From an uncultured Verrucomicrobiales bacterium (GTDB taxonomy: Bacteria > Verrucomicrobiota > Verrucomicrobiia > Verrucomicrobiales > Akkermansiaceae): a stretch of DNA of 64,000 nt. Of this stretch, positions 1-64,000 are shown one piece after another. Position numbers and translations under genes: made by a program. Position 1 is the first letter of the stretch, and each line of letters opens with the position of its first letter. The notes beneath the pieces were generated by a model that ran no database searches, was not told the DNA's origin, and worked only from the letters and a program-made list of their open reading frames with translations. The DNA lies in contig CALDZJ010000042.1 in assembly GCA_937944055.1 (NCBI GenBank), positions 1 to 64,000 of the forward strand, in the 5' to 3' direction.

Positions 1-381
1 GAGGGAGCGAGTGGATCCTTCTTTCATGGGGATACGGATGGCGCGATCGTCGAGCCATGCTTCGGGGAGGCCTCTGGTTTCTGGTCCGAAGACTAAAAAA
101 TCTTGGGCTTGGAATTCGACTTCCCAGGCCGATTTTTTAGCCTTGGTGCTAAGGAAGAAGAGGCGCGCTGTGGGATGGGCTGCGAGGAGTTTGTCAAAGT
201 TCTCCCATAGATGGAGATCGACTTCTTTCCAGTAATCCAGTCCGGCGCGGCGTACTGATTTTTCGTCTAAGGAAAAGCCAAGAGGCTTCACGAGGTGGAG
301 AGTGGAGCCGGTGGCAAGGGCGAGGCGGCCGATCGCTCCGGTATTGTGCGGGATTTCTGGTTCGACAAGGACGATGTTCAT
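1..381 (-). CDS. trmL: tRNA (cytidine(34)-2'-O)-methyltransferase, 3' end off the window
   Basis: SPOUT-class methyltransferase that 2'-O-methylates the wobble nucleotide of certain leucine tRNAs. The visible 127 residues start MNIVLVEPEIPHNTGAIGRL, the family signature, and contain GPETRGLPEAWL, which forms part of the knotted SAM-binding fold. The start is the ATG at 379-381 on the minus strand. The reading frame is still open at base 1, so roughly the last fifth of a 150-160 residue protein is missing. It lies downstream of rpmA on the same strand but behind a terminator, so it probably has its own promoter or is expressed by readthrough. The N-terminal motif makes the assignment strong; the substrate is inferred from the family. 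Confidence 0.88.
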   Translation of the reverse strand, partial: MNIVLVEPEIPHNTGAIGRLALATGSTLHLVKPLGFSLDEKSVRRAGLDYWKEVDLHLWENFDKLLAAHPTARLFFLSTKAKKSAWEVEFQAQDFLVFGPETRGLPEAWLDDRAIRIPMKEGSTRSL

Positions 382-415
382 TTGAGTTAATGAATTATGT
401 ATCAGCATGTTAGAC

Positions 416-446
416 GAAAAAAAGGCGAACCAATTGGCTCGCCTTT
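416..446 (-). terminator. Rho-independent terminator after rpmA
   Basis: On the minus strand an AGGCGA..TCGCCT-type stem with an AATT centre is followed by a run of seven T (A417-A423 on the plus strand). It sits about 30 bases past the rpmA stop codon and should end the rplU-rpmA transcript before trmL. Confidence 0.75.
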
Positions 447-475
447 CTTTTGAAAAATAACGCGTAGGAGATGTT

Positions 476-724
476 TTAATCAGCAAGTGCCACGTTGATG
501 CGACGGCCTTTCTTGTCGAAGAAGACGTTGCCATCAGTGAGGGCGAAAAGAGTGTGATCTTTACCCATGCCGACGTTAGCACCGGGATGCCACTTGGTGC
601 CGCGCTGACGGATGAGAATGTTTCCAGCGATGACTGCCTCGCCACCGAATTTCTTGACGCCGAGGCGCTTGCTGTTGGAGTCGCGACCGTTTTTAACGGA
701 ACCCTGTCCTTTTTTATGAGCCAT
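476..724 (-). CDS. rpmA: 50S ribosomal protein L27
   Basis: L27 sits near the peptidyl-transferase centre and the tRNA acceptor ends. The 82-residue product has the normal length and signature: [16 protein letters not shown] at the N-terminus, then [22 protein letters not shown]. The start Met is followed directly by the AHKKG tail, so there is no cleavable N-terminal extension of the kind seen in Firmicutes. It follows rplU at a distance of 28 bases, the near-universal rplU-rpmA order. No Shine-Dalgarno is visible in front of it, which is common in this window. Confidence 0.98.
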
Positions 725-752
725 AACTAAGTGTGGTAATTAGGTTGGAAAA

Positions 753-1067
753 TTATCCCTTGATCGAGGTGATCTGGAGCTTGGTGAGGTGATGACGGAA
801 GCCGATGGTTTTGTGAAAACCCTTACGGCGCTTGAACTTAAAGGCGACGCCTTTTTTGCCCCGGTGCTGCTCGATGACTTTAGCGGTGACTCCGGCACCT
901 TTGACGGTGGGAGCACCAACGGTGGTGTTTTCACCATCATTCAGGAGAAGAACTTCGCCGAATTTGATCTCTTCATCAGCCTCCACGGGGAGCTTATCGA
1001 CACTGAGGGTGTCGCCTTCTTGCACGCGGTATTGTTTACCGCCGGTTTTGAAAATTGCGTAGGCCAT
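753..1067 (-). CDS. rplU: 50S ribosomal protein L21
   Basis: Structural protein of the large ribosomal subunit that binds 23S rRNA. The 104-residue product opens MAYAIFKTGGKQYRV and contains KFKRRKGFHKTIGFRHHLT, the conserved basic C-terminal segment of L21. It is first gene of the rplU-rpmA operon. A 190-base leader precedes it, with an 8-bp direct repeat flanking a small hairpin (see 1099-1126) that could be an autoregulatory site. Length and motifs are fully canonical. Confidence 0.98.
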   Translation of the reverse strand: MAYAIFKTGGKQYRVQEGDTLSVDKLPVEADEEIKFGEVLLLNDGENTTVGAPTVKGAGVTAKVIEQHRGKKGVAFKFKRRKGFHKTIGFRHHLTKLQITSIKG

Positions 1068-1098
1068 GATTTAGGTATTGGCTAAGAGTTAGTGACGT

Positions 1099-1126
1099 TT
1101 GGCGCTGAGCGGAGGCTCTTGGCGCT
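1099..1126 (-). promoter_or_regulatory. Candidate rplU leader element: direct repeats around a hairpin
   Basis: Two copies of TTGGCGCT (plus-strand reading, 1099-1106 and 1119-1126) flank a 4-bp stem GAGC/GCTC with a GGAG loop. It lies 32-59 bases upstream of the rplU start. Ribosomal protein L21 mRNAs are often preceded by structured leaders, so autoregulation is a reasonable inference. No known leader consensus was matched. Confidence 0.35.
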
Positions 1127-1261
1127 TACGTGGAGGCGGAATTCACCACAAGCATGCGGGACGATCAAGGTTTTTTTGAAAATAAACTGCTTTATTCGTT
1201 ATGGTTTTGGGTGTTTCCAAAACTTGCCTTTTTTGGGCTGGCTGAGTAGTGACTTTTAGCA

Positions 1262-1699
1262 ATGACTCACCCTCTTTCTGTGACCCTCGCTGATGCTGAC
1301 GCGACTCTTGTGCTGGGACGGGAGTTGGGGCGTGCGGCTCAGGCTGGGCAGGTGATTGCCTTGGTGGGTGAGCTGGGGGCGGGGAAAACGACTCTGACTC
1401 GGGGATTGGTGCGGGGTTTGGGTTATGAAGGGGAGGTGACAAGTCCTACTTTTTCTTTGGTTCAGGAATACTTAGGAGGGAGTCTGGAGGTGTTTCATTT
1501 TGATTTTTACCGGGTGGAGGATGAGCATGAGCTGCTTGATTTGGGTTGGGATGATTATTTGGAGCGTGGGGGTTTGGTGATTGTGGAGTGGCCGTCTCTC
1601 TATCCGGATCTGCTTCCAAGAAACACGCGCTGGCTTAAGTTGAGTCATGAAGGGGAGGGGAGGCTTGTGGTTGATCTCGAGAGTCCTTTTAAGGGCTAG
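1262..1699 (+). CDS. tsaE: tRNA threonylcarbamoyladenosine synthesis ATPase TsaE
   Basis: ATPase that works with TsaB and TsaD to place threonylcarbamoyl on A37 of ANN-decoding tRNAs. The 145-residue product has Walker A GELGAGKTT at residues 36-44, followed by SPTFSLVQEY and a FDFYRVEDEHELLDLGWDDYL block typical of the family. Its partner tsaB is at 28435-29112 on the opposite strand; tsaD is not in this window. The gene stands alone between the divergent rplU promoter region and the dioxygenase gene. Length and motifs are normal. Confidence 0.95.
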   Translation: MTHPLSVTLADADATLVLGRELGRAAQAGQVIALVGELGAGKTTLTRGLVRGLGYEGEVTSPTFSLVQEYLGGSLEVFHFDFYRVEDEHELLDLGWDDYLERGGLVIVEWPSLYPDLLPRNTRWLKLSHEGEGRLVVDLESPFKG

Positions 1700-1767
1700 G
1701 GGTGAGGGAGGGGGGGCTTAGCGCCTTTCGGCTGGTCTCAGTTGGGGGATTTGCGTATTTTTTCAGA

Positions 1768-2550
1768 ATGAAGGTTTCTTCCTGTGTGCTGTGCCATCGC
1801 CGCGATTTCCTGCGGCGGGCGGTGTTGGGGGCGGCGGGATTCTTTACTACGCCCGGAGCCTTTGCTGAAGCCCTCACGGCAACCCCCGCGATGACCGAGG
1901 GGCCATTTTATCCAGATCAGTTGCCGTTGGATACGGATAATGATCTGATTCGGATCAATGATAGGATCACTCCGGCAATGGGAGCGATCACTCATCTTCA
2001 TGGTGCGGTGACAGACTTGAAAGGGGATCCCGTTTCTAATGCCCGGGTTGAGATTTGGCAGGTGGATGATCGTGGTGCCTATATTCACTCGAGGGATGGT
2101 GGCTTAAAAGGGCCCAAGCGGGATGAACATTTTCAGGGCTTTGGTCGTTTTTTGACGGGGCGGGATGGGCGTTATTATTTTCGTACGATAAAGCCCGTAC
2201 CTTATTCTGGTCGCACTCCGCATATTCATGTGGCGGTGTATCGTGCAGGGAAGCGTGCCTTGACTACTCAGTGTTTCATCGAGGGTGATTTGAGGAATGG
2301 GAGAGATGTCCTGGTTCGGCGGCTGGGGGATTCTGCGAAGCAGCTTATGGTTCAGTTCCGCCCTTTGCCGGATTCTCAAGCGGGAGAACTGAGTGCGGAG
2401 TTTAACATCGTGCTAGGGTTCACTCCGGATGATGGGCATGGTGATATTGGGAGCGATGCTGAGGGCCATCAAGAAGTGCTGCCTACTTTGGAGAGAGATC
2501 GCCTGACTTATGAGAAGGCGAAAAGGGCGTTAGAGGAGGATTCTGAGTAG
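1768..2550 (+). CDS. Tat-exported intradiol ring-cleavage dioxygenase-like protein
   Basis: Belongs to the non-haem Fe(III) intradiol dioxygenase fold (protocatechuate 3,4-dioxygenase/catechol 1,2-dioxygenase type). The ATG at 1768 is chosen because it is followed within 11 residues by a twin-arginine signal, RRDFLRRAVLGAAG; the frame is open further upstream. The mature part has EGPFYP, WQVDDRGAY, YYFRTIKPVPY and RTPHIHVAVY, which supply the two Tyr and two His iron ligands of the family. Export of a member of this family is known in several phyla, but the substrate is usually unknown. No aromatic-degradation genes lie nearby, so the role may not be classical beta-ketoadipate metabolism. Confidence 0.85.
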   Translation: MKVSSCVLCHRRDFLRRAVLGAAGFFTTPGAFAEALTATPAMTEGPFYPDQLPLDTDNDLIRINDRITPAMGAITHLHGAVTDLKGDPVSNARVEIWQVDDRGAYIHSRDGGLKGPKRDEHFQGFGRFLTGRDGRYYFRTIKPVPYSGRTPHIHVAVYRAGKRALTTQCFIEGDLRNGRDVLVRRLGDSAKQLMVQFRPLPDSQAGELSAEFNIVLGFTPDDGHGDIGSDAEGHQEVLPTLERDRLTYEKAKRALEEDSE

Positions 2551-2561
2551 GTTTTTTACTA

Positions 2562-2592
2562 AAGGGAGAAAGTTTAAGCTTTGTTTCCCTTA
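2562..2592. terminator. Hairpin between convergent genes
   Basis: AAGGGAGAAAG pairs, with a small bulge, with CTTTGTTTCCCTT across a short loop. The right arm overlaps the trpS stop codon. There is no good T-run on either strand, so it may end both transcripts only weakly. Confidence 0.35.
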
Positions 2593-3555
2593 AACTAGGC
2601 CGACTGCTCTCCGCACTCGGTCTAGGACTTTGGTCGCTTCTTCGCGGGCCTTTTCGGCTCCGGCTTGTAGCACGGCGTCGACTTCAGCGGGCTTTGCGAC
2701 GAGTTCCTCTCGCCGTGCTCTCATGGGCGCGAAATGATCCCAGTAGGCTTCGGCGAGGCGTTTTTTAAAGTCTCCGTATCCGCAGCCGCCGTTTTCATAA
2801 TCGGCGATCATTTGTTGGTATTCTGTGTCTGAGGCAAAGAGCTCATAGAGGGCTAGAATGATGGAATTTTCAGTGGGCTTCGGGTCCTCTACTCCGGCGG
2901 AATCTGTCTTGATGCGCATGATGAGCTTTTTTGTCGGCTTCTCGTCACCGAAGATCGGGAGCGTATTATTGTAGCTTTTGCTCATTTTCTCGCCATCGAG
3001 TCCGGGGACCTTGGCGACTCCTTCGCGGATTCTTGCCTTTGGGAGAATGAGCGTGCCTTCGCCGTATTGATCGTTGATTTTTCCGACCAAATCTCGAGTC
3101 ACCTCAAGGTGTTGTTTTTGGTCCTCGCCGACGGGGACGACGTTAGAATCATAGAGGAGAATATCGGCAGCCATGAGTGCGGGATAGGCGAAGAGGGCGT
3201 GATTTGCTGAGAAGCCTTTTGCGATTTTATCCTTATAAGAGTGGCAGCGCTCGAGCAGGCCCATGGGGCAGAGGGTGGAGAGAATCCATGCCAGTTCATT
3301 CACTTCTGGGACGGCGCTTTGTTTAAAAAAAACCCCTCGTGATGGGTCGAAGCCGCAGGCAAGGAAGTCGATGGCGACATTACGAACGTTCTCGCGCAGT
3401 TCGGCGGGATCGTGAGTGGTCGTCATCGCGTGATAATCTGCGATGAAGTAATATCCATCGCCTTCACCTTGTGCATCAATGGCGGGTTTGATCGCGCCAA
3501 AGTAATTTCCCACATGGAGTTTGCCGCTGGGTTGCAGGCCGGTCAAAATTCTCAT
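2590..3555 (-). CDS. trpS: Tryptophanyl-tRNA synthetase
   Basis: Class I aminoacyl-tRNA synthetase that charges tRNA-Trp. The 321-residue protein opens MRILTGLQPSGKLHVGNYFGA, giving the HIGH-type motif HVGN at residues 14-17, and carries GEKMSKS around residue 198. Length is typical of the bacterial enzyme. It is transcribed away from lepB; if lepB starts at the GTG proposed here, about 110 bases are left for the two divergent promoters. No T-box or leader peptide is evident upstream. Confidence 0.97.
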   Translation of the reverse strand: MRILTGLQPSGKLHVGNYFGAIKPAIDAQGEGDGYYFIADYHAMTTTHDPAELRENVRNVAIDFLACGFDPSRGVFFKQSAVPEVNELAWILSTLCPMGLLERCHSYKDKIAKGFSANHALFAYPALMAADILLYDSNVVPVGEDQKQHLEVTRDLVGKINDQYGEGTLILPKARIREGVAKVPGLDGEKMSKSYNNTLPIFGDEKPTKKLIMRIKTDSAGVEDPKPTENSIILALYELFASDTEYQQMIADYENGGCGYGDFKKRLAEAYWDHFAPMRARREELVAKPAEVDAVLQAGAEKAREEATKVLDRVRRAVGLV

Positions 3556-3665
3556 GATCGGGAATTACGTTGTTTCGAGCGAAAGCGAAAGATCAAATCC
3601 TGTCTTGGTCTTGCTCATCCGCTTTACCGCTTGAAAATTGTCTATCCTGTGGGCAGCGTTTGGCC

Positions 3666-4868
3666 GTGTTTAAGCCACGTTGGAAAAAAGAGGCCCAGCT
3701 CCTTCTCAAGGGAGCGAAAAAGTTCCTCCATTATAAGAGGGACCTTCTTGCGCAGGATCGGATTGATGAGATTGAGTCACGCCGTGCGGACCTCAAGGCC
3801 GCGATTAAGGCGAAGGATCTCGATGCGGTGAAGGAGGCTTCTAAGCAAGTCCGCAATACTTGTGAGAAATCTCTCGCTCACTATCGCCAGCCGGATTGGC
3901 TTCAAGAGAATATTGAGGTTTTTTGGGTGGCCATCGTTGTCGCTCTCGGGATCCGCGCGTATTTCCTCCAGCCCTTCCGCATTCCTACTGGATCGATGCA
4001 GCCATCGCTCAATGGCATCGTCGCGACAAGTATGCACGAGGATGAAGGGTGGGAAAAACCGTGGATCGGAAAACGGGCGCTAGACTTTGTCCTTTCCGGT
4101 CGCAGTTATGAGAATGAGCTTGCGAAGAAAGATCTCAACATCCGCGATATTAAAGACGCGAGCTTTTTCCTCTTCTCACGGACCAAGATCTTCTTCGACG
4201 ATGGGAGCGACGTCGTCATTGGTAGTCCTCTTAATGAGGCGGTAAGCATTAAAACGATCGCCCGTGCCCTAGAGCGTAGTCGCAAGGGCATCACCCCGCA
4301 TTTTAAGGAAGGTGATCCCATTTTCCAAGGTTATCTCACCTCCGGAGACCTTGTTCTGGTCGATAAGGTTTCTTATCACTTTCGCCAGCCGAAGCGTGGT
4401 GAATCCTTCGTTTTTGATACTCGTGATATCAAGACTGGTGGCCCGGCCTCGTTGAGCAGTCAGGATGGTGGAACTCATTATATTAAGCGTCTGGTTGGTG
4501 TTCCGGGAGATGAAATCCAGATTAAACAGCCCGAGCTTTGGGTGAATGGATCCATCGCCCAGGAAGAAACCATTCAGAGAGTCATGGCGATGAAGCCGGA
4601 TTCTAAAGGGACCCACTACACGGGATATACGAATCCTACTGGTAGCCCGAAGCAGCCCAGTGAATTCCGCAGCGCGAAGTTCTCTGTGAGGCTTGAAGAC
4701 AATCCCGAGAAGGGAAATAACTACCGGGAATTCTTCGCCCTTGGTGATAATTCACCCTCGAGTCTCGATTCCCGCTACTGGGGTTCGGTGAAGCAATATA
4801 ATCTCGTCGGCCCTGCATTTCTCTCCCTTTGGCCCTTCACGAGTGGTCATTGGGGCTTCATCAAATAA
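3666..4868 (+). CDS. lepB: Signal peptidase I, long form
   Basis: Membrane serine protease that removes signal peptides. I prefer the GTG at 3666 (VFKPRWKKEAQLL...) because the open frame upstream to 3570 has an unlikely composition and would leave only 14 bases to the divergent trpS. The protein has a basic, helical cytoplasmic N-terminus of about 80 residues, one membrane segment (IEVFWVAIVVALGIRAYFL), the nucleophile Ser110 in PTGSMQPS, and the general base Lys274 in HYIKRLVGVPGD. The Ser-Lys distance is about 160 residues, far more than in E. coli, so there is a large insertion in the catalytic domain. GDNSPSSLDSRYWG and LWPF near the end are family motifs. Its stop codon overlaps the next start (TAATG). 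Confidence 0.92.
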   Translation: MFKPRWKKEAQLLLKGAKKFLHYKRDLLAQDRIDEIESRRADLKAAIKAKDLDAVKEASKQVRNTCEKSLAHYRQPDWLQENIEVFWVAIVVALGIRAYFLQPFRIPTGSMQPSLNGIVATSMHEDEGWEKPWIGKRALDFVLSGRSYENELAKKDLNIRDIKDASFFLFSRTKIFFDDGSDVVIGSPLNEAVSIKTIARALERSRKGITPHFKEGDPIFQGYLTSGDLVLVDKVSYHFRQPKRGESFVFDTRDIKTGGPASLSSQDGGTHYIKRLVGVPGDEIQIKQPELWVNGSIAQEETIQRVMAMKPDSKGTHYTGYTNPTGSPKQPSEFRSAKFSVRLEDNPEKGNNYREFFALGDNSPSSLDSRYWGSVKQYNLVGPAFLSLWPFTSGHWGFIK

Positions 4869-5710
4869 TGTCTATTGATCCCACCTCAGCTGAGATTACT
4901 AAGAGGGCGAAGTCGAATCTCGCCTTTGCGCTCCGCTGTGTCCCTAGCGAGAGACGTCAGCACCTCGTAAGCTTTTATGCATTTTGTCGAGTGATCGATG
5001 ACCTCGCAGATGATCTCGATCTGCCTATTGAGGAGAAAAAAACGGGCCTCGCTGGCTGGAAGGCGATTTTTGAGACGGGTAGCCCGGATCCCACCCTTGG
5101 CCTAGAGGGCCTCCAGGGCGAAGTCTTAAAAGTACGAGAAACATACGAGATACCCTCAGAGTATTTTACAAATATCATCGAGGGCTGCCAGATGGATTTG
5201 CATCCGCAGCGCTTCGGCACGTGGTCAGATTTACAAGAATACACTTACCGTGTCGCCTCTTCGGTAGGCCTCGTATCTCTTCCCCTTTTCGGCGCAGATC
5301 CGCAACGCTCGCACGATTATGCTGTGGCCCTCGGGCATGCTCTCCAACTCACCAATATCCTGCGTGACATCTCGGAGGACCTCTCGAATGGGGCGCGTAT
5401 TTATCTGCCGCTGCATGATCTGGGCCGCTTCACTTATACGGAGCGTGATTTGATAGGCCGTGTGCATGATGGCCGCTTCATCCACTTCATGAATCATCAA
5501 GCGGATCGCTGTGAGGAACTTTACCAAAAAGCCAGCGAGCTCTTACCACCTGAAGATCATAAGGCTCTCCTTGCTCCGCGTGTCATGCACCGTATCTACC
5601 ACACTCTTTTGCAGAGAATGCGCGCTGATCAATTCCGCGTCTTCGATCGCCGCTACCGCTTAAGTAAGCTCCACAAGTTCCGCCTCTTAGTGAAGGAGCG
5701 CTTTTCTTAA
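4868..5710 (+). CDS. Squalene/phytoene synthase family protein
   Basis: Head-to-head prenyl transferase that condenses two C15 or C20 diphosphates in the membrane isoprenoid pathway. The 280-residue product has the first Asp-rich motif DDLADD at residues 44-49 and the second, NILRDISED, followed by NGARIYLP. That latter block resembles HpnD-type and CrtB enzymes. The start is the ATG overlapping the lepB stop by one base (TAATG), so translation is probably coupled; a longer in-frame start at 4829 lies inside lepB and is rejected. No other hopanoid or carotenoid gene is in the window, so squalene versus phytoene cannot be decided. Confidence 0.88.
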   Translation: MSIDPTSAEITKRAKSNLAFALRCVPSERRQHLVSFYAFCRVIDDLADDLDLPIEEKKTGLAGWKAIFETGSPDPTLGLEGLQGEVLKVRETYEIPSEYFTNIIEGCQMDLHPQRFGTWSDLQEYTYRVASSVGLVSLPLFGADPQRSHDYAVALGHALQLTNILRDISEDLSNGARIYLPLHDLGRFTYTERDLIGRVHDGRFIHFMNHQADRCEELYQKASELLPPEDHKALLAPRVMHRIYHTLLQRMRADQFRVFDRRYRLSKLHKFRLLVKERFS

Positions 5711-5725
5711 GAGGGGGCTCTGTGT

Positions 5726-8362
5726 TTACAGGAGCTTTTGAGCGGTCTGTAAGCTACAGATATCTTGGGGGCCTTTATCTCTCCGGATCGCTTTAATTCT
5801 TGGGAACCTGAGCGCTAGTCCGGAGTCGTGCCGCTTCGAGGGGCGGATTTTATCAAAGGCGATTTCTAGGACGATGGTCGGCTCGACTTTAAAGACGCGG
5901 CTTGAGATTTTCTCAATCGTGGTTTTTTGAAAATGCTCGCTGAGCTCCTCGATGTCTTCATCCCTGAGGCCGGAGTAGGCTTTGCCGAGAGTGCGGAGTT
6001 CTCCCGTGTTCGTATCACGAAGCGCGAAGGTGTAGTCTGATAGAAGCCCGGAGCGCTTGCCGTGACCTTGCTGGGCTGCGATGACGACGCAGTCTAAGGT
6101 GGGCATGACTCCCTTGAGCTTCCGCCAAGCTTGCCCACGGCGGCCGGGGGTGTAGCTGGAGGAGGGGTTCTTTATGATGAGGCCCTCGTGATCGGCCTGC
6201 ATCGCTTTCTTAAACTCCCGTTCTAGTGCCTCCTGATCATGTCCGTTTGGGCGAGCGAGCGGAATGGTGGTGAAGGGGCTGCTGAGCTGGAGTGACTCAA
6301 GGATGGAGCGGCGCTCGGCGAGGGGGGAATCGATAAGGCTGATTTTATGATAGAGGCAATCGAAGGCGATGAAGCTTACGGGAATGGCAGCACCGAGGAA
6401 GAGGTCTCCTTGGACTTTCTTGCGGCCTAGGCGTTTTTGGAGATCGAAAAAGCTGAGTCGTTTCCCCTCGGCGTGGGCGATGAGCTCGCCATCGAGAATG
6501 CAGGGTGGGAGGTTTTGAGCAGCTTCTAGAAGCTCGGGAAATTCCTCATCGAGCGAGCGGAGATCCCTTGAAAAGAGGTGGACCCCAGTGGGGCTGACGT
6601 GAAGTTGGGTACGAATTCCATCGTACTTGGGTTCTAACCAAAGGGGCGTTTCATCATCACTGTGCCACGTCATGATTTCTTGAGCAGTCTGGCTGGGGGA
6701 GGCGAGCATCGGTGTGATGCCGGTCCCGGGACGGAGTTTAATTTTTGAAAGAGAGCCGTTGCGAGCTGCGACGGCGGTTTCGCCGAGATCGCCGGTGAGC
6801 ATGGCGGCGTAGCGAATCTCAGCGGAACGAGTGCCGAAGGCGAGTGCGATCGCTTCTTCGTAGAGCCCCTCCTTGGCTCCGGCTCGTATTCCGCCTGTGA
6901 GGAAACGGATCAAGGTTTCACCTTCAGCGGGGTGGCATTGGTGCAGAAGCTTTGCGAGGCCTTGGATTTTAGTCAGGGAGCCTTTTGCTAGACTGAGAGC
7001 GTGAAAGTGATCTGCGATTTCTGTGATGGAGTGAGGCTGTGGATCGAGCGAGGCTTCCTCTAGGAGGAGGCGGGCGCTGCGGGCGGAGTCATTTTGGCTC
7101 GCGGAGATTGTTTTATACTTTGCGAGTGGGAAGTGGGTCAGTTCGAGGAGGGCTTGGCGGATCATGGCGGGGCCCAGACGAGTGAGCCCACTGCCAGCGA
7201 GCCAACGGGTGACGAGGGGGAGCTCTTCTTCACTCCGATTGCGGAGGAAGGCGGCAAGGAGTTCGATTTTCTGGAGCCGTGAGCTCGTTTTACTGAGTGA
7301 TGCGAGGAGTTCGCTAAGGTCTCGCAAATCTCCACTAGGCCGCGGGAGGAGATTTTTAAGTGGATCATCAGGAGCGGGGGAGGCGAGAAGTTCTAGCTGG
7401 TCATCTCCGTAAATCGACCATGCTTCATATCCTCTTGCGCGCAGATCTGCTGCGAACTCGCGCGTGCTCCCGTGCAGGGTGTAGATTAGGGAGGGGGTGA
7501 TTTTTTGCACGGTTTCGAGCAGGCCGGGGTAGTCTGCATGATCGGAGAGAGGGAAGACTTGGTCCACTTGGTAGCGGTATTGTGAGCCGGGGGTGAGGGC
7601 CCAGCCGGAGAGCATGGCGGTGCGCCGTTTCTTATGACGGCGGATGACGCGGGAGCGGACGGCATTGGGCGGGGCCACGACTGCGAGGCCGGGGGGAATG
7701 GACTGACCGAGTAGAAGTGGTTCAGGGAGAGAGATGCCGAGATCGCGGCAAGCGGCAGTCATCTCAAAAACGGGTTTCGTGACAGCGGCGGGGATGTTGG
7801 CCTCGGCGAGGATCGCAAGTGCTTCTTGAGCCTTCCCGAGCGAGTAGGCAAAGAGGATGGGGGTCTCGCCATCATCGAGGGCCTCTTGCGCGAAGCGAGA
7901 AATGTCATGTTCGGTTTCGGATAAGGGTGGGAACACGAAACGCGGTTGCCCGAACGTGGTCTCCATGATGAGGATATCAGCCTGCGGGAATTCGGGAGTT
8001 TCAGCAGTGCGGGAGGGGCGATTTTTAAAGTCGCCGGTGTAGAGTAGGGAGTGGCCATCCTCCACGTGCGCGATGCGGATCATCGCTGATCCAGTGATGT
8101 GTCCGGCAGGATGAAGCGTAATTTTATGATCTGCGATGATCCGCTCCTCGCCCCAGTCGAGCGGCTCGATGGCAGAGGGTTTTACGCCGTAACGCTTTAC
8201 TAAAATATGGCCGGTTCCGGGTGAGCAAAGCACGCGCTCATGGCGGGCGAAGTGATCTGCATGGCCGTGCGAGATAAAGGCGAAGGGCGAGGGACGGTGC
8301 GGATCTAGCCGCAATCCTAGATCGGGAAAGTGGAGTGATCGGGGATCGAACTGAAGCGGCAC
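5726..8362 (-). CDS. Fusion of MBL-fold DNA exonuclease and ATP-dependent DNA ligase
   Basis: A single 878-residue protein. Residues about 1-330 are a metallo-beta-lactamase/beta-CASP nuclease like the ligase-associated exonuclease: HGHADH at 32-37, then HPAGHITGSAMI and TGDFKNRPS, with PLSDHADYPGLL and TLHGS later. Residues about 350-878 are an ATP-dependent DNA ligase: an N-terminal DNA-binding helical domain, the nucleotidyl-transfer motif EPKYDGIR with catalytic Lys579, a SRDLRSLDEEFPEL block, DGELIAH, EGLIIK and an OB-fold C-terminus ending KRHDSGLALRFPRIKAIRRDK. In many bacteria these two proteins are separate neighbours in a repair cluster with an Lhr helicase; here they are one chain and no helicase gene is adjacent. 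The frame is continuous with no sign of an assembly join. Role inferred: DNA end processing plus sealing. Confidence 0.92.
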   Translation of the reverse strand: MPLQFDPRSLHFPDLGLRLDPHRPSPFAFISHGHADHFARHERVLCSPGTGHILVKRYGVKPSAIEPLDWGEERIIADHKITLHPAGHITGSAMIRIAHVEDGHSLLYTGDFKNRPSRTAETPEFPQADILIMETTFGQPRFVFPPLSETEHDISRFAQEALDDGETPILFAYSLGKAQEALAILAEANIPAAVTKPVFEMTAACRDLGISLPEPLLLGQSIPPGLAVVAPPNAVRSRVIRRHKKRRTAMLSGWALTPGSQYRYQVDQVFPLSDHADYPGLLETVQKITPSLIYTLHGSTREFAADLRARGYEAWSIYGDDQLELLASPAPDDPLKNLLPRPSGDLRDLSELLASLSKTSSRLQKIELLAAFLRNRSEEELPLVTRWLAGSGLTRLGPAMIRQALLELTHFPLAKYKTISASQNDSARSARLLLEEASLDPQPHSITEIADHFHALSLAKGSLTKIQGLAKLLHQCHPAEGETLIRFLTGGIRAGAKEGLYEEAIALAFGTRSAEIRYAAMLTGDLGETAVAARNGSLSKIKLRPGTGITPMLASPSQTAQEIMTWHSDDETPLWLEPKYDGIRTQLHVSPTGVHLFSRDLRSLDEEFPELLEAAQNLPPCILDGELIAHAEGKRLSFFDLQKRLGRKKVQGDLFLGAAIPVSFIAFDCLYHKISLIDSPLAERRSILESLQLSSPFTTIPLARPNGHDQEALEREFKKAMQADHEGLIIKNPSSSYTPGRRGQAWRKLKGVMPTLDCVVIAAQQGHGKRSGLLSDYTFALRDTNTGELRTLGKAYSGLRDEDIEELSEHFQKTTIEKISSRVFKVEPTIVLEIAFDKIRPSKRHDSGLALRFPRIKAIRRDKGPQDICSLQTAQKLL

Positions 8363-8421
8363 CCCTCACAGTAGAACGTGGCCTCTGATTTGCGAACGGG
8401 AACTTGTCTGAGTGTCCTTTG

Positions 8422-10452
8422 TTAGCGTGATTTTAGGCGCGAGTGCTGACGTAGGATTTTTTTGAAAACCGGAGTAAGATAGTGAAGAGAACCAGCTCGG
8501 CTCAGGTGATCTTCATCGCGGTAGTATGAGCGCTCGGCATAGACTTTGAGGCCTTTGCCTTCTTGGAAGAATTGCTCGGTTGGATCGATGACTTCTAGAC
8601 CGTGCTGCGAGAGCTGAGCGAGGGCATCCATTGTTCTTTTTTGCCGATCGGCATGCTCTTGAAGGCTGGTGGTGAACTGTGGGAGAGCGTGGGTTTTTGG
8701 AAAACGTTTCTGAGCGTAAAAGAGGGCCGCTGTTCCGGTGATCGTGCTCTCGGGAACTTGCTGAAGAAGGATGAGCCGGATGCCTTTTTCGGCAAAGCGG
8801 GCGTTCATCGCGCGGAGTTGACGGCTGAGAGCAGCGGAGGAATCTTGAAAGTTGGGTTTGGGATTCATGGCATCGACCACCATCGTTTCGAAGTGATAAT
8901 CGTTCTGTTCGCCGTGCATCTCTACGACGTTATAGCCCTCGCAGCGTGCCACCCAGCGGCCTACTAGAATGACGAACTCAGGCGCGTGATCTATGATCTC
9001 GTTGAAGACGCGCTCGTTCATTGCTGTGATGTGCTCAGCTTCTTCGGCATGGAGATCGGCGAACCAGAGGCCAGTGACGGGCGGGATGCCATTGTTCAGA
9101 TAGGCGAGACCTCTCAGCCCGAAAAAGCGTGCTGAGGTCTCGACTGCTGGAGCCGCTGAGGCCCCGTGACTATCTCCCCAGAGAATAAAGTCGATGGGTC
9201 CCTTTGAAGGTGAGCCTATGGGAGCGGCCCTACTTTCTGCGCTGGTGTATTCCGCCCCATTCCATTGCACGTCTTCAATGATGACTTGTAGCTCTTGCGG
9301 GAAGCGACCGGGGAGCCCAGCGTTCATTTTAATTCCCAGCGAAGTGACAAAAATTCCGATTGCTGAAACGAGTCCAAAGCTTAAAGCGCGTCGCTTTGTG
9401 CTCAAGAAAGCCCCTTTACGAAAAGGCTCCTCAATGCCGCGCCACGAGAGATAAGCCAGCACGAAAGAAGCCACCAAAAGAGAGCCCTTCCACGCCGGAC
9501 TAAGCTCAAAATTCACCTCTCTCGCAAAGACCACGAGTGGCCAGTGCCATAGGTAGAGCGAGTAAGACATCAGCCCGATTCCGACGATCATTCTTCCGCT
9601 CAGCATCCTCCCGGTCAGGGTCTTTCCGCCTCCTAAGATTACCATGATGGCGCCAATCACTGGGGGGAGGGCCGCTGGTCCTGGAAAGGGAGTGGCGCGC
9701 TCGTAGAAAAACATCGGGAGTAAAACGAGCAGAAGACCAAGCGATGAGAGAGCCTCCCGTTTGGTCTTGTTTAGCTGAAACCACGATGCCTGAGATGCCT
9801 GAGATGCGGCTGAGGCCTGCGAGGTGATTGCCAAAATCCCCCCCGCGAGGAGTTCCCATGCTCGCGTGGGCAGCAGAAAAAACGCCTCCTTAGGATGGCT
9901 CTCCAGTGTCACGCAACTCCAGCCAAATGACCCCAGCGCCAGCAGAGTAAAAACCCAAACCAGAGTGCCGCGCCTTGTCCTCCAGATTAAGATTACCAAA
10001 AGCGGGAAGATGAGATAAAATTGCTCCTCTACCGCAAGTGACCATGTATGCAGAAGCGGCTCAAGATCTGAGCTTTCAGCAAAGTAGCCAGCATCCCGTG
10101 TGAAGAAGCAATTCGCCGCCATCAGGGCATGAGCCATCGCGCTGCGAGCAAGGGCCGCAAAGCGATCTGGAGTCTGTAAATAAGCTCCGATGAGCAAAGT
10201 AAGCAACACCATCGCCAGCGCCGCCGGTGCGATCCGCCGGATCCGCCGTGCCCAAAAATCACTCAGTGAGAAGCGCTCCTCTCGTAACTCTCTGAGCAAA
10301 ATCCCCGTAATCAAAAATCCGGAAATCACAAAAAAAACATCCACTCCCACGAAGCCCCCCGGAAAGCCCAGCTCGAAGTGGAATAAGACCACACCCATCA
10401 CCGAGACCGCTCGCAGGCCATCGATTTCCGCCCGGTATTGCCGCGTCTCCAT
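8422..10452 (-). CDS. Acyltransferase-3 membrane protein with C-terminal SGNH domain
   Basis: OafA/YrhL-type enzyme that O-acylates surface polysaccharide. The 676-residue product opens with YRAEIDGLRAVSVMGVVLFH and has FVGVDVFFVISGFLITG, the acyltransferase-3 signature, then about ten membrane segments over the first 360 residues including LLHTWSLAVEEQFYL. The C-terminal part is a periplasmic SGNH hydrolase-like domain with LWGDSHG and DEDHLSRAGS supplying the Ser and His/Asp blocks. A short repeat-rich stretch (SQASAASQASQAS) lies in a loop and is encoded by 9-bp repeats. No polysaccharide locus is nearby. Translation starts at the ATG at 10450-10452. Confidence 0.93.
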   Translation of the reverse strand: METRQYRAEIDGLRAVSVMGVVLFHFELGFPGGFVGVDVFFVISGFLITGILLRELREERFSLSDFWARRIRRIAPAALAMVLLTLLIGAYLQTPDRFAALARSAMAHALMAANCFFTRDAGYFAESSDLEPLLHTWSLAVEEQFYLIFPLLVILIWRTRRGTLVWVFTLLALGSFGWSCVTLESHPKEAFFLLPTRAWELLAGGILAITSQASAASQASQASWFQLNKTKREALSSLGLLLVLLPMFFYERATPFPGPAALPPVIGAIMVILGGGKTLTGRMLSGRMIVGIGLMSYSLYLWHWPLVVFAREVNFELSPAWKGSLLVASFVLAYLSWRGIEEPFRKGAFLSTKRRALSFGLVSAIGIFVTSLGIKMNAGLPGRFPQELQVIIEDVQWNGAEYTSAESRAAPIGSPSKGPIDFILWGDSHGASAAPAVETSARFFGLRGLAYLNNGIPPVTGLWFADLHAEEAEHITAMNERVFNEIIDHAPEFVILVGRWVARCEGYNVVEMHGEQNDYHFETMVVDAMNPKPNFQDSSAALSRQLRAMNARFAEKGIRLILLQQVPESTITGTAALFYAQKRFPKTHALPQFTTSLQEHADRQKRTMDALAQLSQHGLEVIDPTEQFFQEGKGLKVYAERSYYRDEDHLSRAGSLHYLTPVFKKILRQHSRLKSR

Positions 10453-10603
10453 CCTCTCCTATCCCTGCCCGCTCGCCTTCCGAGAGACAATCTTAAAAAA
10501 AACGAGTGAGAGAGCGCATCATTTTCTCTCTCAGGGTTGATTTTTTTCAGACGAGGGAGATACTCCTCCCAGATCCCACCCATTGGGACATAACTGATAC
10601 ATC

Positions 10604-10750
10604 ATGAAAAAATTCCTCATCCTCCTTTCGGCTGGTACCGCTTTCGCCCTCGCTTCCTGTGGATCCAGCCCTCATTCCTGCTGCGGAAAGTGTAAAGATG
10701 GCACCTGCAAAGCCGGCTGCCACTGCACAAAGACCCTCGGCCACAAATAG
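10604..10750 (+). CDS. Small cysteine-rich lipoprotein, 48 residues
   Basis: Not a recognised family. The product begins MKKFLILLSAGTAFALASC, a lipoprotein signal with lipobox LASC at residues 16-19. The mature part of about 30 residues contains seven further Cys and several His/Lys residues in CCGKCKDGTCKAGCHC, a metallothionein-like density. A strong terminator follows 25 bases after the stop, so the gene is a short monocistronic unit. It may bind a metal or be a disulfide-bonded surface peptide; both are inference. The start is the only ATG giving a signal peptide. Confidence 0.75.
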   Translation: MKKFLILLSAGTAFALASCGSSPHSCCGKCKDGTCKAGCHCTKTLGHK

Positions 10751-10774
10751 ACTGAGTCTTTTCTGATTCTTAAC

Positions 10775-10812
10775 AGCCCGTTCTTTCTTCCCGAGAGAGC
10801 GGGCTTTTTTTA
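10775..10812 (+). terminator. Rho-independent terminator of the small lipoprotein gene
   Basis: AGCCCG at 10775-10780 pairs with CGGGCT at 10800-10805; inner bases extend the stem to about 12 pairs including G-U. Seven T follow immediately. Confidence 0.9.
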
Positions 10813-10829
10813 ACCGTTTTTTTCTGAAT

Positions 10830-11324
10830 TTAGTGAGTCCTTTTTTGCTCTAAGCGGCGCTCATCTGCCCCCTCGCGCACCCCCTCACGCACCTCCTTGG
10901 AGCGCCCCCAGAGCTCATCACACAGCGCATCGAATTCCGCTCCCGCTCCGCTCACCTCGGCTTCCAAATCTCCGCCGCTCCGTCCGGTCACCGTCATGGA
11001 GCAATTCTCGCACAGCTTTGCCGCGTGATTTTCCTCCTCTCCCAGTGACTTCGCGTGCCGGATCAAACTCGCACAAGCCTCCTCATCTAAGTCCTCTTCT
11101 AGCCGCCGATTTGTCGCACCTAGGGCGAGTTCTAGCTGAATGCGTGGCATCACCGCCACGATCGTTCGCCGGGGTTTTTGGAACTCCACTCCCTCCCAAT
11201 CGATCTCTGTCCCATCCTGATCTGGGGCTAACACATCACCGCCTAGGAGAAAATTTGCGATCCCCTCCGCGATCCAAGTTGCTAATCTTTTCAAGGGTCC
11301 CCCCTTGCCTTCTTCGCCTCTCAT
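10830..11324 (-). CDS. Hypothetical protein
   Basis: I do not recognise this 164-residue protein. The start is placed at the ATG at 11322-11324 (MRGEEGKGG...); the frame stays open further upstream to 11366. It is hydrophilic and acidic, has no signal peptide, and contains a CENCSM pair of cysteines near the middle and an Asp/Glu-rich helix region ([26 protein letters not shown]). It is divergent from carB, whose ATG is 104 bases away. A competing open frame exists on the other strand (11018-11338) but has a proline/serine-rich, shadow-like composition. Real gene is likely but not certain. Confidence 0.5.
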
Positions 11325-11427
11325 TGGCAGGAGTATAGCACTTCTCTCACTCCTCTGCGCGATCAACCTTTACAAACTCGCCCCCCCTTGGCAGATACAC
11401 GAAGTTTTAGACCAAACGCCTAAAAAA

Positions 11428-14400
11428 ATGCCGAAGGACACCAGCATCAAAAAAATTCTTGTCGTAGGAGCAGGCCCCATTGTCATCGGACAAGGCTGCG
11501 AGTTTGACTATTCCGGCACCCAAGCCTGCAAGGCCCTTCGCGAAGAGGGCTACCAAGTCATCTTGGTTAACTCGAACCCAGCCACCATCATGACTGATCC
11601 GCAATTCGCGGAGCGCACCTACATCGAGCCTATCACCCCGGCCTCGATCGAGAAAATCATCATCAAAGAACGGCCTGATGCCCTCCTCCCAACCCTTGGC
11701 GGCCAGACCGCCCTCAACGTCTCCATCGAGCTCTTCGAAGCCGGCACCCTCGATAAGCACGGAGTAAAAATGATCGGCGCCAATGCTGACGCCATTGACA
11801 AAGGGGAAAATCGCCAGCGCTTCAAAGACGCCATGATTAAAATCGGCCTAGATCTCCCCATCTCAGGCGTCGCTCACTCCATGGAAGAGGCGAAGAAAAT
11901 TGCAGCTGACATTGGCACCATGCCCCTCGTCATTCGCCCCGCCTTCACCCTCGGCGGCACCGGCGGAGGCATCGCCTATAATAAAGAAGAATTTGAGACC
12001 ATCGTAAACCGCGGCTTAGACCTCTCTCCCACCACCGAGGTCCTCGTCGAAGAGTGCCTCCTCGGCTGGAAGGAATACGAAATGGAAGTCATGCGTGACC
12101 ATGCCGATAACTGCGTCGTCATTTGCGCCATTGAGAACCTAGATCCGATGGGTGTCCACACCGGAGACTCCATCACCGTTGCCCCCGCGCAAACCCTATC
12201 GGACCGTGAATACCAAATCATGAGGGATGCCTCCTTCGCCGTCATTCGTGAAATCGGCGTCGAGACTGGCGGCTCGAACATTCAGTTCTCTGTCGATCCT
12301 AAAACAGGCCGCTGCATTGTCATCGAGATGAACCCGCGCGTCAGCCGCTCCTCCGCACTCGCCTCAAAAGCCACCGGCTTCCCCATCGCTAAAATCGCCG
12401 CCAAGCTCGCCGTCGGCTACACCCTAGACGAGTTGCCAAATGACATCACGCGTGAGACTCCCGCCTCCTTTGAGCCCACCATCGACTACGTCGTCACCAA
12501 GGTCCCTCGCTTCACCTTCGAGAAATTCCCCACCGCGGATCCCGTCCTCACCACCTCCATGAAAGCGGTTGGAGAGGCCATGTCCATCGGCCGGACCTTT
12601 AAAGAATCTCTCCAGAAAGCCCTCCGCTCGCTTGAAACTGGCCGCTTCGGCTTCGGCTTTGATGGGAAAGATCCCCTCGCCTCCCGTGAAGACATCGAGC
12701 GTAAGCTCATGGTCCCGAATGCGGAGCGTATCTTCTGGCTTAAGGTCGCCTTCGAGCAAGGCTGGACCATTGAGGAAGTTTTCGAGGCCACCCAGATCGA
12801 CCCATGGTTCCTCGAAAATATGCGCGTCATCTGTGAAGAAGGAAAAGACCTTAAAAACCTCGCCAAGACCGATCTCCGCCGGGCCAAAAAACTCGGCTTC
12901 TCCGATGTCCAAATTGCCCACGTTTCTGGCAGCACCGCAGATGAGGTCCGCGCTGAACGTAAGGAAAAAGGCATCATCCCCACCTATCGCCTCGTCGATA
13001 CCTGTGCGGCGGAATTTGAAGCCGCCACCCCGTACTACTACTCCACCTATGGCGATGAAAATGAAGCCCGCCAGACGGACTCGAAAAAAATCGTCATCCT
13101 AGGTGGTGGCCCGAATCGCATTGGACAAGGCATCGAGTTTGACTACTGCTGCGTCCACGCCTCCTTCGCCCTGCGCGAGCTCGGTTACGAGTCCGTCATG
13201 GTCAACTCTAACCCCGAGACGGTCTCCACCGATTACGACACCTCAGACAAGCTCTACTTTGAGCCCCTCACCCTAGAAGACGTCCTTAACATCTGTGACC
13301 AAGAAAAGCCGGATGGCGTCATCGTCCAATTCGGTGGCCAAACCCCCCTGAACCTTGCCGCTGACCTAGAGCGCCACGGCGTCCCCATCATCGGCACCAG
13401 CCCTAAAAATATCGAACTCGCCGAAGATCGGAAATTTTTCTCTGCCCTGCTTGATAAAATCGGTCTGAAGCAAGCGGAAGCTGGCACCGCTGTCTCTCAA
13501 GAAGAAGCCATCAGCATCGCGGAGCGCATCGGCTACCCCGTTCTCGTCCGGCCATCCTTCGTTCTGGGCGGACGCGGCATGATGATCGTCTACAATGATG
13601 AGGAACTCCGCACATACATTAAAAACGCCACCGACATCGCCCCAGATCGTCCCATCCTCGTTGACCGCTTCCTAGAAAATGCCACTGAGATTGACGTCGA
13701 TTGTATCTCCGATGGTGAAACCTCCGTCGTCGGAGCCATCATGCAGCACATCGAGCAGGCCGGCATCCACTCAGGTGACTCCGCTTGCGTCATTCCCGCC
13801 TTCTCACTGAGTGATAAAATCATCGCAGAAATCACAGCCGGGGCGAAGGCCCTCGCCAAGGAGCTCGAAGTACGAGGTTTAATGAACATCCAATTCGCAG
13901 TTAAGGATGAGGAACTCTACGTCATTGAAGTGAATCCGCGCGCGAGCCGCACCGTTCCCTTCGTCTCAAAATCCATCGGAGTCCCCCTTGCCAAGCTCGC
14001 CGCGAAAATCATGGTCGGAGAAAAACTGGCTGACCTCGGCTTTACCGAAGAAGTCATGCCTCCGTGCTTCTGTGTCAAAGAAGCCGTCTTCCCCTGGGGT
14101 CGCTTCCCCGGCATCGACATCGTGCTAGGACCAGAAATGAAATCTACCGGAGAAGTCATGGGAGCCGATCAAGACCTCGGCATGGCCTACGCCAAAGCAC
14201 AGATCGCCGCCTTTAATCCACTCCCCGTCAAAGGGAACGTCTTCTTCTCCGTCAATGACCGGGATAAAGACCGCGCCGTGCCCATCGCGCGTGATCTCGC
14301 CGACCTCGGCTTCTGCATCCAAGCCACCGGCGGAACCTTCAAGCGGCTTGAAGCAGAAGGCATCGCCGTAAATCGCCTCTACAAGCTCGCTGAGCAAAAG

Positions 14401-14634
14401 CGCCCCAACGTCATCGACATGATGAAAAACGGCGACATCGACTTCATCATCAACACGCCCAGCGGCCATGAAGCCAGAGAAGATGAAGTCAAAATCCGCT
14501 CTGGGGCAGTCCAGCATAAGATCAGCCACTGCACCAACCTCGCCGCCGCAGAAGCGAGCGTCAAAGCGATCCGTTCCCTTCAGGAAAACGACTTCACCGT
14601 CACCCCCCTCCAAGAACACCACGGCCTGAGCTAA
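11428..14634 (+). CDS. carB: Carbamoyl-phosphate synthase large subunit
   Basis: Makes carbamoyl phosphate for arginine and pyrimidines from bicarbonate, ammonia and two ATP. The 1068-residue product has two homologous ATP-grasp halves: the first opens with [23 protein letters not shown], the second with [20 protein letters not shown]. The C-terminal 130 residues are the allosteric MGS-like domain ([19 protein letters not shown]...). The ATG at 11428 is chosen because the upstream open frame to 11305 is not conserved-looking and overlaps the divergent gene. No carA lies in this window, so the glutaminase subunit is encoded elsewhere. Length is canonical. Confidence 0.97.
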
Positions 14635-14690
14635 CCTCGCCGTGCCTGCTGCCCTCCTAAAATCAAAGGGGTAAAAGCACTTCAAAAAAG

Positions 14691-14762
14691 TTCACCATGA
14701 AAGGTGAATGAATGCCGCCTCCTAGCCGGAAGCTCCGGCTCTGAGAGGGGGTGCGCACCCCC
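14691..14762 (+). promoter_or_regulatory. Three consecutive hairpins between carB and gdhA
   Basis: TTCACC-6-GGTGAA (14691-14708), AGCCGGA-3-TCCGGCT (14724-14740) and the palindrome GGGGGTGCGCACCCCC (14747-14762) follow one another within 72 bases. None is followed by a T-run, so they may be a weak carB terminator or a structured gdhA leader. Confidence 0.4.
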
Positions 14763-14823
14763 TTGCGAGATTCCTTGAGAATAAAATCCGAACTGGGCGC
14801 TCTCATGAATGACTTTAATCTAA

Positions 14824-16194
<1,371 letters not shown>

Positions 16195-16209
16195 ATTTAG
16201 AAAAAATTA

Positions 16210-17391
16210 ATGGAAAATCTAACGGAAATTGAGAAACGCAGCCTCATCATTCACGAGCAACTTCGTGGGAAAATTGGCATTCATAATAAGATGCCGGTTC
16301 GCAGTAAGGATGACCTCTCGCTGGCCTATACCCCTGGAGTCGCCGCCTCTTGCATGGCGATTGCGGAGGATGTGAAGCAGACTCCAAAGCTGACGTTAAA
16401 GGGGAATGCAGTGGCGGTGGTGAGTGATGGCTCGGCCGTTCTAGGTCTGGGAAACATCGGCCCAGAAGCAGCCATCCCCGTGATGGAGGGAAAGGCACTG
16501 CTCTTTAAAGAATATGCCAATATCGATGCTTGGCCGCTTTGTCTGGATACGCAAGACACCGCGGAAATCATCGAGACCGTGCGCAGAATCGCGCCGGTTT
16601 TCGGTGGGATTAATTTAGAGGATATTTCAGCGCCTCGTTGTTTTGAGGTAGAAGCGCAACTGCAAGATTTGGGAATTCCAGTGTTTCATGATGACCAACA
16701 TGGCACTGCGATTGTGCTCTTAGCGGCATTGATTAATGCCTGCCAAGTGGTGGGCCGAGAGCTGGCGGAGACGAAAGTCGTGATCAATGGAGGCGGCGCG
16801 GCGGGCACTGCGATTGCCAAGCTTTTGCGCTGTATCGGCCAAGAGGAAGGAGCCTGTGTTTCCGTGTTTGATGTCATTGTGTGTGATTCAAAAGGAGCCA
16901 TTCATAGTGGACGGGAGGATCTCAATGAGATGAAAAAAGATCTGCTCGCAATCTCGAACCGGGATGATCGTGCGGGGACATTGAGCGAGGTTCTAGAAGG
17001 AGCAGATGTCTTTATCGGAGTGAGTATGGGAAATCTTCTCGGAGCGGAGGAGATTCGTAAAATGGCGAAAGATCCCATCGTTTTTGCAATGGCGAATCCG
17101 ATCCCTGAGATCATGCCAGAGATTGCCAAGGAGGCTGGAGCTGCCGTGGTTGGAACCGGCCGCAGTGATTTCCCCAATCAGGTGAATAATGTCCTCGCCT
17201 TCCCGGGCATCTTCCGTGGAGCGTTGGATGTGGGGGCCACACGTATCACCGAGAAGATGAAGATCGCCGCTGCTTATGCACTGGCGGGAGCGGTGGAAAA
17301 TCTCTCAGCAGATGAAATCTTACCCAGTCCACTGAACCGCTCAGTGGCTCCCCTCGTAGCCCAGGCTGTGGCGGGTGCCTTTGAGGAGTGA
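16210..17391 (+). CDS. NAD(P)-dependent malic enzyme, short form
   Basis: Oxidative decarboxylation of malate to pyruvate. The 393-residue product lacks the C-terminal phosphotransacetylase domain of long malic enzymes. Visible motifs are LAYTPGVAASC, SDGSAVLGLGNIGPEAAIPVMEGK, GGINLEDISAPRCFE, VFHDDQHGTAIV (metal site) and the nucleotide-binding VVINGGGAAGTAIAKLL. RSDFPNQVNNVLAFPGIFRGALD follows near the C-terminus. It starts 15 bases after gdhA. Whether NAD or NADP is preferred cannot be read from sequence alone. Confidence 0.95.
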   Translation: MENLTEIEKRSLIIHEQLRGKIGIHNKMPVRSKDDLSLAYTPGVAASCMAIAEDVKQTPKLTLKGNAVAVVSDGSAVLGLGNIGPEAAIPVMEGKALLFKEYANIDAWPLCLDTQDTAEIIETVRRIAPVFGGINLEDISAPRCFEVEAQLQDLGIPVFHDDQHGTAIVLLAALINACQVVGRELAETKVVINGGGAAGTAIAKLLRCIGQEEGACVSVFDVIVCDSKGAIHSGREDLNEMKKDLLAISNRDDRAGTLSEVLEGADVFIGVSMGNLLGAEEIRKMAKDPIVFAMANPIPEIMPEIAKEAGAAVVGTGRSDFPNQVNNVLAFPGIFRGALDVGATRITEKMKIAAAYALAGAVENLSADEILPSPLNRSVAPLVAQAVAGAFEE

Positions 17392-17445
17392 GCGCGCATT
17401 AAAGGAGCGAGAATGCGGGAGGAATTTTTCAGATTCCTCTAAGAA

Positions 17446-17474
17446 ATACGACAGCGAGTTCGTCTATGTCGTAT
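17446..17474 (+). promoter_or_regulatory. Inverted repeat overlapping a start codon
   Basis: ATACGACA at 17446-17453 is repeated inverted as TGTCGTAT at 17467-17474 with a 13-base loop. The right arm ends on the first two bases of the ATG of the VWA protein gene. It could hide the start codon or bind a repressor. Confidence 0.35.
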
Positions 17475-18543
17475 GAGCATACTCAATCATTACGGAACAT
17501 CAGAGGCTCGCCGAGCCTTAAAGAGTCAGAGACGCACCGCGACTTTGGTCAGCTTAATCGTGGCCTTGTTGCTGATGGTTCTCCTAGCCCTGATCCTTGC
17601 GGTCATTCTCTTCGCGGTAGGTCCGGCGGAAAAGCCGCCTTTACTGACCTACACGCTGCCCGCCGAGAATGAGCGCAGCATCACCCCTCCAAAGGTGCAG
17701 ACACAGGTGAAGCGCTTGCCCGCCGCGCCGAGCATGGCGATGTCTCCGATGGTGAAGGCGGAGACCGTCTCACCCTTAGCGATCCCGGTCCCAGAAATCA
17801 CGGTGGCAGAGACGGCCCTAGAGATCGGGGTGGGGAGCGACTTTGGCCTGAGCTGGGAGAGTGGTGAAGACTTCGGGAGTGGAAGCGGGAGTGGTGCGAC
17901 ATTCTTCGGCAAGACCTCGCAGGCGGAGCGCATCGCTTACGTCATTGATTTTTCAGGATCGATGCGCGCGGACAATCGGGATCAACTCATGCGCGATGAG
18001 CTCACCGAGTCGATCAGCCTAATGCACCCCGGACTGCAGCTTGGGATGATCTTTTTTGCCGGCCCAGCTTGGGTGGCGGGAGATCGCGTGAATGGGGAGA
18101 CCGTCACGACGTCTGAGGGTAAGAGATATGAGTGGACGAAGGGTGAAGGATACGGGAAATGGGAGCCCCGTGGTGAGAAGCAGAAAGCCCCGTGGTGGAC
18201 CATCACGGATGAGGAGGTGGAGCGCTTGACTCAGATTGTAAAAACCGCTCCGTTGAAAAGTGGAACTGTCTGGGACAACCCGCTGCACATGGCGCTGGAT
18301 ATGGAACCCGCTCCGCAGAGCATTTACTTCATGACGGATGGGGCAGCCGGTGACTCTAAAGAGTGGGCCCGAGAGATTGGAAAACGGGCCAAGAAGATGG
18401 GTGTGGCGATTCATTGCGTCGCGCTCATGCAGCCGAGGGCGGAGAAGGACCTGAAGACGATCGCCAGACTGAGTGGAGGCTCTTTGACGGTGGTTAAGGA
18501 AGGGGGAGAGCGGAAAAAAATCAGGGATTACCAGAGAGACTAG
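17473..18543 (+). CDS. Membrane-anchored von Willebrand factor A-like protein
   Basis: Unknown specific role. The 356-residue product has one N-terminal membrane segment (about residues 24-50, very Leu/Ile/Val-rich), a proline- and alanine-rich linker, a glycine/serine-rich stretch (FGSGSGSGATFFG), and a VWA-like domain from about residue 150. The metal-ion-dependent adhesion motif is DFSGS, Asp159-x-Ser161-x-Ser163; a second conserved Asp is in FMTDGAAGD. Such proteins in planctomycetes and verrucomicrobia are usually predicted inner-membrane proteins with the domain outside. It follows the malic enzyme gene after 81 bases and ends at a hairpin terminator. Confidence 0.8.
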   Translation: MSILNHYGTSEARRALKSQRRTATLVSLIVALLLMVLLALILAVILFAVGPAEKPPLLTYTLPAENERSITPPKVQTQVKRLPAAPSMAMSPMVKAETVSPLAIPVPEITVAETALEIGVGSDFGLSWESGEDFGSGSGSGATFFGKTSQAERIAYVIDFSGSMRADNRDQLMRDELTESISLMHPGLQLGMIFFAGPAWVAGDRVNGETVTTSEGKRYEWTKGEGYGKWEPRGEKQKAPWWTITDEEVERLTQIVKTAPLKSGTVWDNPLHMALDMEPAPQSIYFMTDGAAGDSKEWAREIGKRAKKMGVAIHCVALMQPRAEKDLKTIARLSGGSLTVVKEGGERKKIRDYQRD

Positions 18544-18584
18544 GGAGACTAGGGAGCGAGCCTTGGATGAAGGGTGGATTTTTT

Positions 18585-18612
18585 CCCCCTTCTGACGGGG
18601 GTCGACTTTTTT
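18585..18612 (+). terminator. Probable terminator after the VWA gene
   Basis: CCCCC (18585-18589) pairs with GGGGG (18597-18601); after TCGAC a run of six T follows. Confidence 0.55.
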
Positions 18613-18638
18613 GAGACCTTTCCCTAAAACTCTCCGAG

Positions 18639-18890
18639 ATGAGATTCCTTTTTGCCCTTTTTACCCTTTCTTTGCTGCTTTGTTTTTCTTGTTCTAATCC
18701 TGGGAAGAAGGAGGAATCCGATCGTAAAAATATCTATCAAGCGCAGTTTTTCTACGAGCAGGGATTTCCCGGTAAGGCGCTAGAGCGGGCGAGGCGGATT
18801 AAGAAATCCTCTCCGCGATACGGGGAGGCGCGGGACTGGATCGAGCGCATTGAAATGGACAGCTTGGGTCCCGCTTTTCAGGAAGAGTAG
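18639..18890 (+). CDS. Small lipoprotein with a TPR-like helical pair
   Basis: No specific function recognised. The 83-residue product has a lipoprotein signal ending LLCFSC (Cys18), then a charged segment and QAQFFYEQGFPGKALERARRIKKSSPRYGEARDWIERI, which reads like a single TPR-style helix pair. It is a short unit between the VWA gene terminator and the convergent PLD-like gene. Outer-membrane or inner-membrane anchoring is inferred from the lipobox only. Confidence 0.65.
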   Translation: MRFLFALFTLSLLLCFSCSNPGKKEESDRKNIYQAQFFYEQGFPGKALERARRIKKSSPRYGEARDWIERIEMDSLGPAFQEE

Positions 18891-18902
18891 GCTGTGGCCG
18901 CA

Positions 18903-19424
18903 TCAAGCGATGGGGTCTGGACAGTAAGCCCGGCGTTGGCATTTTTGGCAAAAATCGCCAAGGTAGAGTGAATCAACCCAGTCGATGAGTGGGTCGAGAT
19001 GCTTGGCTTCATCGGTGATGAAGCCGGCCTCGAAGTTACGCTTGAGCGGCCCCTTCGCCCCGATGCCTGCGCCGGTAAGATTTGCCGAGCCGATGAAGGC
19101 TTCTCGCCCATCGATGATGATGGCCTTGGTGTGGATGCGGGGGCAGAGAATACGCTCGAAGAGGTCACTCTCGATCAAGGCGGGGTATTTATCAAAGTCC
19201 CTCCGGAAGCGCGGGCCGGGTTCCTTGGCGTGGAAGAGGCGCACCGCGATCCCCTCATGAATGAGGTCGGAGAGGATTTCTAAAAGGGGGACAAAGCGGC
19301 GTCCTTTTTTGACGTGTAGGTCCTTAAGGTCTGCGGTGACGATCCAGAGAAATCTCTGAGCCCGGGGGAGCATGTCTACGATGACTCTCTGGTGGATTTC
19401 TTCGTTGAGAATGAGCTCGGTCAT
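18903..19424 (-). CDS. Phospholipase D-like protein with a single HKD motif
   Basis: PLD/nuclease superfamily. The 173-residue form starts at the ATG at 19422-19424 (MTELILNEEIHQRV); the frame extends to 19487. One complete HxKx4D motif is present, His98-Lys100-Asp105 in HTKAIIIDG, followed by FIGSANLTGAGIG. Only one HKD is encoded, so the active enzyme would have to dimerise, as in Nuc-type members. The C-terminus carries CQKCQRRAYC, a small cysteine cluster that may bind zinc. No signal peptide is evident, so a cytoplasmic role on nucleic acid or lipid is possible. The gene is convergent with the small lipoprotein gene and lies downstream of the molybdopterin operon. Confidence 0.75.
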   Translation of the reverse strand: MTELILNEEIHQRVIVDMLPRAQRFLWIVTADLKDLHVKKGRRFVPLLEILSDLIHEGIAVRLFHAKEPGPRFRRDFDKYPALIESDLFERILCPRIHTKAIIIDGREAFIGSANLTGAGIGAKGPLKRNFEAGFITDEAKHLDPLIDWVDSLYLGDFCQKCQRRAYCPDPIA

Positions 19425-19565
19425 CGTAGATGGGATGCTAGCGGAGGCTGGGGAGACTTGCACCCTGCAAATTCTCTCTCTCTTCAATGAGCTGTTTTAA
19501 GATCTGGAGGCTCATTTTTAGAGACCAGAAGTGCAGTTCAGCGGAGGGAGGAATGGAGTGGTCTT

Positions 19566-21032
19566 TTATGAGCTTGAGCTTTTACGAGGAGGGAGAAGTT
19601 GTTTCTTTTCTTCCCAGGTGAAGTGGGGGAGAGGCTCGCCGATTTGTTGGGTGACTTGGTAGCGCTTTAGGCAGTGATGGCAGGAGATTTCGAGGTCTTT
19701 GTCTCCTGCTTTCCCTTTACGGCGGGTGAATTTCTTCTTCTCGATTAGGGATTGGGGAGGGTCGCTGCTATTGGCGTGGACTTGGCAATAGCAGTGACCG
19801 TTGGCGAGGGCGTCGATGACTTCGGCAGCGCGGGTGATGGGGTGGTGGGCCTCAGAGGAGTCTCCGAGCTGGGGCTGATTTGCGTAGGCGGCGCGGATGG
19901 CTGGGAGGCCCGGCGCAAGGCTAGCGATGAGGGCGAGGTTCGGGTGATGGAGAATCTCGAGCGCGGCATCGCGCGCGCGCGCTGGATCTGCGGAGGTGAG
20001 CTGGGCGATGCAGTGACTGAGGGGGGTGATTTTCCAAATGCCACGGACGAGGGAGTACCATTGGCCGTTTTCGATCTCGTCGCGATAGAGGAGGCCGAGG
20101 TAGGGGCCGTTGATGAAGAATTGATCTGCCTCGCTGAGGTGTTTTTCTTTGAGGAGATGGTGTAGGGCGAGTTGGCCGCTTTCGATGGAGTCGGGGAGTT
20201 CCCAATGCTTGGCGCTGCTTTGACTGCTTTGGCTGCCCTGTGCGCTGCGGAGGACGTGGAGGAGATCTTGATCGGCGAGGACTTTCTGGAGGTCAGAGAT
20301 GGGGCGGTATTGGGAGACGCGGATCTGGGTGCCGTCTTTGAGCTCGACTCTTGTTTTCTCGGCGCTGTAGGAGAACTCAAAGGCCCCATGATAGAGGATG
20401 GGGTCTTTGATGTGTTGCCTTTCCATGAAGTCGCTAAGGCGGGCGAGGGGCCGGGCTTCTTGCGCTTCTTGTGTTTCTTGCGTTTCTTGCGTTTCTGCGC
20501 TTTCTTGGCTGGAGCTAGAGTGGTGACCATCCTTGTCATGCGTTTCCTGTTTCTTCCTCTGCGCTGAATGGCTGGCAGGAGGGGTCCTCCAATCAAGCCA
20601 GAGGAGGAGGATGCCGAGGCAGATTGCGAAGGAGCCGAAAACATAGCCGAAGCGATAGGAGTGGTAGGAGTGGTAGGAGTGGTGCTTTGTCGAAGCGGCA
20701 AGACGGCTGCGCGGGGGATCACCAGGAATAAGAGTGAGCTTCAGTAAGGAGCCGACGGGGGCTTTTTCAAAGTCGCCTTCTTGCACGGGAATTTCGATGA
20801 TTTTCATGTCCGCGCTTTGGTTCTCGGCGGAGACATTCGTCATGAGGCGGAGGAGGAATTCTGGCTCATCGTCGGCTTGTTGATGGCTGATGACCCGGCC
20901 CTCGCGGGAGAGGCCTTTTTCTATGAATTCATGGTTCTTGCTTGCTTGATGAGAGCTGAGGGCGAGGAAGACGAGGCCTAGAAAGATGGCGAGGATTCCT
21001 CCGGTGGTGCGGCTAAGAAAGGGGGTTTTCAT
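19566..21032 (-). CDS. Membrane protein with low-complexity linker and C-terminal CxxC
   Basis: Function not recognised. The ATG at 21030-21032 gives 488 residues: a membrane segment at about 10-28, a DUF3592-like extracytoplasmic domain (EGRVISHQQADDEPEF..., GSLLKLTLIPGD), a second membrane segment (FGYVFGSFAICLGILLLWL), then a low-complexity stretch with ETQETQETQEAQEA, and a cytoplasmic domain ending in GHCYCQVH and ISCHHCLKRYQV, which suggests a small zinc site. The open frame extends upstream to 21212 through moaE, but that part is a proline/serine-rich shadow. It follows moaE by 40 bases and so may be co-transcribed with the molybdopterin genes. Several segments are encoded by in-frame 9-bp repeats. 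Confidence 0.72.
   Translation of the reverse strand: MKTPFLSRTTGGILAIFLGLVFLALSSHQASKNHEFIEKGLSREGRVISHQQADDEPEFLLRLMTNVSAENQSADMKIIEIPVQEGDFEKAPVGSLLKLTLIPGDPPRSRLAASTKHHSYHSYHSYRFGYVFGSFAICLGILLLWLDWRTPPASHSAQRKKQETHDKDGHHSSSSQESAETQETQETQEAQEARPLARLSDFMERQHIKDPILYHGAFEFSYSAEKTRVELKDGTQIRVSQYRPISDLQKVLADQDLLHVLRSAQGSQSSQSSAKHWELPDSIESGQLALHHLLKEKHLSEADQFFINGPYLGLLYRDEIENGQWYSLVRGIWKITPLSHCIAQLTSADPARARDAALEILHHPNLALIASLAPGLPAIRAAYANQPQLGDSSEAHHPITRAAEVIDALANGHCYCQVHANSSDPPQSLIEKKKFTRRKGKAGDKDLEISCHHCLKRYQVTQQIGEPLPHFTWEEKKQLLPPRKSSSS
20455..20511. repeat. In-frame 9-bp tandem repeat, about 6 imperfect units
   Basis: Units resemble TGCGTTTCT on the plus strand and encode the ETQETQETQEAQEA linker on the minus strand. 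Copy-number change would lengthen or shorten the linker by three residues without breaking the frame. Confidence 0.8.
20656..20682. repeat. Three perfect 9-bp tandem repeats
   Basis: TAGGAGTGG repeated three times; on the minus strand this encodes HSYHSYHSY just before the second membrane segment of the same protein. Confidence 0.85.
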
Positions 21033-21072
21033 CGGGAGGGCCGGCGGTGGGGAGTGCGTGAGGGGGAGGGGT

Positions 21073-21507
21073 TTAGTGTGGGACTGGTCCGCAGTTCGGG
21101 CAGGGGCTGGTCCATTCGATTTCGCCATTGGTGTAGCTTTCTTGTTTCCAGATGGGGACTTGTGCTTTGATGGAGTCGATGAGAAAGCGGTTGGCCTCGA
21201 AGGCGGCCTCACGGTGCGCGGAGCTGGTCAGAGTGACGACGGCGCAGTCTCCGATTTCTAGGGTGCCGATGCGGTGGATGGCGCGGGCTTGGACCATGGG
21301 GAACTTGGCAAGTGTTTCGGCAATGATGCGTTCACCTTCCTTCTGAGCGAGCACGGGATGATGGGTGTAGTGGAGTTTTTCAACGTCGCGGCCTTGGTGG
21401 TGATTCCGGACGAGGCCCTCGAAGATGACGAGGGCCCCGCAAGCAGGGTCTGCCATTTGCTGACGCAGGGTGCTGAGATCAAGGGGGGATGATTGGATGG
21501 AGAACAT
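21073..21507 (-). CDS. moaE: Molybdopterin synthase catalytic subunit MoaE
   Basis: Large subunit of the heterotetrameric synthase that inserts two sulfurs from MoaD thiocarboxylate into cyclic pyranopterin monophosphate. The 144-residue product has GALVIFEGLVRNHHQGRDVEKLHY, IHRIGTLEIGDCAVVTLTSSAHREAAFEA and KAQVPIWKQESY with the two catalytic lysines. The last residues (CPNCGPVPH) form a short cysteine-containing tail. It begins 6 bases after the MobA-MoaD fusion gene, so the thiocarboxylate donor and acceptor are encoded next to each other. Length is typical. Confidence 0.95.
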   Translation of the reverse strand: MFSIQSSPLDLSTLRQQMADPACGALVIFEGLVRNHHQGRDVEKLHYTHHPVLAQKEGERIIAETLAKFPMVQARAIHRIGTLEIGDCAVVTLTSSAHREAAFEANRFLIDSIKAQVPIWKQESYTNGEIEWTSPCPNCGPVPH

Positions 21508-21513
21508 GGCGAA

Positions 21514-22329
21514 TTAGCCGCCGGCGAAGGGCGGCATGAAGGCGATGGTTTGTAAATTGGAAAGCGGGCTGGTCCAGTCTGCGAATTCGTTGTCGATGGC
21601 GGGCTTTATGTGGGGCAGATCGAGGCTGAAGTGATGTTTAAGCCGGAGTTCTTCCCAGAGGCCGGCGAGGGTGGCGGCTGAAGTACGAAGAATCTCCGAG
21701 TCAGTCGCAGCTTCTTGGCTGAGTTTTGCGAAGTATTCTACGGTGATTTCTTTCTCGACCGTGCCGTGCTGGTGAAGGTGCTGGAGCTCTGCGAGATGCT
21801 CGGGGCGGTTAAGATTGAGGAGTGAGTTGGAGTGAGAGGGAGTGAGATCCGTGCGCTGGAGTGAGGCGAGGAAGCGGCGAGCGCAGCGTTGGTTTTTCTC
21901 GATGAGGGAATGGAGCTTTGGGGAGGCTGAGGGCGAGTAGAGGGCGCAGAGTGGCTCGGGGTGTTGATCGAGGGGGTTGAGGAAGCAGGTGGCGTCTTTT
22001 GAGCTGTCGTGATGATCGAGGAGTCTTTGGAGGTCGCTTTGTTGGATGAGAGGAAGATCACAAGCGATGATGAGCCAATGGCAATCAGGATCATGAGCAA
22101 AGGCGGCTTGGAGGCCGCCGAGGGGGCCGGGGTTTTCTTCAAGATCGGGAAGGGTGGGGTGGTCCCGAGCTTCGCGATCATGCTGCGCGACGGAGAGGTA
22201 GATTTCTGGGGTGAGGGGCTGGATGATGGAGAGGATGCGATCGAGCTGGGTGAGGCCTCCGATCTTAAGAGAGGCTTTGTCGCTACCCATGCGGGAGGAT
22301 TTACCACCGGTGAGAATGAGGGCTTTCAT
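21514..22329 (-). CDS. Fusion of molybdenum cofactor guanylyltransferase and MoaD
   Basis: Residues about 1-190 are MobA, which attaches GMP to molybdopterin: LILTGGKSSRMGSDKA at 4-19, ENPGPLGGLQAAF, and ACDLPLI. Residues about 193-271 are a MoaD-type ubiquitin-like sulfur carrier: VEYFAKLSQEAATDSE at its start and, decisively, a C-terminal ...IAFMPPFAGG ending exactly in the Gly-Gly that is adenylated and thiocarboxylated. The two are usually separate proteins. The start codon shares one base with the moaC stop (TGATG), and moaE follows after 6 bases, so the three are tightly coupled. How a carrier fused at its N-terminus to MobA docks with MoaE and MoeB is unknown. The reading frame is intact. 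Confidence 0.92.
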   Translation of the reverse strand: MKALILTGGKSSRMGSDKASLKIGGLTQLDRILSIIQPLTPEIYLSVAQHDREARDHPTLPDLEENPGPLGGLQAAFAHDPDCHWLIIACDLPLIQQSDLQRLLDHHDSSKDATCFLNPLDQHPEPLCALYSPSASPKLHSLIEKNQRCARRFLASLQRTDLTPSHSNSLLNLNRPEHLAELQHLHQHGTVEKEITVEYFAKLSQEAATDSEILRTSAATLAGLWEELRLKHHFSLDLPHIKPAIDNEFADWTSPLSNLQTIAFMPPFAGG

Positions 22330-22802
22330 CAGGCTTGGTAGTCGGATTTACCGCCGGTTTTTTTGCGGAGTTTAAGATCGGAGATGATGATGGCGGGGTT
22401 GGCGGCCTTGCACATGTCGTAGAGAGTGAGGGCGGCGATGGAGGCTCCGGTGAGGGCTTCCATCTCGACTCCGGTGCGAGAGGTCGTCTTAGCGGTGGCG
22501 GTGACGAGGAGGCTCTGGTCATCTTGCGCGGTGATTTCGATCTTTGCGGAGTCAAGCGGGAGGGGGTGGCAGAGTGGGATGAGGTCGGCGGTTTTCTTGC
22601 AGCCGGTGATGCCTGCGAGGATGGCGGTTTGGAGAACGGGGCCTTTTTTATTTTTAAGCTCGCCTTGGTCCATTTGTGAGATGAGCTCGCGGCCTAGGGT
22701 GACGAGGCAGGTGGCGGTGGCGATGCGGGTGCTCTCAGTCTTGGCAGAAACGTCGACCATGAGGGGGCGGTTTGAGTCATCGAGATGAGAGAGGTCAGCC
22801 AT
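22329..22802 (-). CDS. moaC: Cyclic pyranopterin monophosphate synthase MoaC
   Basis: Second step of molybdopterin synthesis, converting the MoaA product into cPMP. The ATG at 22800-22802 gives 157 residues starting MADLSHLDDSNRPLMVDVSAK; an in-frame start further upstream adds only non-conserved residues. Motifs: KKGPVLQTAILAGITGCKKT, LIPLCHPLPLDSA and TGVEMEALTGASIAALTLYDMCKA, with the catalytic Lys in the C-terminal region. First gene of the moaC-mobA/moaD-moaE operon. moaA is not in the window, and no Moco riboswitch fold was seen upstream. Confidence 0.96.
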   Translation of the reverse strand: MADLSHLDDSNRPLMVDVSAKTESTRIATATCLVTLGRELISQMDQGELKNKKGPVLQTAILAGITGCKKTADLIPLCHPLPLDSAKIEITAQDDQSLLVTATAKTTSRTGVEMEALTGASIAALTLYDMCKAANPAIIISDLKLRKKTGGKSDYQA

Positions 22803-22929
22803 CGGGAATAGATTGCCCCGTGTGCGATAGCTGCGCAATGCACAATCGTGCTTTAGACTTTAGGAATGTGCTGGGGTGGTGGGGTGATTCGGAGCTTGTT
22901 ATTTGGGGTCATTGTTCCAAGGCTTGGGA

Positions 22930-24393
22930 ATGAATTTTGGGAAATTGATGCTGCTTTTTTTTGCTCAGTTTTGTTTAGGGGCTTCGTTACTAGGGGAGGA
23001 GCAGGCGGAGGCTGGAGGGTTGAGTGTTCTCGAGCAGCAGCTTGCTTTGACGGAGCTCTGGCTGGATGCGAAGTGTGCTTATGATGAGATTCCGGGAATG
23101 AGCTTGGCATTGGTAAAATCTGGCGAGGTGTTGTGGACGCATGCGGTGGGGCTGAGTGATGTGGCGCAGAAGAAGCCGCTAGAGAGTGACTCGATCTTTT
23201 GCGTGGCTTCTATTTCGAAGTTGTTCACGGCGCTTGCGGTGATGCAGCTCCGGGATGCGGGCCAGCTCGGTCTGGATGATCCGGTGGTGGAGCATTTGCC
23301 TTGGTTTGAGATCGGGCAGGTTCATTCGGAGGGTGGGAAGATTACGATTCGCTCGCTTTTGACTCATTCCTCTGGGCTGCCGCGTGAGATAAAGGGTTCT
23401 TATTGGACGGGGGATTTTGATTTTCCGGATGAGGAGGAATTGAAAAAAGGGATCGGGGAGAGGTCGACGCTTTATGCTCACCAGCGAAAGTATCAGTATT
23501 CTAATTTGGGGTTTTCTTTGTTGGGCGCGATTGTGGAGAAAGTTTCAGGGAAGCCGTATGCGATTTATGTGCAGGAGAAGATTCTGATTCCGCTGGAGAT
23601 GGGGAGTACTTTTATGGAGCGGCCGGCAGGGGAGGCGAGGGAGCGGATCGTGGTGGGATATACTATAAAGAACCGAGCTGGTGAGCGGGCGGCGATTGAT
23701 TTCCGCTCGGCAGAGGCGTTTACGGCGGCGGCGGGGATGTGGTCGACGGCAGCGGACTTGGCAAAATTTTCAGCGTGGCAGCAGCGAGCGTTGGCGGGGG
23801 AAAAGCAGGATCTTTTAGATGCGAATACGCTCCGCGAGATGCAACGGCCGCACTGGATGGGTGGGAATTGGGGGTGGGCGCGGGGCTTGGGCTTCTATCT
23901 CGATAAGGTTGAAGGTGGGGTGTTGGTGGGACATGGTGGGGTTTGTCCGGGGCAGAAATCTCAGCTTTGGTCACAGCCTGAGGAGCGCTTAGCGGTGATT
24001 GTCCTTGCTAATGCGGCGTCGGCAGATCCTGGGGGTGTGGCGAAGGTGATTTTACGCGGTTTTCGTCAGATTTTGCGGACGCGATCTGGGAGGGAGCGGA
24101 AGGTGGGAGTGATGGAAGAGGGTCATCGCGATTACTTGGGAACTTATCATCGGAAGATTCGCGGTGGTGAGTTAGAGGTATTTGCTTGGGGGGGTAAGTT
24201 GGCGACTTTGTATTTCCCGAGTGATAATCCTTTTGAGGATTTTTCGACGTTTAAGGAATTAGAAAAAGATCACTTCCGTCATCATTACTCGAATCAGTGG
24301 GCGGGGCAGTTATTAGACTTCGGCCGCGATGAAGAGGGGGTGGTTTCTACTTTGATTCGGAGTGGCTGTCTCTGGAAGAAGGTGAAGAATTAG
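22930..24393 (+). CDS. Secreted serine hydrolase, class C beta-lactamase family
   Basis: Penicillin-binding-protein-like fold acting outside the cytoplasm. The ATG at 22930 gives a signal peptide (MNFGKLMLLFFAQFCLGAS); an upstream in-frame start does not. Of 487 residues, the catalytic domain carries the SxxK motif Ser94-Ile-Ser-Lys97, the Tyr-x-Asn motif YSN in KYQYSNLGF, and an HGG-type third motif (VGHGGVCPG). The C-terminal 100 residues form an extra beta domain (YLGTYHRKIRGGELEVFAWGGKL), common in esterase/peptidase members. Whether it is a peptidase, esterase or beta-lactamase cannot be told. Confidence 0.88.
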   Translation: MNFGKLMLLFFAQFCLGASLLGEEQAEAGGLSVLEQQLALTELWLDAKCAYDEIPGMSLALVKSGEVLWTHAVGLSDVAQKKPLESDSIFCVASISKLFTALAVMQLRDAGQLGLDDPVVEHLPWFEIGQVHSEGGKITIRSLLTHSSGLPREIKGSYWTGDFDFPDEEELKKGIGERSTLYAHQRKYQYSNLGFSLLGAIVEKVSGKPYAIYVQEKILIPLEMGSTFMERPAGEARERIVVGYTIKNRAGERAAIDFRSAEAFTAAAGMWSTAADLAKFSAWQQRALAGEKQDLLDANTLREMQRPHWMGGNWGWARGLGFYLDKVEGGVLVGHGGVCPGQKSQLWSQPEERLAVIVLANAASADPGGVAKVILRGFRQILRTRSGRERKVGVMEEGHRDYLGTYHRKIRGGELEVFAWGGKLATLYFPSDNPFEDFSTFKELEKDHFRHHYSNQWAGQLLDFGRDEEGVVSTLIRSGCLWKKVKN

Positions 24394-24462
24394 AAGCGGC
24401 GCAGCTCCGCGGATTCTTGATTTGCCTTCTTGTTTTCGCTTGTTCATGGAGGGTCGGTTACG

Positions 24463-25329
24463 ATGAATTTAGGAGAGACTTTTGCGTTACTCAATGAGGA
24501 GATGGGAGCTCATGGGTTGATTGATCTGGGTTGGACTGGGCAGCTGGATGAGGCGAAGAAGCGCTTTGGGGTTTGCCGACTTGGGACTAAGGAGATTTCG
24601 ATCAGTGGTCCGCTCGCGCTTTTGAATTCGGAGGATGAGGTTCGGGATACTATTTTGCATGAGATCGCGCATGCATTGGCGTGGGAGACTTATCGGGAGG
24701 GGTGTGGGCATGATGCTCGTTGGAAGGAAATCTGTGTGCGGATCGGGGCGAGACCGGAGCGTTGTTATGATGATGAGGTGATTCAGCCGGAGTTGCCGTG
24801 GGCGCTTTGTCATGCAGAGACGGGTGAGGTGTTTTCGACTTTTCAGCGGAAGCCAGTGCGTGATCCGGCACAGATGTGGATAAGGGGGCGGAAGGAGGAG
24901 ACGTATGGGAAGCTGGGGTATTGCTTGAATCCGAGGCTTTATCCACCGGGGGAGCTTGCGGAGTTTGATGGTAATGTGGCGCGTGAGTTTCAAGCGCAGT
25001 TGATGGAGGCGGCGCGGCGGTTGGGGGAGAAGTGGGGAATTTGCCCGGAGGAAATGACGGGGAAATATCGGGAGGATGCTCTTAATCTGACGATCCGTTT
25101 CGGGTTAGGAAAGGGAGATGGGCGGGATGCGGCGGAGCGGGCCTTTTGTGAATATGCGGGGCTCTTTGGGCTGGAGGGGAGTGATTATGGGAGGGTCTTT
25201 GTGAGTTATGGAAAGGAGTATCGCTTGTTGGGATTAAAGCCGCGTAGTCCGAAGTATCCGGTGATTGGTGAGGGGGCGGGGGGGAAGCGCTTTAAGTTCC
25301 CGCGTGAGGTGTTGGAGGACCTGATTTAG
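24463..25329 (+). CDS. SprT-like zinc metalloprotease domain protein
   Basis: The 288-residue form starts at the ATG at 24463 (MNLGETFALLNEEM). HEIAH at 66-70 and a further His in GCGHDARWKEIC give the SprT/Spartan-type metal site, after LGTKEISISGPLALLNSEDEVRDTIL, which matches the SprT core. SprT-like domains are linked to DNA-protein crosslink cleavage in eukaryotes; the bacterial role is unclear. The C-terminal 200 residues are unfamiliar. It contains no obvious zinc-ribbon tail of the SprT type. The gene is 70 bases downstream of the hydrolase gene and convergent with thiL. Confidence 0.75.
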   Translation: MNLGETFALLNEEMGAHGLIDLGWTGQLDEAKKRFGVCRLGTKEISISGPLALLNSEDEVRDTILHEIAHALAWETYREGCGHDARWKEICVRIGARPERCYDDEVIQPELPWALCHAETGEVFSTFQRKPVRDPAQMWIRGRKEETYGKLGYCLNPRLYPPGELAEFDGNVAREFQAQLMEAARRLGEKWGICPEEMTGKYREDALNLTIRFGLGKGDGRDAAERAFCEYAGLFGLEGSDYGRVFVSYGKEYRLLGLKPRSPKYPVIGEGAGGKRFKFPREVLEDLI

Positions 25330-25346
25330 GGGCGGGGCGGTAATTT

Positions 25347-26249
25347 TTAGCGGCTAAAGTGGTCCCAGCCGCCGCTGAGCGCGGAGTTTTCTTCTGCGGT
25401 GAGTTCTCCGATTTTTGTGAGAGGGAGTTTTGGAAATTCGCTCTTCCAGGGTTCTAGGATGCTGTCCGGAGAGGTGAAGAGGAGCTCGTAGTCCTCGCCA
25501 TCATTGAGGGCTTGTGGGATGGAGCTACGATCTGAGAGTGGCAGGGATTGGTGGTGGAGCTGGAAGCCACAGCGGCTTTTAGAAGCGAGGCGGGGGAGGT
25601 CTTTGGCGAGTCCATCTGAGAGATCCATCATGGCGTTAATCTTGAAGTGCTGAGTGAGCCAGGCGGCTTCTGGGATGCGGGGCGTGAAGTCGAGGTGCTT
25701 TCCGTGGATCGATCCTCCGAGTGTTCCGGTGACGTAGATGGAGTCTCCGATTTGTCCGCCTGAGCGGGTGACGAGTTGGGAGCTTTTCACGAGGCCGCGC
25801 CCTGCGATGGAGATCACGGTGGGAGCGCCTTCTGGGAGGGAGCTCGTCTCGCCCCCTGCGATGATTCCACCATGTTCCTTAAGGCAGGCTTCCATGCCGG
25901 CGTATAGTTCACGCACCCAGGCGAGGGTCACGCTGGGGGCGAGTGCGATGGTGACGAGTAGCTCGCCAGGTCTTCCACCCATCGCGGCGAAGTCGCTGAG
26001 AACGCGGGCGATGGATTTCCAGCCGACTCGCCGCGCTTCTTCGGTGGGGAGGAAGTGAATTCCGGCCACTACGGCGTCGGTTTTTAGGAGGGTGAGAAAT
26101 TGCTCATCTTGGTTTTTGCTGGAAGGGCTGTGACTGGCGATGACGGCGCAGTCATCGCCCGGGCCTATGATGAGGTTTGGGGAGGTGGTGAGATTTTGGC
26201 AGAGAGTGGCGATTAAGGCGTCCTCTCCTATGTCGCCAATGGTCTTCAT
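25347..26249 (-). CDS. thiL: Thiamine-monophosphate kinase
   Basis: Last step of thiamine diphosphate synthesis: ATP-dependent phosphorylation of thiamine monophosphate. The 300-residue product has the AIR-synthase-like fold: IGDIGEDALIATL at the start, IIGPGDDCAVI, LKTDAVVAGIHF, ALSDFAAMGGRP-like block, AGGETSS, and MMDLSDGLAKDLPRL with DGEDYELLF near the end. It overlaps the upstream CPBP protease gene by four bases, so the two are co-translated. No thiamine riboswitch is visible upstream of the pair. Confidence 0.95.
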   Translation of the reverse strand: MKTIGDIGEDALIATLCQNLTTSPNLIIGPGDDCAVIASHSPSSKNQDEQFLTLLKTDAVVAGIHFLPTEEARRVGWKSIARVLSDFAAMGGRPGELLVTIALAPSVTLAWVRELYAGMEACLKEHGGIIAGGETSSLPEGAPTVISIAGRGLVKSSQLVTRSGGQIGDSIYVTGTLGGSIHGKHLDFTPRIPEAAWLTQHFKINAMMDLSDGLAKDLPRLASKSRCGFQLHHQSLPLSDRSSIPQALNDGEDYELLFTSPDSILEPWKSEFPKLPLTKIGELTAEENSALSGGWDHFSR

Positions 26250-27055
26250 GGAGCGGGGGGAAATTCTGAGAAGCGAGCGAGGAGCATGCTAGCGACGGAG
26301 AGGGAATTAAAGGTGGCGTGGCAGGCGATGGGGACCCAAAGCGAGCCCGTGATTTCATAGAGGATGACGAGGACGACGCCCATGATGATCAGGAGTGGGA
26401 GGCCCATCAAATTAAAGTGGACGACTCCGAAGAGGAGGCCGGTGAAGAGGGCGGCAAACCAACGTTCGCTATATCGCTTCACGACGGGATAGAGGTAGCC
26501 ACGGAAGATGAACTCCTCGGCGATGGGGGCGATGATGATGGCGGAAAAGGCGATGGCTCCGAGAAGGGCGGGATCTGGGTTATTTTTAAGAAGTTCGACC
26601 ATTTGCTGCTGCTTTGCTCCATAGTTGGCGGAGACCCAGCTATTCCACCCGAGGAGATAGAGGAGCCAGCCGAGGATCGCCATCGAGATGATGAAGGCGG
26701 GAACAATCCAGAAAATATGCTTCCAAGCGCTCCAGCGGAGGCCAAAGAACTCGATAAGATTTCCGCGCCAAAAAAGGACGATCGGAATGATGGCGGCGAT
26801 CATGAGGTATCCGAGGGAGCCGCTTAAAATGCTGTTTACGCTGGGATTTTTCATCGCGCTTTGCACGATCTGGCTGCCGAGGAATTTCCAATTCAGGGCG
26901 AAGAGGATGGCGAAGCCGCCGGCTACCACGAGATCGAGCAGCTGGATTTTAGAGGTAGAAACACTCCCACTTAGGTTCCAGTCACTCTCTGGCCAGCGCG
27001 CGCGGACGATGGCGTATCCGGGAAGGGCTAGCAGGAAAAAGGAGATGAGAGTCAT
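26246..27055 (-). CDS. CPBP-family intramembrane metalloprotease
   Basis: Rce1-like/abortive-infection family membrane protease. The start at the ATG 27053-27055 is preferred because AGGAG lies 11 bases upstream, while the open frame to 27160 encodes a non-hydrophobic, unlikely stretch. The 269-residue product has about seven membrane segments. The family motifs are present: EEFIFRGYLYP (about residue 180), HFNLMG and CHATFNS, providing the Glu and His metal ligands. Its last four bases overlap thiL. Substrate unknown; bacterial members have been tied to bacteriocin self-protection and prenyl-protein processing, but nothing here supports either. Confidence 0.88.
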   Translation of the reverse strand: MTLISFFLLALPGYAIVRARWPESDWNLSGSVSTSKIQLLDLVVAGGFAILFALNWKFLGSQIVQSAMKNPSVNSILSGSLGYLMIAAIIPIVLFWRGNLIEFFGLRWSAWKHIFWIVPAFIISMAILGWLLYLLGWNSWVSANYGAKQQQMVELLKNNPDPALLGAIAFSAIIIAPIAEEFIFRGYLYPVVKRYSERWFAALFTGLLFGVVHFNLMGLPLLIIMGVVLVILYEITGSLWVPIACHATFNSLSVASMLLARFSEFPPAP

Positions 27056-27248
27056 CAGGAAAATGTCTCCTAATAAATTATACTCAGCGAGTGACACGGT
27101 CCTAGGGTAAGGCAGAGATGGCTGATGAAAAGCACAAGAGTGAAAAGGATCGGTGAGCATTCCGTGGTGGAGATTTTTTTGGTGGGAGAAGTGATTTTCA
27201 AAAAAAATCTATGCTGGCGTCTTCGTGGGCCTTCAGGAATAAGGCGCT

Positions 27249-28448
27249 GTGCCTCACATCCTTGTCATTGGAGGTGGCCCTGCAGGATTGCGGGCTGCTG
27301 AAGTCGCTTCTGCTGCGGGAGCGAAAGTAAGCCTTTTTGATCAGAAGAGATCGGTGGGCCGGAAGTTCCTGATTGCGGGAAAGGGCGGCTTAAATTTAAC
27401 GCACTCGGAGGAGTTGGAGGATTTTGTAAAACGTTACCGTGGGCCGGAGCAGCCGCCGGGGTTTTGGGAGCGGGCGCTTGCTGATTTTGATAATAAGGCG
27501 ATCCGAGCATGGGCCGCGAGACTGGATGTGGGGACCTTTGTCCAAAAGTCTGGCCGCGTTTACCCGAAGGCGCTGAAGGCAGCTCCATTGTTGCGTCGTT
27601 GGGTCGCTCAGCTCCGCGCTCAGGGAGTGGAGTTCCGGATGAATCATCGGCTGATCTCGCTCGGAAAAGGGGAGGCGAGATTTCAAGATCTGACGAAGCC
27701 CACGGAGGCGGCTCATGAGGTGGTGATCCCAGCAGACGCCATCATCTTAGCGCTCGGCGGTGGGTCATGGCCTGAGAGCGGATCTGATGGGCAATGGGTC
27801 AGAATGCTTGAGCAAGCTGGGGTAAAAGTGGCGCCACTTTCCCCTGCGAACTGTGGCTGGGAAGTCAGGTGGCCTCACGAGCAGCTCTCGCTCCTAGAGG
27901 GGCAGCCGTTGAAAAATGTCATCGCTTCGGTGGGTGGAAGTGATGCGCCGGGTGAGATTATGGTGACGCGCTATGGGCTGGAAGGCGGACCACTCTATCA
28001 ACTCGGGCCTGTCTTACGTGCGATGGATGAGCCGGTCTTGAATCTTGATTTCAAGCCCACTTTTACGGTCGAGCAGCTTGTCAAAAAGATGGAGTCCGTG
28101 AAGCGGAACTTCCTGAAAGAGTCGCAATATCGTTGGAAGTTGAGCGAGCCGATGCGGGTGATTTTAGAACACTTCCATGGCCCATTTGAGTGCGCTGAGG
28201 ACCTCGCAAAAGCGGCGAAGGCTTGTTGCGTGACTTTGACCAAAGCGCGCCCGCTGGCGGAGGCAATCTCTTCCGCTGGAGGGGTGCGATGGTCAGCGAT
28301 CGATCAGGCATTGATGATAAAAGAGCTGCCCGGCGTCTTCGTGGCTGGGGAGATGATCGATTGGGAGGCCCCGACTGGCGGATACCTTCTGCAAGCTTGC
28401 TTTGCGAGTGGCACCTTGGCGGCGAAGGCGGCCCTTAAGTTTCCGTGA
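27249..28448 (+). CDS. HI0933-like FAD-dependent flavoprotein
   Basis: The 399-residue protein starts at GTG 27249 with PHILVIGGGPAGLRAAEVASAAGAKV, the FAD-binding Rossmann motif, followed by KFLIAGKGGLNLTHSE, the HI0933/YhiN family signature. FVQKSGRVYPKALKAAPLLR and ILALGGGSWPESGSDG are also diagnostic, and the C-terminus has LPGVFVAGEMIDWEAPTGGYLLQACFASG. The biochemical role of the family is unknown. The final 14 bases overlap the convergent tsaB gene. Confidence 0.9.
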   Translation: MPHILVIGGGPAGLRAAEVASAAGAKVSLFDQKRSVGRKFLIAGKGGLNLTHSEELEDFVKRYRGPEQPPGFWERALADFDNKAIRAWAARLDVGTFVQKSGRVYPKALKAAPLLRRWVAQLRAQGVEFRMNHRLISLGKGEARFQDLTKPTEAAHEVVIPADAIILALGGGSWPESGSDGQWVRMLEQAGVKVAPLSPANCGWEVRWPHEQLSLLEGQPLKNVIASVGGSDAPGEIMVTRYGLEGGPLYQLGPVLRAMDEPVLNLDFKPTFTVEQLVKKMESVKRNFLKESQYRWKLSEPMRVILEHFHGPFECAEDLAKAAKACCVTLTKARPLAEAISSAGGVRWSAIDQALMIKELPGVFVAGEMIDWEAPTGGYLLQACFASGTLAAKAALKFP

Positions 28449-29112
28449 GCAGGGGCTTTTTTTTCGATTTTGTGATGTGCGGAGGGCGGAGGTAGAAAGC
28501 CTCAGTCGGAGTGGCGAGAAGGGTTTCTTTTTCCTTGGCGCTGCGCCTTTGCCATGCGCTGAGGAGGCCTGCGGCTGTGGAGTGGCTTTGCAGGCACTCG
28601 ATTCCTGCGGGGAGGCGTTGCACGGACTCGAAGGTGATTTTAGGGCCATCGCAGTCCGCCAAGTGACGCAGAAAGCCCTCCTCTTCTAAGAGGCGGGGAG
28701 CGGTCTGGCAGCGGCCTTTTATAATGGGCATGAGGAAGTAGCTGCCACGGCGGGCATCGCCGATGGCCCAGGCCTTCCCATCTTGTTCCTCGCTTTCTAA
28801 GACCTCGGGCACTCCTTCAAAGGAACAGAGTCCGGCGAGGCGGCAGTGGTGGACCTGAGCGATCGCTTGAGCGCAGGCGATGCCGACGCGCGCCCCGTTA
28901 TAACTCCCGGGGCCAGTGCCGATGATAATCTCTGAGAGACGCGTGGCGGGTGGTAATTTCTGCAGGAGACCTTGGAGGGGGCCGTAGAGATCGCACTCTT
29001 GGGAGCGCTCACTGGTGAAGGAGGTCTGCGCGAAAATTTCGCCATCCTGAGCGAGCAGAAGGGTCGCATCCGTTACGCTCGTTTCTAGAGCGAGGGTCCA
29101 ATAAGGGGTCAC
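28435..29112 (-). CDS. tsaB: tRNA threonylcarbamoyladenosine synthesis protein TsaB
   Basis: Dimerising partner of TsaD in the t6A37 tRNA modification complex. The 225-residue product starts with LALETSVTDATLLLAQDGEIF and has IIGTGPGSYNGARVGIACAQAIA, the hallmark of TsaB. The partner ATPase tsaE is at 1262-1699. The gene is convergent with the flavoprotein gene and divergent from citrate synthase, with 135 bases between the latter two starts. The nucleotide-binding loop is degenerate, as usual for TsaB. Confidence 0.93.
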   Translation of the reverse strand: MTPYWTLALETSVTDATLLLAQDGEIFAQTSFTSERSQECDLYGPLQGLLQKLPPATRLSEIIIGTGPGSYNGARVGIACAQAIAQVHHCRLAGLCSFEGVPEVLESEEQDGKAWAIGDARRGSYFLMPIIKGRCQTAPRLLEEEGFLRHLADCDGPKITFESVQRLPAGIECLQSHSTAAGLLSAWQRRSAKEKETLLATPTEAFYLRPPHITKSKKKPLLTET

Positions 29113-29247
29113 AGGCCAAAGTATGCCGGTAATATCAAAGATCTTAAACTAAAAAACTGGAGGATCTTGCGGGAAATCCTTGCGCGATCTAAAGACGGGC
29201 TCTATCCCTTTTTACCTTAAGTTTCTAATTACTTAAACCCTACTTTT

Positions 29248-30378
29248 ATGTCTGATTACGCCAAAGGTCTCGAAGGAGTTATTGCCAATGAATCTGCCCT
29301 CTCAAATGTTGAGGGCCTAGAAGGTCGCCTCTCGTATTTGGGCTACTCGATCGACGAATTAGTAGAAAATTGCAGCTTTGAGGAAGTGACTCATCTTCTC
29401 CACCGGGGAAAGCTCCCGACTGCCACTGAGCTAGCGGATTTTGAAAAAAGCCTCCGGAGTAATCGCGCCATTCCGCAGGGGGTGATCGATTATCTTAAGT
29501 CTGCGCCGAAGGATGCGAACCCGATGGATATTCTCCGCACTGGGGTGTCAATGCTGGGGCTCTATGACAAGCGCGCTAAAATCGGCCGACCCGATCAGGA
29601 GGCGAACCGTGAGGTGGCCTTGGCGCTCTGCGCTCAGGCGCCGGTCATCGTCGCCTACTACCACCGCGCTCGCCAGGGCTTGGAGCTCTTGCCGGTGCGT
29701 GATGATCTCTCTGAATCTGCACACTTCCTTTACCTTATGACGGGTGAGGAGCCTAGTCCAGCCGCTGCGAAAACGCTCGATGTGGCCTACACCATCCACG
29801 CCGATCATGGCATGAATGCTTCCACCTTCTCGGCCCGCGTCACGGTGGCGACCTTGTCTGATTTTTACTCGGCCATCACCTCAGCGGTGGGCACCTTAAA
29901 GGGCCCTCTGCATGGCGGTGCGAATGAGGGAGTGATCAAGATGCTCCACGAGATTGGCAGCCTCGATCAGGTCGAAGCCTTCGTCGATGAGCGCTTGGCT
30001 TCAAAGCGCAAGATCATGGGGATCGGCCACCGTGTTTATAAGGTTCTGGATCCTCGTGCTCCTCACTTGCAAAAGATGGCGATTAAGCTGACGGAGGAGT
30101 TGGGTGAGACGAAGTGGATCGATATGTCTGAGCGCATTGCGACCATCATGCGGGAGCGCAAGGGGCTGAATGCGAACGTCGATTTCTACTCGGCCACCGT
30201 TTACTACTCGCTGGGTATTCCCACGGATTTATTTACGCCGATCTTTGCGATTGCTCGGATGGCTGGTTGGACCGCGCAGGTCCTAGAGCAGCTGGAAGAT
30301 AACCGCCTCTACCGTCCGTTGACGAAGTATGTCGGGCCGAGTGAGCTTTCAAAGGTAGCTCCCATCTCAGAGCGCTAA
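29248..30378 (+). CDS. gltA: Citrate synthase
   Basis: Condenses acetyl-CoA and oxaloacetate. The 376-residue length is that of the short, dimeric-type bacterial/archaeal citrate synthases rather than the longer hexameric E. coli form. Catalytic residues are visible in ADHGMNASTFSARV, GPLHGGANEG, IMGIGHRVYKVLDPRA and NVDFYSATVYYSLGI (His, His and Asp of the catalytic triad). The protein begins MSDYAKGLEGVIANESALSNVEG, the normal N-terminus. It is monocistronic, convergent with a secreted hypothetical. A methylcitrate synthase role cannot be excluded from sequence alone but no prp genes are nearby. Confidence 0.93.
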   Translation: MSDYAKGLEGVIANESALSNVEGLEGRLSYLGYSIDELVENCSFEEVTHLLHRGKLPTATELADFEKSLRSNRAIPQGVIDYLKSAPKDANPMDILRTGVSMLGLYDKRAKIGRPDQEANREVALALCAQAPVIVAYYHRARQGLELLPVRDDLSESAHFLYLMTGEEPSPAAAKTLDVAYTIHADHGMNASTFSARVTVATLSDFYSAITSAVGTLKGPLHGGANEGVIKMLHEIGSLDQVEAFVDERLASKRKIMGIGHRVYKVLDPRAPHLQKMAIKLTEELGETKWIDMSERIATIMRERKGLNANVDFYSATVYYSLGIPTDLFTPIFAIARMAGWTAQVLEQLEDNRLYRPLTKYVGPSELSKVAPISER

Positions 30379-30385
30379 AGGAAGC

Positions 30386-31255
30386 CTATTCACTGGTGAG
30401 GGTGAGGGTCCATGCCCCTTTGTCCTCGCCGATCTTGAAGGATTTATCGGCCACTTTGATGGTCTCTGATTTTAGTGATCCCTCGGTCTGAGAGTGGCCA
30501 TCGAACTTTGCCTCGGTGTGTTGGAGAATCACGGTTTCATTCCCGGCGGGGTCCTGACTGTGCGCCTCAATGCGAAGGAGACTGGGGCCGTCTTTATGGA
30601 TCGAAGAGAAAATCTTCGTCCCGAATTTGACCATGGGATTTGCGAGCAGTGAAATTTGGGATTGGTATGAGAGCTCCATCGCGTCGAGCGAGTCAGAGCA
30701 ATACCAAGTCACGACTTCTTTATGAGGGCCTGCATCGAACTCGAGTTGACGTGAGTGACTCAGAGAAACGGTGGCCGTTTCAGACTCGCTATGACGCTCT
30801 AGGACGAGCAAGGTGAGCTTTTCTCCTCGGTGAACAAAGCTGGGCGTCCACTCGCGGGGGATGACTCCGGCGACATCGATCTTGATGACGGGAGCCGTCG
30901 CGGAGGCGGGCGTGATTTTGATGCGCCGAGCTTTCAAAGAGTCGCCTTTTATCGGGGTGTATTGAGCGCCAGTGGTGACGGAGACCTGAGCTTGGGTGAC
31001 CTTTGCCTTCTTATGAACCTTTCCCTCTTTGGCCTTCCATTGAATGAGGTCGATCTCCCTCACTTGCTTCGCGGCGATGAGATTTGGGATTTTTTCGATG
31101 ATACCCGCCACCGTATCGTGATCCCCCGCGATCGCTTTCTTAAGAAGGTAGTCACTATATTTATGAGGCATTTCTAGGAGCCAGGCTTCTTGAGCAGGAA
31201 GGAGGGTGAGGCTGCTGAGGAAGGTGAGAACAGTGGAGCTAAAGAAGATTTTCAT
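30386..31255 (-). CDS. Secreted hypothetical protein
   Basis: No family recognised. The ATG at 31253-31255 gives a clean signal peptide (MKIFFSSTVLTFLSSLTLLPAQ) on a 289-residue protein; the frame extends upstream without a signal. The mature part is mostly beta-rich and polar with no catalytic motif that I can name; an N-terminal helix pair (HKYSDYLLKKAIAGDHDTVAGIIEKI) precedes lysine-rich strands. It is convergent with gltA (7 bases apart) and divergent from the YcxB-like gene. Confidence 0.65.
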   Translation of the reverse strand: MKIFFSSTVLTFLSSLTLLPAQEAWLLEMPHKYSDYLLKKAIAGDHDTVAGIIEKIPNLIAAKQVREIDLIQWKAKEGKVHKKAKVTQAQVSVTTGAQYTPIKGDSLKARRIKITPASATAPVIKIDVAGVIPREWTPSFVHRGEKLTLLVLERHSESETATVSLSHSRQLEFDAGPHKEVVTWYCSDSLDAMELSYQSQISLLANPMVKFGTKIFSSIHKDGPSLLRIEAHSQDPAGNETVILQHTEAKFDGHSQTEGSLKSETIKVADKSFKIGEDKGAWTLTLTSE

Positions 31256-31325
31256 GCCTGATAAAAGGTCATGGAGATCCCTGCCTTGTCCAGCGCAAAG
31301 GCAGGGGCTATGTCTGAGCGCGGAA

Positions 31326-31817
31326 ATGAGTGAGTACCGCGCAACCAGTAAATTCGATGTCAAAACCCTGAAGCTAGGGTCAGCGATGCACATGCGCTAC
31401 CGGCATCCGGTCTTTGTCGTCATGCGTTATTTTTATTTGATCCTAGTGCCGATCGGGATCCTGTTGCTCTACCTTGGCGACCGTATGTTCGGGTTTTTGT
31501 GCATCTTAATTGGGCCCATCCTTTTTATGCGAAAAGTCTTTTGGCAGTACCGGCTCATCCATGGGTCAAAGTCCTCACCACAAGCTGGGCAGGAATTGCA
31601 GTGGATTTTTACCGAAAAAAAGGTGCATCAAGAATCGCGTGGGCATGAGAAAATGCTCCAATGGCGAGACTTCCATGATCGCTACCTATCGCCAAAGGGG
31701 ATTCTCCTCTACTTGCAGCGGGATCAATACTTTATTCTTCCAAAGGCGGCCTTCTCCTCACAGGAGGATTTTGAGGCCGTGACAAAATTATGCGAGTTAA
31801 AGATCAAGCCTGAGTGA
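31326..31817 (+). CDS. YcxB-like membrane protein
   Basis: The 163-residue form begins at the ATG at 31326 (MSEYRATSKFDVK). Two membrane segments (about residues 33-50 and 52-70) are followed by a soluble C-terminal domain with WIFTEKKVHQESRGHEKMLQWRDF and YLSPKGILLYLQRDQYFILPKAAF, the pattern of the YcxB-like C-terminal domain. Function of the family is unknown. Its TGA stop overlaps the rnhA ATG (TGATG), indicating coupling to RNase HI. Confidence 0.72.
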   Translation: MSEYRATSKFDVKTLKLGSAMHMRYRHPVFVVMRYFYLILVPIGILLLYLGDRMFGFLCILIGPILFMRKVFWQYRLIHGSKSSPQAGQELQWIFTEKKVHQESRGHEKMLQWRDFHDRYLSPKGILLYLQRDQYFILPKAAFSSQEDFEAVTKLCELKIKPE

Positions 31818-32311
31818 TGAAAGAAGTGGTTATTTATACAGACGGTGGAGCGCGGGGGAATCCTGGGCCCGGTGGCTATGGGGCGGTCATCACCTTCGGG
31901 CAGCATCGTAAGGAGTTAAAGGGGGCCTATGATCATACCACCAATAATCGGATGGAATTGATGGGCGTGATCTCAGCCTTAGAAATGCTGCGGGAAGCCT
32001 GTGTCGTGACCGTGAACTCGGATTCTAAATACGTCATCGATGCGATGGTCAAGGGCTGGCTCAGTGGGTGGAAAAAACGAGGGTGGAAGAAATCGGATAA
32101 AAAACCAGTCCTCAACCAAGACCTTTGGCGGCGGCTAGATGCGGCTGCGCAAAGACACAAAATGAGCTGGAAGTGGGTGAAAGGGCATGCGGGTAACCCG
32201 CTGAATGAACGCTGTGATGAGCTGGTTCATGAGGCGATTGATGAGGGAAAACTCATCATCGATCAGGGCTATCTTGACCAGCAAGCTGGCGGGAATGGGC
32301 AAATTTTATAA
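31817..32311 (+). CDS. rnhA: Ribonuclease HI
   Basis: Cuts RNA in RNA-DNA hybrids. The 164-residue product opens MKEVVIYTDGGARGNPGPGGYGAV with the first catalytic Asp, followed by TNNRMELMGVISALEML (Glu), VNSDSKYV (Asp) and GHAGNPLNERCDELVHEA (His/Asp). WLSGWKKRGWKKSDKKPVLNQDLW is the substrate-binding basic handle. A GTG at 31814 would add one residue; the ATG overlapping the preceding stop is preferred. The short C-terminal tail beyond residue 150 is not conserved. Confidence 0.96.
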   Translation: MKEVVIYTDGGARGNPGPGGYGAVITFGQHRKELKGAYDHTTNNRMELMGVISALEMLREACVVTVNSDSKYVIDAMVKGWLSGWKKRGWKKSDKKPVLNQDLWRRLDAAAQRHKMSWKWVKGHAGNPLNERCDELVHEAIDEGKLIIDQGYLDQQAGGNGQIL

Positions 32312-32357
32312 ATTTTTTCAGGAAGACAGCGGCTCTTTTTGCGTCTAATTTGTCATA

Positions 32358-33674
32358 ATGGACAAAAAACTTTGGATTTGGCTGTTTCTCAGCCTCCCCG
32401 CATCAGGCCTAATTTTTAGGGATGGGGCGAGTCCTGCCGCGAATACGCAGACTGCTCCCACCGGGGAATTTGCCGACAGTGGATGGCAGTATCAGATCCG
32501 CTACGGGACCTTCCATGGGACCATGATCTCTCCAAAGCACTTCATCACGGCAGTCCACATCGGAGCTGCGGAGACCGAGATTCATCAGCCGATTTATTTT
32601 AACGGAGTGGAGGAGAAAACTTACGGAATACGGCCGGGATCACGCCGAGTCATAGGCACCACCGACCTTGCAATTTTCGAGATTTGGGAAACCTTCGATG
32701 ACTATGCGGAACTCTACCCAAGGCAAGATGAAGCGGGCCGGGAATTAGTGGTGATGGGCCGGGGCTTTGGCCGGGGAGAAGAAATCGCAAACCAAGGATG
32801 GAAATGGGGGCCAGCTGCCACTCGCCTCTCTCGCTGGGGCCGTAATAGGGTCGATGGCGCTGCAGATGCCGGCAGTAGCGGAAATTCCCTCCTCTTTTTC
32901 GACTTTAGTGATCGCTTCGGCGAGGACGAGGCAGCGGCCACTGGAGGGGATTCGGGAGGTGGAATTTTCATCAAAGACGGGCCGACGTGGAAACTCGCCG
33001 GAGTGAACTTCAGCGTGGATAGCTTCTACTCAGATGCCGAGGTGCCCGCGAACTCGAATCGTTTCCGTGGGTCATTTTATCGGGCAGATGGACTCTGGCT
33101 AGGGAGTGATGCCAATGGCTGGAGACTCATCCCGAGTCGGGGGTTTTCATCGAATCCGGGGAACGCGGCATTCTTCCGCCAGTCTAATACCTATGCCTCT
33201 CGGATTAGTACAAGTCTGAGCGCGATTCAGGCTGTAATTGATCCGGCAATCGCGCTGAGCGAGCAAAGCGCGGATGAGAACTTCGCCACCTGGTTAGGAG
33301 GATTTGGCCTGACTGGAAATACCGCTCCGAGTGATGATGCAGACTCCGATGGGCTCACAAACCTAGAAGAATACCTGAGCGATTCAGACCCCAGTGATGG
33401 GAACGAGGGACGCTCGCCATTTGAGCTAGAATTTTTGCCGAACGGAGATCATCGATTCACCCTCGTGGAGTCATTGGATCGAGAAGGGCGCGGCTTGACG
33501 ACCACCTTAGAAAGCTCGTCCGATTTAGCGGCTTGGGCGGAAGTCACGGACGCCGCCGAATCATCTAACACTGTGGATAACTCGCAAGGAATCCGGACGC
33601 GAATCCTCGAAAGAAGCCCCAGTGAAACAGACGCGCTCTACTACCGTCTCAGGATCACCCTGTCCTCACTTTAA
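32358..33674 (+). CDS. Secreted trypsin-like serine protease with Ca-binding repeat
   Basis: 438 residues. The N-terminus is a signal peptide or anchor (KLWIWLFLSLPASG). A chymotrypsin-fold domain shows the catalytic triad: His67 in FITAVHIG, Asp103 in GTTDLAIFE, and Ser199 in GGDSGGG. After it, DDADSDGLTNLEEYLSDSDPSDG is a thrombospondin type 3-like calcium-binding repeat, a linker often seen before C-terminal domains in verrucomicrobial secreted proteins; the last 110 residues are a beta-rich domain of that kind. It is 46 bases downstream of rnhA. Substrate unknown. Confidence 0.85.
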   Translation: MDKKLWIWLFLSLPASGLIFRDGASPAANTQTAPTGEFADSGWQYQIRYGTFHGTMISPKHFITAVHIGAAETEIHQPIYFNGVEEKTYGIRPGSRRVIGTTDLAIFEIWETFDDYAELYPRQDEAGRELVVMGRGFGRGEEIANQGWKWGPAATRLSRWGRNRVDGAADAGSSGNSLLFFDFSDRFGEDEAAATGGDSGGGIFIKDGPTWKLAGVNFSVDSFYSDAEVPANSNRFRGSFYRADGLWLGSDANGWRLIPSRGFSSNPGNAAFFRQSNTYASRISTSLSAIQAVIDPAIALSEQSADENFATWLGGFGLTGNTAPSDDADSDGLTNLEEYLSDSDPSDGNEGRSPFELEFLPNGDHRFTLVESLDREGRGLTTTLESSSDLAAWAEVTDAAESSNTVDNSQGIRTRILERSPSETDALYYRLRITLSSL

Positions 33675-33868
33675 GGGAGAGAAGAGCAATGGAGGCCGAG
33701 GGGCCCGAGGCATCGACTGGATGCGGAGCGTATTTCACGCCGAAGCATCGCAGGAATTTTATGCTCAACCGGACCCCACCATTGGATGAGGAAACCTTCC
33801 TCTTATTCCAAAAAAAATTGCTTTTTATGCCGAGCTGTTTTAAAAGGAAGCGTCTCCTGATCTTCCAG

Positions 33869-34054
33869 ATGATAAAATCCGCTTTGAAATTCCCACTCAT
33901 CCTTGCCAGTCTCGTAGCCAGCTCGGCCCACGTCCTAGCGGCTGAGGCAGTGGAAGCAATCCCTGCTGAAGATGCCGCGGCCGTTCCTGAGCCCTCCGTC
34001 GCGCTGATTGGGGGCCTCTGCGGCATTCTCTTCCTCTTCTGGAGACGGAAGTAG
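33869..34054 (+). CDS. Minimal PEP-CTERM protein, 61 residues
   Basis: The ATG at 33869 gives MIKSALKFPLILASLVASSAHVLA, a signal peptide, then about 15 residues (EAVEAIPAEDAAA), then VPEPSVALIGGLCGILFLFW and RRK, a complete PEP-CTERM sorting signal: PEP box, hydrophobic helix, basic end. If processed by signal peptidase and exosortase, less than 20 residues would remain. The frame is open upstream to 33689, but without hydrophobic or conserved features. No exosortase gene is in the window. It may be a genuine small exported peptide or the remnant of a larger PEP-CTERM gene. Confidence 0.65.
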   Translation: MIKSALKFPLILASLVASSAHVLAAEAVEAIPAEDAAAVPEPSVALIGGLCGILFLFWRRK

Positions 34055-34183
34055 CTCTCGGCACGGGCCAGGCTAAACTTCTGTTTACGTCTTGCTATTA
34101 GCAGCAAAGGCTGAGACTCCTCGCTCCCTTCCTCGCCGTAATCTCCTGCGACGCTGCTAGGATTTCTAAAAAATCACGCTCTC

Positions 34184-35872
34184 ATGGATACGCCTCCTTT
34201 TACCGAACTCGGCCTGCCCGACTCCCTCCTCTCAGCGGTCCTCGATATGGGCTTTGAAAGCCCATCGCCCATTCAGGCGATGACCATTCCACTTGCGTTG
34301 GAGGGAAAGGACCTCATCGGTCTCTCGCAGACCGGATCCGGGAAGACAGCGGCATTTGCCCTGCCAACGCTCGCCCGCATTGACCCGAAGTTGGCGGAGC
34401 CTCAGGCGCTCATTGTTTGCCCGACTCGGGAGCTAGCAGTGCAGGTCTGCGAGGAAGTCTTCCGCCTCGGCTCTAAGATTAAGGGCCTCCGTGCCTTGCC
34501 AGTTTACGGTGGCACCCCGATTGATCGGCAGCTCAAGGGTCTCCGCAAGGGGGCGCACATCGTCGTGGGGACCCCTGGCCGTCTTCTCGACCACCTGAAG
34601 CGGCGCAGCTTTGACCCGCGTAATATTCAAACCGTCATCCTAGACGAGGCTGACCGCATGCTCGATATGGGCTTTCAAGAAGAAATGGAGGAGCTTCTTG
34701 CTGCCTTGCCCAAAGAACGGCAGACCATGTTCTTCTCCGCCACCATGAATCGTCGAGTCAGTCGGCTGATCGAGAACTTTGGCCAGAAGCCAGAGCTCAT
34801 TGAGATCGAGCGGAAATCTCTCACCGTCGATGCGATTGACCAAGCTTGCTATGAGGTCCGCCAAAGATCGAAAGTAGAGGTGCTGTCTCGTCTTTTAGAC
34901 ATCGACCCACCTCGCCTAGCTGTCGTTTTCTGTAATACCAAACGTCTTGTCGATGAAGTGACAGAAGGACTCCTAGCGCGTGGATACACCGCGGACCGCC
35001 TGCATGGTGACATTACTCAGCAGATGCGGGAGCGGGTTTTGGCCCGTTTTCGGGAAGGCACGGTGGAGATCCTAGTCGCGACGGATGTCGCAGCACGGGG
35101 GCTGGATGTCGATGACATCGACCTCGTGGTGAACTATGAAATTCCACATGATCCTGAGGATTACGTCCACCGCATCGGCCGGACGGGCCGAGCGGGGCGT
35201 TCGGGAAAAGCCGTCAGCTTCGTTTACGGTCGCGATATTTATCGCCTCCAAACGATCGAGAAATACACCCGCCAGACGATTCGCCGCGAAAGAGTGCCGA
35301 GCCAAGAACAGGTCGAAGGAAAGCGGGCTGACAATCTTTTCCAAACGATCCAAGAAAGCCTCGAAACGGGGAAGGTAAAGGACTACCAAACCTACCTTGA
35401 TCGCCTTTTAGAACAGGGCCATACCGCTACTGACATCGCCAATGCCGCGATCACTCTGCTGCGGGAATCCACTACTCGGGAGGGAGAATTCATTGCGGAA
35501 GATCAGCAAAAAGAAGCCTTTGCGAATGAGCGGGAGCGCTCGAGCTGGAAGAGTCAAAAAGGAGATCGCAAAGAACGGCCCGAACGCCGTGAGCGGGATC
35601 GGAACTCAAAGCCCGAGCGCAACAACTCAAAAGGCATGTCCTGCCTCTTCATGAACCTTGGTAAAGCTCAGCACATTAAGCCGGGTGATATTGCCGGAAT
35701 GATTTATCGTGAGTGCAAGGTGCCAGATGGCTCCCTTGGTAAGATCACTATTTTTCCGAAACACACCCTCGTGGATGTCTCCCAAGACATCGCCAATGAC
35801 GTCATCGACGGCCTCCGCAACGCAACCCTCCGCGGTCGCAGCTTCAAGATTGATCACGATCGGAAGAAGTAA
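34184..35872 (+). CDS. DEAD-box RNA helicase with DbpA-type RNA-binding domain
   Basis: 562 residues. Core motifs in order: Q motif ([14 protein letters not shown]), [12 protein letters not shown], Ia [66 protein letters not shown] and [13 protein letters not shown] charged linker (about 440-490, Arg/Glu/Lys-rich) leads to a DbpA/CsdA-like RNA-binding domain ([24 protein letters not shown]...). CsdA/DeaD-like helicases act in ribosome assembly and cold adaptation. The gene is transcribed alone; a long hairpin element lies downstream. Confidence 0.93.
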
Positions 35873-35883
35873 GATTCACCTTA

Positions 35884-36034
35884 GATCCAGCGGTCTTTCA
35901 GACCCCGACTGTCATGCCCACTGGATCATAGCCCTACGGGCGATGCTGAGATCACCTTGCTCCTTCGGGGCTGTTCGGGCGAATCGGTTTAGAAGGAATG
36001 ACCTGAGGTCAGCCTAGCCTGCAAGGGCTATGAT
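35884..36034. repeat. Long imperfect hairpin element
   Basis: ATCATAGCCCT (35925-35935) pairs perfectly with AGGGCTATGAT (36024-36034). Between them further complementary blocks (for example GCTGA/TCAGC and CTCCTTC/GAAGGA) extend an imperfect stem over about 110 bases. Just upstream, GATCCAG (35884-35890) and CTGGATC (35921-35927) flank a GGTCT/AGACC hairpin and partly compete with the long stem. Either a structured RNA or a miniature inverted-repeat element. Confidence 0.55.
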
Positions 36035-36061
36035 TCTTAAATTGATCGTTAGGAAACCTGC

Positions 36062-36517
36062 CTAAAAGAAACCCGTAATATCGTATAAGGAAGCATGCTC
36101 CGGATCTTGCGGGTTCACTCTAATGAGAATTTGTTTTCCTACTTCAAATTGCGCTATTCCGCCAATTTTTTGAGAAAATCCCCAATGATTGAATGCCTCC
36201 GCCTTGTGAGAAACGCCGGTTTGGGGATCCTGATACTGGACCTTTAATAAGACCGTATAGACTTTGCTCAGACTAGAACTCCCACTGTTGTCTTTCAGGC
36301 TTATGTCGCTCTCCAAGATCCGAGCTTCAATACGAGGCCAGTCTTTCACAGCCTCAAGGTGCAATTTTTTCCGCTCACGAATCCAAAAAATCAGGATCAT
36401 GGCTTGGCTGAAGATGATCAGCCCCACTAAAGCAATACGGTAGTTCTCCCGATTCGCTCGGAAGTGCCAGTAAAGATCTGTGATTCTATCAATCTGAAAT
36501 TTATAGACAAGTGTCAC
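36062..36517 (-). CDS. DUF3592-like membrane protein
   Basis: 151 residues with one clear membrane segment (IALVGLIIFSQAMILIFWI, about residues 28-46) and a soluble part starting WPRIEARILESDI and continuing VYTVLLKVQYQDPQTG, which matches the DUF3592 pattern of a short domain around a membrane segment. Function unknown. Codon use appears less G/C-rich at third positions than its neighbours. It stands alone between the hairpin element and the 0.5-kb intergenic region. An alternative start is possible because the first 25 residues are not conserved-looking. Confidence 0.65.
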   Translation of the reverse strand: MTLVYKFQIDRITDLYWHFRANRENYRIALVGLIIFSQAMILIFWIRERKKLHLEAVKDWPRIEARILESDISLKDNSGSSSLSKVYTVLLKVQYQDPQTGVSHKAEAFNHWGFSQKIGGIAQFEVGKQILIRVNPQDPEHASLYDITGFF

Positions 36518-36609
36518 AAGTTCTTCAAGAACGAGCTCACGAAAAATGATCGTTTTTAATAAAACAAATGAGCGGGCTCCAAGCAGCTCCTTCGGTGCGG
36601 CTCAGGTGA

Positions 36610-36643
36610 GAGGGTGCCACGAATGGTGGAGGTGAGGTGGTGG
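36610..36643 (-). pseudogene. Short pabB-like relic
   Basis: 34 bases match the pabB gene at 40576-40609 in 32 positions and encode HHLTSTIRGTL in place of HHLASTIRGTL in the same strand sense. Flanks do not match. Most simply a decayed fragment of a chorismate-binding enzyme gene or a small ectopic copy. Confidence 0.5.
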
Positions 36644-36803
36644 CGGCGAAGGTGAAGGGGGCGACCTTTCCGACTAAGGAGCCGAGTCGGAGGATTGATT
36701 GGATTTTTGTGCCGCGAGGGTGAGAGGAGATTGGGAGTGAGGTGGTGGTGAGGGAACTTTCTGATCACGCGATGGTGATTGGGGAGTGGAGGGTGGAGAG
36801 AAT

Positions 36804-36838
36804 GGTGAATAGTGAGTAGTGAGTGGTGAGTGGTGAGT
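36804..36838. repeat. Five 7-bp tandem repeats
   Basis: Units of RGTGAGT (the first is GGTGAAT) run without interruption. Non-coding, slippage-prone microsatellite. Confidence 0.8.
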
Positions 36839-36987
36839 GAGGTTGTGGGGCTTGGGTTGAGAAGTGGCCAGGACGGCCACGCCACTTTTGGGGGCATGAT
36901 CGTTTTGGGGAATGAGGAGGAGGATTTTTGGGCACAGATTTTAACGGATGGAGAGAGGATTTCACAGATTTGGGAGGTTGAGGGGGA

Positions 36988-37013
36988 CCGAAAGCTGGAG
37001 CTTTCGGCTACGG
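36988..37013 (-). repeat. REP-like hairpin, copy 1, GTAG-headed
   Basis: On the minus strand it reads CCCGTAGCCGAAAGCT, a 2-base centre, then AGCTTTCGG: a 9-bp perfect stem preceded by GTAG. GGGGGAC precedes it on the plus strand. It begins at the rtcB stop codon. Confidence 0.75.
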
Positions 37014-37014
37014 G

Positions 37015-38532
37015 CTATGGGTTGATGTTGCCGAGGTCTCGTTTGATGCGACGGCGTTCTTTGCGGTGGGCGCGTTGGCGGATTTGTTTTGGGGTGAGGG
37101 GTTCTTCTTCGTCTTCGCTGCGGCGTTTTTTGCCGCCGGCCATGATGCAGCCTAGGGGTTTGATTTCGGCGACGATGGTGGCGAGGTCGTGTTCTTTGAT
37201 CTGGGCTTTGATGGTTTCGGGATCTTTATAGGCGATGGGGGTTTCGCTGAGGTCGGGTTTGCCGTTGAACCAGCGAACGTCGATGTCCTTGGTGTGATGC
37301 TCGATGAGGTGGCGGCGGTGATCGGCTCCGCGATGTTGTTTCATGAGGGCGGTGCGTGAGAGGTTTCGTCCAGCACCGTGAGGGGCGAAGGAGTGGAATT
37401 TTTGATTATCGTTTCCGAGGACGAGGAGGATGGGCTGGGCCATATTGAGGGGGATGAGGCCGAGGAGGGGGCGGCCTTGGTCATCTTTCCAAGCGGGGGT
37501 GGCTCCTTTGCCGTGGAGGTAGGTGCTGCCGCGCTTCCAGATGAAGTTGTGCTCGTTGCCAATGGTTTCGATGGCTTCGGCGCCGATGTTTTTGAGGAAG
37601 CGGGTGTGGATGGCTTGGTGGTTGGCGCGGGTCCAGCGGGCGACGTATTGAAGGGCTTCCCAGTAGGCTTGGCCATCGGGTGAGGTGGCATCGAGCCAGG
37701 CCGCTTCGGGTGGGATGCGGTCTGCGAGCTTGGCGGTGTGTTTGATGGCGGCATCGAGCCCGCGTTTGTAGAGGTGGGAGCCGAGGCTGCGCGAGCCGTG
37801 ATGGGTGATGAGGGCGCGGAGGGTGCCGCGGAAGTTTTTGAAATGAGGATGGCCGGCGGAGTGGAGTTGGGTGGCGAGCTCGTCGGTGATTTCGATTTCG
37901 CCGAGGAAGGCGAAGTGGTTTCCGTCTCCTTGGTCGGCGAGGTGGATGGTGGCGCGGTCTTTGAGCGATTTTAGGAATTTGTTTTCCCAGATGTCTTCGT
38001 GGAGGACGGGGTGATCTACGAGGTCATCGTGATGTCGCCCGCCGGGGCCGAAGCGGGTGGAGGCGGTGAGGGCATCGAGTTCGGACGCGACGGAAGTACG
38101 AGGTTTATAAAAGGTAGCGAACATGGAGCAGCAGATATCAGCGGAGTGCGCGGCTGGAATGATGGCATTGTCCACCGCGATGACCCCGCCGACGGGGATA
38201 TCGGCAGGGGCGGGTCCGGTGGGACAGGCATCGGGCATGATGCTGCCGCTCTGGATGATGGGGGTGCGGAGGAGTTCGGCCATTTTGGCACGGACTTTGG
38301 TGAGGTTGGCTTTTTCTTCCTTGGTCTCGGCCGAAATGGCTTCGGTGCAGGGGGCGGGCTTCTCACGCATGATGAATTGGGGTGGGGGTGGTCCGAATTC
38401 ACGTTTGAGGAGCTTGAGGATGTATTTTCGATCGACGATGCCACGGGCGTTGAGATCGGCGATTGCGGCGAGCATGTCATCGATTTGCGGTCCGGGGCGG
38501 TAGCCGGTTTTGAGGAGGTCTTTGGCGTTCAT
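37015..38532 (-). CDS. rtcB: RNA-splicing/repair ligase RtcB
   Basis: GTP- and Mn-dependent ligase that joins RNA 2',3'-cyclic phosphate or 3'-phosphate to 5'-OH ends, used in tRNA splicing or repair. The 505-residue product has the family motifs AVDNAIIPAAHSADICCSM, GDGNHF, HHGSRSLG, GNEHNF and FAPHGAGRNLSR; the His of the last is the guanylylated residue. The C-terminal about 35 residues are strongly basic (KKRRSEDEEE...HRKERRRIKRD), longer than in E. coli. Its start overlaps the HNH gene stop by four bases (ATGA), so it is translationally coupled to that nuclease. No RtcA cyclase, archease or RtcR regulator is adjacent. A REP hairpin abuts its 3' end. Confidence 0.94.
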   Translation of the reverse strand: MNAKDLLKTGYRPGPQIDDMLAAIADLNARGIVDRKYILKLLKREFGPPPPQFIMREKPAPCTEAISAETKEEKANLTKVRAKMAELLRTPIIQSGSIMPDACPTGPAPADIPVGGVIAVDNAIIPAAHSADICCSMFATFYKPRTSVASELDALTASTRFGPGGRHHDDLVDHPVLHEDIWENKFLKSLKDRATIHLADQGDGNHFAFLGEIEITDELATQLHSAGHPHFKNFRGTLRALITHHGSRSLGSHLYKRGLDAAIKHTAKLADRIPPEAAWLDATSPDGQAYWEALQYVARWTRANHQAIHTRFLKNIGAEAIETIGNEHNFIWKRGSTYLHGKGATPAWKDDQGRPLLGLIPLNMAQPILLVLGNDNQKFHSFAPHGAGRNLSRTALMKQHRGADHRRHLIEHHTKDIDVRWFNGKPDLSETPIAYKDPETIKAQIKEHDLATIVAEIKPLGCIMAGGKKRRSEDEEEPLTPKQIRQRAHRKERRRIKRDLGNINP

Positions 38533-39113
38533 GAGGCAGGGAGGAAGTGCAGCCAGTCGTTGATCTGGTGCTTGTTTTTGATGAAGTGAGTGAGGGGCAT
38601 TTCGGGTGGCCTGAGGGGCTGCCGAAGAAGCTTGAGTCCAGCTTCGCGCGGGGTGCGGTCGGCTTTCCGGTTGTTGACTTTTTTGTAGGAGAGGACGCAG
38701 TTTTCCCAGGTGGTGGGACCACCGCGTGAGCTTGGGAAGACGTGGTCGATGTTGGCTTCAGAGAGGCTGAGTTTTTTGCCGGTGTATTGGCAGCGGCCGC
38801 CATCACGCTCGAAGAGGCCTGGGAGGCCGAACTTGAGGCGCTTGCGCGGGACGCGATCGAACTTACTGAGGATGACGACGGTAGGGATGCGGATCCGGCC
38901 CTGAGTGGTGCCGATGGAGGCATCTTCTTCTCGGATGGGAAGGCGCTGCCAATCGGGCCAAGAGGTGGGGACCATCCAGTGGGGGCCTTGGATGTCGAGG
39001 CCGGTGGCTTGGTCATTGATCATGGGTCCGAGGACCTCGGCCGGAGTGGTGGGGGTGAGGGCGAGCCAGTTACGGTTGAGGACAAGGACGGTGGTTTTGT
39101 GGAGATGAGACAT
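38529..39113 (-). CDS. HNH endonuclease coupled to RtcB
   Basis: 194 residues. The N-terminal half has VLVLNRNWLALTPTT, the opening of the COG1403-type HNH family, and VPRKRLKFGLPGLFERDG. The HNH core follows: CQYTG at 108-112, catalytic Asp123-His124 in NIDHVFPSSRGG, TTWEN with Asn138, and NNRKADRTPREAGLKLL. In most relatives the core is held by CxxC pairs; here CQYCG has become CQYTG and the second CxxC is replaced by SYKKV, so the zinc site is lost while the catalytic residues remain. The gene lies 50 bases downstream of tRNA-Gln and overlaps rtcB by four bases. A nuclease-ligase pair acting on nucleic acid ends is inferred, not shown. Confidence 0.88.
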   Translation of the reverse strand: MSHLHKTTVLVLNRNWLALTPTTPAEVLGPMINDQATGLDIQGPHWMVPTSWPDWQRLPIREEDASIGTTQGRIRIPTVVILSKFDRVPRKRLKFGLPGLFERDGGRCQYTGKKLSLSEANIDHVFPSSRGGPTTWENCVLSYKKVNNRKADRTPREAGLKLLRQPLRPPEMPLTHFIKNKHQINDWLHFLPAS

Positions 39114-39117
39114 TTTT

Positions 39118-39154
39118 AATGGACGAATGAACGATTGCAGAATGGACGATTGGC
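39118..39154. repeat. Three direct repeats upstream of the HNH gene
   Basis: AATGGACG (39118), AATGAACGATTGCAG (39126) and AATGGACGATTGGC (39141) lie between tRNA-Gln and the HNH start. They could be an operator for the HNH-rtcB pair. Confidence 0.4.
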
Positions 39155-39163
39155 TTGGTTGAG

Positions 39164-39238
39164 TGGTGCCCGGGGAAGGAGTCGAACCTTCGTATTCGGA
39201 TTCAAAGTCCGATGTAATGACCGTTACACGACCCGGGT
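39164..39238 (-). tRNA. tRNA-Gln (anticodon TTG), CCA encoded
   Basis: Full cloverleaf on the minus strand: anticodon stem TCGGA/TCCGA with loop CTTTGAA, so anticodon TTG for CAA; T arm GAAGG-TTCGACT-CCTTC; acceptor CCCGGG/CCCGGG plus a mismatched A1/C72 first pair, discriminator A and encoded CCA. A weak or open 1-72 pair is normal for glutamine tRNA. Follows tRNA-His by 8 bases. Confidence 0.9.
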
Positions 39239-39246
39239 TTAGAGTT

Positions 39247-39323
39247 TGGGAGGACCAGTGGGGTTCGAACCCACTCCGCGGCGATCACAATGCCGAATGC
39301 TGACCAGTTACACTATGGCCCCC
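39247..39323 (-). tRNA. tRNA-His (anticodon GTG), CCA encoded
   Basis: Minus strand. Anticodon loop TTGTGAT gives GTG. The extra 5' G (G-1) pairs with C73, the histidine identity pair; acceptor GGGGCCA/TGGTCCT, T arm GTGGG-TTCGAAC-CCCAC, encoded CCA. The last anticodon-stem pair is A31/C39, a mismatch. First of a two-tRNA unit. Confidence 0.92.
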
Positions 39324-39480
39324 GTCTAAGAATCTGAATTTTTGTGTGAAAAGGGGGACTGAAAGCGGGAGCTTTCGGCTGCCTTCGATCAATCATTTTG
39401 AGATCTGGGTGTTCTCTTGGGTGAATCAAATATGTGAGTTTTGATTGATGGAAAAATTCAGGTTCTTGGATTTTTTTAAT
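39324..39480. other. Upstream region of the tRNA pair
   Basis: AT-rich stretch between the small non-stop ORF and tRNA-His. It contains REP-like copy 2 at 39359-39381 and a TTGATT hexamer (minus strand, about 39420) but no convincing -10 box. No gene seen. Confidence 0.4.
39359..39381 (-). repeat. REP-like hairpin, copy 2 (variant head GCAG)
   Basis: Plus-strand CTGAAAGC-GGGA-GCTTTCGG followed by CTGC, preceded by GGGGGA; same unit as copy 1 with the head GCAG in place of GTAG. It lies 36 bases upstream of tRNA-His. Confidence 0.7.
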
Positions 39481-39645
39481 TTAGATTTTTGTCATGGATT
39501 TTGGATTTGGTTTTTTGAGTGGTTTTGTGGGGGCACAAAAAAGCCCTGCACCGGGAGGAGGAGCAGGGCGGCTGTGATTGGTAAGTTTTCTTACGGTGGG
39601 CCTAGAACCTGCGATGAACGAGTGGGAACAATGAATGCATTCCAT
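39481..39645 (-). CDS. Small ORF with perfect Shine-Dalgarno and internal terminator
   Basis: AGGAGG (minus strand, 39654-39659) lies 8 bases before the ATG at 39643-39645, in a window where strong Shine-Dalgarno sequences are rare. The frame encodes MECIHCSHSFIAGSRPTVRK and continues 54 codons to a stop at 39481. An intrinsic terminator (39537-39569) falls inside the frame at about codons 26-36, so the terminated transcript has no stop codon and would yield about 36 residues. Either a leader peptide or a small gene regulated as a non-stop mRNA, like arfA. No homologue recognised. Confidence 0.45.
   Translation of the reverse strand: MECIHCSHSFIAGSRPTVRKLTNHSRPAPPPGAGLFCAPTKPLKKPNPKSMTKI
39537..39569 (-). 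terminator. Strong intrinsic terminator inside the small ORF
   Basis: On the minus strand GCCCTGC and GCAGGGC form a 7-bp G/C stem with a 13-base loop and are followed by six T. A smaller hairpin GTAAG-AAAA-CTTAC lies 12 bases upstream (39581-39594). Confidence 0.85.
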
Positions 39646-39792
39646 ACGCGCAACCTCCTGTCTCGAGAGCAATGCTCTGAGCGCTTGGTTTTATGGAGAT
39701 GATCTGTTGGTTCATTGGTTTGGTTTTAGGTGGGGGAGAAGTTGCGTAAGTTTTTGAATGCTGTCAATAAATTTGATAGATATTTTTTTGGA

Positions 39793-40248
39793 TTAGTGTT
39801 CACCCCGAGCTTCGCGTTCCATTTGGCAATGGTGATAGCCTTCGGTGAGGCATTGGTAGAGGTAGCGGCGGAGGAAGGAGAAGAGGGAGCCGGCTTCTTG
39901 GTATTGGCGAGTGTGGATGAGCTCGTGCTGAATGATGGCTTCTTCGTCCGAGAGGTCGGGGGCGAGGTAGATGCCGTGACGGATGGAGAGGCCGGCGAGG
40001 TGGAGGCAGGGGAGGCGGCGTGAGTCGAGCCAGCGGCGGAGGAACATGGGAGCGGGAAGGGGGAGGGGATGGGTTTGGAGGGTGCGGATTTTTTCGGGGT
40101 TTTGGATGCCTTGTTTGGCGGCCCAAGTGAGGAGGTCTTTTTGAAGGGGGGAGCCTTCGTGGAGGAGTTTGCGTTCTTGCCAGGCGAGCCAGGGGGTGGC
40201 GAGGGAGGCACCGAGAAGGGAGAGGAGGTGTGCGAAAATGCGGGGCAT
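39793..40248 (-). CDS. HExxH-motif putative zinc peptidase
   Basis: 151 residues. HELIH at 108-112 continues as HTRQYQEAGSLFSFLRRYL, and a later Glu in MEREARG could be the third metal ligand. This arrangement (LSDEEAIIQHELIHTRQY...EREA) is seen in short uncharacterised bacterial proteins of gluzincin type. The first 20 residues (MPRIFAHLLSLLGASLATPW) may be a signal peptide or membrane anchor. It lies 12 bases downstream of pabB and so is probably co-transcribed. The substrate is unknown. Confidence 0.7.
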   Translation of the reverse strand: MPRIFAHLLSLLGASLATPWLAWQERKLLHEGSPLQKDLLTWAAKQGIQNPEKIRTLQTHPLPLPAPMFLRRWLDSRRLPCLHLAGLSIRHGIYLAPDLSDEEAIIQHELIHTRQYQEAGSLFSFLRRYLYQCLTEGYHHCQMEREARGEH

Positions 40249-40260
40249 TTTTTCCTCTTT

Positions 40261-41502
40261 TTAGCCGAGGGCGAGTCTTACGCCGCGGGCTTTGTGCTCG
40301 GTTTCTTCGAACTCGGCGGTGGGGTCAGAGTCGGCGACGATGCCGGCGCCGACGTGGTAGTCGAGGTGGCCGTTTTCGTGGATGAGGGTGCGGATGGCGA
40401 TGTTGAATTGGGATTCGCCATTGAAGCCGAGGTAGCCGATGGCTCCGGTGTAGAGGCCACGGGGGGCGGGCTCGAGTTCGGCGATGATCTCGGTGGCGCG
40501 TTTTTTAGGAGCGCCGGTGATGGAGCCGCCGGGGAAGCAGGCGGCGAGGGCGGAGAGGGGGGATTGATCGGGAGCGAGGGTGCCGCGAATGGTGGAGGCG
40601 AGGTGGTGGACGTGTTGGAGTTTTTCGAGCTGAAGCATGTCGGTGACTTGGACGGAGCCGAAGTCGCAGACTTGGCCGAGGTCGTTACGGAGGAGGTCGG
40701 TGATCATGATGAGCTCGGCGCGTTCTTTTTCGGAGCGTTGGAGGTCGAAGGCGGACTTTGAGTCGAGCTCGGGATCGGCGAAGCGGGGGCGGGTGCCTTT
40801 GATGGGACGGGTTTCGATTTCGCGTCCGGAGAAGCGGAGAAAGGTCTCGGGCGAGGAGGAGAGGATTTCGCGATCGGCGAGATTAAGGTAGGAGGCGGTG
40901 GGGGCGGGAGATGAGGTACGAAGTTTTTCGTACAGGTGAAGGAGGCCATGGGGCGCGTGGCATTGTGAGCGGAGGCGGCGGGAGAGGTTGACTTGGTAGA
41001 TGTCTCCGGCGGCGATGTATTCTTTGATGTCGCGGACAGCTTGGATGAACTGGTCACGCGGGAGGGAGTCTTGCCAAGGGCCGAGGGTGAAGTGGGCGGG
41101 AGGTGGGCTGGATTTGAGTTGTGAGGAGAGGGTGCCGGTTTCCCACCATTCGCCGCTTTGGTGGTGGTAGATGAGGAGTTCTGGGTAGAGGCCGAAGGTG
41201 TAGGAGCCTTGGTAGTCAATGGAGCCACAGGCTGCGCCGGTGGGGAATCCGTAGTCTGGGCTGTGGGTTTGCTCGTGCTGGGCGAGGGCTTGGCGAAGGG
41301 AGTGGGGCTTTGAGAGGTGGCCGCTAAGGATGCGGGTGGGTTTGGCGCCGATGATGCTGATGGGTGGGGTGTGTTTGGTGGGGAGGTTGCCGACGGTGTC
41401 GAAGAAGATGAGGCCGGGGAGGTGGGAGAGTTGGCGGGCGACCTCGTGAGGCTCAGCCGTGAGGGCGGCGGGCCTGGGGGTGAGGCTGGGGGTGGTTTCC
41501 AT
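40261..41502 (-). CDS. pabB: Aminodeoxychorismate synthase component I
   Basis: First step of p-aminobenzoate synthesis for folate. The 413-residue form starts at the ATG 41500-41502. The chorismate-binding domain is complete: RPIKGTRPRFADPELD, LIMITDLLRNDLGQVC, VHHLASTIRGTL, CFPGGSITGAPKKRATEIIAEL and GAIGYLGFNGESQFNIAIRTL. PIKGT with the catalytic Lys argues for PabB rather than TrpE. A separate PabA amidotransferase is not in the window. A 34-base relic of this gene lies near 36610. An in-frame start 33 bases upstream is possible. Confidence 0.92.
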   Translation of the reverse strand: METTPSLTPRPAALTAEPHEVARQLSHLPGLIFFDTVGNLPTKHTPPISIIGAKPTRILSGHLSKPHSLRQALAQHEQTHSPDYGFPTGAACGSIDYQGSYTFGLYPELLIYHHQSGEWWETGTLSSQLKSSPPPAHFTLGPWQDSLPRDQFIQAVRDIKEYIAAGDIYQVNLSRRLRSQCHAPHGLLHLYEKLRTSSPAPTASYLNLADREILSSSPETFLRFSGREIETRPIKGTRPRFADPELDSKSAFDLQRSEKERAELIMITDLLRNDLGQVCDFGSVQVTDMLQLEKLQHVHHLASTIRGTLAPDQSPLSALAACFPGGSITGAPKKRATEIIAELEPAPRGLYTGAIGYLGFNGESQFNIAIRTLIHENGHLDYHVGAGIVADSDPTAEFEETEHKARGVRLALG

Positions 41503-41568
41503 GGCGGGTGGAGTGTGGTTTAGGCCCGTTGACAAGGGGTTGAACCAGTGTTTAGACTGGCTGCCCTG

Positions 41569-42720
41569 ATGAACAATTCACCGTTGTCTCGCAAGCCCAA
41601 TTTGGGGGTGTTCTATGTGTCGTGCTGGGTTTTGGGCTTGGTGGCTTTTGTGCAGTTGATGACGGTCGGGGTGGCGATGGCCTTTCGGAGTCAGCGGGTG
41701 CCGGAGGCTGAGGCGCGGGTGGTGAAGGAGTTTGTGGTGGTGCCGAGGGTGGAGCGTGCGGGGGTGGCGGTGGATGTGCCAAAGCGGGCGAGCCGTGTGA
41801 GGCCTGCGCCGGTGATGATGGCTGATGATGAGGATTTGGTACCGGATCTTTTATCGGTGGCGCAGGTGGATGATGATGAGGTTTTAAATGAGGCGCCGCC
41901 GGTCCTAGATCCGGTGGTGGAGCAGTTGTTAAAGGATGCGCGGGATGCGCGGATTCAGCGGGATTTGAATCTGGCGCATACGAAGTTAATGGAGGCGCGC
42001 TTGGCGGCGCCGGAGGATCCTAATGTGTTATATGGACTGGGGGCGAACTACGAGGCTTTGGGGGTGTTTGATAAGGCGACGGCGTTTTATTTAGAGGTTT
42101 ATCAAGCGGGGCCTTTGGGGGCGGGTTCTCTTTATGAGAAGGCGGGGATTAAGTTGGCGCAGGGTTTGGTGCCTGAGGTGAAGGATTTGGCGATTTTAGG
42201 GTATGGGAGGATGACGACGCCAACGCGGGTGGAGGGAGGTGAGAGGCGGACGTTGATTCTGCCGGTGGAGGTCTCGCGGAGTAAGGATTTTGACCCGATG
42301 TTGTTTAAGCCGCGGGTGAGATTTTATGAGGAGGTGGATGGGAATGTGGTGCAGGCGGATATTGCGCCGGGTGATGCGGGGAGTGAGTGGGTGACGGGTG
42401 CGGCGGATTGGAAAGATGGGGAGGAGATGGCGGAGGTGTGGTATTTTGTGCCGGATCAGGATTCGGCGACGGGTTTGCTTTTTGGAGAGCGGGAGTTCTA
42501 TGGTTTTGTGGCAGAGCTTTATTATGATGGGCGCTTGGTGGATCTGAAGGCGCAACCGCGCACTTTGTTAAAAGAGGGGGGTGGCGAGTCGACGATCGAG
42601 GCTCTGCAGCGGGAGTTTGATGAGCTGGATGGTTTGACTTTGGAGGATTTGACGGCGGGGGATTCTTTATTACCAAAAAATGATCCACCGAAACCGCAGT
42701 TGCGGAATGAGGCTGAGTAG
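41569..42720 (+). CDS. Membrane-anchored TPR protein
   Basis: 383 residues from the ATG at 41569 (MNNSPLSRKPNLGVFYV). One membrane segment (about 15-40: YVSCWVLGLVAFVQLMTVGVAMAF) is followed by a proline/acidic linker and two TPR-like repeats around residues 120-200 (NLAHTKLMEARLAAPEDPNVLYGLGANYEALGVFDKA). The last 180 residues are a beta-rich domain with no family I can name. It precedes the pseudokinase-FGE gene by 30 bases on the same strand and may act with it. Function unknown. Confidence 0.7.
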   Translation: MNNSPLSRKPNLGVFYVSCWVLGLVAFVQLMTVGVAMAFRSQRVPEAEARVVKEFVVVPRVERAGVAVDVPKRASRVRPAPVMMADDEDLVPDLLSVAQVDDDEVLNEAPPVLDPVVEQLLKDARDARIQRDLNLAHTKLMEARLAAPEDPNVLYGLGANYEALGVFDKATAFYLEVYQAGPLGAGSLYEKAGIKLAQGLVPEVKDLAILGYGRMTTPTRVEGGERRTLILPVEVSRSKDFDPMLFKPRVRFYEEVDGNVVQADIAPGDAGSEWVTGAADWKDGEEMAEVWYFVPDQDSATGLLFGEREFYGFVAELYYDGRLVDLKAQPRTLLKEGGGESTIEALQREFDELDGLTLEDLTAGDSLLPKNDPPKPQLRNEAE

Positions 42721-42750
42721 AGTATCTCACGGGGCATCGATTTAGAGAAG

Positions 42751-44259
42751 ATGTCAGGAGGGAGACGTGGGGAAGGAGACGTGGTGGGGGATTATCGTCT
42801 GGTGCGGATGTCGAGTGAGGGGCAGTTGACACGGACTTGGGAGGCGGAGCAGATCTCGATGCAGCGGGGGGTGATGCTGGAGATGCTGAAGAGTCTTGCG
42901 AGGCAGGATGAGGAGGTGGTGGCGGCTTTTTTAGCAGATGTGAAGGCGAAGGCTCTGCTTGGGCACCCAGGAATCGGCGCGGTTTATGAGGCGGTGAGTG
43001 ATGATGAGGTGACTTTCTTTGCGCGGGAGCGGATGGAGGGAGCGAGCTTGGAGGCGCTTTATGAGGCAGGGGAAAAGCTGTCCCCGTTGGAGGTGGTGAA
43101 ACTTTTAAAGCAGATTTCTGAGTCGATGCGCTATTTGGAAAGCGAGGCGATGGCGACGGTTGATTATGCTTTGCACCATTTTGTCATTGGGAGCACGCAG
43201 GAGCTGCGCTTGATGAATCTGGCAGTGGATGGGGAGCGGGACGAGCAGGTGGATACGCGAGCGAAGCAGCTGTTGGGGGCGGTTTTCGATGAGATGATGA
43301 CGGCGGGATTGCCGGGTGCGACGCGGGTGGGCTCGCTTTGTGGATTCATGGCAGATCTGGATCGCCCAGAGCCTTTGACTTGGGAGCAGATTGGGAGCCT
43401 TTCCGAGCAGGTGCGGCAACAGTTGGAGGGGAGCGGTCCGGTTGAGGGCACTTCTGCTCCAAAAGCGCCCTATGTTGCGCTTCCCCAAGCTTCTAAAATC
43501 CCTCCTGCTTTCTGGGCCCTCTTGGGAGGGCTTGGCCTGATTGCGGCTGTGGTGGCGCTACTGGTGCTATCGCGTGGTGATCAAAAGCCGCTGCCTGTGA
43601 AGGCGGATGAGCTTGATGCGGTGCTTCCTCTCGTGGAGATTCCTGAGGGCGAGTATCTCATTGGTAATGAGAAGACTGTGCTTATTAGCGAGGGCTTTGC
43701 AATGGGCCGAAGCGAGGTGACTTTGGCCCAATATCATGCTTTTTTGGAGTTCCCGGATCATCGTAAGTTTCAACACCCAGAGCAGCCGCCCTCAAAAAAA
43801 GATCATCTTCCGGATTCTTGGAAAGCGATTTGGTCGGCAGCCGTGAAGGGTCAGCAGTGGCAGGGCCGCCCTATGGCGACTGATTGTCCGGTTGTGGGAG
43901 TTGATTGGTGGGATGCCTACGCTTATGCGAAGTGGAGTGGCGGGCGCTTACCTACTCTCGAAGAATGGATAGCAGCCGCTCACTTTCAGGGAATACCGCA
44001 GGGCGTTAAAGCTTGGGGTCCGGTGGATTTGCCGCAGGATGATGAAACTGGAGCGGGTTTGATCGGGATGGCAGGGAGTGTCCGTGAGTGGACGCGGGAT
44101 CTTGAGGTGGACCCTGATTTCCTTTTGAATCCTAAAAAGCCGCTCGCTGTGGGAGCGTCATTTCTAGAAGCCGAGGGAGGAGTCCAAAGGCGGACATGGT
44201 TTGACAAGCGGAGTATTCGATTTCCGGATCTAGGATTTCGCGTCATTTCGGTGAAATAG
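42751..44259 (+). CDS. Membrane protein: pseudokinase domain plus FGE/SUMF1-type domain
   Basis: 502 residues in three parts. Residues about 13-230 resemble a bacterial Ser/Thr kinase but lack all key residues: the VAIK lysine is Glu44 (VMLEML), the HRD loop reads ALHHF and DFG reads NLA, so it is predicted inactive. One membrane segment follows (about 257-280). Residues about 295-502 are a formylglycine-generating-enzyme-like domain: VEIPEGEYLIG, EVTLAQYHAFLEF, PVVGVDWWDAYAYAKWSGGRLPTLEEW, GMAGSVREWTRD and a C-terminal LGFRVISVK. Kinase-FGE pairings are common in Planctomycetes and Verrucomicrobia as possible sensors. It sits directly upstream of the ATP synthase operon but has a separate 157-base gap before it. 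Confidence 0.82.
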   Translation: MSGGRRGEGDVVGDYRLVRMSSEGQLTRTWEAEQISMQRGVMLEMLKSLARQDEEVVAAFLADVKAKALLGHPGIGAVYEAVSDDEVTFFARERMEGASLEALYEAGEKLSPLEVVKLLKQISESMRYLESEAMATVDYALHHFVIGSTQELRLMNLAVDGERDEQVDTRAKQLLGAVFDEMMTAGLPGATRVGSLCGFMADLDRPEPLTWEQIGSLSEQVRQQLEGSGPVEGTSAPKAPYVALPQASKIPPAFWALLGGLGLIAAVVALLVLSRGDQKPLPVKADELDAVLPLVEIPEGEYLIGNEKTVLISEGFAMGRSEVTLAQYHAFLEFPDHRKFQHPEQPPSKKDHLPDSWKAIWSAAVKGQQWQGRPMATDCPVVGVDWWDAYAYAKWSGGRLPTLEEWIAAAHFQGIPQGVKAWGPVDLPQDDETGAGLIGMAGSVREWTRDLEVDPDFLLNPKKPLAVGASFLEAEGGVQRRTWFDKRSIRFPDLGFRVISVK

Positions 44260-44329
44260 TTTAAAAAACCCGCGCTTTTTGAGTCGACCTTTCTCGCTCC
44301 AAATCGTTGTAAGAACGGGCAAAAACGGA

Positions 44330-44351
44330 CTTTGTGAAATTTTTCACAAAG
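44330..44351 (+). promoter_or_regulatory. CRP/FNR-type palindrome upstream of the atp operon
   Basis: A perfect 10-bp inverted repeat, CTTTGTGAAA-TT-TTTCACAAAG, contains TGTGA-N6-TCACA, the core of CRP-family operators. It is 66 bases upstream of atpB. A possible promoter, TTGATT (44357-44362) and TAAATC (44380-44385) with 17-base spacing, follows it. Confidence 0.5.
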
Positions 44352-44384
44352 AAAACTTGATTGAGAGCGAAGGTCTGAGTAAAT

Positions 44385-44410
44385 CCGCCTCGCCTTAGTC
44401 TTCGAGGCGG
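44385..44410 (+). promoter_or_regulatory. Hairpin directly before the atpB start
   Basis: CCGCCTCG pairs with CGAGGCGG (8 bp, 10-base loop), ending 6 bases before the atpB ATG. With no Shine-Dalgarno visible, the structure may limit translation initiation of subunit a. Confidence 0.45.
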
Positions 44411-44416
44411 CCAGTG

Positions 44417-45313
44417 ATGTGCTTCTTTATCAGATCCTTTTCCCTCGTTTTTGCGATTCTTTTCGCGACAGCCTCATCAAGCATGGCTGCCAGTGGGCAT
44501 GATCATCTTCCCGCCTCTGCCGAGGAAGTTTTCACGATCGGCTCCTTTGTCGTGACCAATTCCATGATCATGGTTTGGATCGTGGCTGCTCTGCTCATCA
44601 TTGTTGCTCAACTCGCGACACGTAATATCTCGATCGTTCCGAAGGGCTTCCAAAACTTCGTCGAGTGGATCGTTGAAAGCCTCCTCAACTTTCTTGGAGG
44701 AATTTTGGGAGAAAAGCTCGCTCGCCGCACCTTCTGGTTCTTCGCGACGATCTTCATTATGATTTTGGCTTCTAACTGGATGGGGCTTTTCCCCGGAGTC
44801 GGAACCATCGGATGGGCGCTCTCTGGCGATGCCATGGACCCTAATGACACTTTCCGCCCTTTCCTCCGTGGCGGTAACGCCGATCTTAATATGACTGGCG
44901 CGATGGCGATCACTTTCGCCCTCCTCTGGTTCTACTGGTCCATCACCGAGACAAGCCTAAAGGACTTTGGTTCGCACATCTTTGCGCCGAAAGGGAATTT
45001 TAAAGGACTCATGCTGATCGGCATGATTGTAATCTTCTTCGCAGTCGGCCTTTTGGAAATCGTCTCCATCGCCTTCCGCCCCGTCGCTTTGATGTTCCGC
45101 CTCTACGGAAACGTTTACGCTGGTGAAAACATGCTGGAATCCATCATGAACACCGTCCCAGTGCCCTGGCTCAAGTGGCTCGCCGTTCTCCCCTTCTACT
45201 TCCTCGAGCTCCTTGTCGGTTTGATCCAGGCCCTCGTTTTCACTCTCCTCTGTGCCGTATTCCTGAAACTCATGTGTGATCACGGTGATCACGACGAAGA
45301 ACACGCCCACTAA
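44417..45313 (+). CDS. atpB: ATP synthase F0 subunit a
   Basis: Membrane stator subunit that, with the c-ring, conducts protons. The 298-residue product from the ATG at 44417 has a signal-like N-terminus (SLVFAILFATASSSMAA), then five to six membrane segments. NWMGLFPGVG and FRLYGNVYAGE are family motifs; the Arg of the latter is the essential proton-relay Arg. An N-terminal His-rich stretch (GHDHLP) and C-terminal HGDHDEEHAH are unusual but common in this phylum. First gene of an operon with the order B-E-F-H-A-G-D-C; no atpI precedes it. Confidence 0.95.
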   Translation: MCFFIRSFSLVFAILFATASSSMAASGHDHLPASAEEVFTIGSFVVTNSMIMVWIVAALLIIVAQLATRNISIVPKGFQNFVEWIVESLLNFLGGILGEKLARRTFWFFATIFIMILASNWMGLFPGVGTIGWALSGDAMDPNDTFRPFLRGGNADLNMTGAMAITFALLWFYWSITETSLKDFGSHIFAPKGNFKGLMLIGMIVIFFAVGLLEIVSIAFRPVALMFRLYGNVYAGENMLESIMNTVPVPWLKWLAVLPFYFLELLVGLIQALVFTLLCAVFLKLMCDHGDHDEEHAH

Positions 45314-45394
45314 ATTTTCCGAACCCTTTCACTGGTATGACCATGGGTAGATAACCGTGGGTGCCATGAATAAACACCAAAACCAAATAATACT

Positions 45395-45616
45395 ATGTTC
45401 AACGAACTCCTCATGTTCCTCTTCGCAGCCATCGAAGGTAAGCTCCACGTCGGTCTCGCCGCTCTCGGATCCGGAATCGGCATCGGCCTTCTCGGAATGA
45501 AAGCAGCTGAAGCCACCGGTCGTAACCCTGGCGCAGCTGGTAACGTTCTTACCATTTCTATCATTCTCGCGGCCCTCATTGAGGGTATCGTGTTCTTCGC
45601 AATCTTCCTTGCGTAA
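45395..45616 (+). CDS. atpE: ATP synthase F0 subunit c
   Basis: Ring-forming proteolipid. The 73-residue hairpin has the Gly-rich first helix LAALGSGIGIGLLGMKAAEATGRNPG and the second helix with the ion-binding Glu in AALIEGIVFFAIFLA. Glu followed by Gly, without the Gln and Ser ligands of sodium-type rings, favours proton coupling. The loop GRNPGAAG is the conserved contact with gamma and epsilon. The start codon ATG is used without a clear Shine-Dalgarno. Confidence 0.96.
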   Translation: MFNELLMFLFAAIEGKLHVGLAALGSGIGIGLLGMKAAEATGRNPGAAGNVLTISIILAALIEGIVFFAIFLA

Positions 45617-45705
45617 GTGAATCATCTTAGCTGGAGGGCTCGCCTCGGGCCCTCCAGCTAGATTCCCACAATTTCTCTCCGAGACTCCCAACCTTTTCTT
45701 CTTTC

Positions 45706-46263
45706 ATGACCGTTCCATCATTCATTTTGCTCGCCGCTGAAGCCACCGAATCCGGTGATAAGCTTGGCGATCTCATTAAGACTTTTGGTGTTCACTGGAG
45801 TCTCTTTGTCTCGCAGCTCGTTTCATTTTTGATCGTCTGCTTCGTTCTCAAGAAGTTCGCATACGGCCCCGTTCTTGAAATGCTCGATAAGCGCCGCAAC
45901 CGCATCGCAGATGGCGAAGCCAAGCTGGAAGAGATTGAGAAAAAGCTTGCTGACAGCGAAAAGGAAAAAGCCGCCCTCCTTGAGAAGGCAAACCTCGACG
46001 CCAAGCGCCTCATCACAGAAGCTAAGGATAGCGCCACAGCCCTCTCTGAGCAGAAAGCGAGTGAAGCCACCTCCCAGGCTCAAATCATTCTCGCCAAGGC
46101 CCAAGAAGCCGCCAAAGCAGAACGCAGCTCCATGGCTGCCGAGCTAAAGCAGGAATTCGGCCGCCTCGTCGTCGCCACCACCTCACAGGTCACTGGCAAA
46201 ACTCTCGACGAGCACGATCAGAAGCGCATCAACGAAGAAGCGGTTCTCAGCATCAACAACTAA
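45706..46263 (+). CDS. atpF: ATP synthase F0 subunit b
   Basis: Peripheral stalk. The 185-residue product has one membrane segment (about residues 26-45, FVSQLVSFLIVCFVLKKF), followed by PVLEMLDKRRNRIADGEAKLEEIEKKLADSEKEKAALLEKA, a long helical coiled-coil typical of b subunits. Only one b-type gene is present. The C-terminus contacts delta. A short acidic N-terminal extension is present before the membrane segment. Confidence 0.94.
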   Translation: MTVPSFILLAAEATESGDKLGDLIKTFGVHWSLFVSQLVSFLIVCFVLKKFAYGPVLEMLDKRRNRIADGEAKLEEIEKKLADSEKEKAALLEKANLDAKRLITEAKDSATALSEQKASEATSQAQIILAKAQEAAKAERSSMAAELKQEFGRLVVATTSQVTGKTLDEHDQKRINEEAVLSINN

Positions 46264-46281
46264 TTTTTAGATCGCACTCAG

Positions 46282-46674
46282 ATGAAAGTCTCTAAGGCCG
46301 CACAAAGCACCGCTCGCCGCATCTTCCGCCTCTGCTCGCAGAATGGAGAGATGAACGAAGCGCATCTTCGTGCCGCCATCGCCAAGCTTTCCTCTGAAAA
46401 ACCCCGTGGTTACCGCGGCATGCTTCAGGCTCTCCGTCGCCTCATCCGCGCGGAACTCGCCGAGAAGCAAGTCACCGTTGAGAGTGCCTCGCACCTCGAT
46501 CAGATGACCATGACCACTCTTGAGAATTCCCTCCGTCAACAATACGGACAGGACCTCGTCTTCAATTTCAAAACAACCCCCGACCTCCTCGGTGGTATGC
46601 GCGTCCGCGTAGGAAACGATGTCTTTGACGGTTCGGTCAAAGCCCGCCTCGCTCGCCTCGCTGATTCCCTCTAA
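46282..46674 (+). CDS. atpH: ATP synthase F1 subunit delta, shortened
   Basis: Joins the F1 head to the b stalk. Only 130 residues against about 175-180 in E. coli. The C-terminal domain is intact: TTPDLLGGMRVRVGNDVFDGSVKARLARL, the delta signature. The N-terminal helical bundle that binds the alpha crown is clearly reduced; the start at 46282 is the only reasonable one because atpF ends 18 bases earlier. Position between atpF and atpA confirms the identity. Confidence 0.9.
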   Translation: MKVSKAAQSTARRIFRLCSQNGEMNEAHLRAAIAKLSSEKPRGYRGMLQALRRLIRAELAEKQVTVESASHLDQMTMTTLENSLRQQYGQDLVFNFKTTPDLLGGMRVRVGNDVFDGSVKARLARLADSL

Positions 46675-46714
46675 ACCTCTCCTCCTTCACTAAACTCTCT
46701 CACTATAATTTGTT

Positions 46715-48247
46715 ATGAGCACCATCCTCCAGGAACTGGAAGCCCAAATCGCGAACGTCTCAACGTCCGTTGAAAAAACCAATATCGGCATCGTCCGTGA
46801 AACCGGTGACGGAGTCGCCAAAGTCGAAGGTCTCAGCGACGCCCAGCTGAACGAGATGATCGAGTTCCCCGGTGGACTCACTGGTCTCGCCCTCAACCTT
46901 GAGGAAGGCGAAGTCGGAGTTGTATTCCTCGGTGACGGAAAGCACATCACCGAAGGAATGGAGTGCCGCACCACTGGTAAGCTCCTCTCGATTCCGGTCG
47001 GAGAAAACTTCCTCGGTCGCGTTGTTAATACTCTCGCCGAGCCTATCGACGGAAAAGGTGACGTTGCCGCAGCTGCTCAATATCCTGTTGAGAAAATTGC
47101 TCCTGGTATCATTAAGCGTAAGTCAGTTTCCGTTCCACTTCAGACTGGTATTTCATCCATCGACGCCATGATCCCCATCGGTCGTGGTCAGCGTGAGCTG
47201 ATCATTGGTGACCGTTCTACTGGTAAGACCACCATCGCGATCGACACCATCATTTCTCAGGCCAACCAGAACAAGGCCGCCGCGGAAGGTCGCCTAAAAG
47301 ATCACAAGCCTGTCTACTGTGTCTACGTCGCAATCGGCCAGAAACAGTCCAACGTTGCTCGTATCGTCTCGACTCTCGAAGAGGCCGGCGCTCTCGACAA
47401 CACCATCATCGTCAACGCTTCCGCTTCGGATTCTGCGACCAACCAGTTCCTCGCTCCTTACTCCGGTTGTGCTCTTGCTGAGTATCTCATGGACCAAGGC
47501 AAGGACGTCCTCATCGTCTTTGATGACCTCTCTAAGCAAGCGGTTGCTTATCGTCAGGTGTCTCTCATTCTTCGTCGCCCATCTGGTCGTGAAGCTTATC
47601 CTGGTGATGTTTTCTACCTTCACTCACGTCTCCTTGAGCGTTCTGCGCGTCTCTCCGAGAAAGAGGGTGGTGGTTCACTCACCGCTCTTCCAATCATCGA
47701 GACTCAAGCGGGTGACGTTTCGGCCTACATTCCGACCAACGTGATTTCCATTACGGATGGTCAGATCTTCCTAGAGACCGACCTCTTCTACCAAGGCATC
47801 CGCCCTGCCATTTCCGTGGGTCTCTCCGTTTCTCGTGTGGGATCTGCTGCTCAAACCAAGGCCATCAAAAAGGTCTCTGGAACGACTAAGCTCGACCTCG
47901 CTCAGTTCCGCGAGCTGCAGGCCTTCGCCCAGTTCGGTTCTGATCTCGATGACGCCACTAAGGGCAAGATCAACCGTGGTCAGCGCATTGTTGAGCTCTT
48001 CAAGCAGAACCAATACTCACCTCTCTCGATGGAGATGGAAGTTGCCGTTCTCTGGGCCATGCAAAACGGCCACTTTGACGACGTTGAAGTTGAGCGCGTG
48101 AAAGAGTGCCAAGCCGCACTTGAGGAATTCCTCACCACTCGTAAGGCCGACCTCCTTCAGAGCATCGCTGATGAGAAGGCTCTCTCCGACGCGATCAACG
48201 ACGGCCTCAAATCCGCTCTCGAAGACTTCAAAGGCAGCTGGAAATAA
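46715..48247 (+). CDS. atpA: ATP synthase F1 subunit alpha
   Basis: Non-catalytic nucleotide-binding subunit of the hexameric head. The 510-residue length is canonical. It contains the Walker [15 protein letters not shown], the [16 protein letters not shown] segment, [42 protein letters not shown] and [14 protein letters not shown], all diagnostic. The N-terminal helix ([14 protein letters not shown]) binds delta. Fifth gene of the operon. Confidence 0.98.
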
Positions 48248-48314
48248 GTCCGCTCACTAGAACGGTAAGCTCCCCCCATTCACTCAATCACTCATAACTC
48301 GGTAACTTTTCCTC

Positions 48315-49211
48315 ATGGCCAACCTTCGTGACATCCGCCGCCGTATTAAGTCGGTTAAGAGCACCTCGCAGATCACCAAAGCGATGGAGCTGGTGTCTGC
48401 CGCGAAGATGAAAAAAGCGCAGGACCAAGCGCTTGCCGGGCGCGACTACGCCGACAAGCTCAACAAGGTCCTCGTCAACCTCAAGGCCAACACGGATGAG
48501 GAATCCCACCCTCTTCTTGGGCAACGGGAAGGTGGCAAGGAGCTCATGCTCGTGATCTCCACCGGACGTGGACTTTGCGGTGGTCTCAACACCAACCTTC
48601 TTAAGAAAGTTCGCGCTGAAGAATCTGAGGGAGTCGAGTATGTCACCGTTGGCAAGAAGCTGCGTGTCTCTCTCGCCAAAGCCGGCGGGAACATCGTCAC
48701 CGATTGGGATGTCGAGGACCCCGTTCCCTTTAACGATGCTAAGCCAATCGCGAAGTTCCTCACTGAGAAATTCCTCAGCGGAGAGTTCGACAAAATCAGC
48801 GTGGCTTTCAACAACTTCGTCAGCACCTTGACCCAGACTCCTGAGGTCTTCCAACTCCTCCCCATTCAGTCGGGCGATCTTGGAGAAAAGCAGGACTATG
48901 AAGGTGTGGGCACAGACGAAATCGGCGAGACCGATAGCGCATCAGCCCTCAATATGGACTACGAGTTCGAGCCCAGCGCCGAGGGTGTGCTCGATAAACT
49001 CCTTCCGCTTTACATCAATTTCCAGATCTACCAAATGTTAGTCGAGGCCCGTGCTTCTGAGCACTCGGCCCGGATGGTCGCCATGAAGGCTGCAACCGAT
49101 AATGCTAACAGCATGGTGAAAGATCTCACTCTCGAATACAACAAGGCGCGTCAGGCCGCAATTACTGCCGAGCTTCTTGAAATCACCACCGCTATGAAAG
49201 CGATGGAGTAA
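48315..49211 (+). CDS. atpG: ATP synthase F1 subunit gamma
   Basis: Central rotor shaft. The 298-residue product begins MANLRDIRRRIKSVKSTSQITKAMELVSAAKM, the conserved N-terminal coiled helix, and ends ATDNANSMVKDLTLEYNKARQAAITAELLEI, the matching C-terminal helix. STGRGLCGGLNTNL in the globular part is conserved. No cysteine-containing regulatory insert of the chloroplast kind is present. Confidence 0.97.
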   Translation: MANLRDIRRRIKSVKSTSQITKAMELVSAAKMKKAQDQALAGRDYADKLNKVLVNLKANTDEESHPLLGQREGGKELMLVISTGRGLCGGLNTNLLKKVRAEESEGVEYVTVGKKLRVSLAKAGGNIVTDWDVEDPVPFNDAKPIAKFLTEKFLSGEFDKISVAFNNFVSTLTQTPEVFQLLPIQSGDLGEKQDYEGVGTDEIGETDSASALNMDYEFEPSAEGVLDKLLPLYINFQIYQMLVEARASEHSARMVAMKAATDNANSMVKDLTLEYNKARQAAITAELLEITTAMKAME

Positions 49212-49280
49212 GCCAATTCATTTCTTATCCTCTCTTTTCACAACCTAAGTCCTGCCACACTGTCAAACTGCCACACTTAA

Positions 49281-50705
<1,425 letters not shown>

Positions 50706-50731
50706 TTCTCCAGCTTTAGTTTTAAAATCCC

Positions 50732-51136
50732 ATGCCATTTCAACTCGATATCGTGACCCCGGAAAAGACTATCTTCTCCGACACCGTAGACGACGTCTAC
50801 CTTCCCGGTAGCGAGGGTGAGATGGGGATTTTATCAATGCATGCCGCGATGGTGGCCCCTTTGTCGCCTGGTGAACTCCGCTATCTCAAGGATGGTAAGA
50901 TTGAAGAACTCGCCGTTGGTGAGGGCTTCGTGGAGGTTTCCGATGATAAGGTTTCCGTCTTGATCGATCTTGCGGTCGGAGAAGACGCGATTGATGAATC
51001 ACAAGTGGAAGAAGCCATGAAGCGGGCCCAAGACGCCCTCGCAGGTGTCTCAGATGATCACGATGAAATGGCGGCCCTGCAAGTCGTGATCGCGAAGTCT
51101 GAAGCCATGCTCAAGCTGAAGCGGAAGAGGCACTAA
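50732..51136 (+). CDS. atpC: ATP synthase F1 subunit epsilon
   Basis: Rotor and inhibitory subunit. The 134-residue product opens MPFQLDIVTPEKTIFSDTVDDVYLPGSEGEMGIL, the beta-sandwich signature, and has a C-terminal helical hairpin (about residues 90-134) that can insert into F1. It ends the operon; an intrinsic terminator lies 33 bases after the stop. Confidence 0.95.
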   Translation: MPFQLDIVTPEKTIFSDTVDDVYLPGSEGEMGILSMHAAMVAPLSPGELRYLKDGKIEELAVGEGFVEVSDDKVSVLIDLAVGEDAIDESQVEEAMKRAQDALAGVSDDHDEMAALQVVIAKSEAMLKLKRKRH

Positions 51137-51168
51137 ACCGCCCTCCCTTCTTCTTTTATTTTCTTAAG

Positions 51169-51200
51169 AATGGCGACCTCTTTGGGGCGCCATTTTTTTT
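51169..51200 (+). terminator. Rho-independent terminator of the atp operon
   Basis: AATGGCG (51169-51175) and CGCCATT (51188-51194) form a stem with a 12-base loop, followed by a run of T to 51200. Confidence 0.9.
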
Positions 51201-51313
51201 GGCGTTATTGAAGATCGTTCTCTTCAAGTCAGCACCCTGCATCGTCGCCGCAAAGTCTGGGCATGACATTTGCGCGTTTCTCGCTATCTTCGCGTAAGCC
51301 CCCCTTACAAATT

Positions 51314-52828
51314 ATGAATGATACCTTTAAACGGGTGGTTTTACTTTGCCTCGTCTTCGTGGCTGCCTTTTTTTCCGTCCATGTTTTTCGCGCTTGGCGC
51401 GGGGGTTACCCTATTTTTGGGCTTAAGCCGAAGGCGGAAACGAGCCAATTCTCCCCGGAGCATGCCACCCTTCAGACGGAGCCCGCGATAGATCCTAGCA
51501 AAGTGACAGGCCTCATTCGGCAGAATGATGAGATGATCGATTTAGTGGATCGTGTCACTCCTGCGGTGGTTAGTATTGATACGCAGATCTTGAAAAAGGA
51601 ACGCGTGCTCGATCCTTTCCGAGGTCAGATCTTCGAGCGTGACCGCGTCACTCCGGGCTTAGGTTCCGGCGTGATCGTCTCCGAGGAAGGTCACATTATC
51701 ACCAATCATCACGTCATTGAGGGGCACCAAAAAATCCGCGTCACCTTGCACGATGGCCGCTCGCTTCCGGCAGTTTTGGTGAACTCAGATAAGCTCCTCG
51801 ATATCGCGGTTCTGCGGATCAAGAGCAGTCAAGAGGGTGAGCGATTTAGCGCGCTGAAGTTTGCGGACTCAGATCAGGTGCGCGTTGGACAACTCGCGAT
51901 TGCGGTGGGAAATCCCTACGGTCTCGGCGAATCGGTGACGGTCGGTCATATTTCAGGCCGTGACCGCTCACTTTCGGATGGTCAGCGTGATCTCTTTCAG
52001 ACTGATGCGGCCATTAATCCCGGTAATTCCGGCGGCCCTTTGTTAAATCACCTCGGCGAGATTATCGCGATCAATGCCTCCATTTATAGTGAAGATCGTG
52101 AGAACCCCGGCTTTCAGGGGATCGGGTTTTCCATCCCCTCGAACGAGGTGAAACGCACGATGGAGTATATTTTGAAAAAGGGCCGCCCGGTCCATGGTTA
52201 TCTTGGTCTAGAGGCTCGGGATCTTAATAACTACTTCCGCAGCGTCTTTAACTACCGCGGTCAAGGCGTGGTGGTCTGGGGGGTCACTCCCGGTTCTCCG
52301 GCTGATGCGGCGGGCTTAAAGCCCTACGATATTATTACCGCATACCGAGGTGAGGGAGTGCAATCCACCAAGGGTTTCATTGGTCGAGTGCAAAGGTCAG
52401 AGGTCGGCTCGGAGGCGATCATCAGCATTTGGCGGGGGAATAACTCCCTTAATTTGACTTCCGTGGTGGGCGAGGCGAATCCCTATCGCGTCGTTGAGAA
52501 AATCCCAGAAAGCGGGAGGCTCGCCTCGGATGATGCCATTTTACACACCATCGGAATCTCGGTCCGTAATCTTCCCACCACTCGGGTTCGTGGGGGAGTT
52601 CTCGTCACACAGGTGAAGCCCGATAGCCTAGGAGCGAAAGTTGGCATTCGTCCCAATGATTTTCTTCTGGAAATTAATGGAGCGCGCATTCGTAGTGATA
52701 AGGACTTCTATCTAAGACTTGTTGCGGCCTCGGCGGTGCGACCCACCGAGATACGCGTTTACCGTGGTAATGCCAGCCAGCTCGTGGTCATTCCGGCGAT
52801 TCCCCGCACCAAAGGCCCGACTAATTAA
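51314..52828 (+). CDS. HtrA/DegP-type serine protease with two PDZ domains
   Basis: Envelope quality-control protease. The 504-residue form from the ATG at 51314 has a membrane anchor or signal (about residues 6-25, RVVLLCLVFVAAFFSVHVF). Catalytic triad: His133 in TNHHVIEG, Asp163 in LLDIAVLR, Ser239 in NPGNSGGPL. Two PDZ domains follow (about 285-375 and 405-500), with GSPADAAGLKPYDII and GAKVGIRPNDFLLEING as their cores. The gene follows the atp terminator and precedes the OmpA-like gene by 43 bases. No LA loop of E. coli DegP is seen, so it is closer to DegS/DegQ in the protease domain. Confidence 0.93.
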   Translation: MNDTFKRVVLLCLVFVAAFFSVHVFRAWRGGYPIFGLKPKAETSQFSPEHATLQTEPAIDPSKVTGLIRQNDEMIDLVDRVTPAVVSIDTQILKKERVLDPFRGQIFERDRVTPGLGSGVIVSEEGHIITNHHVIEGHQKIRVTLHDGRSLPAVLVNSDKLLDIAVLRIKSSQEGERFSALKFADSDQVRVGQLAIAVGNPYGLGESVTVGHISGRDRSLSDGQRDLFQTDAAINPGNSGGPLLNHLGEIIAINASIYSEDRENPGFQGIGFSIPSNEVKRTMEYILKKGRPVHGYLGLEARDLNNYFRSVFNYRGQGVVVWGVTPGSPADAAGLKPYDIITAYRGEGVQSTKGFIGRVQRSEVGSEAIISIWRGNNSLNLTSVVGEANPYRVVEKIPESGRLASDDAILHTIGISVRNLPTTRVRGGVLVTQVKPDSLGAKVGIRPNDFLLEINGARIRSDKDFYLRLVAASAVRPTEIRVYRGNASQLVVIPAIPRTKGPTN

Positions 52829-52871
52829 CAATTCCTCATTTCTCTTAACTGCCCTCCCCCTCCAAAAAAAT

Positions 52872-54338
52872 ATGAGCTCATACGACTCTTACGAACCACG
52901 TTCCAAATTCGGTCTTTACGTTTTTCTCGCCTTCATTCTGGCGGCCCTCATCGGGGTCAGCATTTTCTTCACTCAGTGCAGTGGCTCGGATGACTCCGCA
53001 GCGAGTTCCTCTGGCAGCACTCAGAAGGAAGTCATGGTCAATGGGGTAGAAGGTGAAACATCAAATGAGATTGATCCCTTCAATGCGGAGTCAGGGGACT
53101 CTGAGCAATCAGTAGATGACACAGCTCCGAAGGACACCGTGAGCCCAGCCACTCCTGAGCAGACGCTCGTCGATGCTGGCATGGGCGTCTCCGAGTTGAA
53201 CCCCGAGACTCTTCTTAAAAAAATCGGACAATCGCTTGAGGATTCTAATTTAGAAGAGCTCACGCTCTTACTCGGCGGAGAGAGCTTGACCCAGAGCCAG
53301 CTCAAGGGGCTGCAAGCGCTCTCAGAAAAGGGCGATTACCGCCTCAGTTCCGTGGATCCCTTCACCGAGATTGGAGAGCTGGAGGCGAATCGGCGCTCAC
53401 GCTGGGCCCTCAATCTAGAGCCGAAGCTCAATAAGGAAGGAGCGCAGGGGGACGAGGCTGAGGACTCTTCTGGAGGAGAACAAGGCACGCGCATCTACTT
53501 CGACCTTCTCCGCGATGAGAACGGAAAATGGGCGGTCGAAAAACTCAAGATCCCCGAAGTGGCGAGCCCAGTGGCAACGCCGTCCTCGGCTCTTTTTTCT
53601 GATTCACTTGGGGTGACCGATTCCTTTCTCCAAGCCGTCTTGGCGCAGAACTTTGATGAGGCGAAGTCCTTCGTTGATTCCGAGAAAGTCTCGGATGCTA
53701 AGATTGCTGGGCTCTGCATCATTTTTGAGGAGGCGAGGTATCAGCTGCGCGCTAGCAAGCCGTTGCGTGCGATGTTTAATCGCGAACTCACCGCCGGTTT
53801 TGTAGCTCATGTCCAAGATGAGAGCGGGGCTAAAGCTGCAGATTTTGGCATGACGCTAGCACGCAGGGCCGCAGAGCAGCCATGGCTGGTGAACGAGGTA
53901 AACTTAGACTCCCTGCTGGCAGATTACGCTGATCGGGTCGCTGGGGGAGATGTGCACTTCACCCCTCTCGTCAAGAATCCTGCCGGTGGAGATACCCTGA
54001 TTCTCTACTTCGGCTTTGATGAAGATGGCCTCACTCCCCGCACGGAAAGGCAGCTCGATATTGTCGCTGGTCTCCTCAAGCTCGATCCCTCTAAAAAGCT
54101 CACTCTCTCAGGCCATACCGATGCCTTAGGCTCGGATGAATATAATGAGAGGCTCTCTGGAAATCGCGCCGGATCAGTCGAAAAATACCTCCTGAGTGTG
54201 GGAGTGCCGCCTGAGCAGATTATTGCGCTCGCGGAAGGTGAGGCGAAGCCCCGGCGGCCAAATTCCACGGAAGATGGAGAGGATAACCCGACGGGCCGCC
54301 GCGCAAATCGCCGGACTGAGATTTACCTCGATTTTTAG
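52872..54338 (+). CDS. Membrane-anchored OmpA-family protein
   Basis: 488 residues from the ATG at 52872 (MSSYDSYEPRSKFG). A single membrane segment (about residues 15-36) is followed by a long Ser/Glu-rich acidic linker, a central region with two similar halves (EDSNLEELTLLLGGESLTQSQLKGLQALSEKGDYRL and AQNFDEAKSFVDSEKVSDAKIAGLCIIFEEARYQL), and a C-terminal OmpA-like peptidoglycan-binding domain (FGFDEDGLTPRTERQLDIVAGLL, GHTDALGSDEYNERLSGNRA, RRANRRTEIYLDF). It has no beta-barrel, so it probably tethers the inner membrane to the cell wall. The upstream open frame inside htrA is ignored. Confidence 0.85.
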   Translation: MSSYDSYEPRSKFGLYVFLAFILAALIGVSIFFTQCSGSDDSAASSSGSTQKEVMVNGVEGETSNEIDPFNAESGDSEQSVDDTAPKDTVSPATPEQTLVDAGMGVSELNPETLLKKIGQSLEDSNLEELTLLLGGESLTQSQLKGLQALSEKGDYRLSSVDPFTEIGELEANRRSRWALNLEPKLNKEGAQGDEAEDSSGGEQGTRIYFDLLRDENGKWAVEKLKIPEVASPVATPSSALFSDSLGVTDSFLQAVLAQNFDEAKSFVDSEKVSDAKIAGLCIIFEEARYQLRASKPLRAMFNRELTAGFVAHVQDESGAKAADFGMTLARRAAEQPWLVNEVNLDSLLADYADRVAGGDVHFTPLVKNPAGGDTLILYFGFDEDGLTPRTERQLDIVAGLLKLDPSKKLTLSGHTDALGSDEYNERLSGNRAGSVEKYLLSVGVPPEQIIALAEGEAKPRRPNSTEDGEDNPTGRRANRRTEIYLDF

Positions 54339-54365
54339 TTCTCTCTCTTCGCTGGAGAGAGAGAA
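54339..54365 (+). terminator. Hairpin after the OmpA-like gene
   Basis: TTCTCTCTC and GAGAGAGAA form a stem of about 12 pairs starting at the stop codon. No T-run follows, so it is only a possible terminator. Confidence 0.45.
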
Positions 54366-54366
54366 A

Positions 54367-54390
54367 GTAGCTGAAAGCTCTAGCTTTCGC
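54367..54390 (+). repeat. REP-like hairpin, copy 3, GTAG-headed, plus orientation
   Basis: GTAGCTGAAAGC-TCTA-GCTTTCGC: the same unit as copy 1 read on the plus strand. It forms an inverted pair with copy 4. Confidence 0.75.
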
Positions 54391-54405
54391 TTGGTGGGGG
54401 GGATT

Positions 54406-54432
54406 CCGAAAGCGGGGGCTTTCGGCTACGGG
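54406..54432 (-). repeat. REP-like hairpin, copy 4, GTAG-headed, minus orientation
   Basis: CCGAAAGC-GGGG-GCTTTCGG then CTACGGG on the plus strand, so the GTAG head is on the minus strand. It faces copy 3 across a 15-base spacer, a BIME-like arrangement. Confidence 0.78.
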
Positions 54433-54537
54433 TTTCATGGTCTGGTGCGGAGGAGTTCTTGATCGTGAACCTTGCTGTGAGATGGGATATTTTTTGGGAA
54501 CTGACATTTGTGAGGCGATGAGGTTAGCGTAGCTAGG

Positions 54538-54837
54538 ATGAAATTTGCCGGTATCAAGGGGGGGAGTTTGGGGGTGATGAGTTTTATGCTTTTGGCTTGT
54601 GGTGATTCTAAGGATCAGGTGGGGGAGATCGATCGCCTGGAGGGGAAGGTTGAGGATTTGGAGGGAAGGCTCGGAGAGCTGGATGCGGGGTTCCAGGATG
54701 TGATGGAGGCTTTGCATCATTTGGGATTCGAGATTGAGGATTTCCGGAGGGAGAATTGGCAAATGAATGTGCCAGATGTGGAGGATCACTTTGAGGAGTT
54801 AAAGCGGGTGGCTTCTCTGTTGGAGGAGAAATTTTAG
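54538..54837 (+). CDS. Coiled-coil lipoprotein
   Basis: 99 residues. Lipobox LLAC (about residues 18-21) follows a signal starting MKFAGIKGGSLGVMSFM. The mature part is a heptad-like helix, GEIDRLEGKVEDLEGRLGELDAGFQDVMEALHHLG, resembling Lpp-like or YbgF-like coiled-coils, then a polar tail. No specific function recognised. It lies about 100 bases past the REP pair and is probably monocistronic. Confidence 0.7.
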   Translation: MKFAGIKGGSLGVMSFMLLACGDSKDQVGEIDRLEGKVEDLEGRLGELDAGFQDVMEALHHLGFEIEDFRRENWQMNVPDVEDHFEELKRVASLLEEKF

Positions 54838-54936
54838 CGTGCGGTTCTTTTTTAAGAGATTACAGGGAGGGTTAGGGAATGGATTCGGTGAATCCTTTGC
54901 TTGAGTCGAGAGGGTGATTTCATAGTTTTTTTGCAG

Positions 54937-55176
54937 ATGAATTTACAGTTATTTGCAAGTCCGGTGAGTGAGGTGAAGTCATCGACGCGTTTGGAGTCAT
55001 TAACCTTGGTCGGGGGGGCACGGGAGTTGAGGTTGTTGGCGGATTTTTTGGCACAGATGGCGGATGAGATTGAGGCTCATGGTCCGCATGTGAGGCATGG
55101 GGAATTTGCAAATGAGGAGGGCGTGAAGGCTTATGAGGGGGCTTTACCTGCGGTTTATGTGAGTCAGTGTGTGTGA
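54937..55176 (+). CDS. Small hypothetical protein, 79 residues
   Basis: Not recognised. The ATG at 54937 is chosen (MNLQLFASPVSEVKSSTRLE); the frame is open to 54901. The sequence has a strand-helix pattern, SLTLVGGARELRLLADFLAQMADEIEAHG, that looks like a folded small domain, with no signal peptide or cysteine cluster except one C-terminal Cys. It lies 100 bases after the lipoprotein gene and 49 before rlmN. Real gene likely, but evidence is only composition and position. Confidence 0.5.
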   Translation: MNLQLFASPVSEVKSSTRLESLTLVGGARELRLLADFLAQMADEIEAHGPHVRHGEFANEEGVKAYEGALPAVYVSQCV

Positions 55177-55225
55177 GAGTCCTGGCTTTTCAAAGAGGCG
55201 AGAACGTGCTTGAAGTCTCTTGCCG

Positions 55226-56239
55226 ATGAAGACTCTGAGTGATCTGACTTTTACGCAGCTTCAGGAGAAGTTGCGTGAGGATGGGGTGAACCCTTCGAAT
55301 GCTTCGGCGATTTTTCGAATGGTGCATCAGGGGTCTGTGGAGAGTTCTGAACTGGGTAAGACGATTCAGCGATGGGTTGCTGAGCAGGAGATCTTGAAGC
55401 CGGAGGTGCGGCGTGAGGTGGCGAGCTCGGATGGGAATACGCGGAAGTTTGTGCTGCGTTTTAGGGATGGGCGTGAGATTGAAACGGTTTTGATGGGCTA
55501 TGAGGGCCGGCATACGGCGTGTATTAGTAGTCAGGTGGGCTGTGCGATGGGCTGTGTGTTTTGTGCGACGGGGAAGATGGGCTTGCTACGGCATCTCACG
55601 GCGGGAGAGATCGTGGCGCAGGTGCATTTTTTAAATGAGATCTTGGCGGAGGATGGGAAGGCAGCGATCCGGAATATTGTGATGATGGGGATGGGGGAGC
55701 CTTTGCATAATTTTGTTCCGTTGAGGGATGCTTTGGAGATTTTGACGGATTCGCGGGGTCCGGGGCTCTCGCCCGCGCGGGTGAGTATTAGTACGGTGGG
55801 GCATGTTCCGGGGATCCGGAAGTTGGCGAAGCTGGAGCAAAATTACTCACTCTCGATTAGTCTCCATGGTGCGAGTGATGAGGAGCGGGGGGCCTTAATT
55901 CCGATCAATAAGCGCTGGCCGATTGCGGAGCTTCTGGGGGCTTGTCGGGACTATACGAGCGAGACGGGGCGGAAGGTTTTCATTGCTTGGACTTTGATCG
56001 AGGGTGCGAATGATAGTGATGATCATGCGCGGCGCCTGGCTCAGATTTTACGAGGGATGGCGGTGCATGTGAATCTCATCCCGCTGAATCCTACCGAGGA
56101 TTTTGAGGGGCGGCCACCTTCGGAGGAGCGGACTTTGGCTTTTATGAGAATTGTGCGAGATGAGGCTGAGGTGCCGGTGACGATCCGCCAGCGGCGGGGG
56201 ATCGATGTGGGTGCGGGTTGTGGGCAGTTGGTGATTTAA
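55226..56239 (+). CDS. rlmN: 23S rRNA (adenine(2503)-C2)-methyltransferase RlmN
   Basis: Radical-SAM enzyme that methylates C2 of A2503 in 23S rRNA and A37 of some tRNAs. The 337-residue product from the ATG at 55226 has the [4Fe-4S] motif CAMGCVFC, TGYEGR-type substrate block (LMGYEGRHTACISSQVG), MMGMGEPLHN, SISLHGASDEERG and the C-terminal RQRRGIDVGAGCGQL carrying the catalytic Cys. A TTG six bases upstream is a less likely start. Eight-bp tandem repeats follow the stop codon. Confidence 0.94.
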   Translation: MKTLSDLTFTQLQEKLREDGVNPSNASAIFRMVHQGSVESSELGKTIQRWVAEQEILKPEVRREVASSDGNTRKFVLRFRDGREIETVLMGYEGRHTACISSQVGCAMGCVFCATGKMGLLRHLTAGEIVAQVHFLNEILAEDGKAAIRNIVMMGMGEPLHNFVPLRDALEILTDSRGPGLSPARVSISTVGHVPGIRKLAKLEQNYSLSISLHGASDEERGALIPINKRWPIAELLGACRDYTSETGRKVFIAWTLIEGANDSDDHARRLAQILRGMAVHVNLIPLNPTEDFEGRPPSEERTLAFMRIVRDEAEVPVTIRQRRGIDVGAGCGQLVI

Positions 56240-56244
56240 GATCC

Positions 56245-56276
56245 GAGATGCTGAGATGCTGAGATGCTGAGATGGG
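56245..56276. repeat. 8-bp tandem repeat after rlmN
   Basis: GAGATGCT three times in a row plus a fourth degenerate unit GAGATGGG. Non-coding. Confidence 0.85.
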
Positions 56277-56403
56277 GAGCTGTGATTGCAGCGGCGGATG
56301 GGGGCGAGCTTGGGAAGAACTCGCGGTTTCTAGAGCGGAAGGACTCCAGACTAAATAATTAAGCTTGCTGAAGTTTCAAAAATTCTCAAAGTTTTTAATC
56401 GCA

Positions 56404-57084
56404 ATGAATACCTCCCCTATTTCAGCAGCGATTTTGAGTTCTTGGCTTTTGATGAGTTCAGCTCATTCGGCCACTACGACTTTAGTCATTGATTCTTTCT
56501 TGGACCCGGCAGGTCTTGATCTTTCGACGACGACGGGTGAGGTGTCCGAGGAGACGGTTCTGCTTAGTGAGGGGACTGAGATTGTCGGGGCGACTCGGCG
56601 GATTGATTTTACGGTGAATACGAATCCATTTTTTAATGATGCGGTGGTGGAGGTGGGTCCGCGAGAAGCTGGATCGATCTTGATTTTTGATACGGGCCCG
56701 GGAGTGGTGTCAGGATTGGGGGTGAGCTATTCTCCGGTGACGACCTTGGACGTGTCAGCCAGTTCTGGGGTGGTTTTGGATCTTCTTTTTGTGGATCAGT
56801 CGATCGAGGTTACGATTATTTTGGTGGATGGTGCTGGTGAGTCTTTTCAGAGCTTGAGCCCTCTTGGGGAGGGGGACACGAGTGGGGAGCTTTATTTTGC
56901 GTTCGATCAGTTTTCGCGTCCGCTTGATCTGACGCAGGTGAGTGAGGTTCGCTTGATGATCGATCCTGATACTTCGGCTGATTTTGCGCTCGATCGCTTG
57001 GCCTTCGTGGCGGTTCCTGAGCCTCAAGGTGCGCTTTTACTCGCTAGTGCGGCGGTCTTTGGCTTAAGACGCCGCCGCCGCTGA
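56404..57084 (+). CDS. PEP-CTERM anchored exported protein
   Basis: 226 residues from the ATG at 56404. Signal peptide ILSSWLLMSSAHSA; a beta-rich mature part that starts TTTLVIDSFLDPAG; and a C-terminal sorting signal VPEPQGALLLASAAVFGLRRRRR. The body is similar in layout to the convergent PEP-CTERM gene at 57024-57872 (for example EIVGATRRIDFTVNTNPF against EIVGGNRNSTSTVLKNPF), so the two are likely paralogues. The coding 3' end overlaps that gene by 61 bases. Sorting would need an exosortase encoded elsewhere. Role probably in exopolysaccharide or envelope surface, by analogy only. Confidence 0.82.
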   Translation: MNTSPISAAILSSWLLMSSAHSATTTLVIDSFLDPAGLDLSTTTGEVSEETVLLSEGTEIVGATRRIDFTVNTNPFFNDAVVEVGPREAGSILIFDTGPGVVSGLGVSYSPVTTLDVSASSGVVLDLLFVDQSIEVTIILVDGAGESFQSLSPLGEGDTSGELYFAFDQFSRPLDLTQVSEVRLMIDPDTSADFALDRLAFVAVPEPQGALLLASAAVFGLRRRRR

Positions 57085-57872
57085 GTGAGGAGTATTCCGG
57101 CGGTCAAGGTGGAGAGGCTGGTGCTGGGCTCGGGAATTGCGGAGTTATTGGTGATGCGGTCATCGTGGAAGGTGTTGAAGGAGTCGATGACGAGGTCGGT
57201 GCTGGTTTTGGAGTCGATTTGGAAAGAGATGCGGTCTACGCTGCTCCAATTAAACTGGGCGGCCTCGCTGGGCTCATTTTCAATTAAGGTGAAGGAGTTA
57301 TAGGAGAGTAGGAAGGCTCCGGATGAGCTTTGGGAGCCGTCGATCTCTAGGGTGCTCTCCGCTTGCTGGCCTGCCGTATCGGTGAGGAGGACTTGGAAGG
57401 TGACGGGATTATCGATGAAGAGGATATTCCAGCCGAGGGAGTTTGCGTCGTTAGCGAGTAGGTTGTGCCCGCCGAGGCCGCTGCCATTGGAGCCATTATA
57501 CTCGATGGTGACATTGCCGCTAGCGGAGGAGCCATAGCTGATTGAGAGGACTCCAGATCCCCGGCGATCAAAGTGGATACTGGTGGCCACTTGGAAAGGG
57601 TTTTTTAGAACGGTGCTGGTGGAGTTACGATTTCCGCCGACTATTTCGGAGCTTTGCTGGGAGCTGCGTTCGACCCCGACATTAAAAATGGTGTTGGATT
57701 GTTCGCCGCCGTCGAAGGAATCAAGCTTGTCGAGGACGGTAGCAGCGGAGGCTGAAAGGGAGCTGAGGGCGAGGAGGCTAAGGCAGGAGGCGGCGAGATG
57801 GAGGGGCTTAGGTCTCGTTTCTGGCAGGGCGGCTTTCTGGCTTATGATCTTTTGGGGAGATTGAGTATTCAT
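57024..57872 (-). CDS. PEP-CTERM-like protein with C-terminal extension
   Basis: 282 residues, convergent with the previous gene and overlapping its last 61 bases. Signal peptide region PLHLAASCLSLLALSSLSASA after a basic 25-residue N-terminus, then a beta-rich Ser/Asn-rich body, then IPEPSTSLSTLTAGILLTQRRRRLKPKTAALASKSAP. The PEP box, hydrophobic stretch and Arg cluster are followed by about 14 further residues, unusual for a signal that normally ends the protein. The extension is encoded within the coding region of the opposite gene, so it may be a recent loss of the original stop. A 13-base inverted repeat (57887-57899) and an AT-rich hairpin (57915-57946) lie in its upstream region. Confidence 0.75.
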   Translation of the reverse strand: MNTQSPQKIISQKAALPETRPKPLHLAASCLSLLALSSLSASAATVLDKLDSFDGGEQSNTIFNVGVERSSQQSSEIVGGNRNSTSTVLKNPFQVATSIHFDRRGSGVLSISYGSSASGNVTIEYNGSNGSGLGGHNLLANDANSLGWNILFIDNPVTFQVLLTDTAGQQAESTLEIDGSQSSSGAFLLSYNSFTLIENEPSEAAQFNWSSVDRISFQIDSKTSTDLVIDSFNTFHDDRITNNSAIPEPSTSLSTLTAGILLTQRRRRLKPKTAALASKSAP

Positions 57873-58121
57873 AAAAAGCGTATATCAGCAATATTTGCTA
57901 CTGTATTGACCTGTAATTTTAAAAAATGTTCACCATTTTTAAAATTTTTTTAAAATACTGAGCGGCAGAGAATTGAGCTTAATGATCAAGAAGCCCAAAA
58001 TATGAAACGCTCATTTTCTCCCATTTTGAGTGGGAGACGATGGGAAATTGCGGCCTTAATCGGGGGTGAGGGAGAGGCTAGGAGGGGGGTGTGTTAGGCT
58101 GGGTGCTAGCCTTTCGCGGTT
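57873..58121. promoter_or_regulatory. AT-rich region upstream of the PEP-CTERM gene
   Basis: Contains AGCAA-TAT-TTGCT (57887-57899), 14 bases before the minus-strand start, and an A/T hairpin of 13 pairs around TTCAC (57915-57946). No gene seen. The strong local drop in GC content marks it as a promoter region. Confidence 0.4.
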
Positions 58122-60695
58122 TTAGGGGCTGAGTTGGAGCCACAGGGTCTGGGTGCTGGCGGGGAAGTTGATCAGGGTGGGGGTGTTTTTTGGGAGGGGG
58201 GGAAGAGTGAGGGGGGATTTTCGATTTCTCGGGTCTAGGAGGGTGGGGCGTTTAGAGATTTGACTATCTGGGATGGTGAGGGCGAATGGGGCATTCCATA
58301 CTTGGGTGGGGCTGGTTCCCCAGTTTGAGCCGCCTTGGCTCTGCGCCTGATCTTTCCATGGGAACTGTGGATTCCGGGCGTGGCTGACGGAGGTGATGAG
58401 GATGGACTTTGAGCTTTCGAGCGGGAGACCATCGCGCGATTGGGCGATGATGACGCCGTAGTTTTGTGGCAGGGTGCCGACTTGGAAGTGCCAGTTTCCG
58501 AGGGAGATTTTTTGGCCGCCAATTTTTCCCCAGAGAGCGCGGGTGCGGGGGAGATTAATGGTGAGGATGGCTTTGTCCGGATTACGAGCGTCCCAGGTGG
58601 CGGTTTTATCAGGGGTGCGGAGGTGTGGGGGCTGGGTTTTGAGTAGTTCTGCTTCGGTGGGTGGGTTTTGCTCAGGGGGGTTCGGGAGAGAGGGGTCAAT
58701 GCCGATCCGCTTGGTGAAGGCGTGGATGCCGCTGCCGAGGTGGAAATCTGGAGGGGAGCTCATTTTTTCATGGAGTGCGGCGAGCTCACCGGAGCGGTAG
58801 AGGGCGCCGAATGGCCCAAGGAGGGCGAGTTTAGCGGCTTGGGAATTAAAGCTAAAGTAGGTGGAGATTTCTTCGCGATCTAGGGCGAGTGACGAGCTAT
58901 CGTAGTCGAAGAAGAAGATGCCGCTCCACTCTTGAAGTGAGCCGAGGAGGGCCATGATGGGGACGGCTCCGGCCGAGGGGAAGGAGGGCTCTCCGACATT
59001 CCATTCGGAGTAGGTGAAGGGCATGCCGTGAATGCGCCAGGAGGAGCGGATGAGGGGATTATTACGGGGCCATTGGTTAGCGTAAGGGCGGGCCTCGAGT
59101 GGATCGTGGCCGATGGTCCAGTGATCGCGATCCCAGCTTTTCCCGGGGAAGAGGGGGTGGTGCCAGTAGGAGTGAATGTCGGCATAGTCGGCGAGTTCGG
59201 CGGTCATGCTTGCGCCTTGGTAGTTAATCTGTGTGGTGGTGATGGGGACGCGGACTCCGAGTTCTTGGAGGAGGGAGCGGGTCTTTTGGTAGAAGGTGGC
59301 TTCAAGATGCGCCATGAAGCGAACGAAGGTGGTGTGGGCGGCAGGGGTAGATTGAGGACTTGGGAGGTCGATGTTGCCAGCGCTGAGAGATTGGCCGCTG
59401 GGGATGGTGGTCCAGGCGGCTCCGGGGTGGAGGCTGAGCGCGCGGAGATCAAGGTGTGGGAGTTGGCCGCCGAGGTCGAAGGCGAGTTTTGCGACCTGTG
59501 AGGACTGAGTGGCGGTGAAGCGAAGGGTGGTTTTTTTCCATTCGCTGCTGAGGGTGATTTGCTCGGAGAGGCCGAGGGAGGCCCAGCCATTTTCGAGGCT
59601 TGCGAGGCTGAAGAGGAGGGGGCGTGGAGCGGCGGAACGGGCCTCGAAGCTAAGGGTGTAAAGGGTGCCTTTGGTGATTTTGAGATTCCCGAAGGAGAGT
59701 TGTTGGTGCCAAGAGGTGTTTGCTTGGACTTGGGGACTCAGGCGGAGGGTTCCTGCTTCTGGTGAGCTGAGGGTGACGGGGAATTTGCCACCTTGGTCTT
59801 GGAGGATCCAGCCTTTTGAGAGAGGGGAGGTGGGGCTTGTTAGGAGGGTGTTGCCGGGAGGTGGAGTGGAGGTTTCAGCCCAAGCTTTGTGAAGGGCGTC
59901 ATCGCTTTGGTAGGTTTTTTCGAGCCAGGTGTTCCATTGTTTTTTGATTTCGGAGCGATAGGGTTGGGGGGCGTTGAGGAGGAATTTAGAGCCGTGTTTA
60001 TGGAAGCGGTTTTCGTTCAAAATCTCGATCATGGCGATGGCGGGGTCATCAGCTCGGCGGAGTTTACGGTGGGGGTTCATGTGGCCTAGATAGTCTCGGC
60101 AGTATTGCCAGAAGGCGTTTTGAACGGGGGGAAAGAAGTGGAGGAGGAGCTTGTCCCCGGTGGCGGAGTGGCCGGAGCCGATGGGCGGGAGGCCTAATTC
60201 GCGGGCGACGTTCCGGCCGACGTGGAGATTGAGGTTGGCGTAAATGCCGTGGGCGTGGAGCTGGGCGAGGAGGTAGTCGAGCTTTCCGACCTGAGCTGGA
60301 TCGAGCTTTTTACTGTCCTTATGATAGAGGCCGGTGGGGGCGTATTGAGTTTCTTGGTGGTGGATGCGGACGGCGTTAATCGCGAGGGAGGAAAGGTGGG
60401 CCGCGAGGCGATCAGCATCGGCTTTTTCAGGGAAGTTGGCACCGAAGCAAAGGTTAATGCCCCAGAAACGGATGGGTCCGGAGTCGGTGACAAATTGCTC
60501 CCCTTTTCGGCGGACGAAGCCGTTTGAGCCGGCGGGTTTTGCGTTGAGATCGGAGAAGTTACTGAGGCCTGAGCGGGGGGTGTCAGATGCGATCTTAAAA
60601 GGGAACTGGGCGGCGGAGTGGAGGCTGAGAGCTAGGCCGAGGATGAGGCTAAGGGCGATCGGAAGGCGGGGGTGGGGGTGGGGGTGATGGGGCAT
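58122..60695 (-). CDS. Secreted glycoside hydrolase, clan GH-A-like, with inserted CBM-like domain
   Basis: 857 residues. Signal peptide LPIALSLILGLALSLHSAAQ after a His/Pro-rich start. A TIM-barrel hydrolase is indicated by FWGINLCFG, NAVRIHH, YANLNLHVGR, MIEILNEN with the predicted acid/base Glu228, and FTYSEWNVGEP with the predicted nucleophile Glu564. Between the halves (about 290-430) lies a jelly-roll domain like CBM4/9 (LYTLSFEARS...), so the barrel is interrupted or the module is linked in mid-sequence. The final 180 residues are beta-rich. The substrate is probably a plant or algal polysaccharide, but no family number can be assigned by eye. Downstream of the M3 peptidase by 15 bases. 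Confidence 0.82.
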   Translation of the reverse strand: MPHHPHPHPRLPIALSLILGLALSLHSAAQFPFKIASDTPRSGLSNFSDLNAKPAGSNGFVRRKGEQFVTDSGPIRFWGINLCFGANFPEKADADRLAAHLSSLAINAVRIHHQETQYAPTGLYHKDSKKLDPAQVGKLDYLLAQLHAHGIYANLNLHVGRNVARELGLPPIGSGHSATGDKLLLHFFPPVQNAFWQYCRDYLGHMNPHRKLRRADDPAIAMIEILNENRFHKHGSKFLLNAPQPYRSEIKKQWNTWLEKTYQSDDALHKAWAETSTPPPGNTLLTSPTSPLSKGWILQDQGGKFPVTLSSPEAGTLRLSPQVQANTSWHQQLSFGNLKITKGTLYTLSFEARSAAPRPLLFSLASLENGWASLGLSEQITLSSEWKKTTLRFTATQSSQVAKLAFDLGGQLPHLDLRALSLHPGAAWTTIPSGQSLSAGNIDLPSPQSTPAAHTTFVRFMAHLEATFYQKTRSLLQELGVRVPITTTQINYQGASMTAELADYADIHSYWHHPLFPGKSWDRDHWTIGHDPLEARPYANQWPRNNPLIRSSWRIHGMPFTYSEWNVGEPSFPSAGAVPIMALLGSLQEWSGIFFFDYDSSSLALDREEISTYFSFNSQAAKLALLGPFGALYRSGELAALHEKMSSPPDFHLGSGIHAFTKRIGIDPSLPNPPEQNPPTEAELLKTQPPHLRTPDKTATWDARNPDKAILTINLPRTRALWGKIGGQKISLGNWHFQVGTLPQNYGVIIAQSRDGLPLESSKSILITSVSHARNPQFPWKDQAQSQGGSNWGTSPTQVWNAPFALTIPDSQISKRPTLLDPRNRKSPLTLPPLPKNTPTLINFPASTQTLWLQLSP

Positions 60696-60710
60696 GGTGA
60701 GCTTAAGGGA

Positions 60711-62402
60711 TTAGGCATTTGAGTTAAGGTAGTTTTTGGCATCCTCAATGACTTGATCGAGGCAAGCGGGCTGGAAGGGCGAGCGCAGGCCGGCGGATTG
60801 GAGAAGGCCAAGGTAGGGCTGACTGCCGCCGAGGGTGCAGAGCTTGGTGTAGCTTTCGAGTGTTCCTGCGGGTTTTTTTTGGGAGTTTGACCAGAATTGT
60901 AGGGCTCCGGTGAGGGCGAGGCAGTAGTCAATGTAGTAGAATGGACTTTGGTAGATGTGGGCTTTTTGTTGCCAGAGGCGACCGCTGCTCTCGGCGGGGA
61001 GGTCGGCGTATTGCCACCAGGGGAGGTAGGTTTTTTCGAGCTCTTGCCACATGGCATTACGTTCTCCTGGGCTGGCATCTGGCTTCTCATAAACGAGGTG
61101 TTGGAAGTGGTCGATGGCGACTCCGTAGCAGAGGAATTGGAGGTAGGTGCTAAGGTGAATGCGGCGGAGGTCATTTGCGGCAGGCTCGCCGTAGAACTTA
61201 TCCATGTGCGGCCAGGTGAGGAACTCGAGGGCCATGGAGTGAATTTCACAGGCCTCGGTGGTGGGCCAAACAATGTCACTCATGGCTTGCTTCCGGCTGG
61301 AGTAGCTCTGGAAAGCGTGGCCGATCTCGTGGGTGAAGACGTCGACATCGCCCCGCGTGCCATTGAAGTTTGAGAAGATGAAAGGGAAGGCGTATTGATG
61401 GAAGTAGGCGCAGAATCCTCCCCCGGCTTTTCCTTTGCGGGACTTTAGATCCATGGTCTTGCGGTCTTTCATTTCATGGAAGAAGGAGTCGAGACCGTGG
61501 CCCATTTCATCGAACATTTCAGTCGCGCGATCAATCATCCAATCGTGGCCTCCAAGCGGCTTTGGGTTTCCTTTCGGCGAGTGGATGCTGCGGTCCCAGT
61601 GCATGAGCTGAGCGAGACCGAGGGCGCGGCTTTGTCGCTCTGCGATTTCTAGGGCGAGGGGGACAATTTTATCACGGACTTCATTGCGGAAAGTGGCCAC
61701 TTCTTTAGGACCGTAGCCGATGCGGGTCATACGTTGGTAGCCGAGTTCGGTGAAGTTCCGGTAGCCAAGTTTACGGGCCATGCTGTGGCGGAGTGTGACT
61801 TGCTCATCGAAGATGCGATCTAGCTCAGGGGCGTTCTCGGAGAACCAATGGGAGTTCGCGCGGCAGGCGGCTTCACGGGTTTGGCGATCTGCCTCATCGG
61901 CGAATTTCTCGAGTTCGGAGAGGGTGTAGATTTTTCCTTGGAAATCAATTTCGGCGCTGGCGGTGAGGGAGGTATGGGCTGATCCGAGCTTTGACTCGGC
62001 AGTGATGTCTTCCTCAATGGCAGGGGAGAAGCTCTTGGTGTGGCACTCCCATTTCGCGAAGAGCATGGAGGGGAGGCTTTTTTCCAATTCATCTCGGAAG
62101 GGGGAAGCTAGCAAGGCATGCTTGAACTTGGTTTCTAGGTCCTCGAACTTTGGGGAGATGTTATCGAGCTCATCGACTGCGGCTTTGTAGTCCTCGTTTT
62201 TGGTGTCTTGATGAAAACGGATGTGGGTGAGGGTGCTCCATTCTTTGAATTCGCAGAGGAGTTTATCCCAATCGCTAATAATGGTGAGGCAGTCGGCCGG
62301 GGAGCTGGCGCTGGTAAGGCGCTGGTGGAGTTGGGCATAGCGGGAGCTTGTTTCTGCGAGCTGCGGCTGAGGGACGTGGTAGTCAGGAAATGCGATGGGC
62401 AT
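60711..62402 (-). CDS. M3-family oligoendopeptidase
   Basis: Cytoplasmic zinc peptidase that degrades short peptides (PepF/thimet oligopeptidase family). The 563-residue product has HEIGH at 358-362 in DVDVFTHEIGHAFQSY, the third ligand Glu in TTEACEIHSMALEF, GGGFCAYFHQY and YYIDYCLALTGALQFW, all typical of the pepF-like M3 members. No signal peptide. It may be co-transcribed with the glycoside hydrolase gene. Length is normal for the shorter oligoendopeptidase F group. Confidence 0.92.
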   Translation of the reverse strand: MPIAFPDYHVPQPQLAETSSRYAQLHQRLTSASSPADCLTIISDWDKLLCEFKEWSTLTHIRFHQDTKNEDYKAAVDELDNISPKFEDLETKFKHALLASPFRDELEKSLPSMLFAKWECHTKSFSPAIEEDITAESKLGSAHTSLTASAEIDFQGKIYTLSELEKFADEADRQTREAACRANSHWFSENAPELDRIFDEQVTLRHSMARKLGYRNFTELGYQRMTRIGYGPKEVATFRNEVRDKIVPLALEIAERQSRALGLAQLMHWDRSIHSPKGNPKPLGGHDWMIDRATEMFDEMGHGLDSFFHEMKDRKTMDLKSRKGKAGGGFCAYFHQYAFPFIFSNFNGTRGDVDVFTHEIGHAFQSYSSRKQAMSDIVWPTTEACEIHSMALEFLTWPHMDKFYGEPAANDLRRIHLSTYLQFLCYGVAIDHFQHLVYEKPDASPGERNAMWQELEKTYLPWWQYADLPAESSGRLWQQKAHIYQSPFYYIDYCLALTGALQFWSNSQKKPAGTLESYTKLCTLGGSQPYLGLLQSAGLRSPFQPACLDQVIEDAKNYLNSNA

Positions 62403-62461
62403 TTTTTGATTCTGCGTTTTTGGGGGCAGAGTTCAAGATTTCTGAGAAGGGGGGGAATTGC

Positions 62462-63232
62462 TCAGTGCGCTTCGTCACGTAGGATTTCACGCCGATATTC
62501 GCTCGGGCTTAATCCTGTCGCTTGGCGGAACTGGCGGCTGAAGCTTGCCTGATCATAGAAGCCACATTCTAGGGCAATTGCTGAGAGAGGCTTTGAGTCT
62601 TCGCGTAAGCTTTCTGCGGCTGATTCAACTCGTGCTTTGGTCAGGAGCTGGCGCGGTGTCAGGCCGGCGATTGAGCGAACGCGGCGGGCGAATTGGCTCC
62701 CAGATAAGCGAGCTTTTTTTGCGAGATCGGCGATGCGGAGGGAGCTTGAGCTTTCTCGGCGCAGGGTGTTTAATGCCGCACCAAGTGGGCCGAGGTCACG
62801 ACCTTGCTCTACGGGTGAGGCTAAATCACGAGAAATCCCGGCGAGGGCGATGACTTTACCTGCGGAGCGAATCGCGATCTTTTGTGTGATGAACCAGCCG
62901 ATGCGGCCATCAGCGAGGGTGCTCATTTCCATGCGGTCGCGGACGGAGCGACCGGTGGTGAAGATTTCCTCATCTTGCTGCTCGTATTGAGCTGCGAGGA
63001 GTGGGGGGAAAACTTCTGAAGCTGAGCGCCCTAGCAGCTCGCTGGGGTGTTGCAACCCTGCTCGGGTGATGAATGCGGTATTGGCCGCAAGGTAGCGGCT
63101 AGCGGAGTCTTTAATGCAGTAGCGGACGTCATCGATCGTCTCGAAGAGGGCCTCGCTGACTTCTAAGCCGGGCACGGCAGCGAAGAGAGCTTTTCGCAGA
63201 GTTCTGGCAGGTGATACGGAGTTTGTGGGCAT
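62462..63232 (-). CDS. AraC-family regulator with N-terminal PAS domain
   Basis: 256 residues from the ATG at 63230-63232 (MPTNSVSPARTLRK). Residues about 25-140 form a PAS-like sensor (ETIDDVRYCIKDSASRYLAANTAFITRAG, ELLGRSASEVFPPLLAAQYEQQDEEIFTTGR), followed by an AraC-type double helix-turn-helix (IADLAKKARLSGSQFARRVRSIAGLTPRQLLTKARVESAAESL and IALECGFYDQASFSRQFRQATGLSPSEYRRE). It is divergent from the EamA transporter gene with 115 bases between them, which suggests that it controls that gene. The signal sensed by the PAS domain is unknown. Confidence 0.9.
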   Translation of the reverse strand: MPTNSVSPARTLRKALFAAVPGLEVSEALFETIDDVRYCIKDSASRYLAANTAFITRAGLQHPSELLGRSASEVFPPLLAAQYEQQDEEIFTTGRSVRDRMEMSTLADGRIGWFITQKIAIRSAGKVIALAGISRDLASPVEQGRDLGPLGAALNTLRRESSSSLRIADLAKKARLSGSQFARRVRSIAGLTPRQLLTKARVESAAESLREDSKPLSAIALECGFYDQASFSRQFRQATGLSPSEYRREILRDEAH

Positions 63233-63347
63233 GATGGAGCTTTTCTTAAGCGCAAAAAAAGTCACGCAATTTGTATTTTTCACGCATTAAGATGGGTGAA
63301 TCTCACCACGACAGAATCGGCGCCTTTCTCTAGTTTTAGATCCAGTT

Positions 63348-64000
63348 ATGAAAGCGCCTTCATCGATCTCTCAAAGCACTTCGCAGAAAGTTCTGCCGGG
63401 TGAATCTGGCGCTCCGGTTTCGGGAATCCGTTCTCGTCTTCCCGCGTCTCCCAGTCCTTTGATGGTGGGTTATTTGGTCATTAAGATCGTCGTAATTATC
63501 TGGGCGGGTTTTGCGCTGACCTTACGAGCGGTGGGAAAATCCCCGCTCTCTCCAGCGGATGTCGCATTGATTCGCTTTGCGATTCCAGCACTTTGTTTGC
63601 TGCCGTTTTTGCGGAGCCGAATGGCGCAGTTGAGGGCAGTTCGTTTACGGGATCTGGCTATGATTCTGCTTGGAGGGATTCCATTTTTCTTTGTTGCCAC
63701 GGAGGGGGCGCGGACTACCTCGGCGGCGCATGTGAGTGCTTTGATCGCTGGGACTGCTCCGCTTTCAGTTGCGCTGGTGAGCATTCTTTTAGAGCGGGCC
63801 TCGGTGCCAAAGAGGCGTTGGTTCGCGCTGGGTCTCATCGCGCTAGGAGCGGTGGGGATGATTCTTGCGAGCGGGAAGAGTGGGGCGGAGGTCAGTCTCG
63901 TTGGGATCGGAAATCTTCTCTTTGCGAGTCTTCTCTGGGGAGCTTATACCATCGGCTTACGGCGCACTGGCTTGGATGCTACGGGAAACGCCATCATCCT
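63348..64000 (+). CDS. EamA/DMT-superfamily transporter, 3' end off the window
   Basis: Small-molecule exporter of the drug/metabolite transporter superfamily. 217 codons are visible before the window ends. After a 40-residue polar N-terminus the first membrane segment starts (MVGYLVIKIVVIIWAGFALTLRAVG), and about six are visible, with the EamA repeat hallmark (ADVALIRFAIPALCLLPFL, HVSALIAGTAPLSVALVSILLERA). The second repeat begins at VSLVGIGNLLFASLLWGAYT. Divergent from an AraC/PAS regulator. Substrate unknown. The start ATG at 63348 is the only one giving a sensible N-terminus. Confidence 0.85.
   Translation, partial: MKAPSSISQSTSQKVLPGESGAPVSGIRSRLPASPSPLMVGYLVIKIVVIIWAGFALTLRAVGKSPLSPADVALIRFAIPALCLLPFLRSRMAQLRAVRLRDLAMILLGGIPFFFVATEGARTTSAAHVSALIAGTAPLSVALVSILLERASVPKRRWFALGLIALGAVGMILASGKSGAEVSLVGIGNLLFASLLWGAYTIGLRRTGLDATGNAII

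Follow-up and report, generated by a model that had tools for sequence, protein, structure and literature searches.

A minus-strand unit in the window (the whole 64,000-nucleotide stretch analyzed here) joins two tRNA genes, an HNH nuclease gene and rtcB, and we favor, with some caution, the view that it is a pared-down version of a conserved cassette for tRNA replacement and RNA repair, serving under translational stress or tRNA-targeting attack. The arrangement is not a local accident. The window represents the shrunken end of a cassette that recurs in relatives, and keeps two array tRNAs.

All four genes lie on the minus strand. The unit starts with a second copy of tRNA-His (GTG; 39247 to 39322) and, after 8 bases, a second copy of tRNA-Gln (TTG; 39164 to 39238), both predicted by ARAGORN and Rfam. 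Fifty bases further on is the gene for a 194-residue HNH nuclease (38529 to 39113; Pfam HNH_4, 6e-9, and HNH, 4e-7), followed by rtcB (37015 to 38532; Pfam RtcB, 4e-38), encoding a 505-residue protein of the 3'-phosphate RNA ligase family. Bases 38529 to 38532 read ATGA on the minus strand, where the HNH stop overlaps the rtcB start. These coordinates agree with the initial annotation, which had described a minus-strand unit with this 50-base gap and ATGA overlap. A promoter scan was uninformative, with no promoter-like site between tRNA-Gln and the HNH gene or upstream of tRNA-His. Judging from the layout, the tRNAs, HNH and rtcB may be co-expressed as one unit.

Both window tRNAs are redundant, as the assembly has another tRNA-His(GTG) and another tRNA-Gln(TTG), which share 62% and 67% identity, respectively, with the window genes. 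The window tRNA-His has the lowest Rfam score among the 35 tRNAs of the assembly. Though diverged, both tRNAs are foldable and have an encoded CCA, and tRNA-His keeps G-1 and C73, the usual identity pair of tRNA-His. Most near relatives whose HNH is 65 to 93% identical to that of the window retain tRNA-His and/or tRNA-Gln, and tRNA-His is kept beside the HNH gene or rtcB in several genera. Among tRNA array units as defined previously (PMC5966550), the window tRNAs share the property of being redundant to and diverged from housekeeping tRNAs; with two tRNAs, the window is smaller than the 20 or more clustered tRNA genes of such units, a size reached by relatives L261, L265, and L157. Two candidate features of the window tRNAs were rejected. 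Anticodon-loop changes do not provide a reason for them, as the His loop is identical to the housekeeping loop and the Gln loop differs only at positions 32 and 38. Encoded CCA does not mark spare tRNAs, as 31 of 34 housekeeping tRNAs also encode it.

The HNH protein has the core motifs CQYTG, IDH, and WENCVLSYKKVNNRK and is missing both CxxC pairs, while keeping D123, H124, N138, and N147, residues that do not vary among 24 relatives. Thus, a core that lacks the zinc pairs and keeps the Asp-His and Asn residues, as first annotated, is seen in the sequence. The Pfam HNH_4 profile matches at 36.1 bits (cut-off 22), with the D-H-N residues present, and the nearest profiles are Cas9d (best, 2e-17), Cas9, and IscB, all matching through the HNH core only. 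An AlphaFold model (pLDDT 91) searched against the PDB with Foldseek gave Cas9 HNH domains as best matches, over ~65 to 70 residues. Because the nearest profile and PDB matches are Cas9-type cores, the missing CxxC pairs are a trait common to this branch and not the special departure initially supposed: the nearest characterized cores, of Cas9/IscB type, share CxYTG or CxYSG without zinc pairs. Zinc loss as a sign of new activity was ruled out on the same grounds. The likeness to the Cas9/IscB HNH domain (Pfam HNH_4, PF13395) consists of this zinc-less CxYTG core and the D-H-N catalytic residues, whereas the window HNH is a stand-alone protein of 194 residues that scores far below the Cas9d, Cas9, and IscB family cut-offs, has no RuvC, and has no guide RNA that we could see; it is therefore not a Cas9 or IscB protein. 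Its N-terminal ~95 residues, mostly beta strands, gave no match in a structure search of the PDB or in profile searches. The genome encodes a second HNH protein, on contig C15, with CQYC and CIPC motifs and 34% identity to the window HNH.

RtcB is well supported by its profile (PF01139; 132 bits, cut-off 27) and keeps the metal- and guanylate-binding motifs DICCS, GDGNHF, HHGSRSLG, HGKGAT, and HGAGRNLSR; the window motifs DICC, GNH, H-GSR, H-KGAT, and HGAGR align to P. horikoshii RtcB. This is the sole rtcB in the assembly, which is 92% complete and in which no archease, RtcA, or TROVE/Ro60 was found. The initial annotation had noted that archease and RtcA were not near rtcB and had set the unit apart from the rtcBA arrangement. 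The absence of archease and RtcA extends from the neighborhood to the entire assembly, and the unit is neither an rtcBA nor an rsr-rtcBA operon.

The same parts recur together elsewhere. Counting tRNA genes within 5 kb of the HNH gene, tRNAs were present in 29 of 59 distinct HNH loci, RtcB in 27, and both in 20. Every one of the 201 tRNA genes (up to 31 per locus) and of the 27 RtcB genes was on the HNH strand; 186 of the tRNAs were upstream of the HNH gene, and many HNH relatives sit at the downstream end of tRNA arrays. The tRNAs are thus part of the unit, as proposed initially. A phylum-wide search of 388 genomes added 20 new HNH loci, with RtcB in 13 and tRNAs in 11, a count that leaves out L258, which has a tmRNA and not a tRNA. 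In 58 relatives counted by hand, RtcB was present in 18 of 24 genomes with a window-type HNH and in 7 of 34 without (Fisher p = 5e-5, kinship not corrected). Loci of a zinc-type paralogue served as a control: of 22 in related genomes, none had RtcB and 1 had a tRNA (for RtcB, Fisher p = 3e-6, kinship not corrected). A scan of named genomes found a Phycisphaeraceae contig (L157) with 35 tRNAs, a CQYTG-type HNH, and RtcB. An Rfam search of 12 HNH loci in which ARAGORN gave no or few tRNAs found no hidden ones. Zinc-type HNH genes belonging to the same family were also seen with long arrays, in Phycisphaeraceae (L172; 38 tRNAs, with a slipin beside the array), another planctomycete (L182; 12 tRNAs), and Solibacteraceae (L209; 22 tRNAs).

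The co-occurrence of CQYTG-type HNH and rtcB that the initial annotation had suggested surveying therefore holds in 27 of 59 loci, always on the same strand and with at least four RtcB types, across families and classes of two phyla, Verrucomicrobiota and Planctomycetota; the adjacency is not limited to one strain. It is scarcely credible that the tRNA pair, HNH, and rtcB are chance neighbors in one lineage. Such a reading can draw on the loci with neither tRNA nor rtcB near the HNH gene, about a third of the total (23 of 59), but it is contradicted by the survey, both in the same-strand recurrence over families, classes, and two phyla and in the paralogue control.

Fuller versions of the cassette include further genes on the HNH strand, which we defined by clustering and Pfam: TROVE/Ro60 in 4 loci, Band_7/slipin in 8, RlaP in 4 (with weak, partial matches in 2), and a family that we call X in 10. 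The most complete, L265 in the one-contig genome G154, reads 25 tRNAs-HNH-X-RtcB-slipin-RlaP, and its array tRNAs score 38 to 60 bits, whereas housekeeping tRNAs reach 74. In a fuller verrucomicrobial member, L263, Ro60 lies alongside RtcB. In the searched loci, 13 proteins belong to family X; they have a PYQRGWxRFF motif, and their genes lie beside HNH, RtcB, or slipin (for example, L147 10094 to 11824, L069 5442 to 6155, and L265 7410 to 8072). X belongs to no Pfam family, and its AlphaFold model (pLDDT 80) had no PDB match with E < 1.

The RtcB proteins adjoining HNH belong to at least four distant types (the window type, the L069 type, the L157 type, and L171/L156), so the link originated or was re-established several times. 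Such recurrent pairing is an argument for a common function. The rtcB gene is mostly downstream of the HNH gene, and is upstream in L068, L069, L149, and L247. Many RtcBs of the window type lie alone (L091 to L099), which weighs against the cassette reading, as do the 23 HNH loci with neither tRNA nor rtcB nearby and the small number and ordinary elbows of the window tRNAs. Two loci have RtcB remnants, the C-terminal 72 residues upstream of HNH in L149 (9555 to 9770) and the N-terminal 95 residues downstream of HNH in L153 (2202 to 2486), which suggests rtcB loss from once complete cassettes, or assembly errors. In L071 of G024 (1508 to 3111), tRNA-His directly precedes rtcB, the HNH gene is missing, and X follows; this is a natural HNH-less version from the same genus.

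The pairing of a nuclease with a ligase had led to the initial proposal of a cut-and-seal or trim-and-seal module, in which HNH would cut RNA (a tRNA or an array precursor) and RtcB would rejoin or trim it. The recurrence behind this proposal stands, with 27 of 59 loci paired, and the closely packed ATGA junction that the window shares with near relatives, the same-strand orientation in 27 of 27 cases, and the persistence of HNH beside RtcB in loci where no tRNA was found (L063, L155, L251, and L259) all fit it. The direct cycle, however, is chemically unlikely. Cleavage by metal-dependent HNH nucleases yields 3'-OH and 5'-phosphate ends, whereas RtcB joins a 3'-phosphate or 2',3'-cyclic phosphate to a 5'-OH, and the ends that it naturally seals come from metal-independent RNases, a class including many anticodon nucleases and colicins. 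HNH is therefore an unlikely source of RtcB substrate. In addition, the HNH core groups with DNA-cutting Cas9/IscB HNH domains, HNH is linked as often to tRNA arrays as to rtcB, and RtcB is not nearby in 32 of the 59 HNH loci. We consider a cut-and-seal module quite improbable; the most likely target of the HNH enzyme is DNA, rather than RNA to be sealed by RtcB.

Related HNH genes also occur on viruses and plasmids. Large viral contigs with HNH relatives had tRNAs within ~8 kb in 47 of 80 cases and RtcB in 3 of 80; HNH is mostly without RtcB there and is thus bound more closely to tRNA arrays than to repair. IMG/VR contigs L296 to L315 (up to 177 kb) encode HNH proteins 42 to 59% identical to the window HNH, several near tRNA genes, and named phages have more distant relatives. 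On plasmids, related HNH genes adjoin arrays of 21 tRNAs (Nostoc TCL26-01), 29 tRNAs (Mycolicibacterium pCBMA213_1), and ~30 tRNAs plus a tmRNA (Pseudarthrobacter pACHL01). In the last of these, from P. chlorophenolicus (L142 56 to 7743), the tmRNA gene is inside the array and the HNH gene at its end.

An alternative reading is a homing-type HNH that spreads tRNA arrays among genomes, phages, and plasmids, with RtcB as a later and unrelated passenger. In mycobacterial tRNA arrays, no gene is more common than HNH, which was interpreted there as homing (PMC5966550); the viral HNHs are nested among the cellular ones, and the viral, Nostoc, Mycolicibacterium, and Pseudarthrobacter HNHs described above lie near tRNAs. 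Against homing, HNH has a constant strand and a constant place, closing the array on its downstream side, and remains paired with RtcB in loci that lack tRNAs; at least four RtcB types are also hard to square with a passenger. We regard this explanation as rather unlikely, and prefer the tRNA-replacement and repair cassette.

Nearly all array tRNAs of the fuller cassettes differ from housekeeping tRNAs at the elbow. The G18-U55 pair is near-universal at the tRNA elbow and among the most conserved tRNA contacts, and housekeeping tRNAs of two genomes had U55 in 64 of 64 cases. Among 134 verrucomicrobial array tRNAs in which residue 18 could be placed by a simple rule (47 in which it could not were left out), 106 had A18-G55, 27 had G18-U55, and 1 had G18-C55. 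Neither A18-U55 nor G18-G55 occurred among these 134, and a looser placement rule gave one G18-G55 case. Residues 18 and 55 were concordant in 133 of 134, compared to at most 104 in 2000 shuffles. G55 does not reflect gene decay, because 131 of 133 G55 tRNAs have a perfect 5-pair T stem. We observed A18-G55 in L265 (2000 to 5600), L261, L263, L264, L074, L147, and other verrucomicrobial arrays, and also in viral contigs L307, L344, and L347. Most of the planctomycete, actinobacterial, and cyanobacterial arrays examined have the ordinary elbow pair, as do the window tRNAs. Nothing on A18-G55 was found in the literature searched. Such tRNAs would be unable to carry pseudouridine 55 and might thereby escape elbow-reading enzymes or toxins. 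We tentatively entertain, at somewhat less than even weight, the idea that the cassette is a second tRNA set resistant to tRNA destroyers, travelling with RtcB, Ro60, and the Cas9-like HNH as a single counter-attack system. If confirmed in a functional tRNA, the swap would break with this highly conserved contact.

The cassette probably protects cells whose tRNAs are under destruction. In the mechanism that we propose, the cassette would be switched on when housekeeping tRNAs are cut by anticodon nucleases, toxins, or phage-defense enzymes, or when translation is blocked. Spare tRNAs, diverged enough to evade the damaging agent, would restore translation, and RtcB would rejoin broken tRNAs carrying cyclic-phosphate ends. 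HNH could cut attacker DNA, or maintain or spread the tRNA array. Induction of the cassette, function of the spare tRNAs, and the role of HNH are all predicted here from gene content. Why bacteria and phages keep spare tRNA sets is debated, with codon supply and defense against tRNA cutters as the two explanations. A physical cassette of spare tRNAs, RNA ligase, Ro60, and nuclease makes the damage-replacement idea testable in culturable Verrucomicrobiota. It also places the large uncharacterized HNH family, and RtcB found away from rtcBA, in a context.

Parts of this cassette resemble known systems; HNH genes in tRNA arrays and RtcB with Ro60 are both already known. The tRNA arrays of mycobacteria, and of mycobacterial plasmids and phages, have redundant, diverged tRNAs and the same broad HNH family embedded or adjacent, and the papers describing them do not mention RtcB (PMC5966550, PMC12803027, PMC9569102). 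The Mycolicibacterium array HNH (L144) is of a different, more distant branch than the window HNH, and mycobacterial-type array units have at least 20 tRNAs compared to 2 in the window. A proposed role of phage tRNAs is evasion of anticodon nucleases (PMC10264068), and in jumbo phages tRNAs are combined with RtcB, Rnl ligases, and TROVE (PMC7824862). In Salmonella, tRNA halves turn on the rsr-yrlBA-rtcBA operon (PMC7790460), which is similar in having RtcB with Ro60, as in L263, and a link to damaged tRNAs; unlike it, the window genome is without RtcA, Ro60, and archease, and has HNH and real tRNA genes. In the literature searched, with subscription papers outside its scope, RtcB was described with a tRNA array or gene cluster only in PMC10272220 and one other Anabaena paper, and the linked tRNA-array/HNH/RtcB cassette appears to be undescribed there. 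Anabaena sp. PCC 7120 has the same parts and offers a separate functional parallel: there, TrcR represses a silent 26-tRNA array, the HNH gene all8564, rtcB (all3526), and the slipin gene alr0740; repression is relieved by translation-blocking, ribosome-targeting antibiotics, and deletion of the array lowers resistance to ribosome-targeting antibiotics (PMC10272220). In Anabaena these parts are co-regulated by translational stress but scattered over a plasmid and the chromosome, whereas in the window they are adjacent and on one strand. Finding the parts of the TrcR regulon side by side thus fits a tRNA replacement-and-repair cassette.
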